Virus record (IMG/VR): IMGVR_UViG_3300031758_000192
Span: 1 to 39,529 of that record
Reading direction: 5' to 3' (one strand)
DNA from: a virus
Length of the DNA: 39,529 bases
Part shown: positions 1 through 39,529 of the stretch, piece after piece
How positions within the stretch are numbered: position 1 is the first letter of the stretch
Layout of the letters: each line of letters starts with the position of its first letter
Translations under genes and position numbers: made by a program
The notes under the pieces: model-generated
What the model saw: the letters and a program-made list of their open reading frames with translations, nothing else
What the model was told of the DNA's origin: nothing
The model's database searches: none

Positions 1-1915
1 CTGTACCAAATGATCTATTTATTGGAATTAAATAATCAAGCATTGTATTTCCAGTAGCTCTTCTATACTGTCTTCCAAGTTGTCTTGTTGCTTTATTATA
101 GCCTTTCATTTGATTAGCTAATTGACGAATATAGTCTAAAGCATACTGATCATCACCAACTTCTAAACCATCATTTGCTTGTACAAGACCTGTCATTTGA
201 TCATGGAATACATCATCTTGACCATGAGTATAATGAGTAAATTCTGTAGGGTCCCCACCATCCTGCATTTGAGGATAAGGTGTTACATCAGAAAAATATG
301 GATCATTTACATTTTTAGAATCTTCTGGAAAATCATTTCCACCATATACATATTTTGCTAAACCACTAGCTGCTGGATCATATATTGCTGATCCACCAAA
401 TTGAAATGCCATAGGTCCAGTAGGAGCTGCAGGTTTAACAGAAGCATCATATCTTATTGGAGCTACTGACCTGTCATTAACTACATCTAACATAGTTCCT
501 GCAGGAGGTAATGATCCTTCATAACCCGGATTAGAAAATAACATAGGGAAAGTTGACCCTACATTATTTTTAATTACTGCTTCATCAGCTTGTTGTTCAG
601 CTGATTTATCTACTGGTTGAATATCATATGACACTCTATATTTCTTTGGTCTACCAAAAATTCCAGTTTCATATATATCCACATTAGGCATAACCATTGG
701 TAATTGTGCTAATGTTGGCATCTTTTTTAAAAGTTCTTTTTGATATTCTACTAATTCTGGATAATCAATAGGATCAAATCTTCTGCTAGTATAATCTCTG
801 TCATATTTATTAAAATAATTATATGGCATATATCCTTGCAAGCCATAGTTATTATTCATTCCTAAGAGTTGATTAATTCTTCTAAGCAGTCTGTTATTTT
901 TTCTTTTAGTTCTACCACCTCTTTTCATTTGATCTGGACCGTTACCTAGAATCTCTTGTGTATCCGGATCATTTGAATTTTTAATTTGAGCATAGTATTC
1001 TTGTATTTTAACTTGCTTAGCTTCATCACTTATGGAATTAATAAAAGAATCTTTCTTTCTTTTTACTGTTCCTGTAAGATCATCTGTTGGTGTTGCAGTA
1101 GTTTGATTAATAACTTCATCTTCACCACCTTCTTCTTTCTTTAAAAGATTTAATACTTCTCTTGCAAATTTCTTTTTTGTTTTACCTCCAAACTTGTATT
1201 GATCATTTGATATTGGATCATACATTGGAATTTCATTACTACCACTATATAGTGGGATATATGGTAAATAATAATTCTCAAGTCCTGGATAAGATGCACT
1301 CTGAGTTCCAGGAGTAGATTGTATTAATGATTCCAGATCTTGGAAGTTAATATCATTATCATGTTTATTAAGCTCACCAAGTAAGTCTTCAGTTGTCATT
1401 TGACCTCCACCTTCAAAACCTAATAAATCTTCTGTATCTAGATTAGCTTCTGCTTCTTCATCATACTGAGACATGTCATTAGCAATATCCATGCTCTGTT
1501 GATTATAAGCATCCATTTGTGCTTCATTGGCAGCATCTTTTTCAGCAGCCATTTTTTGCTTTTCTTGTTGAGCCGCTTGTTGCTCTTGCTGCTGTTGTTC
1601 TTTTTGTTGTGCTTGTTCTAACTCCTCTGGTTCTAACTCACCTTTTGCAAGCATAAACTGCACAACACTAGCAACAATTTTTTCTGCAATATCTTTACTA
1701 ATCTTACTATTAAGAAGTGAATCATAAACAGCTTTTGGAGACTGACCCTTTTTAATAGACATGTATGCTGCTTGACTTAATTTATTATACATGTCATCTT
1801 GTGGTGTACCTGATTCACCACCAAATGCAGCTTTGTTTAAGAACTTTGCAGTTTTATTTATATACTGACCTTTACCATCTGGAGCCTTGTATATTCTTAC
1901 TTTCTTTTTTGTCAT
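1..1915 (-). CDS. GG-motif-rich virion/cargo-like protein, C-terminus cut by window edge
   Basis: The frame opens with ATG at 1915 (MTKKKVRIYKAPDGKG) and stays open for 638 codons to the left edge, so the C-terminus is missing. I do not recognise a catalytic domain. Residues about 45-95 look helical. Residues about 96-140 are a Q/E/K/A-rich coiled coil. The rest is low-complexity and proline/tyrosine-rich, with repeated short motifs ending in GG (AAFGG, KFGG, MKRGG, QFGG, VYGG, QDGG). The same motif type occurs in the upstream 2789-residue protein and in the small basic proteins of the head module, so I infer a virion-associated or injected (cargo-type) protein. It is 58 bases downstream of the giant gene and is preceded by an AT-rich promoter-like motif. 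No Shine-Dalgarno is visible. The coding assignment is confident; the role is inferred only from context and composition. Confidence 0.8.
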   Translation of the reverse strand, partial: MTKKKVRIYKAPDGKGQYINKTAKFLNKAAFGGESGTPQDDMYNKLSQAAYMSIKKGQSPKAVYDSLLNSKISKDIAEKIVASVVQFMLAKGELEPEELEQAQQKEQQQQEQQAAQQEKQKMAAEKDAANEAQMDAYNQQSMDIANDMSQYDEEAEANLDTEDLLGFEGGGQMTTEDLLGELNKHDNDINFQDLESLIQSTPGTQSASYPGLENYYLPYIPLYSGSNEIPMYDPISNDQYKFGGKTKKKFAREVLNLLKKEEGGEDEVINQTTATPTDDLTGTVKRKKDSFINSISDEAKQVKIQEYYAQIKNSNDPDTQEILGNGPDQMKRGGRTKRKNNRLLRRINQLLGMNNNYGLQGYMPYNYFNKYDRDYTSRRFDPIDYPELVEYQKELLKKMPTLAQLPMVMPNVDIYETGIFGRPKKYRVSYDIQPVDKSAEQQADEAVIKNNVGSTFPMLFSNPGYEGSLPPAGTMLDVVNDRSVAPIRYDASVKPAAPTGPMAFQFGGSAIYDPAASGLAKYVYGGNDFPEDSKNVNDPYFSDVTPYPQMQDGGDPTEFTHYTHGQDDVFHDQMTGLVQANDGLEVGDDQYALDYIRQLANQMKGYNKATRQLGRQYRRATGNTMLDYLIPINRSFGT

Positions 1916-1933
1916 TGTGCACGTTATATATTA

Positions 1934-1951
1934 AATATACTAAAAATAAAT
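1934..1951 (-). promoter_or_regulatory. Recurrent AT-rich intergenic motif, possible late promoter
   Basis: On the minus strand this reads ATTTATTTTTAGTATATT, starting 18 bases before the ATG at 1915. The same 18 bases occur exactly at 18163-18180, also just upstream of a gene, and a 15/18 match lies at 26136-26153. The sequence is AT-rich like the genome, but an exact 18-base match in gene-start spacers is unlikely to be chance. The promoter role is inference. Confidence 0.35.
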
Positions 1952-1973
1952 TTACTGCTTAAACCTATTAAGT

Positions 1974-4900
1974 TTAATCAATTTCCTCTATTATATATCC
2001 TTGTTTAATAAGTTTATCAATTTCTTTTTTAGATAGTTCAGATACTATACCTCCACGTTTTTGTTTTGGTATATTATTTTCCTCATTATTTTGCATCATC
2101 ATGCCAGCACCAACTGCACCTATTGGAACAAGTGCGGGCATTTTATTTAAAACATTTGACATTATTTTAAAGTTGCCTGAGTTATTTTTCATTATATCAT
2201 ATATGCGTAATGGATACTTATTACCAACTTCTGCCATATACTTTAAGTAATGATCTTTTAATAGTTCAGGTGTTATAGTTTGATATAAATCTTCTATCAT
2301 ACCACGTTGTAGCATATCTGCACGAACCTCTTCCATAAATGCAGTTTTTTCTTGACCTTTACCTCCTTGTTTCCAGTATTTTTTCATTCTGTTAAATGAG
2401 TCGCCCCCTCCCATAATTCTATTAAAGAAATTTGAAGCACCTTTTTCATCTGAAAATAAATTAGAGTTTAATGATGAATCATTAGTTTTTAAACTTATTT
2501 TAGATAACATATCATCTAAGTTTGTTTTTGCACCTTGTTGAAAATAATGACCAAATTCATGTGGTATTATTCTTGACAAATCATCAACTGTAAATTCTGG
2601 ACTTCCTAAAACTGACCAAATGTCTGATGGCAAAGCATCCTTATTAAGGTCAAAATTATCTTTAGTGGTATTTGGATCACTTACTGCTACAGGTCTGTCT
2701 CTTCTCATTCGAGCATTATGTGTTATTTCTTCTATTACCATTTCTTTAAGCACAATTTCACCTTCTAAATTATTTGCTTGAATTTTTAACTTTTCTATTT
2801 CAGCAAGATCTGGATTAGGACTTGATTCTAAATTTTTAATTTTTTGATTGAGTATTAGAAGTTCGTCTTCCTTTGCTGCTTGCATTGCATTTTCATTTAC
2901 CATATTAGCAAATCCTTGTTTAACATCTTCATATGTCATGTTTTTCATATGAGGGTTATTTGCAATAAGTTCTTCAATTCTTCTTTTACCTTCTGGTGAA
3001 TTTATTTTTAGATATCTATCATATTTTAAATCTTCAATAATTGCAGCAGCATTTCTATTTTTCTCTAGATCATATGGAAGTTCTGTTGCAGGATTGCTTA
3101 CATTTAATTCAGTTTTAGTTACATCTGATATATTATCAAAGATATTAGGAGAACTCGGTGATTCTATTGGAACTTTTACAACAAGTACTTTTGGATTTTT
3201 ACCTAACTGAAATGATGCATCCATTCTAGTATTTCCCGAAAAGATTCTTCTTGTACCATTAGGAAACTCAAGAACAATAGGCATATCCATTTTTTTACCA
3301 GTTGATAAACCTTCATATATTGCATCTATTGTTCCTTCATTTCTAAATTTTGGCCAAGATTTATAACCTTTACTCATATTTACAAGAGCATCTTTTGAAG
3401 CTGTTCGACTTCTATAACCAATTGATGCATCTAACTCTGGAGTTATTTCCTCAACAGTTGCATTTTTTATAGCATTCATAAATTGGTCTTCACTTTCAAA
3501 AAAAGTATTACCTTTCAATTCATGTTCAACTTTAAATTCTTGTTTAAGTTGTGAATTGGATGGTATTTCCCATTTAGGTTCTTTTTTAAGTGATCTTATT
3601 TTTTTTGGTTTTATAATTATATTTTCAATATTACCTTCTTTAACATTACCAATTACTTTAAATCCTTCTGGAACATTTCCAATTAGTTCTTTTTCATATG
3701 GTCTAACTAATGCTTCTGTCAATCTAGAATCAGCATAGTTAACTGCATGAAAATTTTCATTTAATTTTTTTGCATATCTTGAAGGTATTACCAATCTTTG
3801 TTTTTCACTCAAACGAGTGTTAGCATTGTTATCTATACCAATTGACCAAGATCTATCTCTTGGAAAAGAAAATGTTGATCCATATTCGGTAGGTAATGGA
3901 TCTCTATCATAACTACTAACATAATAGTTATCATATCTAGAAATTGGTTGATTTATATTGCTTAAGTCTACTTGATTTTTTCGTATAATATCAGCAAACA
4001 TTTTACTTTTTTCAGGTGATGATTTTATTATATATGGATTTTTTATATACTCATTTATAATTTCTGCTTCTTCATCTGTCAAATTATAGTTTTTATTTTG
4101 CAGAATAGATTCTAAAGGGCTAGGATTTTCTAATTTCCAAGCTATTGGTAATGGAGAGTTTCCAGTAGCTAATGCTTCATATCCTTTAGCAATATTTTTT
4201 CCAACACCTCTTGATAGATTTCTAGCACCTTTTACCATGTTTATACCAAGTTCTGGTATAGCTTCCACACCAGCATAAGTTAATGGATTAAATGCCATTG
4301 CTTCCATGTCAGATACATTAGCCATTTTTTCTCCTGCAAAAACATTAGGTTGTTCTTTATAATCTGATCCAGTTGATAATCCCGTATTCTTAGCTAAGTT
4401 GGCTATTGCTGCTCCTGGGATATCTATTGGAGCTAAAATTTCAAGAGCACTCAACTTAGAGTCTCTCATTTCTTTTTGCTCTTTTTTAATAAGTCCTGGA
4501 ATATTATATTGAAATGGTTGTCCTGGTAAAAGTGTATTGCCAAGTTCTTGTACACCAGCTAATGATCTTGACCAATAACTAGGTTGTAGTTTAGAACCAT
4601 ATTTAGATTCTGCAACAGCTTCTCTTTCACCTGGTGTTAATTCAGTTACCCACTCACCTCTTCTTCTAGGATTCCACCCTTCTTTCTTACCAAGTTTATT
4701 TACAGCATAATTATTTGTTTTATAATCATACTCATTTATAAAGTTTTGAAGAACAACATCTGGAAAATTTTCCATAGTAACTCCTGCAGCTTTATTTAAT
4801 CCTTTGTTCTTTTTTAGATATTGTCTTTTCTTTTCATCTAAGAAAATATCCATTGGATTTTTATCACGATACTCTGCTCTAAGTTTACCAATATCTGAAC

Positions 4901-7900
4901 CTTGTCTTTCTGTTGGTACTTCAGATTTATTTACAATTTGAGAATATGTACCAGGATTTGCAGCTAACCAATTTGGATCAATTGGAGTATATGTAGATTC
5001 TGGAATTTTTTCATTTAAACTTATAGTTTCAGATTCTTTTTCTTTATTCTTATTTTTCCTTTTTCTTTTTTCTCCACCCATTTTTCCATACTGAACTATA
5101 TTTGATTCATCTTCTTGAGATTTATTTTTAGATATATTCTGTAACATCCAAAGAATTTCTTCATCAGTATATTCCTCTCTAAGATCATTAATAGGGGGCA
5201 TATATATTTCTTTGTTTATATAATTTTGAAAAATCTCAGGAGTAATTTGTTCTGTAAACGGATCATAAATTCCCTCTTTTTGTGCATTATATCTTATTTC
5301 ACCAAGTCTTGCTCTTACTTCAGTTGGTATTGATACATAGTTATGTCCAAAATTTTTCCAATCTTTTTTTCTACCCTCAATTATTTCATATGGCAACTCT
5401 TTTGTTGCTTTAAAGATTTCTTTATAGTTAGGATCATTTTTATAATCACTTAACTCATTCTCAATATCTTTATCTGTTTTAATTGTATAAAGACCCTTTG
5501 CATTTTCTTTTTTGTATCTCTCATTATCTTTCCAATTTGAACCTCTATGAGTTGTAATATACATTTGGTCTTTTTTAGGCATTATTCTATTATGCCAAAT
5601 TAAACCTTCATCATCAAATCTTGGATCTTCATAAAGCATCCAGTCAGGAACATCAATAACATTATCATTTTCCATTTCTGTAACCCAATGTCCTAAATCA
5701 ATTCCTTTTTTATTAAAATAATCAATTGGTAAACCAGTTTTATAAGCTGGATAATCCCAGCTATACAAGTCTCTTGGTCTATCAGAACCGTGTAATATTT
5801 CATGAACAAATGTTGAAGGAGCAGTATGAAATCCTCCTGGATAAATTTCTATTTCTCCTGTATCATGATCAGAAGTGGCAGCCGCGATAATATCAAATTC
5901 TTCACTACCAGCCGGGATTTCATATTTTTTTTCTGAAACAACTAAAGGAGGTATAGTTTCAATATTCTTCTTTCTAAGCTTAGTTAGATCATCAGCTTTT
6001 TTTTGTTGACCCGAATTACTTTTTAAAACCATTTGATTGTACATTGGAGAATTATGCCAATCTTTTACCCATTGCATTGCTTCATCAAAATAACCTGGTA
6101 GAGCAGCTTTATCTGATTCATATTTTAATCTTTCTTGTTCTTCTGCTTTATATACTTCTAATTCTTCAGGACTCATTTCTTTAAGAGAAATGGGTTCATA
6201 ATATAATTCTCTTTCTTCTGATGTTGGTAAAGGAAATAATTCCTCACCAGGCTGTAGAATATTTAAAGGTTCTACGGGTTCAGTTTCTTGTTTTTTTCGT
6301 TTTCTTTTTCTTTTTAAAACCTCACCTTTATAGCCTCCATTATCCATTCTAGTTAATGAAGGTACAGAGATATCTTCTACTATATAACCACCCTTAACAT
6401 ACTTGTCTATTTCTTTTTGAGTTAGTTTAAGTTGTATATCTCCACCGTCTTCAAATGCAATAGGCTCATTACCAAATAACTGTTTACCTCTTTTGTCTAT
6501 ATAACTTTGAGGTATTTTTATTTTTTGACATCTACATTTTTCACATGGTCTTTCATAACCTTCTGGGCAATCCCCTCTTCTTATTACTGTACCATTAGGA
6601 TTTATTTGAAGTTCTGGTGGGTTAACTTCAAAATTGTTTTCTGTAGGTATCTCTTCTTCTGGAGTATCACCTGTGTATTCATCAGTATACTCTTCATCAT
6701 AATCTTGATTATATGCATAATCACTGTATGTTCTTTTTGGTATTCTAACATGACCATCACGATCTACTACCCCTTTATCAAATAAATGTGCTATTTTATT
6801 TTTTGGTAGTTCAATATCTAATGGAACTGTATATCTTACATTACCATATGGTTTAGGTGTTATAGGAATTCTATCTCCTGAAGTGTCTTTACCGCCATAA
6901 TCTAATCTAAGTCCTCCAGTAATAGAAGCTACTCCAGGAATGTTTTTAAATGGTTTTATTTGAAATGTAGCTTCTGGACTTAAAAAAGACAAATCAAATC
7001 TTTTTTCATCAGTTTTATTTGTAAGAAATTGTTCAGCAGTTTTTGTTCCCTGCTCTATATCTTTTTGATATAAGTCTAACAATTGTTGCGTTTGTATATC
7101 ATTATATTCAGGCCGTTGTCTAAGTGCAAAATTTAATATATTTAACTTAGGTATAAAAGCCCTATCTCCCTGTTTTATTAAACCTTTATCAAAATATTTT
7201 TGAGGCTTTATAGATGCATTATTTTTTCTTTTACCAAAAACACCCATCATACCAAAATCTGCAGTACCATAGAATCCAGGTTCAGGTGCATATCCAACAT
7301 TTAAAGATCCGTATCCAGTAAAAGGACCACTAGAACTATCTCCAAATGCAGTACCATAAGCATCCCAACCTATATTTGCTGTGAGTGGAATTCCTTTTTT
7401 ATACAAAGGTTTTGCACCTGCTAGATTTTTTGCAGCATTATATTGATTTATAACAGTTTGATTTAATTCGGAAACAGGAGTTCCAGTAGTATCTGACACA
7501 TTTTGCAAATATTGTTGGTACTGTGGATTACTTGCACCTTGCGTGGCAGGATCATAGTAAGAACTAAAAAGTCCTTCTTGAGGTATAAAATTTAAACTGC
7601 GGTTTGTTAAACTTTCTGCATCAGTATTATAAGGTCTACCCAAAGTAAAAGATAAAGGATTACCGGCAAGCTCTGCTTTTTTAAATAACCTTGGTACAGT
7701 ATATGTTAAACTGTAATTAGGATTTTTGTTAAAGTCTGACGCTTGACCATAGGAAGTTCTAAAATCAAATGGTGTAGCAGTTAATGCTGGATATTTACCC
7801 ATACCTGTAAGGCCAAATTGTGCTTTAGGCAATCCTCCACCAAATTGTTTTCTTATAAGATTGCCAACAGAGTATCCGTATTTACCTTCTGGTAATGCTC

Positions 7901-10343
7901 CACCTTTTTTACTATATTGAATAGCATCTTCAGTTTCATTATTATTTTTAGAAATGTTATTTAACATCCACCTTATATCTTTATCAGAAAAAGTTTTTCT
8001 AAGTTCATCTAATGGTTTAGGATATTTTAGATTTTTTAAATTTTTAAATTGCCTTCCTGTTATTTTTTTATTAAAAGGGTCATAAATATTTTTTTCTTGT
8101 GCACCCTGTCTTATCTCGTTTAATCTTGCTCTAACTTCAGTTCCTTGATCACCTAATAAATATTTATTCCAATCATCAAATTGTTGTTGTTCATATATAT
8201 CTCTTGGTATTTCGTCTCCCCTACTTGCATCTATCTCATCTAACTGCCATCCATTTTCTTTATATAATTTCATTATATCTTTACCATATTGAGTATTTTT
8301 CCAATTCAATGGGGTTCTGTATTGTATTGTTAATTGGTCATTATATGGAATAAGTCTGCCTAATTTATCATCTGGTCTATCAGAAGAATGGCTAACCTCA
8401 TGAATTAACATTTGGTTATTTCCAGGATAAGAATCATATACTGAAACAGCACCTGTATTAAAATTAGACGATCCCCATGGAGAAAATCCATGTTCTTCTA
8501 AAATTTCTTTATAAGCAGGATTAGTTTTATCAAAATCAATATCTAGTGCTGGAATAGTTTGTATATTTTTTTTTCTTTTATCCTTATATTCTTTAAAAAG
8601 TTTTTCTTGATTTGATAATTTTAATGATTTCATAAGCATTTTATCATGCATTGGGGAATCATGCCATTTATCAATCCATGACTTTGCCTTAGAAAAATCC
8701 GAACCTAATGGGCTAACACTTACTTCTGGTTCAATTTGCATGTTTGTTGCAACATCTGGATTTTCTGATAAGTATTGTGGATCAAGAGGAGCAAGTTCTC
8801 TACTAACTGGAACACAAGTTTCTCCATTCCAATAGTGATATGGTGGACATTCTTCTTGTAAATTTTCTCCACCATCCGCATAATACTTTGCATTAGGACT
8901 ATATATTCTTTTCTTAGATTGTTTCTTCTTTTTAAATAAAGGGTGCTCCGCAAAAAGATAATTAGTACTATTAATTATATCACTGGTGTATTTAGTTTTA
9001 GATCCGCCTTTTTTAAATGCTTGACCTTGCTCTTGTTTTTTCTTTGACTGTTCTTCTCTCTCATCAATTTTTCTTTCATACTCTTCCCACTCTTTTGCAT
9101 ACTTCTGTTGATTTATTAAATCTTGTAAAGATGCAGCTCCTCTAAATTCCATTCTACCACCAACCTCATTACCATAATCTAATTCTCCAGGAATATACTT
9201 ACCTTCTTCATCATAAGAACCTTCAAAGTATGCTGGATCATATCCGGTAACCTTCTGAACAATTCTTGGTATTAATCTAGTCTTATCTTTTCTACCTAAT
9301 TCAATATGACCTTTACTATCTATTACACCTCTATCAAATAATCTTTTAATTTTATTCTGCGGAAGTTGAACATCTAAGTATGGTCTCTCTGCAGTATAAG
9401 GATCTAATGTATATTGTGGAGCTTCAATAGGTTCTTGTGGAACATAAGTTGACTGTTGCAATGGTGGTAAAATACCGTTGTCTACTCTTAATGGAACTGC
9501 TGGAGGTTTAATAGGTTCTATATCTAGTTTTTTTTCTTCTCTATTATAACCTAATATATAATTGTTTGGTTTTTCATAAATTGGATAAAAATGTCCCCCA
9601 CCCGGATGTCCTTTATAACCTATTGGTTTAACCGGTGATTTATCCAACATCTTTTTCCAAGTTTTAAAATCAACCATAGTTTCATTCATGGAAGGAATTC
9701 CAGGACCAAGACCATTTGGTGTTAAAGATGCTGGTCCATATGACATCATTGGAGAAAATCCATGTCCAGGTATAGATTCAAAAGTACTATAAAATTTTTC
9801 TTTACTTTGTATAGGTCCATATTTCTTTTTTAAAGCACTATCTATAGCATTTTTTTTATTAATTCTACCAATGTATTCATTATATAATCTTTGCTGTTCC
9901 TTCTTAGATATATTTAATTTATCTAACTCTTCTTGGCTATATACTATCTTGGTATTTTTAGGAATAGGTTTGCATTCTGTTCCAGTCCAGTATTCTCCGT
10001 CAGGACATCCACCTTCTTTTGGAGCAAAAATTATTTTTTGTTCTGAACTACCGCCAGCCGCCATCTGTGGATATTCATCAACATAATCTGCTCCAGGAAA
10101 ACTATATTCTCTTCCGGGTTGCATCATTTGTTTTTGTCCAGTATTTGCTATACCTAAGACAGGATAATTAACTCCTTTCATTGTAATAATCGGGTCCTCA
10201 AGTTTATTTTTAAAGGGTATCCTAGTATTTTTTCCAGGATGTTTCCATTGACCCATAGGATCTAAAATCATATCTTTCTTATAGGGATTCTTTTTTTCAT
10301 ACTTCCCTAAATCTATACTTGAAAGGAGCTTCTTATTGAACAT
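1974..10343 (-). CDS. Giant multidomain virion protein with three HExxH metallopeptidase motifs
   Basis: A 2789-residue protein. Its ATG at 10343 overlaps the stop of the 1836-residue tail gene (TAATG), implying translational coupling. Seen: three zinc-metallopeptidase HExxH motifs at H648-H652 (HEVSH), H1514-H1518 (HEILH) and H2595-H2599 (HEFGH). Each is followed by an EVRA-type segment with a glutamate (E736, E1675, E2671/2672) that could be a third ligand. The first two sit in a duplicated domain (about 550-812 and 1419-1754) sharing W-x-x-x-WH(D/N)SPM, H-x-SDRP and TEVRARL-x-EIR. Residues 853-1170 are Gly/Tyr/Phe-rich with alternating strands like an outer-membrane beta-barrel. About 2367-2385 (SGNTRM...LG) resembles a ParB-like core. 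A hydrophobic stretch and a KRGG motif lie near the C-terminus. The position after the gp10-like gene fits an ejected cargo protein or polyvalent protein; that role is inference. Confidence 0.85.
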   Translation of the reverse strand: MFNKKLLSSIDLGKYEKKNPYKKDMILDPMGQWKHPGKNTRIPFKNKLEDPIITMKGVNYPVLGIANTGQKQMMQPGREYSFPGADYVDEYPQMAAGGSSEQKIIFAPKEGGCPDGEYWTGTECKPIPKNTKIVYSQEELDKLNISKKEQQRLYNEYIGRINKKNAIDSALKKKYGPIQSKEKFYSTFESIPGHGFSPMMSYGPASLTPNGLGPGIPSMNETMVDFKTWKKMLDKSPVKPIGYKGHPGGGHFYPIYEKPNNYILGYNREEKKLDIEPIKPPAVPLRVDNGILPPLQQSTYVPQEPIEAPQYTLDPYTAERPYLDVQLPQNKIKRLFDRGVIDSKGHIELGRKDKTRLIPRIVQKVTGYDPAYFEGSYDEEGKYIPGELDYGNEVGGRMEFRGAASLQDLINQQKYAKEWEEYERKIDEREEQSKKKQEQGQAFKKGGSKTKYTSDIINSTNYLFAEHPLFKKKKQSKKRIYSPNAKYYADGGENLQEECPPYHYWNGETCVPVSRELAPLDPQYLSENPDVATNMQIEPEVSVSPLGSDFSKAKSWIDKWHDSPMHDKMLMKSLKLSNQEKLFKEYKDKRKKNIQTIPALDIDFDKTNPAYKEILEEHGFSPWGSSNFNTGAVSVYDSYPGNNQMLIHEVSHSSDRPDDKLGRLIPYNDQLTIQYRTPLNWKNTQYGKDIMKLYKENGWQLDEIDASRGDEIPRDIYEQQQFDDWNKYLLGDQGTEVRARLNEIRQGAQEKNIYDPFNKKITGRQFKNLKNLKYPKPLDELRKTFSDKDIRWMLNNISKNNNETEDAIQYSKKGGALPEGKYGYSVGNLIRKQFGGGLPKAQFGLTGMGKYPALTATPFDFRTSYGQASDFNKNPNYSLTYTVPRLFKKAELAGNPLSFTLGRPYNTDAESLTNRSLNFIPQEGLFSSYYDPATQGASNPQYQQYLQNVSDTTGTPVSELNQTVINQYNAAKNLAGAKPLYKKGIPLTANIGWDAYGTAFGDSSSGPFTGYGSLNVGYAPEPGFYGTADFGMMGVFGKRKNNASIKPQKYFDKGLIKQGDRAFIPKLNILNFALRQRPEYNDIQTQQLLDLYQKDIEQGTKTAEQFLTNKTDEKRFDLSFLSPEATFQIKPFKNIPGVASITGGLRLDYGGKDTSGDRIPITPKPYGNVRYTVPLDIELPKNKIAHLFDKGVVDRDGHVRIPKRTYSDYAYNQDYDEEYTDEYTGDTPEEEIPTENNFEVNPPELQINPNGTVIRRGDCPEGYERPCEKCRCQKIKIPQSYIDKRGKQLFGNEPIAFEDGGDIQLKLTQKEIDKYVKGGYIVEDISVPSLTRMDNGGYKGEVLKRKRKRKKQETEPVEPLNILQPGEELFPLPTSEERELYYEPISLKEMSPEELEVYKAEEQERLKYESDKAALPGYFDEAMQWVKDWHNSPMYNQMVLKSNSGQQKKADDLTKLRKKNIETIPPLVVSEKKYEIPAGSEEFDIIAAATSDHDTGEIEIYPGGFHTAPSTFVHEILHGSDRPRDLYSWDYPAYKTGLPIDYFNKKGIDLGHWVTEMENDNVIDVPDWMLYEDPRFDDEGLIWHNRIMPKKDQMYITTHRGSNWKDNERYKKENAKGLYTIKTDKDIENELSDYKNDPNYKEIFKATKELPYEIIEGRKKDWKNFGHNYVSIPTEVRARLGEIRYNAQKEGIYDPFTEQITPEIFQNYINKEIYMPPINDLREEYTDEEILWMLQNISKNKSQEDESNIVQYGKMGGEKRKRKNKNKEKESETISLNEKIPESTYTPIDPNWLAANPGTYSQIVNKSEVPTERQGSDIGKLRAEYRDKNPMDIFLDEKKRQYLKKNKGLNKAAGVTMENFPDVVLQNFINEYDYKTNNYAVNKLGKKEGWNPRRRGEWVTELTPGEREAVAESKYGSKLQPSYWSRSLAGVQELGNTLLPGQPFQYNIPGLIKKEQKEMRDSKLSALEILAPIDIPGAAIANLAKNTGLSTGSDYKEQPNVFAGEKMANVSDMEAMAFNPLTYAGVEAIPELGINMVKGARNLSRGVGKNIAKGYEALATGNSPLPIAWKLENPSPLESILQNKNYNLTDEEAEIINEYIKNPYIIKSSPEKSKMFADIIRKNQVDLSNINQPISRYDNYYVSSYDRDPLPTEYGSTFSFPRDRSWSIGIDNNANTRLSEKQRLVIPSRYAKKLNENFHAVNYADSRLTEALVRPYEKELIGNVPEGFKVIGNVKEGNIENIIIKPKKIRSLKKEPKWEIPSNSQLKQEFKVEHELKGNTFFESEDQFMNAIKNATVEEITPELDASIGYRSRTASKDALVNMSKGYKSWPKFRNEGTIDAIYEGLSTGKKMDMPIVLEFPNGTRRIFSGNTRMDASFQLGKNPKVLVVKVPIESPSSPNIFDNISDVTKTELNVSNPATELPYDLEKNRNAAAIIEDLKYDRYLKINSPEGKRRIEELIANNPHMKNMTYEDVKQGFANMVNENAMQAAKEDELLILNQKIKNLESSPNPDLAEIEKLKIQANNLEGEIVLKEMVIEEITHNARMRRDRPVAVSDPNTTKDNFDLNKDALPSDIWSVLGSPEFTVDDLSRIIPHEFGHYFQQGAKTNLDDMLSKISLKTNDSSLNSNLFSDEKGASNFFNRIMGGGDSFNRMKKYWKQGGKGQEKTAFMEEVRADMLQRGMIEDLYQTITPELLKDHYLKYMAEVGNKYPLRIYDIMKNNSGNFKIMSNVLNKMPALVPIGAVGAGMMMQNNEENNIPKQKRGGIVSELSKKEIDKLIKQGYIIEEID

Positions 10344-13300
10344 TATCTTGGAGAAATTTGATTTTTAGTATTGGCTAATTTTAATAACATATTTGTGTCA
10401 CCTGAGATATCTTTAATAAATGTAATAAAATTCAAATAATGTCTGAATTTTTTTCTTTGCATTTCAGGTTTTGCATAGTTAAGATTAACCGGATTTAATG
10501 TTTTAATATATCCGTTAGGTTGTGTAAACCAAATGGCACGTTGGTCATAGTTACCTTGTAATATTGTACTACCTGGTATCACTGGTCCAGTAGGTGGGTA
10601 ATCAGAATTAATTGGAAACTCACCTCTGTCTTTTGTAATATCCCAGAATTGATTTATTCTATATTTGTTTTCTTCTTTAGAAAATAGAATATCAAATGAA
10701 TTATTATTCGCATTTAGTTTAGGATAGTCTAAGCTTAATGTAATATTATTCTTTGGAAATAAGTTAAGATTTAAATATCCCGAAACTTGCTCAGAATTAA
10801 AAATAACAGCTCTATCAAAATTAAAATCTAAAACATGGAATTGATCATAGCAATTATCTTTTCTTCTATATGCTTCTAAGATATACTCAATTGATTTAAG
10901 AGTAGTTACAGTTTGTCCAGTGTTAACCGGCAGTTCAATTTCAAATGGATAATTAGATCCATAGTAATTACAGAAGTTATCACAAAGATTATTGTGTTTC
11001 CAAATCCCATTGTTCTTAGTAGTTAAGAAAACAGTTTTAGTTGGAAATGCTAAATCAGGATGCCAGTCATGGAATGAAATAAAAAACTGATTCTTAGGGT
11101 CAAAACTTATTGTCCAAGATGCTGGTAAGAATAAGAACTCATCACCTAATAAGAACACAGAACCTGGATAATCAGTGTGTGTAAAATAATCACCTTGTCC
11201 TTTTTGTTTACCACGTGTAATTAATGGTATATACTGAACCTTACCTTTAAACTCAGGCTTTAATTGGTAATCTTTCTTAGAGAAGTAAACTATAGAGTTT
11301 TGGTTATCATATGTAGATTGACATCCAATACCTGCTACAGGATTATCTTGCCATGGGTAATCAGGAAAATCTTCTGTAAGTTTATATGGTAAGAAATAAG
11401 TAAACCACCATTTCATACCTGCTTGAGATATTTCTTTAAGTGCACCAGAGTATAAAAATATCTTACCTTGATTTTGAGATATATAATATATACCAGCTGG
11501 TGTACCTATAATTGAAAACTTATTTTGTGATGATCCATACTCATATGGTTTATCAGCATTAGATGCAAACTGTCCAGGCTGACTAAATAAACCTCCGTCA
11601 CCTATAGTAATTTTAGTTCCAAGATCTGTTTGTAATGTATCAACACCTTGGTACATAACAGGACTGTCATTTTTAAAAGTGATGAATATACCACTCTTAT
11701 TAATTGACTTAACTCCGGATACTTGAGATATAAAATCTTTATAATTATTTACTAAATAAATAAACCAACTATCTTTAAATGATGCCTCTTGTTGCGGAAG
11801 AGAATATATAATTCTATCCGGTAAATATGTATAACACAACTGAGCTACAAAAGGATTATAGTATCTACTCTGTAAGTTACCAGATGAGAAGTATTGATTA
11901 TATAATTTAGTTATACTAAAAGAATAATCATATCTCCATATGTTTCCTCTTGTAATAACTTGAGGGTCCATACTAAACATTGAATACAAATCTGTATATC
12001 TATATGGGTCATAATGTTTTTCAAATTCAAGATCTCCAGATATTCTAAAATCTACAAGTACTTCACTTTCTACAAAGAAGTCTCTTACTCCAGAATTAGC
12101 TAAATAAAAATATGATTCTTTTGCTCTCCAAAAACCTGGATAATTAAATACTGAATCATTATTAAAATTATAATTAGTATTATCTAATTTATAAAATGCA
12201 GTAGGAAATGCTCCTGTAACACTAGTAATTGAAGAAATAGAGTTCCAGTTTGAGATTGCCATATTTTGAGCCTCATACTCGAGAGTATTAGCCCAGAATC
12301 TAGCTTTTGGTATCATTGAATATAAATAGTAATTATATTCAAAACCATCGGGTTGATTATATAACCAATTATAAAAGAATAACATTGTATTCTTTTCTGT
12401 GTATCTATTTATAAATACATCTCCACCAAAGAAAATATTAGTTCTTGTGATTCCAGTAAGAACAGCTTGTCCACCTGGACAAATAGTATTACTTATTTGT
12501 TGAATAGAATAATCAGAAAATTTTTGCTCACACGGTGTAATTGGAATTTGTTTAATAGATTCTAATTGTCCATATTGATTTCTTATCCTATACTTTAATG
12601 CAGCATAGTGACTAGCAATTGGTAAACTAAATGTTTGGTCAATATCTGTCCAATTTGGATTTTGACTATTTAAACTATTGGTTGTAACATTATTATTAAT
12701 ACTTGTATTTCCATTTAAACCAGACATTGTTACCAGTGAAACATCACTATTAGCACCTGTAATAAAATATGGTCCTGTACTTGTACCATTTGGATTTGCC
12801 GGATTAAAGTATGGACCCGATAAAGTTCTTATGACTGCAGTATCTCCACGCTGTAAATTATTAATTGTATATCTAGTATAAATACCAGTTGTATTAGATT
12901 GGTAGGCAGGCATTTGTTGTATATTATCTCTAATATAAAATGAGTCTGCTACTTTAAATCTTTTTGCTTCATTAATTTTTGCTTGTCCCCACTTAGGATA
13001 AAAACCATGTGCAATAGATTGTAATGCATATTGTTCATATCTAACAAATGTATATGCAGCATCAATTGCAACATTTGCACCTTCTGACCAATAGAAAGCA
13101 AAAGTATTTAATCCACCAATTGCACTTAACCCAACAGGTAAATATGCAAAATCAGGCAATTGAATAGAACCAACCATAGTCATTGGACCTATACCAGCAT
13201 CATCAGCCCATAAGTTAACACCAGCTGATAATACTGCTTGCTGAAGACTATATTGCGTTCCATTATATCCAAGAACAATTGCAGCTAAAGCATCTGTAAC

Positions 13301-15853
13301 TGCAGTTCCAGATGAATAATATGAATTTATAAAATTATTATAATTATTTGCAAAAACATTTATTGCATTTAATGCAATAGGTTGAAGAGGGTTTTGTACA
13401 ATTGGACCTGGTATTGTAGTCCCTAAATAATTTGCAGAATATGGATTTATTTCAGGTTGATTAATTGTACGTTTACCAATTAATGAAACTAATGCTTCCA
13501 TAACACCAGCAATAAATGCAATCAAAGGAACAACATCACTAAGCAACTTGTGCCTAGGATGATTATCTGGATATTTAAAAAACTGTTGTGAATTTCCTCT
13601 TAACTCACCATATATCTTTAATTCTGTTGCTGAAAGATATGGAGTTGAAAACATTAAGTCAGGTGAATGTATACTTACTATATCTTGTGGAACTTGTTGA
13701 AACAAGCTAGATTTAATATATGGATCTGAATATATTCCTCCAGGAATATTACCTGCTTGTACTGGTGTTATTGTATTAAAAGGATAATTGGCATAAAGAC
13801 CCTGTTGTATTGATGTTCCAGAAACACCAAGAGGATATTCAGGTAACGCATAGCTTCTAAAATTATTAATCATACCTTTTGCAAGGATAGTTCTATTACC
13901 TTCTCGTGATCCTCTTAAAATTTCAAAACCAACTATATTAGGAATTAAATTACCATCATTATCTACAGGGAATATTATATTTTCAAATGTAACTCCCATT
14001 ACCCTAATCTTCAGTTCATTTGTATTGATACCAGGATTTGGTCTGTAGTGTAAAGCTACTGGATTACCATTTGCATCTACCAAACTATTATCCGGAAACT
14101 TGTGATGTCTTATTGGTTGAGCACATAAGTCATTAGGATACCATTGAGCTTGATTTACAGTAATAGGTGTATTGCCTAATGGACCCGTCCAACAATGAGA
14201 ACTTGAATTCCATATCTCAGGTTTATCATCTGGATATCTTTCAGTTGATTCCCAATATCCCATATCACCATAACCTATCACAACTCCACCATCATCAATA
14301 GTAGTATTTAATGTCGCAGGAATAGGGAATGATGATGCAGTATTATACATCTCAAATATTTGATCTGAATCATCAAGTGTATTTATATCATTTATAAGAT
14401 CTGAATTTTCAGGAACTCCTTGTATTGGTCCACCATTTGGTGGTTGATAAAGATAAGTTTGAGGAGGTCTTCCAGGAATATGATAAGAAGAAGATTTATC
14501 TCCTGTATCGTATACCCATCTGATAAAGAAAGCATAAACTTCATCTCTATAGTAACTTCCTTTATTACCACCTTTTACATAATAGTCTGCAGGATATTCT
14601 ACTGCAACCCACTTAGCTCTAATTAAGTTAGCTAACGGTTGATAGTTAAAATCAAATTTAGATCTTGGTCCTATTCTTAATAAGTAATTATTTGCATCAG
14701 TTATTTGATCTGATGTTTCATACACCGGAGTTTGTATTGGTATTTGTTCTATAGGAACTGTAATAAGATCTTCTTTAATTCTATCTAATTCAATAGTTGT
14801 TGTTTTAGTAGAATAGATTCCAATTTGTTTAGCAACAGTTCCTTGGTTTATATTCTGAACCATCACCAAAATAAACTCATCAAAGTTATCTATATCCGCT
14901 GAAACATTTAATGTTAAAGATCCTTGACTATCACTTGGATACCAAATAGGCTGAGTGTTACTAGGTGCAAAATAATCTGTTACTCTTTGTCCTTTAATAC
15001 TATATGCAATTACTGCAAAATAGGTTCCATTTAATAATGTTCCTCCAGATACACCAAGTAGTAATTTAAGACAAGGTGTCTCCATTAATCTTGCAAGTCT
15101 TATACCATTACAGTCAAGTTGTTTTGAATCATAACAATCTATGCATGCTCCTTCTGGTGGACAGTTAGGAATATTTGGCCATACACCAGGTACAGTTTGA
15201 ATACAACCTCCACCGGCATCACATAACTGTGCCCAACTTACACCAGGCCATTGTGCTGTACTACCATTTGCAGCTAACCAAGTATTTTGATTTGCTGTAC
15301 CATATGTTCCAAATACTGTATAGAAATTTGGATCCAACCAAGTTTGTGGATCTCCAACATTTAAAAATCTATCAGGATTTAAACCATCTGCCCAATATAC
15401 TTGCCATGTACAATCTTCTTTTTCTCTTGCTGATCCTGTAATTAAATATCTTTTATCAAAACCTAAACATGCGTCCTGAACAATAGGCATATAGATACAT
15501 CTCTCTTCTATTAATAAACCTATCTCAGATAAAACAGGAACACCAATTTGATTATGACCAGCAGTGTAGATTATCCAACGGTCACTATATAAATGTATAG
15601 CACCTATTATATATCTGTTTGGTGCAGCAAATGGACCTGTTTGTGGCATTGTTACTCCAGCAGTTGCACACAAATAATTAGATGACTCATTTGACAAAGT
15701 ACCTATATCCCCTTCCCAAGTATTGTTAGATGCATTTCTTGCATGTGTCCACATGCCTTCAGCTACAAATGAAGGATCAGAGTCTTTATTTAAACCCTTA
15801 TTAAAACTATTAGTAATTAACTGCGCACTATTTTGACCTTGCTGCTTTGCCAT
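10343..15853 (-). CDS. Large tail stabilisation/muzzle-like protein (P22 gp10-like, crAss-like type)
   Basis: An 1836-residue protein. The N-terminus (about 10-60: NSFNKGLNKDSDPSF...HARNA...) has the form seen in the large tail stabilisation or muzzle proteins of crAss-like phages, which carry a P22 gp10-like beta-propeller closing the short tail. This is recalled family knowledge, not a search. The rest is beta-rich, full of Asn, Tyr, Pro and Gly, with Cys-containing loops near 215-250 (CIQTVPG...CIDCYDSKQLDCNG) and no coiled coil, so it is not a tape measure. The stop of the upstream 352-residue connector gene is one base before its ATG, and its own stop overlaps the next ATG, so 18150-1974 looks like one tail operon. 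It is much longer than P22 gp10, so much of it is probably extra surface or channel domains. Fairly sure of the class, not of subdomain roles. Confidence 0.75.
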   Translation of the reverse strand: MAKQQGQNSAQLITNSFNKGLNKDSDPSFVAEGMWTHARNASNNTWEGDIGTLSNESSNYLCATAGVTMPQTGPFAAPNRYIIGAIHLYSDRWIIYTAGHNQIGVPVLSEIGLLIEERCIYMPIVQDACLGFDKRYLITGSAREKEDCTWQVYWADGLNPDRFLNVGDPQTWLDPNFYTVFGTYGTANQNTWLAANGSTAQWPGVSWAQLCDAGGGCIQTVPGVWPNIPNCPPEGACIDCYDSKQLDCNGIRLARLMETPCLKLLLGVSGGTLLNGTYFAVIAYSIKGQRVTDYFAPSNTQPIWYPSDSQGSLTLNVSADIDNFDEFILVMVQNINQGTVAKQIGIYSTKTTTIELDRIKEDLITVPIEQIPIQTPVYETSDQITDANNYLLRIGPRSKFDFNYQPLANLIRAKWVAVEYPADYYVKGGNKGSYYRDEVYAFFIRWVYDTGDKSSSYHIPGRPPQTYLYQPPNGGPIQGVPENSDLINDINTLDDSDQIFEMYNTASSFPIPATLNTTIDDGGVVIGYGDMGYWESTERYPDDKPEIWNSSSHCWTGPLGNTPITVNQAQWYPNDLCAQPIRHHKFPDNSLVDANGNPVALHYRPNPGINTNELKIRVMGVTFENIIFPVDNDGNLIPNIVGFEILRGSREGNRTILAKGMINNFRSYALPEYPLGVSGTSIQQGLYANYPFNTITPVQAGNIPGGIYSDPYIKSSLFQQVPQDIVSIHSPDLMFSTPYLSATELKIYGELRGNSQQFFKYPDNHPRHKLLSDVVPLIAFIAGVMEALVSLIGKRTINQPEINPYSANYLGTTIPGPIVQNPLQPIALNAINVFANNYNNFINSYYSSGTAVTDALAAIVLGYNGTQYSLQQAVLSAGVNLWADDAGIGPMTMVGSIQLPDFAYLPVGLSAIGGLNTFAFYWSEGANVAIDAAYTFVRYEQYALQSIAHGFYPKWGQAKINEAKRFKVADSFYIRDNIQQMPAYQSNTTGIYTRYTINNLQRGDTAVIRTLSGPYFNPANPNGTSTGPYFITGANSDVSLVTMSGLNGNTSINNNVTTNSLNSQNPNWTDIDQTFSLPIASHYAALKYRIRNQYGQLESIKQIPITPCEQKFSDYSIQQISNTICPGGQAVLTGITRTNIFFGGDVFINRYTEKNTMLFFYNWLYNQPDGFEYNYYLYSMIPKARFWANTLEYEAQNMAISNWNSISSITSVTGAFPTAFYKLDNTNYNFNNDSVFNYPGFWRAKESYFYLANSGVRDFFVESEVLVDFRISGDLEFEKHYDPYRYTDLYSMFSMDPQVITRGNIWRYDYSFSITKLYNQYFSSGNLQSRYYNPFVAQLCYTYLPDRIIYSLPQQEASFKDSWFIYLVNNYKDFISQVSGVKSINKSGIFITFKNDSPVMYQGVDTLQTDLGTKITIGDGGLFSQPGQFASNADKPYEYGSSQNKFSIIGTPAGIYYISQNQGKIFLYSGALKEISQAGMKWWFTYFLPYKLTEDFPDYPWQDNPVAGIGCQSTYDNQNSIVYFSKKDYQLKPEFKGKVQYIPLITRGKQKGQGDYFTHTDYPGSVFLLGDEFLFLPASWTISFDPKNQFFISFHDWHPDLAFPTKTVFLTTKNNGIWKHNNLCDNFCNYYGSNYPFEIELPVNTGQTVTTLKSIEYILEAYRRKDNCYDQFHVLDFNFDRAVIFNSEQVSGYLNLNLFPKNNITLSLDYPKLNANNNSFDILFSKEENKYRINQFWDITKDRGEFPINSDYPPTGPVIPGSTILQGNYDQRAIWFTQPNGYIKTLNPVNLNYAKPEMQRKKFRHYLNFITFIKDISGDTNMLLKLANTKNQISPR

Positions 15854-15854
15854 A

Positions 15855-16913
15855 CTATACTATTCTATTGTAATTACCAGCATAATTTCTATTAGCAAAA
15901 TATGCTTTATCAGGTGAATAACTTTCAAACATATAGTAATATTTACCATACATTGCTTTTCTATTTGTCCACCACATTTTTTCCATCTCTCTAAAGTTTG
16001 GTGTATTAACCAAACCTAACGCTTGATTTCTTGCAGCTTTTAATCTTTGTTCTATTAACTGCATTCTTTGTGCTACATCCTCTCCATTTAAATATAGGTT
16101 TTCAAAAATCCTTGACTTAAATGCATACTCATAATAGTCATTTAAAAGATCATGATCTGGCACTAATAAGTTACCATTATCATCTTCCATTTGACCTTGA
16201 TAGTTTAAATATACTTTACCTGTGTCAAATGTTGTAAATAAAAATCCTCCTTTAATCCATCCTTGATTTGCGGTATTCCAATAAAGATTAGGACAGTCAC
16301 ATTCTATTTCTTGACTTGGCTTCATTCTTAATGGAATAAGATCTGTATAAGTTCTTGTTGCACCTGAGTTATTTAATACTTGAACAAGTTCCCATTTTTC
16401 ACCTTTACAGTTCATAAATACTCTTGGAGCAATACATGTGTCACCATAAGGATTTAATGGATCATACTGTGTAGGTATTGGATCTACTATGGGGAAATTA
16501 AGATCACATCCTGCAGTTTGATTACATGGGTTAGAATTACATGTTCTACAGTTTACAGTTGGTGGGGCACACACATCTACATTAGCTGGTACCTCTTGGT
16601 AAGGTACTTCTACAATATGAGTTCCTGAAGCTTGTTGTCCATAACCAAGTTGTTGTACAAAGTTTCCACATATAAAAGCAAAGTTAAAAGTATAAAAGTC
16701 ATCGGGCAGTTTTACCTTACCATGGCATACTTCTAATAGAACTTCTTTTTGTTGATTTAATCTTAATCCTAAATCATAATTAATTCTCTTAGCAACTTTA
16801 ATTAATTGCTGAGGCTCAATCATATTTTCTAAAGCAAATGTATTTAAGTCAACTGTTACATCTTCTAACAGCTGATCAAATGTTCTATATTTAAGAGTAT
16901 AGTTAAAGTCCAT
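15855..16913 (-). CDS. Head-tail connector/tail ring protein, crAss-like type
   Basis: A 352-residue protein whose ATG overlaps the stop of the 219-residue gene (TAATG) and which ends one base before the 1836-residue gene. The N-terminal third is helical (TFDQLLEDVTVDL...LIKVAKRINYDLGLRL) and leads into VKLPDDFYTFNFAF, a LPxDf turn common in phage connector and tail-tube adaptor proteins. The middle (about 100-140) is a Cys/Pro-rich insert (CAPPTVNCRTCNSNPCNQ) that could bind metal or form disulphides. The C-terminal part (about 255-340) is again helical with aromatic residues. Placed between a smaller connector-like gene and the gp10-like protein, it probably forms one of the rings between portal and muzzle. 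That role rests on synteny and general shape; I cannot say which ring. Confidence 0.6.
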   Translation of the reverse strand: MDFNYTLKYRTFDQLLEDVTVDLNTFALENMIEPQQLIKVAKRINYDLGLRLNQQKEVLLEVCHGKVKLPDDFYTFNFAFICGNFVQQLGYGQQASGTHIVEVPYQEVPANVDVCAPPTVNCRTCNSNPCNQTAGCDLNFPIVDPIPTQYDPLNPYGDTCIAPRVFMNCKGEKWELVQVLNNSGATRTYTDLIPLRMKPSQEIECDCPNLYWNTANQGWIKGGFLFTTFDTGKVYLNYQGQMEDDNGNLLVPDHDLLNDYYEYAFKSRIFENLYLNGEDVAQRMQLIEQRLKAARNQALGLVNTPNFREMEKMWWTNRKAMYGKYYYMFESYSPDKAYFANRNYAGNYNRIV

Positions 16914-17572
16914 TATCTAAGTACATTTTGACTATCATCAGAACCATCTGTAGGAACTTGCATAGTCATGGTTAATTCTTTAATTACAAATTGCTCTATC
17001 TCAGAAAATAAATATTCTGGAATTGATAGTGGTTTATCTTGTGCTATATCACATGTCTCAGTACATGGATCTTGAACTCCTTGGAATATAGCTTCCATTC
17101 TAACTGCATCCCAATCAATATTAGGACAGTATATATAACCATTAAGATACCAGAAATATTTTCTAGTATTATATTTAAATGTAGTTGTTTTAGTCATAGA
17201 AACCCAAGTACCTGGATCTGTTCTAAACATCTCTATGCTACCATCTATTGAAGATGTGGTACGTATAATTGGACCCATTGCTCCATTAAGAATGGTTGGA
17301 AGTTTTTCTTTTGATCTTTTAAAATAACATCCTGAGTAAACTCCCAAACAACCAGCTTCTACTTTATCTACATCTATAAGTTCAATGTAAGGCAATACCT
17401 GAAATATAGAACTAATCTTCATCAGTCTAAACTGATTATCTTCTCTCTTAAGAAGAGTTTGTCCATACTTTATAATAGAAGAATAGATAACTCTATCTGT
17501 TAAGAATGGATCTTCTTTAACAGCTTTTAGAGTATTTCTAACTCTTGATATTGCTTCACCTATAGTTGTCAT
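16913..17572 (-). CDS. Small head-tail connector/ring protein candidate
   Basis: A 219-residue protein. The ATG at 17572 overlaps the upstream stop as ATGA, and its own stop overlaps the next ATG as TAATG, so it is translationally coupled on both sides. The N-terminus is helical (EAISRVRNTLKAVKEDPFLTDRVIYSSIIKYGQTLLKRE), followed by a beta-rich centre with aromatic strands (TTTFKYNTRKYFWYLNGYIYCPN), a short Cys pair (DPCTETCD) and a C-terminal helix (LFSEIEQFVIKELTMTMQ). This helix-strand-helix layout and the position resemble the ring or tail-tubular proteins in crAss-like genomes. No enzyme motif is visible. I infer that it assembles onto the portal with the 352-residue protein; the family assignment is by memory of layout only. 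Confidence 0.55.
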   Translation of the reverse strand: MTTIGEAISRVRNTLKAVKEDPFLTDRVIYSSIIKYGQTLLKREDNQFRLMKISSIFQVLPYIELIDVDKVEAGCLGVYSGCYFKRSKEKLPTILNGAMGPIIRTTSSIDGSIEMFRTDPGTWVSMTKTTTFKYNTRKYFWYLNGYIYCPNIDWDAVRMEAIFQGVQDPCTETCDIAQDKPLSIPEYLFSEIEQFVIKELTMTMQVPTDGSDDSQNVLR

Positions 17573-18150
17573 AATTCAAACTCATTATATTGTTCCAGCT
17601 CTTTGGCAGTTTTATTTTTAAGACTATGTTTAAAAGATATTCTTTTGTAATCTAATTTTAATTTTTTATTTGGGTCAACAGCTACATACATATTCCAATT
17701 CTCTGGGTAAGATTTTGCAACAGATCTTTTAAATTCTCTACATGCAATAAAACTCCAAAACTCTCTATTCTTCATTTTGTGTTTTAATGCGTAGTTTGTA
17801 AAAAATATTTTTGCAAGCTTACCATCTGTTTCCCAATTTTTATTTGATACTGCTACACCATATTTATTTGATTTTGCAAAATCAATATTTTCGGAAGATG
17901 GACTTTGGCATGTTCCAATAAATAACCAACCAACTGCTTCAGGTAATTCTACACCATCTCTAGTTTCTATAACTGTATTATATATAAACTCATTAAAAGA
18001 TTTAATTATCTTTCTTATGTCTTTATTATCCAAATTTTTATACTTTGGATATTTCTTTTTAAAACTGTCAAAGAACTCTTTGTTCATTATACTGTAAACT
18101 TCAGGTCTATACCTTGAAGCATTAAGGTTTGGTTTTTTAAAATCCCTCAT
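17569..18150 (-). CDS. Conserved tail-module protein, possible HU/IHF-like fold
   Basis: A 193-residue, lysine-rich protein and first gene of the tail operon after the hairpin at 18210-18231. It overlaps the 219-residue gene by four bases. Residues about 45-80 (IRKIIKSFNEFIYNTVIETRDGVELPEAVGWLFIG, split here by class) have the order helix, short turn, V-x-LPxxxGxLxIG. That recalls HU/IHF-like phage proteins in which a helix leads into a beta hairpin around an LP-G-L core. The C-terminal half has a Trp/Phe-rich helix (MKNREFWSFIACREFKR) and a basic tail. An alternative is a ring or adaptor protein of the tail stub, which the operon suggests. The upstream leader holds the recurrent AT-rich motif. 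The HU-like idea is weak; the gene itself is certain. Confidence 0.55.
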   Translation of the reverse strand: MRDFKKPNLNASRYRPEVYSIMNKEFFDSFKKKYPKYKNLDNKDIRKIIKSFNEFIYNTVIETRDGVELPEAVGWLFIGTCQSPSSENIDFAKSNKYGVAVSNKNWETDGKLAKIFFTNYALKHKMKNREFWSFIACREFKRSVAKSYPENWNMYVAVDPNKKLKLDYKRISFKHSLKNKTAKELEQYNEFEL

Positions 18151-18162
18151 ACTATACTAATT

Positions 18163-18180
18163 AATATACTAAAAATAAAT
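18163..18180 (-). promoter_or_regulatory. Recurrent AT-rich intergenic motif, possible promoter of tail operon
   Basis: This is an exact 18-base copy of the motif at 1934-1951, reading ATTTATTTTTAGTATATT on the minus strand, 12 bases before the ATG at 18150. It lies just after a strong hairpin terminator, which is where a promoter for the tail operon would be expected. Function is inferred. Confidence 0.4.
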
Positions 18181-18209
18181 GACTTTAACAAATATAGGAA
18201 TAAAAGCAA

Positions 18210-18231
18210 AACCCCCGCAAGTGCAGGGGTT
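18210..18231 (-). terminator. 9-bp hairpin with U-rich 3' flank; also a candidate DGR target hairpin
   Basis: On the minus strand AACCCCTGC pairs with GCGGGGGTT around an ACTT loop (nine pairs, one of them G-U), followed by TTGCTTTTA. It begins 35 bases after the stop of the 487-residue gene, so it reads as an intrinsic terminator. GC-rich short-loop hairpins just downstream of DGR variable repeats also help target recognition in Bordetella phage BPP-1, and this one follows such a repeat. Both roles are possible. Confidence 0.75.
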
Positions 18232-18266
18232 CTACCAGTTGTTACAGAAACCAACAAACTGCAACT

Positions 18267-19730
18267 TTATGTATTAAACTTCCTTACCGCACGCACATAG
18301 TAGGTGGAGTTCTTGAAGGCGTTGAAGGCACCCCCACTGGAGAAGAAGAAGTACCACACGGTGCTGCTGTCGTACTCCGTACTACTCCAATAGGAGGTGA
18401 AGACTAACTGAGTTCCTCCAGAACTTGTTATTCCTTGTGCTACTTCCCATCTGTTATTAAATAATTTATTTAATTCATCTATGGCTGGGAGGTACCAGTC
18501 TGTTTTACCATTGTTTGTACTTGCATCACATAATTGAGCTGCGGTACCTACTGTAATTCCACCAGGTGCTCCTGCGGCAATTAGATTTGTAGTATTAGTT
18601 TTACCATCCCATGTACTTTCAACATTTGAAATATCTATATTTAAAGAAGCCCATTGTGCTGATGTAGATAAATCATTTGTATCAACAACAAGATAATTTT
18701 GAACTGATCCTGGACCAGGTGATCCTCCAGGCGTTCCAGATAACCATCTATGGAATATTACCCCACCTTCCGTTGAAACATATTCACCAATTTCATAATC
18801 CCAACTGTTTATTATTAGAGTATCTCCTATTATATTAGTAGATATTTCTTTACCACCAATTACTGTAAGTATATCAACTGGCGTATTGGCTGTTGTAAAT
18901 CCTGCATCACCAATAAATGTTGCCCAAAGATTTGGTGAAACCACAGAGGGTGCTGATATAGTTATATCTGTAGCAGTTGATGATAATGAAATTCCTGTAC
19001 CAGCTTTTAAACCTTTGGTAGCTAATGATGGTCCAGTGCCATCATTTACTAAACTTTCATGCGCCCCAGTACCAGCATCCCCTAATCCAACGGATGATGC
19101 CGGACTATTATTTGTAATTGTTATTTCATCTGTAATTGCATTAGTTGTAATCTGAATGCCAGTACCGGCAGCTAAAGTTAATGTATCATTATTACTATCT
19201 GCAATTACTGTTGATTGACCAGCTACAGCAATATTTTTAAAAATATTTTGTGCAGATCCCGGATCAGTATTACTAACAATATAAGATGTAGTATTACCTA
19301 CGGTAGATGATGTAACATTAATTCCTGTTCCATAATCTACAAGATAAACAGGTAATTCATTTGGATCAAAGCATACTGTATATGTAGTAACTCCAGTAGA
19401 TGGATTAGTTGTAGATGTAACAGATAAATAATCATTTGTTCCACATACATTAACTACTGCACCTATTGATGGTGCAACAACAAATTCACAAAAATAACTA
19501 ATAATATCATTTAATGCATCTGCAAGATTAGTATCTGTTGCAACAACAACCTCATTAGCACATTCTATGTCTATGCCAGTATATACTACACATTCTGCAT
19601 CAAATACTTCTGAGCAAGTTAAAGGTGTTGGGCATCCAGCCGGAGTTGGGCATGGTGCAGGTGATACTAGTGCATTGTCTGCACATCCACATTTTTTACA
19701 TCCACAATTTGTACAAGTATTAGTAGCCAT
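18267..19730 (-). CDS. Tail fibre/adhesin with C-terminal DGR-variable C-type-lectin-like domain
   Basis: A 487-residue protein. The N-terminus is Cys/Pro-rich (CTNCGCKKCGC) and then has C-V-x-Y-x-G-x-DI-x-C...ALNDIISYFCE, a module shared with the next fibre gene and probably the virion-attachment part. The middle (about 90-330) is Ser/Thr/Gly-rich beta repeats typical of fibres. The C-terminal about 110 residues have WYLPAIDELNKLFNNR...YWSSTEY...YYVRAVRKF, a DUF1566-like (C-type lectin or formylglycine-enzyme fold) domain used as a DGR target in many phages. Codons change abruptly there: 22 of 34 codons for residues 444-477 end in C, and local GC is about 52% (62 of 120 bases, 18301-18420) against an AT-rich surrounding. 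I infer a receptor-binding protein whose tip is diversified. Its stop is followed by a strong hairpin. Confidence 0.85.
   Translation of the reverse strand: MATNTCTNCGCKKCGCADNALVSPAPCPTPAGCPTPLTCSEVFDAECVVYTGIDIECANEVVVATDTNLADALNDIISYFCEFVVAPSIGAVVNVCGTNDYLSVTSTTNPSTGVTTYTVCFDPNELPVYLVDYGTGINVTSSTVGNTTSYIVSNTDPGSAQNIFKNIAVAGQSTVIADSNNDTLTLAAGTGIQITTNAITDEITITNNSPASSVGLGDAGTGAHESLVNDGTGPSLATKGLKAGTGISLSSTATDITISAPSVVSPNLWATFIGDAGFTTANTPVDILTVIGGKEISTNIIGDTLIINSWDYEIGEYVSTEGGVIFHRWLSGTPGGSPGPGSVQNYLVVDTNDLSTSAQWASLNIDISNVESTWDGKTNTTNLIAAGAPGGITVGTAAQLCDASTNNGKTDWYLPAIDELNKLFNNRWEVAQGITSSGGTQLVFTSYWSSTEYDSSTVWYFFFSSGGAFNAFKNSTYYVRAVRKFNT
18276..18407 (-). other. Candidate DGR variable repeat (VR)
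   Basis: The coding strand carries runs of NNC codons (TAC, TTC, ACC, AGC, TCC, GCC, GAC, AAC) for residues 444-477, set in the conserved frame YWSS-x-E-Y ... Y-Y-V-R-A-V-R. This is what adenine mutagenesis of AAC codons in a template repeat produces. The 3' end (18276-18299), coding VRAVRKF, is GC-rich and probably serves as the initiation-of-homing segment. The matching template and reverse transcriptase are not in this window. Boundaries are estimated from codon use alone. Confidence 0.7.
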
Positions 19731-19741
19731 AGTTTAATTTA

Positions 19742-21448
19742 TTAAGGACAAACAATTGGTGTTGGTATATCAGTAGTACAAGGATTTATATAAGCAATTA
19801 ACCCGTCTAATTGAAATATAAACCCTCCAAGATTTGTTTCATCATTTGCATTACAACTAAATTGATATCTTAGGTTTGTATCATATTCCATATCCAAACC
19901 AATTGTTCCTGGTGCAACATTACTATTTACATTAGTATTTGCATTATCAAACTTAGGAACATAGTCTCCAATACGAACATGTGATACAACATAGTTTAAA
20001 TGAGAAGTATTAAATGCATCTGTTCCAGAAAAAGCATTTTGCTCTCCGTTTTTAAGTAAAGCAAAAGATAACGTTTTATTACTTGCAATTGATAAACTTC
20101 CAATGGTAGTAAGAATAGTACTGGTATCTGGAATAGAATTAATCTGAGTTCTTCTATAACCTATTGTAAAGTTTTTAGTATAGTTATCATCAAGGCTTTC
20201 TAATGCACTCATTACTGAGTTTGGTATAACTGACACACCTTGATTAAATGTAATCAATCCAGTAGAGGATGCAATTACAGAACCAGCACCAACTGATGCA
20301 GGAGTTACAGTAGTAGACAAATAATATGTATCTACTGGTGGAGTATTTTGATATTGCCATAATAATGGTGCGCCTACTCCATCATCAATAGGAATCATTA
20401 CTTGACCTTTAAAATGCAAAGTATTTCCAATTCTTCTTACTCTTGGTCTTAATGCATCTGTATCAGATCCTGTATAGAATCCAAATCCATCAAGATTTAT
20501 CCAACCAGTATCTAAGATTTTTGCAGAAAAAGAATATGCTGGACCTGTTGAAACAGAAAGCTGAATTGTATTAGTGGTTGATCCAGTAAATGAAAGTGAA
20601 CTCACATACTGATAAACATCACAAAGTGAAAGCCAAATGTTATTAATTGCATCTGCTACAGTATTTGTAGATGCAATAGGAACCCATTGGCCTAAATAAG
20701 CAACAGAAAATGGTGTCCCATATACAAGTGAAGCATCAGTATCAACTATGCATTGTGACTGAACTGCTGCAAGAATATCTGCTGGTAAACCTGTAGTAGA
20801 TCTTAATGCACAATATCCATAAGTACCGTCATTTACTAATGCATCTAATACTTCAGTAAGTGTATAAGTTCCTGGAGAAACAACAATAGCACTTAAAGTA
20901 CAATCAACTGAGATTGAAGGTACCGTAAATGTTGGTGTTGGAGCAGTTTCTAATGCAGTTACTCTAATATCTAAATTAGTAATCTGATTATTAATAATAG
21001 TAATTTGATCAACAAGACTACAAATTCTAGCTCCCATTGCTTGAGCATATTCAGCAATAGTCATGACTGTTGTTGTACCTATAACAAAACAAGGCGCAAC
21101 AGTAACTAATGTGTCTGCGGATGTTGATCTAGTAGTTACATTAGTAGCTGGTATTGCAGCAGCTGCCGCTTGAGCAGCTTCTATTGCACAAATTCTATCA
21201 ATTAGAAATTGAATTAACTCTTGAATGTTTTGAGGCTTACAGCTTGCTAAATCAAAACAAGATAAGTCATAACCATTAACATCTAAAAGATCCATGATAT
21301 TGCAAAGCTCAGTAGCAAGCTTATGAATAACATCGGAAACAGTATCTCCAGTGCATAGTTTAATACATGGAATATCTGGACCCTGCCAAATCACACAATT
21401 ACTTGATATTGGACTACATGGACTATTATCTAAATTTATAGGTTTCAT
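19742..21448 (-). CDS. Tail fibre-like protein with repeated helix-LC anchor modules
   Basis: A 568-residue protein, 11 bases upstream of the DGR-target fibre. Its N-terminus (C-V-I-W-QGPDIPCIKLC-x-GDT-x-SDVIHKLATELC) resembles that of the 487-residue neighbour, suggesting that both dock on the same virion site. Short helix modules ending in Ile/Leu-Cys recur (ATELCNIMDLL, IDRICAIEAA, GARICSLVDQI, WLSLCDVYQYV), separated by Thr/Val-rich beta segments. A helical Q/I/N stretch (about 145-168) leads to the distal half, which is beta-rich without a recognised enzyme or lectin motif. I infer a trimeric fibre or adhesin. The spacer before its ATG contains TTAGTATATTA, part of the recurrent motif. 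Role by composition and neighbours; fold not identified. Confidence 0.65.
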   Translation of the reverse strand: MKPINLDNSPCSPISSNCVIWQGPDIPCIKLCTGDTVSDVIHKLATELCNIMDLLDVNGYDLSCFDLASCKPQNIQELIQFLIDRICAIEAAQAAAAAIPATNVTTRSTSADTLVTVAPCFVIGTTTVMTIAEYAQAMGARICSLVDQITIINNQITNLDIRVTALETAPTPTFTVPSISVDCTLSAIVVSPGTYTLTEVLDALVNDGTYGYCALRSTTGLPADILAAVQSQCIVDTDASLVYGTPFSVAYLGQWVPIASTNTVADAINNIWLSLCDVYQYVSSLSFTGSTTNTIQLSVSTGPAYSFSAKILDTGWINLDGFGFYTGSDTDALRPRVRRIGNTLHFKGQVMIPIDDGVGAPLLWQYQNTPPVDTYYLSTTVTPASVGAGSVIASSTGLITFNQGVSVIPNSVMSALESLDDNYTKNFTIGYRRTQINSIPDTSTILTTIGSLSIASNKTLSFALLKNGEQNAFSGTDAFNTSHLNYVVSHVRIGDYVPKFDNANTNVNSNVAPGTIGLDMEYDTNLRYQFSCNANDETNLGGFIFQLDGLIAYINPCTTDIPTPIVCP

Positions 21449-21453
21449 ATCTA

Positions 21454-21463
21454 TAATATACTA
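21454..21463 (-). promoter_or_regulatory. Partial copy of recurrent AT-rich motif
   Basis: The minus strand reads TAGTATATTA six bases before the ATG at 21448, matching the core of the copies at 18163-18180 and 1934-1951. It is short and AT-rich, so chance cannot be excluded. Confidence 0.2.
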
Positions 21464-21467
21464 ATTA

Positions 21468-23651
21468 TTATTGAGAATTACAAGTGGTTATTGGTTGTGA
21501 ACAATTACACGGAGAATATCCACATGATGGTGTACTAGGACAACAAGAATTTACTACTGTACATTCATAGTTAGGATCTCTTAATGCATCCATATCTATA
21601 AGTTCTTTCTTTATAACCCATTTATCATTTTCATCTGGACAACAATCTGTTATACCATATCTTAGATAAAGAACTTGTTTATAATAAACATCTGCAGATC
21701 TACAAGATATTTTTTCATATTTTTCTGTACTGCAAACAGGTGTACTATATCCAGGTTCAATACTTCTTCTTGGATAAATAATTGCTGGGCAATCCCATAC
21801 ATCTGTAGTAGTTTCTGTACAATCTCCAAATGTTTCTATATAGTCTGTTTCAGGATAATACTCTGCCCAAACTCTCATACAGAATCTATCTGATTTTGCA
21901 CCTGCAGCAAGAGTAAAGAACTGAACATCTAAATTACAGTCATAGTATCTATATTCTTTAGATGTAGTGCTGTCATTTCTTACTGTTGTACAAATACATG
22001 GAAATGTAAGTAAACATTCTGGACAGTCTACATATTCTACTTCCGGTATTACTATACCAGCATTTGTGGGAACATTAGTTGCATTTACCGTCCAACATGT
22101 TTCTGGACAATATTTGATTTTAATTACAGAACCTAAGTATTGACTAAGATCTGTGTAAGTAATTATTGGATCTTTAAATCCAGTACAATCTGTTAATTCA
22201 TAATACTCTCTTGCACATTCTATACAATCTATATAAGCTATTGTTACAGTAACAATTGTATCTGACGGTATGTTTTCTATTTCTTCTACATACCAACATC
22301 CAGGACAATCTTCTCTAATAATTACTTGTCCAACATACGCACTTAAGTCTGAACTTGTATAGACTATAAGATTGCTATTATCACAATTAGTTAATTTATA
22401 CTTACTTGGATTTTTACATGTAATACAATCTTCATATACCTGAAGCACAGTAACATCAATAGCACAATCACATTCTGCCACTTCAGTAACTGTCCAGCAA
22501 GTATCTGGATAACCATCTAATACAACTATTTGCCCTAGAATAGCATATACTCCTAATGATACTTTGTTAGTGTAAATAGGATCTAAAAGTCCATCACAAA
22601 GATCTTCAAGTTTATAGCATCCAGTTTGACATTCATCATTTATACAAGGAAGGCCAATATTAACCACAGGTATTGTTCCAGCAACTTCTCCTTCAATTAC
22701 AGGATATATTTTAGAGCATATTTGAAACTCAGGTAAACTTAGTGTAGTATTATGTAAACTATTATTACAATCTACCCAATAGATATCTTTTGCTGATCCT
22801 ACAACCGTGTAACAAAGACATTCACAATTACATGTTTCACTAACTATCTCTACTTCTACAGAGTCAGCGCAAGTTCCAGTAGTAACTAACTGTACATAAA
22901 AACATCCTAATGATGGTTCTTCAACTAAACTTAGTTCTACAAACTGTCCAAGATAATCTGAAAGATCTGTATATGTATTAAATGGAGGAACACCTCCGTC
23001 ACAAGAATATACTCTGTAGCATGGAACATCACAACCTGGGCATACTAATGTATCATTACAATCTATAGCTTCTGTGTAATTTGCTGTACTATTAGCAGGA
23101 ACAAGAGGTAAGTTTCCAAAAAATACTGGATCATTTGTAAATGCATTTGAAACAGTATAACAAGTATTAGATTCTAATCCTTGATAGTTTGGTCCTGTAT
23201 ATAAATAAGTACCTTCATCTATTGTAATAAAAAATTTATCATCTCCAGGACTAAATGAAAGCACATCTCCTGTACAGCAATTAGTAAATTCATAATATAA
23301 GAAACTTGTAAAACAAGGCTCTGCAGCAATAAACTCTAATTCAGCTGAATCACATAAAATACTGGTTCCTGTTGATGTATTATAAATGTCTGCAGATACA
23401 ATACACCCCAATGGACCAGTAGGTATAATACCAGTTATAGTATAAGGAATTGTAATAGTTCCTGAAGAGAAAGGTCCATTTACAACATATGGACTTGTTC
23501 CCCCAAGTCCACAAGCTGTTCCAAATGCAATTAAACCTTGTAAAGTTGAACTATTATATATTTGTATAGTTCCAGAAATAGAATATGTCTGTGTAACCGG
23601 ATCACATTCCGATACTATTACTGTTAATGAACCTGGAACTATGCTACACAT
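21468..23651 (-). CDS. Cysteine-rich tandem-repeat virion appendage protein
   Basis: A 727-residue protein whose ATG overlaps the stop of the 49-residue gene (TAATG). From about residue 200 to 560 it consists of diverged repeats of roughly 70-80 residues with the consensus Y-x-L-(T)-(D/N)C ... I-x-Y-(T)DLS-x-Y-(L/V)G-x-V-(V/I) ... C-P-x-CW-x-V ... Y-x-(D)C-(I/P)-x-C. Examples are TYTDLSQYLGSVIKIKYCP and YTSSDLSAYVGQVIIREDCP. Paired cysteines in each repeat suggest disulphides or metal binding, and the repeats look like small beta domains in a rod. The C-terminus is also Cys-rich (SCRSADVYYK, SCCPSTPSCGYSPCNC). The N-terminal 200 residues are beta-rich. It lies directly upstream of two fibre genes, so I infer a tail or capsid appendage. 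No enzyme motif was seen. Confidence 0.65.
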   Translation of the reverse strand: MCSIVPGSLTVIVSECDPVTQTYSISGTIQIYNSSTLQGLIAFGTACGLGGTSPYVVNGPFSSGTITIPYTITGIIPTGPLGCIVSADIYNTSTGTSILCDSAELEFIAAEPCFTSFLYYEFTNCCTGDVLSFSPGDDKFFITIDEGTYLYTGPNYQGLESNTCYTVSNAFTNDPVFFGNLPLVPANSTANYTEAIDCNDTLVCPGCDVPCYRVYSCDGGVPPFNTYTDLSDYLGQFVELSLVEEPSLGCFYVQLVTTGTCADSVEVEIVSETCNCECLCYTVVGSAKDIYWVDCNNSLHNTTLSLPEFQICSKIYPVIEGEVAGTIPVVNIGLPCINDECQTGCYKLEDLCDGLLDPIYTNKVSLGVYAILGQIVVLDGYPDTCWTVTEVAECDCAIDVTVLQVYEDCITCKNPSKYKLTNCDNSNLIVYTSSDLSAYVGQVIIREDCPGCWYVEEIENIPSDTIVTVTIAYIDCIECAREYYELTDCTGFKDPIITYTDLSQYLGSVIKIKYCPETCWTVNATNVPTNAGIVIPEVEYVDCPECLLTFPCICTTVRNDSTTSKEYRYYDCNLDVQFFTLAAGAKSDRFCMRVWAEYYPETDYIETFGDCTETTTDVWDCPAIIYPRRSIEPGYSTPVCSTEKYEKISCRSADVYYKQVLYLRYGITDCCPDENDKWVIKKELIDMDALRDPNYECTVVNSCCPSTPSCGYSPCNCSQPITTCNSQ

Positions 23652-23800
23652 TACTTATTTGTATTTTCTTTATTCTTATTATTTTTTATTTGTGCTTCAT
23701 ATTTTGCTAAACAATTAGCACATACTTGTTGTCCATTAGATGCTTTTCTTTTCTGACATCCGCAGGATAATTTTGCTTTACAGTTAGGACACGCGTTCAT
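23651..23800 (-). CDS. 49-residue cysteine-rich zinc-ribbon-like protein
   Basis: A short gene, ATG at 23800, stop TAA at 23653-23651 overlapping the next ATG (TAATG). The product starts MNACPNCKAKLSCGCQKRKA, continues with VCANCLAKYEA and ends in a Lys/Asn-rich tail. Cysteines are spaced C-x2-C, C-x-C and C-x2-C, a pattern expected of a small zinc-binding knuckle, although I cannot prove metal binding. The tight coupling to the 727-residue gene and the leader with the doubled ACCAATAAA support real translation. It could act as an assembly factor for its Cys-rich neighbour, or be a DNA- or protein-binding accessory. Function unknown. Confidence 0.6.
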   Translation of the reverse strand: MNACPNCKAKLSCGCQKRKASNGQQVCANCLAKYEAQIKNNKNKENTNK

Positions 23801-23819
23801 ATTTATTGGTTTTTATTGG
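23801..23819 (-). promoter_or_regulatory. Doubled ACCAATAAA leader, no Shine-Dalgarno
   Basis: The minus strand before the ATG at 23800 reads ACCAATAAAAACCAATAAAT. This is two copies of ACCAATAAA and no purine-rich Shine-Dalgarno. Similar ACCAACAAA leaders precede the starts at 31093 and 34056. Confidence 0.35.
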
Positions 23820-23820
23820 T

Positions 23821-24390
23821 TTAACAGTTTTTACATTCCATTTTATTTAAAAGCTTAACGGCATAGTTGTATAAGCTCATACCTTTCTGTGGCTCAAGAC
23901 AAAACTCTACCTTAGACTTTGCTGCTTGAAGATACATAAAAATTAATCTTAGTTCTTCAAGTCTTTGTTTTACTTTAAATGGAGGATCACATGCTGCAAC
24001 ATCCATATCACAAAGAATCTTGTAATATTTGTTTAAAGCACTTGTTACTCGCAAATGATTATACTCTACATATACCTGATCATTTGGAGAAACACTATAT
24101 TTTATAATATAAATACCGTCTGGTAAATTATAATATTGAGTTCCGCAATCTGCTGTTTGTAATTGTAAATCACAAGCAGTTAAAGTTATGTGACCATCAT
24201 TTACAAAGTTGGTCATTGCTGTTCCTTCAATTTGATTAGAATAACCAAATCCAGGTACAGTAACATTTAAGGTAGGGCATACTATTGGAATAGCAGGATT
24301 TGCTGTCTGATATACACTTGTGTCAAGTATCTTTAGAATGCATTCATTCATTACTTGAGGCACCTCTAAACTTAATACATGATTTGCCAT
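23821..24390 (-). CDS. Conserved virion-module protein of unknown role
   Basis: A 189-residue protein between the abundant 545-residue structural gene, from which it is separated by a terminator, and the 49-residue gene. The first 115 residues are beta-rich (LSLEVPQVMNECILKILDTS, then PTLNVTVPGFG, YYNLPDGIYIIKYSVSPN, VYVEYNHLRVT). The last 60 are helical (KVKQRLEELRLIFMYLQAAKSKVEF) and end in C-x2-C (MECKNC). The beta-sandwich plus helical tail suggests a neck, collar or fibre-attachment component, but I do not recognise the family well enough to name it. The ATG at 24390 has an A-rich leader and no Shine-Dalgarno. Because it lies after a terminator, it may depend on read-through or its own promoter. 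Confidence 0.6.
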   Translation of the reverse strand: MANHVLSLEVPQVMNECILKILDTSVYQTANPAIPIVCPTLNVTVPGFGYSNQIEGTAMTNFVNDGHITLTACDLQLQTADCGTQYYNLPDGIYIIKYSVSPNDQVYVEYNHLRVTSALNKYYKILCDMDVAACDPPFKVKQRLEELRLIFMYLQAAKSKVEFCLEPQKGMSLYNYAVKLLNKMECKNC

Positions 24391-24407
24391 ATAACTTTCT
24401 TTTAATA

Positions 24408-24442
24408 AAAAGGGAGAGGAGTATAAACTCTCTCTCCCCTTT
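24408..24442 (-). terminator. Hairpin terminator of the 545-residue structural gene
   Basis: On the minus strand AAAGGGGAGAGAGAGT pairs, with two single-base bulges, with ACTCCTCTCCCTTT, followed by TTTATT. It begins 23 bases after the stop at 24466, as expected for an intrinsic terminator. Confidence 0.75.
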
Positions 24443-24465
24443 ATTTATTTATTAACCTTTAATTC

Positions 24466-26103
24466 TTAGATTCCGCACTGAGTTGGAAGAGCTGGGAAAG
24501 CAACTGCTGAACAAGTTGAGTTGCAAGTAAAATTCTCAAGCTCACATACTCCACAATTACTCAACCAAGATGTAACATTGAATTCATATGCGGCTGCAGA
24601 ACCAGCATCAGTAAAGATAACTTCTAACAAGTATTGATCATTATCAAATGTTCCAGATGGATTGTTAAATCTAGGGACACTGTGTTGTAAGTAAGTTCTG
24701 TAGTAAAGTGCTTGTCTGTTAACAGCATTTACAATTTGGTTACCTTGAGTAATTTCCCGGATTCTGAAATCAGAAGAGAAGAAATTTTGTCTGTAAGACT
24801 CAGAAAGAATGATGTCTCTAAGAACTGATTCTCCAAGACCCATTGCTTGAGATCCTAAACACTCATTAACAACACAAATTCCTGTAAATTCACATGGATC
24901 ACCATTTAAATCTACTTCACTTGGATATAAATTAACTGGTTGTTTCTCATAGAAGTCAGAAATTTGGAAAGTACAATCTCCAAATCTTGTATCAACATAA
25001 GCACCATTAAGAATTAAACCAGCACATGCACCTACGACATGTCCTGGAGATACATAGTTATCCCAAGTACCAGCACCAACTGAAGCTAAGAAAGCAGCAT
25101 TTGTTCCTGGAGCATACCAAATAACACCAGCCTCATCTTGAATAGCAATCTGAATGAATGGAGATACAATTGGAGAGTTTAATAAGTCATTAGCCCAAAG
25201 GATCATTACCTCAGTTGAGTCAACTGCAACTGGAGCAATAGCTCCTGCTGGACAACATCCTGTGTAAGCTGTAGCAGTATAGTATGCATTGTGATCTAAG
25301 AATCTTAATGCAGGAGAACCTTTAACATCTAAACGAAGATTATAAGTCTCACCACATAAGAATTCTTTACAACAGTTTGTTCCAGGGATAACTGGATCAA
25401 TTGGAGCTGTAACAGTTAACACATCAATAGTAGCATCATTGTTACCACCAACAATAGTTAATGTATCACCAATAGTATATCCTTTACCTGGAGAAAGAAC
25501 ACTAACAGCAGTAACTGCATTAGCTGCAACAGTAATTTCTACGATTAATCCTTCTCCACTTCCACCTGTTACAATAGTTGTAGAAGTACCATTAGTATAA
25601 CCAGTACCACCAACCAATGAACCAGCATCAAGTGTAAGAACACCACCACCAACACTAGCATAAGTAGAACCAACGTGTACTACATTATTAGTAGGAAGAC
25701 AAGAATCTACACTATAGAATCTAGATACATATCTAGGATTGATAAGTTTAGATTTGTTAGTCTCTTGGTATCCACCTAAGAAAGGACTAATTCTGTCTTG
25801 GCAGTAGATAGCAGAACCTACTAAGTAAAGTGGACAACAAGATGCAAGATCACCAGGAGTTGCAGAAATCAAATCTCTAGTAAATAGACCAACATAGTTG
25901 TTCTCATAGTTACCATTGATTGGAGTAGATGCAGCAGCAATTTGATTTAAAGCATAAGTTGGTAAACTACCTGTAGTCATATAACCACCAGTTGCACTAG
26001 CATTACCTAAAGAATTTCCAGAAGGATCTGTGATCGGAACTCCAACAATGTTAGCTCCTGTAGCAAGAAACGTTTTCTTAAACGCATGATTAAAATAAGC
26101 CAT
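24466..26103 (-). CDS. Abundant structural protein with glycine-rich inserted domain
   Basis: A 545-residue protein starting MAYFNHAFKKTFLATG. Its codon use is visibly richer in G+C than the tail genes, like the major capsid gene, and it has its own upstream AT-rich motif and downstream hairpin terminator; together these suggest high expression. Residues about 150-233 form a glycine-rich beta insert (GGTGYTNGT...VTGGSGEG...LSPGKGYTIGDTLTI) of a kind also seen in decoration or tail proteins of other marine-type phages. The flanking parts are Cys-containing (CCPLY, NCCKEFLC, TGCCPAG, C-terminal NCGVCELENFTCNSTC). I infer a major appendage, tail or decoration protein. It lies between a Dps-like gene and a conserved 189-residue gene. 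Family not recognised, so the exact site in the virion is open. Confidence 0.65.
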   Translation of the reverse strand: MAYFNHAFKKTFLATGANIVGVPITDPSGNSLGNASATGGYMTTGSLPTYALNQIAAASTPINGNYENNYVGLFTRDLISATPGDLASCCPLYLVGSAIYCQDRISPFLGGYQETNKSKLINPRYVSRFYSVDSCLPTNNVVHVGSTYASVGGGVLTLDAGSLVGGTGYTNGTSTTIVTGGSGEGLIVEITVAANAVTAVSVLSPGKGYTIGDTLTIVGGNNDATIDVLTVTAPIDPVIPGTNCCKEFLCGETYNLRLDVKGSPALRFLDHNAYYTATAYTGCCPAGAIAPVAVDSTEVMILWANDLLNSPIVSPFIQIAIQDEAGVIWYAPGTNAAFLASVGAGTWDNYVSPGHVVGACAGLILNGAYVDTRFGDCTFQISDFYEKQPVNLYPSEVDLNGDPCEFTGICVVNECLGSQAMGLGESVLRDIILSESYRQNFFSSDFRIREITQGNQIVNAVNRQALYYRTYLQHSVPRFNNPSGTFDNDQYLLEVIFTDAGSAAAYEFNVTSWLSNCGVCELENFTCNSTCSAVAFPALPTQCGI

Positions 26104-26135
26104 TTTTTTAAATTTTAGTTAAACATATATATTAT

Positions 26136-26153
26136 AATATAGTAAAAATATCT
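26136..26153 (-). promoter_or_regulatory. Promoter-like AT-rich motif upstream of abundant structural gene
   Basis: The minus strand reads AGATATTTTTACTATATT, followed by ATAATATATAT and then an A-rich leader to the ATG at 26103. It matches the motif at 1934-1951 at 15 of 18 positions. A promoter here would fit a gene ending in its own terminator. Inferred. Confidence 0.35.
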
Positions 26154-26165
26154 GTAACTCCAAAA

Positions 26166-26624
26166 TTATTTTAAGAAAAGTAATTTGTACTTTCCGGAGT
26201 TAATAGTATCTTTTACAGTATCCAATGAATTTACAATTTCAGAGTAAGGCATTTTAGCTTGTAGGCTATTAATCATTTGATACATATCTCTAAGATATGC
26301 TATACCTTCTTCTACTGTATTCAATGTTCTTGGAGCTGACTCTTTATAGTCAAGTAATTTTTCTGATGCTCCTTGATATCCTTCAGCAAGATCATCGGCA
26401 TGTCCAGGTAGTGCATCATATAATTCATTAAGTGCTTTATGAGCAGCATATGATCCGGTCCCTTTTACTTTTAAGTGAAGTTTATGAATACTAGTTGCAG
26501 CATTCATTAATTCTGATACACAAGCTGCTGTCATTGTATCACAATTTGCAGATCCTCCTGTCGGAGCACTTGAATAAGATGCTGATGTCATAGCATCTCT
26601 TTTTAACATTCTAGGTTTTTCCAT
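26166..26624 (-). CDS. Dps/ferritin-like protein (DUF5856-type)
   Basis: A 152-residue, largely helical protein. Residues about 43-82 show A-x-x-IHKLHLKVKG-x-GSY-x-AHKALNELYDALP-x-HADDLAEG-x-QG. This is the conserved pattern (H-x2-HL-x2-KG ... H-x-AL-x3-Y-x2-L ... D-x-LAE) of the small phage family I know as DUF5856, which resembles the Dps branch of ferritin-like proteins. In Dps the corresponding His/Asp/Glu residues bind iron at a subunit interface. The following helix (LNTVEEGIAYLRDMYQMINSLQ) fits the third and fourth helices of a four-helix bundle. It sits between a connector gene and an abundant virion gene, so it may be a virion or DNA-protecting protein. Family recognition is by memory of the pattern; iron binding is untested. 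Confidence 0.65.
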   Translation of the reverse strand: MEKPRMLKRDAMTSASYSSAPTGGSANCDTMTAACVSELMNAATSIHKLHLKVKGTGSYAAHKALNELYDALPGHADDLAEGYQGASEKLLDYKESAPRTLNTVEEGIAYLRDMYQMINSLQAKMPYSEIVNSLDTVKDTINSGKYKLLFLK

Positions 26625-26629
26625 TTTTA

Positions 26630-27331
26630 TTAGTTGTTACGTTCTGCAGTTTCTGTACCTCTAGAGAATTGGTTTCCAGACTCAATATCTCCAGCTAGTA
26701 TACTAACTGCTTCATCAATTATTACTTCTATTATATCATCTTTAAACTCACATGTAACATTAACAGAAGATTGTAAATTAGTATAAGGGTCTACACATCC
26801 CTGAATTTGAATCTTTCTAGGTTGTCTATAGTATGTAAGTTGAACTTCCGGAATATTAAATTCTCCGTTTGTGTAGATATTTATATTATCATCTATAAGA
26901 GTAGCAAATGTTTCAGCCCATTCAAAACTAGGTTGCTTTAATTTGTCTCTTAAAAGTATAGATACATTTGCTTCTTCAGCAAGATATATTACCATTCTTC
27001 TTTTATCACAACAATCTTTCTGAGCAAATACATCTACTCTTTTCCATTGAAGATAATTTCCAGGGATACTTAAAAATGAATAGTCTCCTTTATCTGTTAA
27101 ATTAGTTATAGTAGTTTTATTAAGAAGAACTTGTAAATCATCTTTTCTTCTGGTAGATTGCTCATCACCTTCTTTAACTACATTAATACCATGCAACTGT
27201 CTTCTAGACCACTCTACTTGGGCTTTATTAAATGCCTCGACTATCTGCCAACATTCTAAGTTGTCATAGTCCTGGCTATCTAATTTATTTAGCCGTTGTT
27301 TAATCTTTACAGTTATAGTACTATTTAACAT
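26630..27331 (-). CDS. Head-tail connector/adaptor-like protein, crAss-like type
   Basis: A 233-residue protein. The N-terminus is helical (VKIKQRLNKLDSQDYDNLECWQIVEAFNKAQVEWSRRQLHG), with the FNKAQ-x-EW-x-R motif I associate with a conserved structural protein of Bacteroidota phages. Next come a beta-rich segment (DYSFLSIPGNYLQWKRVDVFA), a KDCCDKRR turn and a C-terminal region (FKDDIIEVIIDEAVSILAGDIES) with a helix of the kind that closes connector subunits. The size, the helix-beta-helix order and the position after the small head proteins suggest a neck or adaptor role. An alternative is a tail-completion protein. There is no enzymatic motif. It starts two bases before the 94-residue gene stops, in close operon spacing. 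Confidence 0.5.
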   Translation of the reverse strand: MLNSTITVKIKQRLNKLDSQDYDNLECWQIVEAFNKAQVEWSRRQLHGINVVKEGDEQSTRRKDDLQVLLNKTTITNLTDKGDYSFLSIPGNYLQWKRVDVFAQKDCCDKRRMVIYLAEEANVSILLRDKLKQPSFEWAETFATLIDDNINIYTNGEFNIPEVQLTYYRQPRKIQIQGCVDPYTNLQSSVNVTCEFKDDIIEVIIDEAVSILAGDIESGNQFSRGTETAERNN

Positions 27332-27333
27332 TA

Positions 27334-27618
27334 CTATTTATTTTTAGCAATTTTCTTTAAAGTTTTTGCAAGAGCCTTTCTCTTAGGAGTACAAGTAGGT
27401 TTAGTCATAGGTGTACAATATCCTTTATGTGCAGGATTAATTGCTTTCTGAATCCACTTCTTATCAGTTGATCCACCTTTCTTAAACTTAGTTCTGTCAG
27501 GTTCTCTTTCTCCAACAGGAGTATATCCCTGATCTTTGGAAGATCTAATTTTACCAGGATATCCTCTCTGTACTTTTACAGATGCACCAAATTTTGCAGT
27601 AACCTTCTTAGTTGCCAT
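27334..27618 (-). CDS. Small basic virion-module protein with WIQKAI motif
   Basis: A 94-residue, lysine-rich protein. The N-terminal half is a Lys/Arg/Gly linker with one FKKGG motif. The C-terminal half has KKWIQKAI...KGYCTPMTKPTCTPKRKALAK, a segment I have seen in small proteins and protein tails of many environmental phages, usually as WIQKAI-x-x-x-G. The two cysteines in the CTP repeats may form a pair. The strong positive charge suggests binding to DNA or an acidic partner. It belongs to the run of short basic genes downstream of the capsid gene. Exact function unknown. Confidence 0.65.
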   Translation of the reverse strand: MATKKVTAKFGASVKVQRGYPGKIRSSKDQGYTPVGEREPDRTKFKKGGSTDKKWIQKAINPAHKGYCTPMTKPTCTPKRKALAKTLKKIAKNK

Positions 27619-27621
27619 GAC

Positions 27622-27660
27622 TTACTTTTTTACTTTACCTTTATTTCTACAGCTACACAT
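27622..27660 (-). CDS. Possible 12-codon micro-gene (MCSCRNKGKVKK)
   Basis: ATG at 27660 lies two bases after the stop of the 186-residue gene, and the TAA is three bases before the ATG of the 94-residue gene. It would encode a Cys/Lys-rich peptide of 12 residues in an otherwise unexplained 44-base gap of a tightly packed operon. Its placement is right for a gene or for a translational relay between neighbours, but a frame this short can easily arise by chance. Confidence 0.25.
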   Translation of the reverse strand: MCSCRNKGKVKK

Positions 27661-27662
27661 GA

Positions 27663-28223
27663 TTATTTCTTTTTAGATTTTGTCATTCCACCCATTCTGC
27701 TTTTAGGCATATTTTTAGCTTCTACTTTAGCTTGCTTTTTTTCTTGTCTTTTTTTGTATCTCTCTTCGGCTTTTTGAGCTCTACGTTGAATACCTTCTTC
27801 TCTAGTTAAACCAACTAAAGCAGCAAGTGCTCCACCAAATACACCGGCTTGCTTACCAATGCTTTTTCCAGATGGATTTGGATTTTCACCAGTATTTCCA
27901 CCACCTTGATATTTTTTTGTACCACCTTTCTTAAATACTCCTCTTCCTTTAAGAATATCAGCTTTAGTTATTTCACCATCTTTATTCAAATCTGGAAAAC
28001 CTCCTTTAGCCATTTTCTTAACCATTCCACCTTTCTTCATAGTAGGATTAGTTCCCATTTGATTTTTAGAAATATCCGTATTACCATTAGTAGGTCGCAT
28101 TGGTAAACCATTTAATGGAATACCATAATTATAATCTGCGGCACCACCTTTAGCCATCTTTTTTACTTTCTTAACAGGGCCTCCAGCTTTCATTTTGCCA
28201 CAACCCACTTTACAAGTTTTCAT
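27663..28223 (-). CDS. Lys/Gly-rich protein with KGG motifs and EF-hand-like loop
   Basis: A 186-residue, very basic protein. It starts MKTCKVGCGKMKAGG and carries at least five short Lys/Met-Gly-Gly motifs (MKAGG, MAKGG twice, MKKGG, FKKGG). In the middle, 27957-27992 encodes DLNKDGEITKAD, a 12-residue loop with Asp/Asn/Asp at positions 1, 3 and 5, Gly at 6 and a closing Asp, as in an EF-hand or dockerin calcium site. The next residues (ILKGRGVFKKGG) are typical of this environmental phage family. A short hydrophobic segment (AGVFGGALAALVGL) precedes a Lys/Arg/Glu-rich helix and a basic end. I infer a minor head or internal protein, perhaps binding DNA or calcium. No partner is known. Confidence 0.65.
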   Translation of the reverse strand: MKTCKVGCGKMKAGGPVKKVKKMAKGGAADYNYGIPLNGLPMRPTNGNTDISKNQMGTNPTMKKGGMVKKMAKGGFPDLNKDGEITKADILKGRGVFKKGGTKKYQGGGNTGENPNPSGKSIGKQAGVFGGALAALVGLTREEGIQRRAQKAEERYKKRQEKKQAKVEAKNMPKSRMGGMTKSKKK

Positions 28224-28239
28224 AATCTATATATTAAAA

Positions 28240-28521
28240 TTAACAATTCCACTTTCTTAAAGACTTATTAATCCTTGAGTCAGGATCATTAGCTGTCTTT
28301 GAGCTTGTTAGTTTTTTCTTCATCCCAGACATTCTAGCGCAAAAGCTTTTTCTTCTGTTAGCATCTTTACTTCCGGCTTTTAGTTTTGATGGTTTAGTAG
28401 TAACAGCTGTCTTAAGTTTACTTCCGGGATTAGCTGCTCTGTAAGATGCTACGCCTTTAGCATTAAGACCTCCTTCTGGATTCTTACCTTCTTTTCTTTG
28501 CCATGCTGGAGACTTTGCCAT
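28240..28521 (-). CDS. Small basic conserved phage protein (DUF6321-like)
   Basis: A 93-residue protein starting MAKSPAWQRKEGKNPEGGLN. It shows AWQRKEGKNPEGGLNAKG, RRKSFCARMSGMKKKLTS and NDPDSRINKSLRKWNC, three blocks I recognise as the highly conserved signature of the small phage family DUF6321. Members are basic and occur next to head genes in many tailed phages; their role is not established to my knowledge. Its start lies 38 bases inside the end of the upstream 96-residue gene, a larger overlap than elsewhere here. The conserved block begins only about six residues after this ATG and no later in-frame ATG fits, so I keep the start. Confidence 0.8.
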   Translation of the reverse strand: MAKSPAWQRKEGKNPEGGLNAKGVASYRAANPGSKLKTAVTTKPSKLKAGSKDANRRKSFCARMSGMKKKLTSSKTANDPDSRINKSLRKWNC

Positions 28522-28774
28522 TTCCTTTTCCTTTATATTTATAATCAGGGTTATCCTTATGCCATTTCTTTGTAGCAGCTACACCCTGCGCAACTGTCTT
28601 GGCTTTACCTTTTGCAGTAAGATCAATTGTATCCCACTGACCTTTATCTTTAGTAGGATGATTAACCATTATATGGCCAATCTTCCCTTCACCTTTTTTT
28701 GTAGTCTTCTTGTAGACTACATGTTTTTCTCCACCGGCAGTAACTTTTACTTTCTTTGTTTTTGCCTGTGCCAT
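28484..28774 (-). CDS. Small basic head-module protein
   Basis: A 96-residue, Lys/Gly-rich protein. It contains HVVYKKTTKKGEGKIGHIMVNHPTKDKG in overlapping short blocks, then WDTIDLT and VAATKKWHKDNPDYKYKGKGNG. The middle resembles a small beta domain and the end is a flexible basic tail. It starts two bases after the 79-residue gene stops and its last 38 bases overlap the next gene. It is one of several consecutive positively charged small proteins downstream of the capsid gene, which suggests a role inside or on the head, such as DNA contact. Family not recognised. Confidence 0.6.
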   Translation of the reverse strand: MAQAKTKKVKVTAGGEKHVVYKKTTKKGEGKIGHIMVNHPTKDKGQWDTIDLTAKGKAKTVAQGVAATKKWHKDNPDYKYKGKGNGKVSSMAKKRR

Positions 28775-28776
28775 TA

Positions 28777-29016
28777 TTAAAACTTTTTACCAGCAGCAAT
28801 ACTATTAAATTCTTTTGCTTTTTCAGCAGCAAGTCTTTTTACATCATTCATGAGCTTAGCATTCTTCTGAATCTCAGCAGCTCTTTGTAATGTAGACATA
28901 GCAGATTCAATTTCCCATTTTCTCATGTCTGCTTTGCTACCACCTAAAATAGAAATACCAACTGAAGAAGATGACTTCTTAGCTGGTGTTGATTTTGTTG
29001 TTTTTTTAATTGCCAT
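28777..29016 (-). CDS. Small basic protein with helical C-terminus
   Basis: A 79-residue protein with a Lys/Ser/Thr-rich flexible N-terminus (MAIKKTTKSTPAKKSSSS), a short SVGISILGGSKADMRKW segment and a long amphipathic helix (ESAMSTLQRAAEIQKNAKLM, then KRLAAEKAKEF). The tail-plus-helix shape is that of a small DNA- or partner-binding protein. It is in close operon spacing (two bases) on both sides. No family was recognised and no function can be read from the sequence. Confidence 0.6.
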   Translation of the reverse strand: MAIKKTTKSTPAKKSSSSVGISILGGSKADMRKWEIESAMSTLQRAAEIQKNAKLMNDVKRLAAEKAKEFNSIAAGKKF

Positions 29017-29018
29017 AA

Positions 29019-29357
29019 CTATACATTTTTAACTCTTCTACCCATTCCTACTCTTGACTTCTCAGCTTTCTTAGCAGCTAGTTTAGAAGGAGATAGTTCA
29101 TATTTTGTTTTTGGTGTATCTTTAGATACTCTTTTTGTAGGCCGGCAGTATTCATTTTTACCACCGGCACCACAAGCTTTTCCTGATTTAGTATCTTGCC
29201 ACTTTTCTGCTTGCCATCTTTTTAGCTCTGCACCCTTCTCAGTTTTTCTTACTTGACCTTTACCTTTACGGCATTTGGCAATAGCTTGAGAAGCCCTTGC
29301 TGAAGGAAACACAGCATACCGCGCTTTTACACTATGATAGCAAGAATCTTTAGGCAT
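29019..29357 (-). CDS. Small basic conserved phage protein (DUF5872-like)
   Basis: A 112-residue, very basic protein. The N-terminus CYHSVKARYAVFPSARASQA followed by IAKCRKGKG matches the pattern CYHKVKxRYxxxPSAxASxALxxCRKxG, which I associate with the small phage family DUF5872. A Trp-rich block (ELKRWQAEKWQDTKSGKACG) and CRPTKRVSKDTPKT follow, ending in a Lys/Arg-rich tail. The conserved cysteines (about residues 6 and 29, plus the CGAGG and YCRP sites) could bind metal. Small proteins of this kind recur near head genes of environmental phages. The role is unknown and the family call is by memory. Confidence 0.7.
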   Translation of the reverse strand: MPKDSCYHSVKARYAVFPSARASQAIAKCRKGKGQVRKTEKGAELKRWQAEKWQDTKSGKACGAGGKNEYCRPTKRVSKDTPKTKYELSPSKLAAKKAEKSRVGMGRRVKNV

Positions 29358-29359
29358 GA

Positions 29360-30055
29360 CTATTTCTTTTTAGTACCACCCATTTTCATCATGCCTGGTT
29401 TCATAGAAGCTCCATACATTGCTTTAGGTTTAGCACCACCTGATTTCATTGTCATACCATATTTAGCTTTAGGAACAGCATTTTTAGGAGCAACACTAGT
29501 TCCACCAACTTTACCTTTTGCTACTTTAGATGCAGATGCTTTAGGATTGGTTCCAGACTTAACACCTTTACTACCAGCTTTTTTAATTGCCTGTACTTTA
29601 GCATTTGAATTAACCATACCACCAGTTTTCATTTTTTTCATAGAACCTCCTTTTTTAAAATCTGGATTATTAGTTGTTGGATAATATTCGCCATCCTTGT
29701 TTTCATTTTTTACTTTATTCCAACTTTGAACATTTGGGTCATTTGATCTTAAATAATTTTCATCATTTCTTCTATAATATGCTTCTACACCTTTAGGACT
29801 AATATATCCTGTTTTCTTAGTTCCTTGTCCTTCCATTATAGGAGCTTTACCAACTGTAGATGGATATCTTTCATCCATGGCCTTTGTTTCTTTTTCATTG
29901 ATTGGTCCAGAATATATATTTTTATCTTTTGATGCTGGTGGTAAATCAGAAGCAGCATATGGTCCAACCTGAATACCAGGTTGAGCTTTTCTTAAAGGTT
30001 TTTTTGCACCGCCTTTTTTCATTAGTGGTTTTTTAATTATTTTTTTAGTTGCCAT
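29360..30055 (-). CDS. Lys-rich protein with repeated GG motifs
   Basis: A 231-residue, basic, low-complexity protein with at least five motifs of the type Met/Phe-Lys-Lys-Gly-Gly (LMKKGG, FKKGG, MKTGG, MKSGG, MKMGG). The C-terminal 90 residues are an array of Ala/Lys/Gly/Ser with near repeats (AKYGMTMKSGG and AMYGASMKPGM). The N-terminal region has QPGIQVGPYAASDLPP and a Tyr/Asn-rich part (VEAYYRRNDENYLRSNDP). It resembles protamine- or histone-tail-like composition, suggesting contact with packaged DNA, or an unstructured partner-binding protein. It is the first gene of the small basic cluster, 12 bases after the 341-residue gene. No family recognised. Confidence 0.6.
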   Translation of the reverse strand: MATKKIIKKPLMKKGGAKKPLRKAQPGIQVGPYAASDLPPASKDKNIYSGPINEKETKAMDERYPSTVGKAPIMEGQGTKKTGYISPKGVEAYYRRNDENYLRSNDPNVQSWNKVKNENKDGEYYPTTNNPDFKKGGSMKKMKTGGMVNSNAKVQAIKKAGSKGVKSGTNPKASASKVAKGKVGGTSVAPKNAVPKAKYGMTMKSGGAKPKAMYGASMKPGMMKMGGTKKK

Positions 30056-30067
30056 TTTATTTTAATT

Positions 30068-31093
30068 TTATGAGTTCCATAGTTTTTCAACAGAAGTTGT
30101 AAGATCTTTAAGAACATCCTCATTAAGTGGGTTCTTCAAGTACTCCACAACATCTGATACATTTCTACCAAGTAAGCTATTTGACTTAGCATGATAAATA
30201 TGACCATCTGCCTTACTAATAATATACTTAAAAAATACGGAATCACGAACAACTGATTTAATTTTTAGTGTTTCCATATCCATATTTACTGCATCCATGA
30301 AAGATTTTGCTGCTCTTTCTTTGTTGCTTTCTCCACCTTCACCATTTATGTACATATCCATGTTTTCATAAAGGACATCATTTGGAGTAGATTTTCTATA
30401 CTGCGTGCTGTTAATATCTACAACTTTAGCAACATAGAATAGTTTTGTACTGTTCTTATCAAATAACTTCTGCAACTCAGAAAGTGCTTTGTTACGCATT
30501 TTCTTGTACTCAGTTCTGATCATCACAGTTTCTTCTTCTTTATCTAAATAAAATTTAGGCGGTTTAGCTTTTGATCTTGCATCTTCATAGCTTTTTGCTA
30601 TAATTGAAAATCCTCCAGCTTCAATAGCATAAATTTTAATTCTATCAAAAGGATCTTTTGGATCTAGATATAATGGCTCATTACCACATTTAATATCTAT
30701 TTTATTCCAGAAATCTTTGTTATTTGGACCAAGTAATTTTACTTTATTCCAAAAATCTTTATCTTCAATATCAAGAACATTTGCTGCTAGTTCTCTTTCT
30801 AGCTCAGCAACTGCTGTTCTGATTTCTCTGATTTTTGCTTTTCTTTGATCTTCTGGTAATGTTTTAATCTCAGGTGCAAATTCATTTAGACCTGTGATAT
30901 ATCTAATTACTCCATTAACTTCTAAACAAGCTAATTGCTCATGGTGCTTTACACCATCAAACAATACTTGTTCATAAATTTCTAATCCCATGTTAGATGA
31001 GTTTCTATCAAAGAACGTTCTTACAGCAATAGCTGTTTTTCTTGCGGTAGCTGCTTTATTAAGTTCTACCATTGTAAATCCTGTACTTTCCAT
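30068..31093 (-). CDS. Conserved protein downstream of capsid gene, role unknown
   Basis: A 341-residue protein read after the capsid terminator, starting MESTGFTMVELNKAATARKT. It is mostly alpha/beta with many charged residues. A helical stretch (about 80-108: DQRKAKIREIRTAVAELERE) leads into two nearby copies of KDFWNK (KDFWNKVKLLGPN and KDFWNKIDIKCGN), then a segment with DPKDPFDRIKIYAIE. Later parts (MRNKALSELQKLFDKNSTKLFYVAKVVD, and HIYHAKSNSLLGRNVSDVVEYL) look structured, not fibrous. There is no motif for a protease, nuclease or nucleotide binding. Its position between the capsid gene and the basic small genes suggests a head-associated or assembly role. I do not recognise the family. 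Confidence 0.6.
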   Translation of the reverse strand: MESTGFTMVELNKAATARKTAIAVRTFFDRNSSNMGLEIYEQVLFDGVKHHEQLACLEVNGVIRYITGLNEFAPEIKTLPEDQRKAKIREIRTAVAELERELAANVLDIEDKDFWNKVKLLGPNNKDFWNKIDIKCGNEPLYLDPKDPFDRIKIYAIEAGGFSIIAKSYEDARSKAKPPKFYLDKEEETVMIRTEYKKMRNKALSELQKLFDKNSTKLFYVAKVVDINSTQYRKSTPNDVLYENMDMYINGEGGESNKERAAKSFMDAVNMDMETLKIKSVVRDSVFFKYIISKADGHIYHAKSNSLLGRNVSDVVEYLKNPLNEDVLKDLTTSVEKLWNS

Positions 31094-31107
31094 TTTTTGT
31101 TGGTTTT
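31094..31107 (-). promoter_or_regulatory. ACCAACAAA-type leader, no Shine-Dalgarno
   Basis: The bases before the ATG at 31093 read AAAACCAACAAAAA, almost the same as before the ATG at 34056 (AAAACCAACAAAC) and like the doubled copy at 23801-23819. No purine-rich Shine-Dalgarno is present, which fits Bacteroidota-type initiation. Confidence 0.35.
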
Positions 31108-31128
31108 AAAATTTAAAAATAAGTAAAA

Positions 31129-31152
31129 AGAGGGAGATATTACTCTCCCTCT
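31129..31152 (-). terminator. Hairpin terminator of the major capsid gene
   Basis: On the minus strand AGAGGGAGA pairs perfectly with TCTCCCTCT (nine pairs, six-base loop), followed by TTTTACTT. It begins 14 bases after the capsid stop. Intrinsic terminator by structure. Confidence 0.85.
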
Positions 31153-31166
31153 CATACTTTGATCTA

Positions 31167-32786
31167 TTATAGAGAGCCTCCGGTGATTGGGTTTCTCATA
31201 ACAATTTTCAAGACTTTAGTTGGGTCTTTTACCCAAATAGCTGGCATTGTTTGAGACATCATCACACGGTACCCGTTGAATTGTCCAGAAGACTGGAATC
31301 CTTGAGTTCTTCCCATGTAGTCCATAGTACCATTTTGGTACCACCACTTCAATTGGTTATCCCAAGAAAGTTTCAACATAAAGATGTTATCATTAGTGTT
31401 ATCAGTGATATCAAAGATGATAAAGCTATAAGAAGATAATGGGAAACCATCAATGATTGGGTTCTCAATATCATTTGTATGAACATTGTCAAATGCTGGG
31501 TTAAGAACAAACTTAACATTTGCCAAGAACGGAATTACATATGAAGTATAAGCAAATCCAAAGTTCAAGTCCATACCTTTACCAGTGATAGCACCAATAT
31601 CAGCAGCCTGAATTAACAAACCTGATGCGATAGCTTCTTGTCTAATGGCCTCATTAACCATACGCATACCACCCATACCAGTTTGTACAATAAGAGATCT
31701 TTTTGGATCTGGTCCTTGGAACTCAACTTTACCATTGAAGAAGTTATAGATTTCTCCACGGAATAAGTCAAGAGTAAAGTTATTTTTGTTGTATACTCTT
31801 TTGAACGCGTTGTTCAACTGTTGCCAAAGTCCAACAGACAATCTGATATCATCTGGACCATCTTGACGAACTTTACCTCCTTGTCCCCACATTAAGTAAG
31901 TCTCAATGTCAGTTGCAATTTTAGAAAGGTGAGCTGCTTCCATATTTGTCAAGAAAGTTCTAGAAAGATCTCCATTGTCAAATGCTTTTTTAACAGCGTC
32001 TTTACCCATAACTTTAACCATATCCTCTAAAGATGTGATTGATGGGTCTAAGTTATTTTTGTCAAATGTTCTCCAGATCTCAGTTACAGGAACTGTACCA
32101 TCTGCATTCATACCACCTTTGATCATTAAGTCTGCTCTAGAAGAGATAGAATAATGTACGTGAGCTTCAGCACCACCAACAAAGTTATAGTATTCACGGA
32201 ATCCAGCTTGAGTAATGATGTCAGAGAATCTTTCACCATATTCACCTCTTGCTGAACCTTTTCTAAAGAATCTTGTACCATTAGCCAAGAATCTGTTATC
32301 AAGGAATCTGTTGTTATCGTTGTTTACCAACTGTACAGTGTAAACATAACCGTCACCTAAGTTGAGGATATCCTCATCTGTAATGTACATCTCAACCCCA
32401 TTGTATTTGTCATAAGTGATGATATCACCATGTCCAAATTCTCTGCGGCTTAATTTAATTCTGAAGGTACTTCCATCAACACCTTTAAATGTGTTAAGTG
32501 GTTCAATATCCTCAAGAATATATGGAAGATCTGTAGAGACAGGGGTCTGCCACTTATACTCTCCACGAGCATTATCAACCATAATTACATTTTTGCCACC
32601 AAAGCTAGAAAGCTGGTAAAGCGGCATTTCTACTTTTTGAGCCATAGCCCAAAGGTCTACTGGACCTAAATCCATAGGTTCAGCATCTTTTAACATATTC
32701 ACTAAGTGATAAGAGTCTACATGCGATGACGCTTGGTAGGCTGTGTCTCTTAGGAATATCCCATTGTTTAAAATTGGAGTTGCCAT
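31167..32786 (-). CDS. Major capsid protein (HK97-fold type)
   Basis: A 539-residue protein directly after the scaffold-like gene and before a strong terminator, in the standard order portal, scaffold, capsid. G+C-richer codon use and the dedicated terminator point to high expression. Visible features: an extended N-terminus (MATPILNNGIFLRDTAYQAS), then FRIKLSRREFGHGDIITYDK and YVYTVQLVN suggesting the E-loop and early beta strands, a long helix-rich centre (LEDMVKVMGKDAVKKAFD; NMEAAHLSKIATDIETYLMW) that would be the spine region, and a beta-rich C-terminus (GYRVMMSQTMPAIWVKD). It forms the icosahedral shell. The fold is inferred from position, size and expression signs; I saw no diagnostic motif. 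An alternative would be another abundant shell protein, but the 545-residue gene fits that role better. Confidence 0.8.
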   Translation of the reverse strand: MATPILNNGIFLRDTAYQASSHVDSYHLVNMLKDAEPMDLGPVDLWAMAQKVEMPLYQLSSFGGKNVIMVDNARGEYKWQTPVSTDLPYILEDIEPLNTFKGVDGSTFRIKLSRREFGHGDIITYDKYNGVEMYITDEDILNLGDGYVYTVQLVNNDNNRFLDNRFLANGTRFFRKGSARGEYGERFSDIITQAGFREYYNFVGGAEAHVHYSISSRADLMIKGGMNADGTVPVTEIWRTFDKNNLDPSITSLEDMVKVMGKDAVKKAFDNGDLSRTFLTNMEAAHLSKIATDIETYLMWGQGGKVRQDGPDDIRLSVGLWQQLNNAFKRVYNKNNFTLDLFRGEIYNFFNGKVEFQGPDPKRSLIVQTGMGGMRMVNEAIRQEAIASGLLIQAADIGAITGKGMDLNFGFAYTSYVIPFLANVKFVLNPAFDNVHTNDIENPIIDGFPLSSYSFIIFDITDNTNDNIFMLKLSWDNQLKWWYQNGTMDYMGRTQGFQSSGQFNGYRVMMSQTMPAIWVKDPTKVLKIVMRNPITGGSL

Positions 32787-32814
32787 TTTTATATTTGTTT
32801 TTATTGTTACTTAA

Positions 32815-34056
32815 TTAAAATCTCTTGAACATATTATTTCTAGAGATAGTTCTTTGTGGTTTACTTGTTTTTGTTTTAGAATCATATTCTCTATCATCAT
32901 TTACAGAAGAAGTAATTTTTCTAGACTGTTCTGTCTTCAATTGTCTTACAGTTTTTTCTACAGCTTGTTTACCTCCTTGATCTTTAACTTTAGATTTATA
33001 TCCATCTGGATCTGCAAGTAACCAAAGTGCTTCTGCAATAAGATCGTGTCTTGGTTCTACAAACTGATACTTCTCTAATAAGTGCCCAAGTAAGTTAGTA
33101 GGTTTACCAGAAATTGAAGGGTAGTTAGGTTGAACTAATCCTGAGAATAAAATACTTTGAGTTTTTCTATCTAATTTAAGACCTCCTAGTTCGCCAGCAG
33201 ATAGTGTATTGTATACATTATCTTGATAAGCTTTTGCTTGAGCTGCTTGTTGTTCTTTCTTATACTCTTGTTCTGCAAGTTTTCTAGCTACAATTTCTTC
33301 TTGCATTCTATCTAACTTTGGTTTGAACTGGTCAGCTTTTTGTTTAAGTTTCCCCATTTCATGCCAATCTTGAATCTCAGCTTCAATTTCTTCTGCAGTT
33401 CCAAACTGTGTAGCATGTAAGTATTGTCTTGCAATCTCAGCTTGATCATACTCATTGGATGTATCTAGTTCATACATCTCTTCTACTTGCGCAAGAGTTC
33501 TAAACAAACCTTTAAGATCTTGTCCACCATCTGCAACATATTTTGCAGCTACTTGAAGTTCTTCAGGTAATGATTGAAAAAATTCTTTTGGAGTATTCTC
33601 TCTAACTGCATTTTCTCTTTCCTGAAAGTTAGCTTCAAATAGTTCACGGAAATCTTTTGTAGTATATTCCTCTAATGGTTTATCATCATCAAAAGGAATA
33701 AGAGTTCCTTCCTCAATCATTTTTACTGCTAATTCAGCAAGACCTGATTTATCAACTTTTGGTCTTCCTTTATTACCGGCATCTTCTTCCTGAGAAATTA
33801 GATTATCTAACTCAGCTATAGTTTCATTAACTACTTCTTTATTTGCTGCTTCTTCTTTAGAAGCAGGCGTGTCAAGGAACGTGGTGTCTACTGTTTCTTT
33901 AGAAAACATAGACTTTGGTTTCTCTTCTTCTGCTGGTAGCATAACACTGTCAGCTCCTGGCATTCCAAAGATCTCATCAATGTTTACATCTGCTTGACCT
34001 ACCGTTGTAGAATCTTGCACTTGATTCTCATCAAGATTTTTTTCTAATTCTTCCAT
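32815..34056 (-). CDS. Scaffold-like acidic coiled-coil protein
   Basis: A 413-residue protein between portal and capsid genes. The first 140 residues are strongly acidic and disordered-looking (EELEKNLDENQVQD; AELDNLISQEEDAG). The middle is helical and acidic (SLPEELQVAAKYVADGG; EIEAEIQDWHEMGKLKQK), followed by a coiled coil (about 245-285: DRMQEEIVARKLAEQEYKKE). The C-terminus is basic (KTVRQLKTEQSRK; RTISRNNMFKRF). An acidic helical body with a basic C-terminal end that binds the coat protein is the usual form of a scaffolding protein. It would act inside the procapsid and leave before or during packaging. No protease motif is seen in it. Inferred from composition and gene order. Confidence 0.7.
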   Translation of the reverse strand: MEELEKNLDENQVQDSTTVGQADVNIDEIFGMPGADSVMLPAEEEKPKSMFSKETVDTTFLDTPASKEEAANKEVVNETIAELDNLISQEEDAGNKGRPKVDKSGLAELAVKMIEEGTLIPFDDDKPLEEYTTKDFRELFEANFQERENAVRENTPKEFFQSLPEELQVAAKYVADGGQDLKGLFRTLAQVEEMYELDTSNEYDQAEIARQYLHATQFGTAEEIEAEIQDWHEMGKLKQKADQFKPKLDRMQEEIVARKLAEQEYKKEQQAAQAKAYQDNVYNTLSAGELGGLKLDRKTQSILFSGLVQPNYPSISGKPTNLLGHLLEKYQFVEPRHDLIAEALWLLADPDGYKSKVKDQGGKQAVEKTVRQLKTEQSRKITSSVNDDREYDSKTKTSKPQRTISRNNMFKRF

Positions 34057-34069
34057 GTTTGTTGGTTTT
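34057..34069 (-). promoter_or_regulatory. ACCAACAAA-type leader, no Shine-Dalgarno
   Basis: The minus strand before the ATG at 34056 reads AAAACCAACAAAC. It matches the leader at 31094-31107 and has no Shine-Dalgarno. The rest of this 90-base spacer (to 34146) holds an A8T6 tract at 34115-34128 and a weak 5-bp stem near the portal stop, perhaps a poor terminator. Confidence 0.3.
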
Positions 34070-34146
34070 GTTTATAATTTAATATAAGCAATAAACTTCA
34101 AAAATTTATATGATAAAAAATTTTTTTTCAGACTATATAGCTAAGT

Positions 34147-36888
34147 CTATTTTTTATTATTCTTATTATCATATTTGTTTTTGTTTTCCTGTGCAATTTG
34201 CAACTGTTTATCTGCTATATCTCTCTGCGCTTGGATTTTTTCTCTTTCAATTTGAGATTTTTGAGATTCAATAGACATTCTATTTACTTCTTTTTCTCTT
34301 TGCAAATCTGTTTGTTGTTGGTATTGTTCACTTGATCTAATCTCTTTCATGGCATCATTATAGTCTGACATCATGTTTTGATTAACATCAGACATAGAAC
34401 CATAACCAGCAGCTCTAATTTCGGCAACTAAGATATCTCTTTGTCTATCTTTTTCTTTCTCAGCAGCTTGTGCATCAATCTTCATTTGCTCAATCTCTTG
34501 TTGTTTTTGAAGTTGTTCTTGTTGCATTTGCTGTTGACTTTGCATTTCTTGTTGTTTCTGAGCTTGTTGTTTTTGATCAGATGCTTTAAGTACTGTATTA
34601 ACTTCAGCAATTGACTCAGATTGCATAATCTTACCAAGATCGTAAATAGATGCTCCTGTAGTATTATTCTGAATTGCCATTTGTTTTAATTGCTCAAGAA
34701 TAGATCTATGATTTGCAGTTGTACTACAGAAGATATTAAGATCTCTCATTAAAAGATCTGTACCATTAATTTCAAAATTAACTTTCTCATCTGCTCCTGT
34801 GATATATGTTAATCTTGTAGATGGTTTAGTAGAGTTATAATATTGAGCTAAATCAGTTCTCATCTGATGTACTCTTGGCATTAAGTAATCACAGTGCTGA
34901 ATAAAGAATATTTCAGTTTGCGCATAAGATGCTGCAACAGCTTGCTCTACTCCTGTAGCGGTTTGCTGTGATAACTGTTGCCCCATTCTTTGTGGATTAA
35001 CCCCAATTACTTCATATGCTTGTTGTTTAAAGTAATTAGCAAGCTGAATCCTGGACATTAATCTATTTGTTTGTTCTAGATCAAGTTTCTGGAAATGAGA
35101 AAAGTTTAATGCATTCTCTGTATTTGTAATAGATGTATCAAGAGGTAGCATTTGGAAATTCTTCATTGCTACATAAGCCTTAGCATAATTACCTTTACCC
35201 CAATCTTCACCTAATGAGTGCCTAGGTAAAGAGTTTTGATCTAACATAATAACAGTACCAAGTTCATCTACTAAGATATCTGCAATCTGATTATTTACAA
35301 TGTTATATCCAATCTGGTATGGTTTCATTAAATCTATTAGTGCTGTAGACTTTGTATTTCTATCTGAGAATACAGAACCCTCTACAGGAAGTTTACATCC
35401 ATATAAACTTTGATCTCCTTTAAATTGAAACTTTAATGGTCCAATTTTATTTTTTTGGATACCGATATATATAGGAGAGAACCCACCTGGATTATTCATA
35501 CCCCAGAATGAAGGAATGTTTGGTCCAATTTTAATTCCTCCCCATACTTCATTAATCCAAATCCAATCAATGTGTTCTCCAAATACTAAATTATCTTTTG
35601 TTTTATTATTAAATAATCTAGTATCATATATTGGTTTATCAATTACTTTGTAGTCTTCAGTAACAATCTCATTAGTTACTTCACCTTCTTCTGTAATCTT
35701 AGTAAGGTGACCAACTTTTCTTTGAGACTTCCAATATGCTTGAGTTACTCTAAGTAAGTATGCAGTACCTTGGTCAAAGTAATCTTCTCCTTGTGATAAT
35801 ATCTGGTTTATAATATCACCGCCATCCATAATAGAATTGGCTCTAGCAGTAGTATATTGTCTATATGCAAGAGATGGCATATTGACATTCCATTCATGTG
35901 ATTTAGTTCCATCATAATATGTACCATCATTTTGATATCCTCCAACAATATAACCACCAGATCTAATTGGATAAATAGCCTCACAAGCTTTTAACTGTTC
36001 TTCAGTCATAATGTAACCATACTTATCTATTACATCTGATACAGTTAACATATCTATCTTACCTACCCAGTTACCTTGAGATATATATCTTACATCCGGA
36101 GACTTGTGATAGAAAGTAACTACAGGATTCCAGAGCTCTACTTCATAGTCATCTTCCATCATATGGAAATGCCAGAATTCTCTATCTGTGATAAGCATGT
36201 CTCTAAAGCCTCTTTCTTCTAGCTCATCCATTTTAAATCTTTCTACATCCACTTTATGCTGATGTGAAGCCCATTGCTCTACCATAGATCTATAATCCTT
36301 TTTAAAGAATTGCTCTATTTCAGGAAGACTTTTTAATTGTTCTGGATTTAATTGTTGTTGAGCTTCTTCTGATTGAGGATCTAATCCTTGTTCTATAAGA
36401 GCTGCTGAAATTTTAACTTGTGCTTGAGACATCAAAGTGTCTTCTACCATTTTTCTTTTTTGCTCAAGCATTTCATTATATGAATACTCATCAATGGTTT
36501 TGTATGTAAGCTTTGTTGATCTTTTAGCAAATTCAGCTACTAAGACATTAATAACATTTGGAATAATTGGATAGAACTTTAACTCTAATGCTGATGCTTC
36601 TTCTCTAGTTAATAATTCTACTATATCTTTATATTCATTATCTTCTTCAATTATATAATCAGATCTATCAATAATACCTTTTGCAAGCTTATAGTTTTTC
36701 ATTAGTCTTCTTGCATTTCTTCTGATTTGCTTAAGACCATTCCATTCTAACCAGTCTAAGTTCCAAGCAGCCCATTCTGGATCTTTATCTTTTTTAGATA
36801 AAAACTGCAAAGGTTGGGTAATACTACCCATTCTATTCTGCTCTACTTTAGCACCTTTTTTTAACTGTAATGCGTTATATACTTGCAT
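34147..36888 (-). CDS. Portal protein with long Q/E/K coiled-coil C-terminus
   Basis: A 913-residue protein immediately downstream of the large terminase (two-base gap). Residues about 35-80 (EWAAWNLDWLEWNGLKQIRR; LAKGIIDRSDY) and the body through about 720 have the mixed helix/strand pattern of portal subunits, with DILVDELGTVIMLDQN and a QRMGQQLSQQTATGVEQAV segment near the crown. The portal dodecamer sits at one vertex, takes DNA from the terminase and later bears the tail connectors. The last 160 residues are an extreme Q/E/K/A-rich coiled coil (QKQQEMQSQQQMQQEQLQ), longer than needed for the fold, perhaps a barrel entering the head or a site for the scaffold. The identification follows size, order and crAss-like layout. 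Confidence 0.85.
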   Translation of the reverse strand: MQVYNALQLKKGAKVEQNRMGSITQPLQFLSKKDKDPEWAAWNLDWLEWNGLKQIRRNARRLMKNYKLAKGIIDRSDYIIEEDNEYKDIVELLTREEASALELKFYPIIPNVINVLVAEFAKRSTKLTYKTIDEYSYNEMLEQKRKMVEDTLMSQAQVKISAALIEQGLDPQSEEAQQQLNPEQLKSLPEIEQFFKKDYRSMVEQWASHQHKVDVERFKMDELEERGFRDMLITDREFWHFHMMEDDYEVELWNPVVTFYHKSPDVRYISQGNWVGKIDMLTVSDVIDKYGYIMTEEQLKACEAIYPIRSGGYIVGGYQNDGTYYDGTKSHEWNVNMPSLAYRQYTTARANSIMDGGDIINQILSQGEDYFDQGTAYLLRVTQAYWKSQRKVGHLTKITEEGEVTNEIVTEDYKVIDKPIYDTRLFNNKTKDNLVFGEHIDWIWINEVWGGIKIGPNIPSFWGMNNPGGFSPIYIGIQKNKIGPLKFQFKGDQSLYGCKLPVEGSVFSDRNTKSTALIDLMKPYQIGYNIVNNQIADILVDELGTVIMLDQNSLPRHSLGEDWGKGNYAKAYVAMKNFQMLPLDTSITNTENALNFSHFQKLDLEQTNRLMSRIQLANYFKQQAYEVIGVNPQRMGQQLSQQTATGVEQAVAASYAQTEIFFIQHCDYLMPRVHQMRTDLAQYYNSTKPSTRLTYITGADEKVNFEINGTDLLMRDLNIFCSTTANHRSILEQLKQMAIQNNTTGASIYDLGKIMQSESIAEVNTVLKASDQKQQAQKQQEMQSQQQMQQEQLQKQQEIEQMKIDAQAAEKEKDRQRDILVAEIRAAGYGSMSDVNQNMMSDYNDAMKEIRSSEQYQQQTDLQREKEVNRMSIESQKSQIEREKIQAQRDIADKQLQIAQENKNKYDNKNNKK

Positions 36889-36890
36889 AG

Positions 36891-39092
36891 TTATTTTATA
36901 TTTTTAAATGGGGATTTTTTAAACACTGACCCATTTGTTAATCCACGGTTGCTGCCCATATGCCTAAATGGACTACTATTTAATTTAAACATTTTTTCTG
37001 ACTTTTGCAAGTTTTTAGCTGCATCATCCATGATTGTTCTTTTAGCATATCCTCTATTTGATTGCTGAATCCTCATAAATGCAACTAAAGCAGTAAATGC
37101 TACAAGTCTATCCACGTTGAGTCCTTCTACATATTCTTGCATCTCTTTGATTAACATGGGATCTGGAATTCTTTCTATTCCATATTTAGTTCTTACTATT
37201 GTTCCATCTGGTTTTGTTTCTGTATCTAGCTCTTCTTTGCAATACTCAATAACATAACTAAGCATGTGAGCTTTAAATAAGTTACCCGTGTTTCTCCAAC
37301 CATACTCCTGATAAACGTTAGTATTTGCACCAAGATCTTTAAGGAACATAATCTGTCCTTTTGGTACAAGATATCTTTGTTTCTTTCTAGATATCATGTA
37401 TTGAATAAAAAGAGATATGTTACTTTCTATTAATGCCCAAGCATTATACCATTCTATTATTAGTTCTAATCTTTGATGAGTTTTATTAATATCATCAAAC
37501 CTACCGCACCATGCTGCAACTATTTTATCTTGTTCTAGATAAGTCTCTGTTTCTACGCCAGTTACCTTAGTTACTTCAACTGGAGCTTTCATTACATAAA
37601 TAGAACACAGTGATTCTGAGGTAGTTGTCTTACCTTCTGACACGGGGTCAATAGATGCATAATACTGACCAAAGGTTGGATCTTTAATTGGTCTTTCCCA
37701 AACTACTAATGTTCCTGTTTTATCTTCTAGTTTTTTAGATACAGGAAACTCCATAATTGGGAGTTTAGTTGTTTCTCTTACAGCAGGTTTACCATTCTCA
37801 TCATAGAATATATCTAAGAATTCATATGCATATTCCTTCTCTTCTATTCTTCTTCTTTGTGCTGCTACTAAATGTGGAGGGAATACAGATACTGATCTAT
37901 GTGCAAATGCCTCTTCAATATTTCTAGGGTGCTGAGATATCCTTAACTGGTAATCTTCTGGAGATAATTCTTTCTTCCATTTTTCAAATTGTTCTTCCAG
38001 GGCAATCAAAGCTTCTTCTACTTGTGAATTACCATATTGGTCTATATGTGGTGGCATAGACCATTGCTCAGGAATAAACAAACCTGAGAGACCTTCTGTT
38101 CCTTTACTGTCTATTAAATTAGTTTCTACAGCATAAATATCTTTTGAAGTAGGATTCAGGATCATATCCTTAAGAGGGTTACACTGAGATAAATCCCCTA
38201 CTGAGCCTGCAGCTATAAACATACCTGTAGTAATTAAACCAGATCTCATTGCTGGTCTCATATACTCATATGTCTGATCCATCTTAGGAGCAATACCTGC
38301 CTCCTCATGGAAAAAGAACTTTACCGGACCCCCTACACCATTTGTTGGATCTTTCTCAAATGACATACCTTGCATAGTACCTTTGAGACCAACCTCATTC
38401 TTTCTATCTCCTTTTCTAACTTCTATCTTCTGTTGCCACATCATTACCTTGTGTGGAGTCATTGGTCTATACCAAGCAGTATGTTCATTTAAGAATGCAG
38501 CATATTCATCTAAGAATTTCCAAGAGCCTTTCTCATTTATATAGTCTTTAAGACTTGCTCCTATCTTTAATGTGACCCCAGACTCAAACCATATCTGGTT
38601 TAAAAGCTTAGCCATATGAAAGTAAGAGGAAGCTATCTGACGTTTCTTAAGAATAGCTACATGCTTGTAGTTGAGTTCTGCCAATAGTTCATAGAGGGCC
38701 ATGTGATACTGTGCATCCCGTATTTTGGCAAAGTCAAAAATTTGCTGTTCTTTATCAAATATTGGTAGGAAGTTAAGCCACATGTAATAGTCTCTAGTAA
38801 GGTACCATATGTTGTCTTCTGATTTATAGATAACTCCTCTCCTACATCTGAGTTTTTGTTCATCCCAGTAATTGATAAAATCTTTGGATTTAAATGGAGA
38901 GTCGCAGTAATATCCGTCTTGTCTGAACTTTCTGGATTCAGCATTAAATAATAAGCTAGTTTCATCAAAGTTATATTTACCTGGTTCTTTAAATAAGTCT
39001 CTTAAAAACTTGGCAAACTCTTCTCTTGAAGAAAAGTCTGTAACAGTCCAAGTTCCATTATCATAAGTTGGTATGTTTTCAAATATCTCCAT
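36891..39092 (-). CDS. terL: Terminase large subunit (packaging ATPase and nuclease)
   Basis: A 733-residue DNA-packaging motor. The ATPase region has KKRQIASSYF (about 149-158) in the Walker A position. It lacks the GK(S/T) form but resembles the KARQ-x-G-x-ST variant common in phage terminases. Walker B-like KFFFHEEAG (about 258-266) keeps the catalytic Glu but has His for Asp. The coupling segment FIAAGSVGD is near 292-300. The RNase H-like nuclease follows: YYASIDP with D482, ALIESN with E556 and LNVDRLVAFTALV with D661, the usual acidic trio. Length is normal. The ATG overlaps the stop of the upstream gene (TAATG). It acts at the portal, pumping and cutting concatemeric DNA. Confident assignment; the motif variants are worth checking. 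Confidence 0.95.
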   Translation of the reverse strand: MEIFENIPTYDNGTWTVTDFSSREEFAKFLRDLFKEPGKYNFDETSLLFNAESRKFRQDGYYCDSPFKSKDFINYWDEQKLRCRRGVIYKSEDNIWYLTRDYYMWLNFLPIFDKEQQIFDFAKIRDAQYHMALYELLAELNYKHVAILKKRQIASSYFHMAKLLNQIWFESGVTLKIGASLKDYINEKGSWKFLDEYAAFLNEHTAWYRPMTPHKVMMWQQKIEVRKGDRKNEVGLKGTMQGMSFEKDPTNGVGGPVKFFFHEEAGIAPKMDQTYEYMRPAMRSGLITTGMFIAAGSVGDLSQCNPLKDMILNPTSKDIYAVETNLIDSKGTEGLSGLFIPEQWSMPPHIDQYGNSQVEEALIALEEQFEKWKKELSPEDYQLRISQHPRNIEEAFAHRSVSVFPPHLVAAQRRRIEEKEYAYEFLDIFYDENGKPAVRETTKLPIMEFPVSKKLEDKTGTLVVWERPIKDPTFGQYYASIDPVSEGKTTTSESLCSIYVMKAPVEVTKVTGVETETYLEQDKIVAAWCGRFDDINKTHQRLELIIEWYNAWALIESNISLFIQYMISRKKQRYLVPKGQIMFLKDLGANTNVYQEYGWRNTGNLFKAHMLSYVIEYCKEELDTETKPDGTIVRTKYGIERIPDPMLIKEMQEYVEGLNVDRLVAFTALVAFMRIQQSNRGYAKRTIMDDAAKNLQKSEKMFKLNSSPFRHMGSNRGLTNGSVFKKSPFKNIK

Positions 39093-39529
39093 TACTGATC
39101 ATATGCCATTCCAATACCACCTCTTACTCTACTAGATTGTTCTTCTTGTAGATCTTTATAAGCTCCTTTGAAAGATGCTCTAATTGCCTCATAGTTTTTA
39201 GCAGCATTTACTAAAGCAGTAATATTACCATCACGCCCGTGTGTAATAGGTGTAGTTTCCATATATCTACCTAATCTATCTAACATGGATGCAATTCCTT
39301 TGTATGCTCTGGATGTAGGAGTCTCATACATTCTCTGGCAGAACTGCAGTGCTATGTATATATCTTCATCTTCAGTAGAGAAGTCTGCTTCTATTTGATC
39401 TAGAATTAAAGACTCTTTATCTAAATCCGGAGTATAAAAGAATGGATTTAAATCTGGATTAGGACAAGTCATATAGAATAAGTACTGATATATCTTGATA
39501 TAGTTATCAGGATAGTTATCCATAACCAT
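39092..39529 (-). CDS. Protein upstream of TerL, possible small terminase subunit; may be cut by window edge
   Basis: A 145-codon frame ends with the stop at 39094-39092, which overlaps the TerL ATG. It begins with an ATG in the very last three bases of the window (39529-39527), so the true N-terminus may lie outside, or start at the third codon (MVMDN). It is mostly helical and acidic: IYQYLFYMTCPNPDLNPFFY, then LDQIEADFSTEDEDIYIALQFC, a helix-turn region (SRAYKGIASMLDRLGRYM) and a C-terminal helix (ITALVNAAKNYEAIRASFKG). The position directly before TerL and the size suit a small terminase subunit that recognises DNA, but I see no clear helix-turn-helix. An alternative is a packaging accessory protein. 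Confidence 0.55.
   Translation of the reverse strand: MVMDNYPDNYIKIYQYLFYMTCPNPDLNPFFYTPDLDKESLILDQIEADFSTEDEDIYIALQFCQRMYETPTSRAYKGIASMLDRLGRYMETTPITHGRDGNITALVNAAKNYEAIRASFKGAYKDLQEEQSSRVRGGIGMAYDQ

Follow-up and report, generated by a model that had tools for sequence, protein, structure and literature searches.

A probable DGR-type variable repeat at the tail fibre tip of a crAss-like phage and its relatives in chromosomal DGRs of Bacteroidia

Introduction

The IMG/VR virus record IMGVR_UViG_3300031758_000192 carries a tail-fibre-like gene of 487 aa (18267..19730, minus strand, recognised as an ORF with an Lcl_C domain) whose 3' end is occupied by a short stretch of NNC codons, which is what a template with AAC codons randomised at its adenines would produce. 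This locus raises two questions: whether the fibre tip is the variable repeat (VR) of a DGR and, if so, where the template repeat (TR) and the reverse transcriptase (RT) that would write it are located. A first-pass annotation, made from the DNA letters and their open reading frames, had answered yes to the first question and had placed TR and RT elsewhere in the same phage genome. Here, both points are addressed by in silico analyses of the whole record, a 39.5-kb AT-rich fragment of a crAss-like phage (39,529 nucleotides) hereafter called the window, together with related viral records and bacterial genomes.

The fibre gene and its repeat family

The assignment to Crassvirales is given by CrAss_Ring_1 and CrAss_Ring_2 (Pfam PF24228 and PF25702), encoded beside the fibre gene, while the portal, the terminase and the major head protein were located further along the window by PHROG matches, whose names give no group assignment. 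The fibre protein begins with an N-terminal anchor (residues 17-83; 19482..19682, minus strand), which 64 of 80 crAss-like relatives (L370-L449) keep at the equivalent position while the tip is swapped, the latter being alignable in only 5 of the 80. Residues 263-466 match the PHROG 'baseplate wedge tail fiber protein connector' (E=4.5e-10), and residues 373-483 form an Lcl_C (DUF1566) domain (18282..18614, minus strand; Pfam PF07603, E=1.6e-12). The profile of the Lcl_C alignment matches the solved Lcl domain 8q4e (E=3.6e-10), which was also the best PDB match of the fibre fold model (E=6.9e-4); this was the only use made of the model, which is weak (pLDDT 66) and does not allow surface mapping of the variable residues. 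Searches of INPHARED and PLSDB gave no DNA match and one weak protein match, which covers residues 160-253 and does not reach the repeat.

The near-identical phage L073 could be aligned with the window over 12.9 kb, in which 8 substitutions and two length differences were counted. The latter are 60 extra bases in the fibre gene of the window (19542-19632) and some 153 extra bases in the adjoining gene (about 20880-21032), both multiples of three, and no strong tandem repeat was found at either stretch. These two genes change by block indels, against a background of so few substitutions.

Codons 444-477 of the fibre include 22 NNC codons out of 34, whereas only 26 of codons 1-443 end in C. No other 34-codon stretch scores as high in the 18 larger ORFs tested on the minus strand, which have an overall NNC rate of 849/11433. 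Likewise, GC3 is 0.12 in residues 284-439 (156 codons) versus 0.82 in 33 repeat codons, and GC content over 120 bases peaks, along the whole window, in the stretch that starts at 18287 (64/120). The first-pass annotation had therefore located the NNC switch and its size correctly, as well as the high GC content in an AT-rich genome and the YWSSTEY...YYVRAVR frame of the DUF1566 domain, although it extended the switch to the last third of the fibre when it takes up approximately the last 45 codons. The hypervariable segment of NNC/NNT codons was delimited at 18300..18404 (minus strand) from the family columns and pair comparisons described below, its ends being set by eye. A fixed 5' block, TATTGGAGTAGTACGGAG (18375..18392, minus strand), lies inside the repeat and is invariant or nearly invariant in 25 repeats, and a mostly fixed GC-rich 3' block, TATGTGCGTGCGGT (18286..18299, minus strand), is placed like the IMH of a DGR, a role that its position suggests.

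Relatives of the repeat were sought in IMG/VR with two patterns, one in which the A positions were left open and a mid-scaffold pattern, which would match any template sharing its fixed bases. According to their translation, 14 of 105 open-A matches and 31 of 49 mid-scaffold matches were real, providing 36 viral records besides the window, and the other 91/105 and 18/49 matches were discarded as unrelated. The repeat family thus comprises 37 viral records, window included, built on one GC-rich scaffold. They amount to 1,374,253 bases, with a median length of 23 kb and a maximum of 296 kb, and 10 of the 36 records besides the window reach at least 40 kb. It must be noted that all 37 are classed as linear and may be fragments, that several are copies of one virus and that their phage status was checked in part; one of them, G015, has phage-type replication genes. 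In the 781 kb of fetched sequence, R1, a profile built on the repeat, found one copy per viral record and two in G011. The latter record has two tandem genes of 107-109 aa with YWSSTE tips (L108:5669-6337), one with the scaffold and one diverged, located just before the genes for tRNA-Glu and tRNA-Gln.

Thirty-five viral loci (with the window) and two bacterial ones could be read alike and yielded 25 distinct repeats; L097, with another end sequence, and L120, at a contig end, were dropped from this read set, and L115 was left out of the column counts given its extra codon. In 24 distinct repeats, fixed blocks that include silent third positions are set against 36 variable columns, which correspond to first and second positions of NNC/NNT codons. 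All four bases are present in 26 of these columns and three in 9; A alone is the most frequent base in 26 columns out of 36, with one tie. Among 13 aligned domains, third bases are identical in 2331/2580 codon pairs within the repeat versus 4355/8499 upstream, while the identity of the first two bases is about equal in both regions (1323/2580 versus 3971/8499). L371 and L415 are syntenic relatives whose copies of the domain use AT-rich codons and are without the scaffold (GC3 of 0.18 and 0.11, respectively); taken as a natural control, they suggest that the signature is due to templating and not to the domain.

Chromosomal DGRs of the same target family

The scaffold is found not only in the crAss-like fibre but also in a protein next to a contractile-injection-like gene cluster (L287) and in the bacterial protein L201, which has by eye a signal-peptide-like start and an upstream GC3 of 0.32. 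L196 and L201, both chromosomal, show no departure from the phage scaffold at its invariant columns (44/44), and each departs at 2 of the 25 nearly invariant ones. L196 also adjoins contractile-injection-like genes (tube PF06841, OB-spike PF04717). When the R1 profile was searched in two drawn sets of genomes, one from the order of G038 and one from the class of G039, matches were obtained in 18/396 and 34/395, respectively, although these large scans used stricter filters and the profile gave no match in G040, whose looser DGR is touched by a local search.

Complete DGRs were identified in G402 and G454, each consisting of an Lcl_C target with its VR, bAvd, a template and an RT with the motif PIGNLTSQ; the Lcl_C of the G402 target falls below the Pfam cut-off. 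In both, all template-to-target changes are at adenines (21/21 and 20/20, respectively) and 0 elsewhere, and the same holds for the looser relative G040 (22/22). The number of matches per bacterial genome is often several, with seven in G506, two of them template-like, and five in G324. In the G506 MAG, the template-target pair of L488, on the same contig, shows 15/15 changes at adenines, and two different template-like copies lie on separate contigs (L488 and L478), with further targets elsewhere. L481 was also considered as a template-like copy and rejected, as it reads as an in-frame target. Family repeats with no RT match are present in G324, G181, G200, G185, G089, G088, and G251.

Among 13 repeat-bearing Bacteroidia genomes, only G402 has an RT beside a template of the phage-repeat family. 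No RT match was obtained in 7 of them and a weak one in another, in genomes that are perhaps incomplete, and the RTs of G085 and G177 are without the DGR motif, which weighs against diversification of the phage repeat in trans. Bacteria, too, may therefore harbour orphan targets. A further point against the trans reading is that a cognate template for the phage scaffold was not found, the four bacterial family templates differing from the window repeat at 10-12 non-adenine sites in 66 nt. The DGR of G038 itself, which has FGE-type targets, was rejected as the template source for the L196 repeat of this genome, its TR being unrelated.

Other arrangements were seen in the MAG that contains L287. 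Its contractile-injection-like cluster (L287:7791-18996), in which tube and spike were recognised by Pfam and the other genes by look, ends in a 107-aa protein with the variable repeat of the family, followed by a DGR-type hairpin. The same MAG contains a DGR with two targets that look FGE-sulfatase-like and an RT with the motif PVGNLCSQ (L286:3000-6600). The L287 hairpin, CCGCGAAGCGG, also follows both L286 targets, while the L286 template is unrelated to the L287 repeat.

A hairpin CCGCG[AT]AGCGG, with a GAA or GTA loop, follows 17 of 48 bacterial VR-like copies, 14 of these 17 at 144-155 nt from the repeat start, and is absent after the remaining 31. After viral copies it was seen in 0/26 (L371 and L415 of these being without the scaffold), a difference with a Fisher p = 0.0003 between copies that are not fully independent. 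Downstream hairpins of this sort have been described as cis elements for retrohoming (PMC3240598, PMC4372165). Their absence after viral copies makes canonical retrohoming onto the phage repeat doubtful, as it would need to work without the hairpin, and makes recombination with an already diversified copy a serious alternative route. In the window, a hairpin with a T-rich stretch is located downstream of the stop codon (18210..18231, minus strand; z -1.97). It was set aside as a DGR hairpin given its loop, ACTT instead of GRNA or GAA, and is most likely the terminator of the fibre gene; by eye, a similar stem follows the scaffold-free relative L371.

Source of the fibre tip diversity

Taking all these data together, we are confident that the repeat at the fibre tip is of the DGR type. 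As for its source, we consider that the repeat diversity comes from a bacterial DGR pool, either in trans or by recombination, with a probability of about 0.5. The adenine-template-style variation of sister records and the existence of bacterial relatives with template, Avd and RT sustain the first-pass annotation in placing a VR of DGR type on the crAss-like fibre tip, while the location of TR and RT elsewhere in the same genome was neither confirmed nor contradicted by the fragments covered.

It is conceivable, though rather unlikely, that the phage has a DGR of its own, with RT, Avd and template in the unsequenced half of its genome and acting on the fibre. CrAss-like phages with DGRs have been published (PMC7290462, PMC12386605), and about half of the genome has probably not been seen because the contigs of relatives reach 122.6 kb. 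Moreover, the viral contig L493 contains, within about 3.2 kb, a YWSST...VRAV target (no Pfam match), a gene resembling bAvd (E=1.1e-9, slightly below the curated threshold), a template, and an RVT_1 gene, with 19 of 19 template-target differences inside the repeat at template adenines, which shows that a similar phage-borne system is detectable by such a search. Against an own DGR, the RT is close to the target both in L493 and in crAssphage LMMB (PMC7290462), while none was found here in 54 kb. The window itself has no PF00078 match and no second or template-like copy of the repeat, as the first-pass annotation had stated, and another 14.5 kb past its right end could be covered with the near-identical phage G001; in the resulting 54 kb, which are the stretch seen and not the whole genome, neither RT nor template was found. 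Using PF00078, RTs numbered 0/1 in the window, 0/14 in a first set of records, 13 of which carry the repeat, and 0/25 in a second set that added 23 new ones, giving 0/37 repeat-bearing viral records. In addition, all 31 real mid-scaffold matches in IMG/VR are in-frame targets, the template-type exact pattern had 0 matches in this database, in scans that may omit records very near the window, and the R1 profile revealed no viral template in the 781 kb fetched. The viral contigs yielded 3 loci with close relatives of the G402 RT, at 35% identity, and no YWSS domain or AAC-rich stretch was present in the flanks fetched for them.

We also regard as improbable that a diversified tip was gained by recombination from a bacterium or another phage and is now static, no longer being rewritten. 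In favour of this, the repeat of L073, the sole near-identical phage compared, is identical to that of the window in spite of the 8 substitutions and two length differences mentioned above, so that the variation within its own phage for which the first-pass annotation had proposed to look was not observed; in addition, RT, template and DGR-type hairpin were not found, and L371 and L415, with the same domain, AT-rich codons and no scaffold, look like decayed copies. However, the third bases of the window repeat have not drifted toward AT, and sister records with nearly identical flanks differ in the repeat, which indicates that the tip is still exchanged or rewritten in the family. L054 and L137, from different metagenomes, have an identity of 98.8% in the flanks compared (889 bases upstream of the repeat, 400 bases downstream), and differ at 26 of 105 sites in or just before the repeat, distributed as 12, 13, and 1 over codon positions 1, 2, and 3. 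Similarly, L105 and L111 show 26 repeat differences (12, 14, and 0, respectively) with 99.5% identity downstream. One side has A in 18/26 differences of the first pair and 24/26 of the second, the adenine sites of the template being putative. At the same time, eight groups of near-identical records, the window and L073 forming one of them, have a single repeat each. Repeat turnover in the family is real, wholesale and infrequent.

Finally, that there is no DGR at all and that the NNC bias reflects a locally GC-rich segment or codon-use selection for the domain is very improbable, for although the domain is also present in bacteria with higher GC3 (0.32 upstream in L201), a pattern in which third bases are fixed while the other two codon positions vary freely is the reverse of ordinary coding constraint, the low GC3 of L371 and L415 implies a fold that does not need C-ending codons, and the template adjoins the target in bacterial relatives.

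Returning to a bacterial DGR pool as the source, the Lcl_C receptor-binding tip would have been written from a GC-rich template with AAC/AAT variable codons, of the kind present in Bacteroidia, in whose chromosomal DGRs an error-prone RT works together with Avd on the targets, sometimes several per genome. The phage would bring the target alone, without template, RT or Avd. Its tip would change seldom and then as a whole, most likely inside a host that provides template, RT and Avd in trans from its own DGR, or else through recombination of the tip with a host or phage copy diversified beforehand. From the templated signature, the turnover between sister records, the matching bacterial DGRs and the lack of RT and template in the viral records searched, all of them observed here, we infer the host as the source, as well as the choice between these two routes. 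As a more general and tentative idea, varied Bacteroidota phages might carry the target half only, with a host DGR diversifying their receptor-binding tips in trans during infection. If this were true, a bacterial diversification system would be parasitised by its viruses. Furthermore, if phage targets can be rewritten by a DGR absent from the phage, the hypervariable binding domains of bacteria and of viruses would belong to connected pools, and surveys that start from the RT will miss such targets; in this regard, one large survey states that its own approach would not detect remote targets (PMC8144416).

Comparison with known systems

In the literature searched, we found no report of a repeat family across viral records that shares its scaffold with host-type chromosomes. 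Nevertheless, a crAss-like repeat without a template is not new as such, since it has already been reported in PMC7290462, where 80 crAss-like genomes have a VR and 30 of these a TR. CrAssphage LMMB, described in the same article, is a crAss-like phage too, and a tail fibre-type gene likewise carries the target at its 3' end but, unlike the window phage, it has target gene, VR, TR and RT in one cassette (PMC7290462); DUF1566 does not occur in the main text of that article (PMC7290462).

Diversification of a fibre tip, as proposed here, is known from Mtd of Bordetella phage BPP-1. This phage has its own DGR, with an IMH and a downstream hairpin, and no such hairpin was recognised in the window phage. 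Trans action on a target borne by a recipient phage has been engineered for BPP-1, with avd, brt and TR supplied from a donor plasmid (PMC3240598). The RT-less DGR fragments of Nanoarchaeota are sites without an RT gene, which their authors read as fossils or as remotely diversified, and their GRA hairpin loops resemble the GAA loop after bacterial targets in the present set; they lie within one cellular genome, whereas here the repeats extend across several kinds of viral records (PMC4372165).

A close likeness exists with the chromosomal DGRs of Bacteroidia. In G402 and G454, the VR is followed by the CCGCG[AT]AGCGG hairpin and has Avd, TR and RT at a distance of no more than about 2.5 kb, neither of which was found in 54 kb of the phage; their target domain is nevertheless the one present in the phage fibre, and both the codon frame and the fixed blocks are closely similar.
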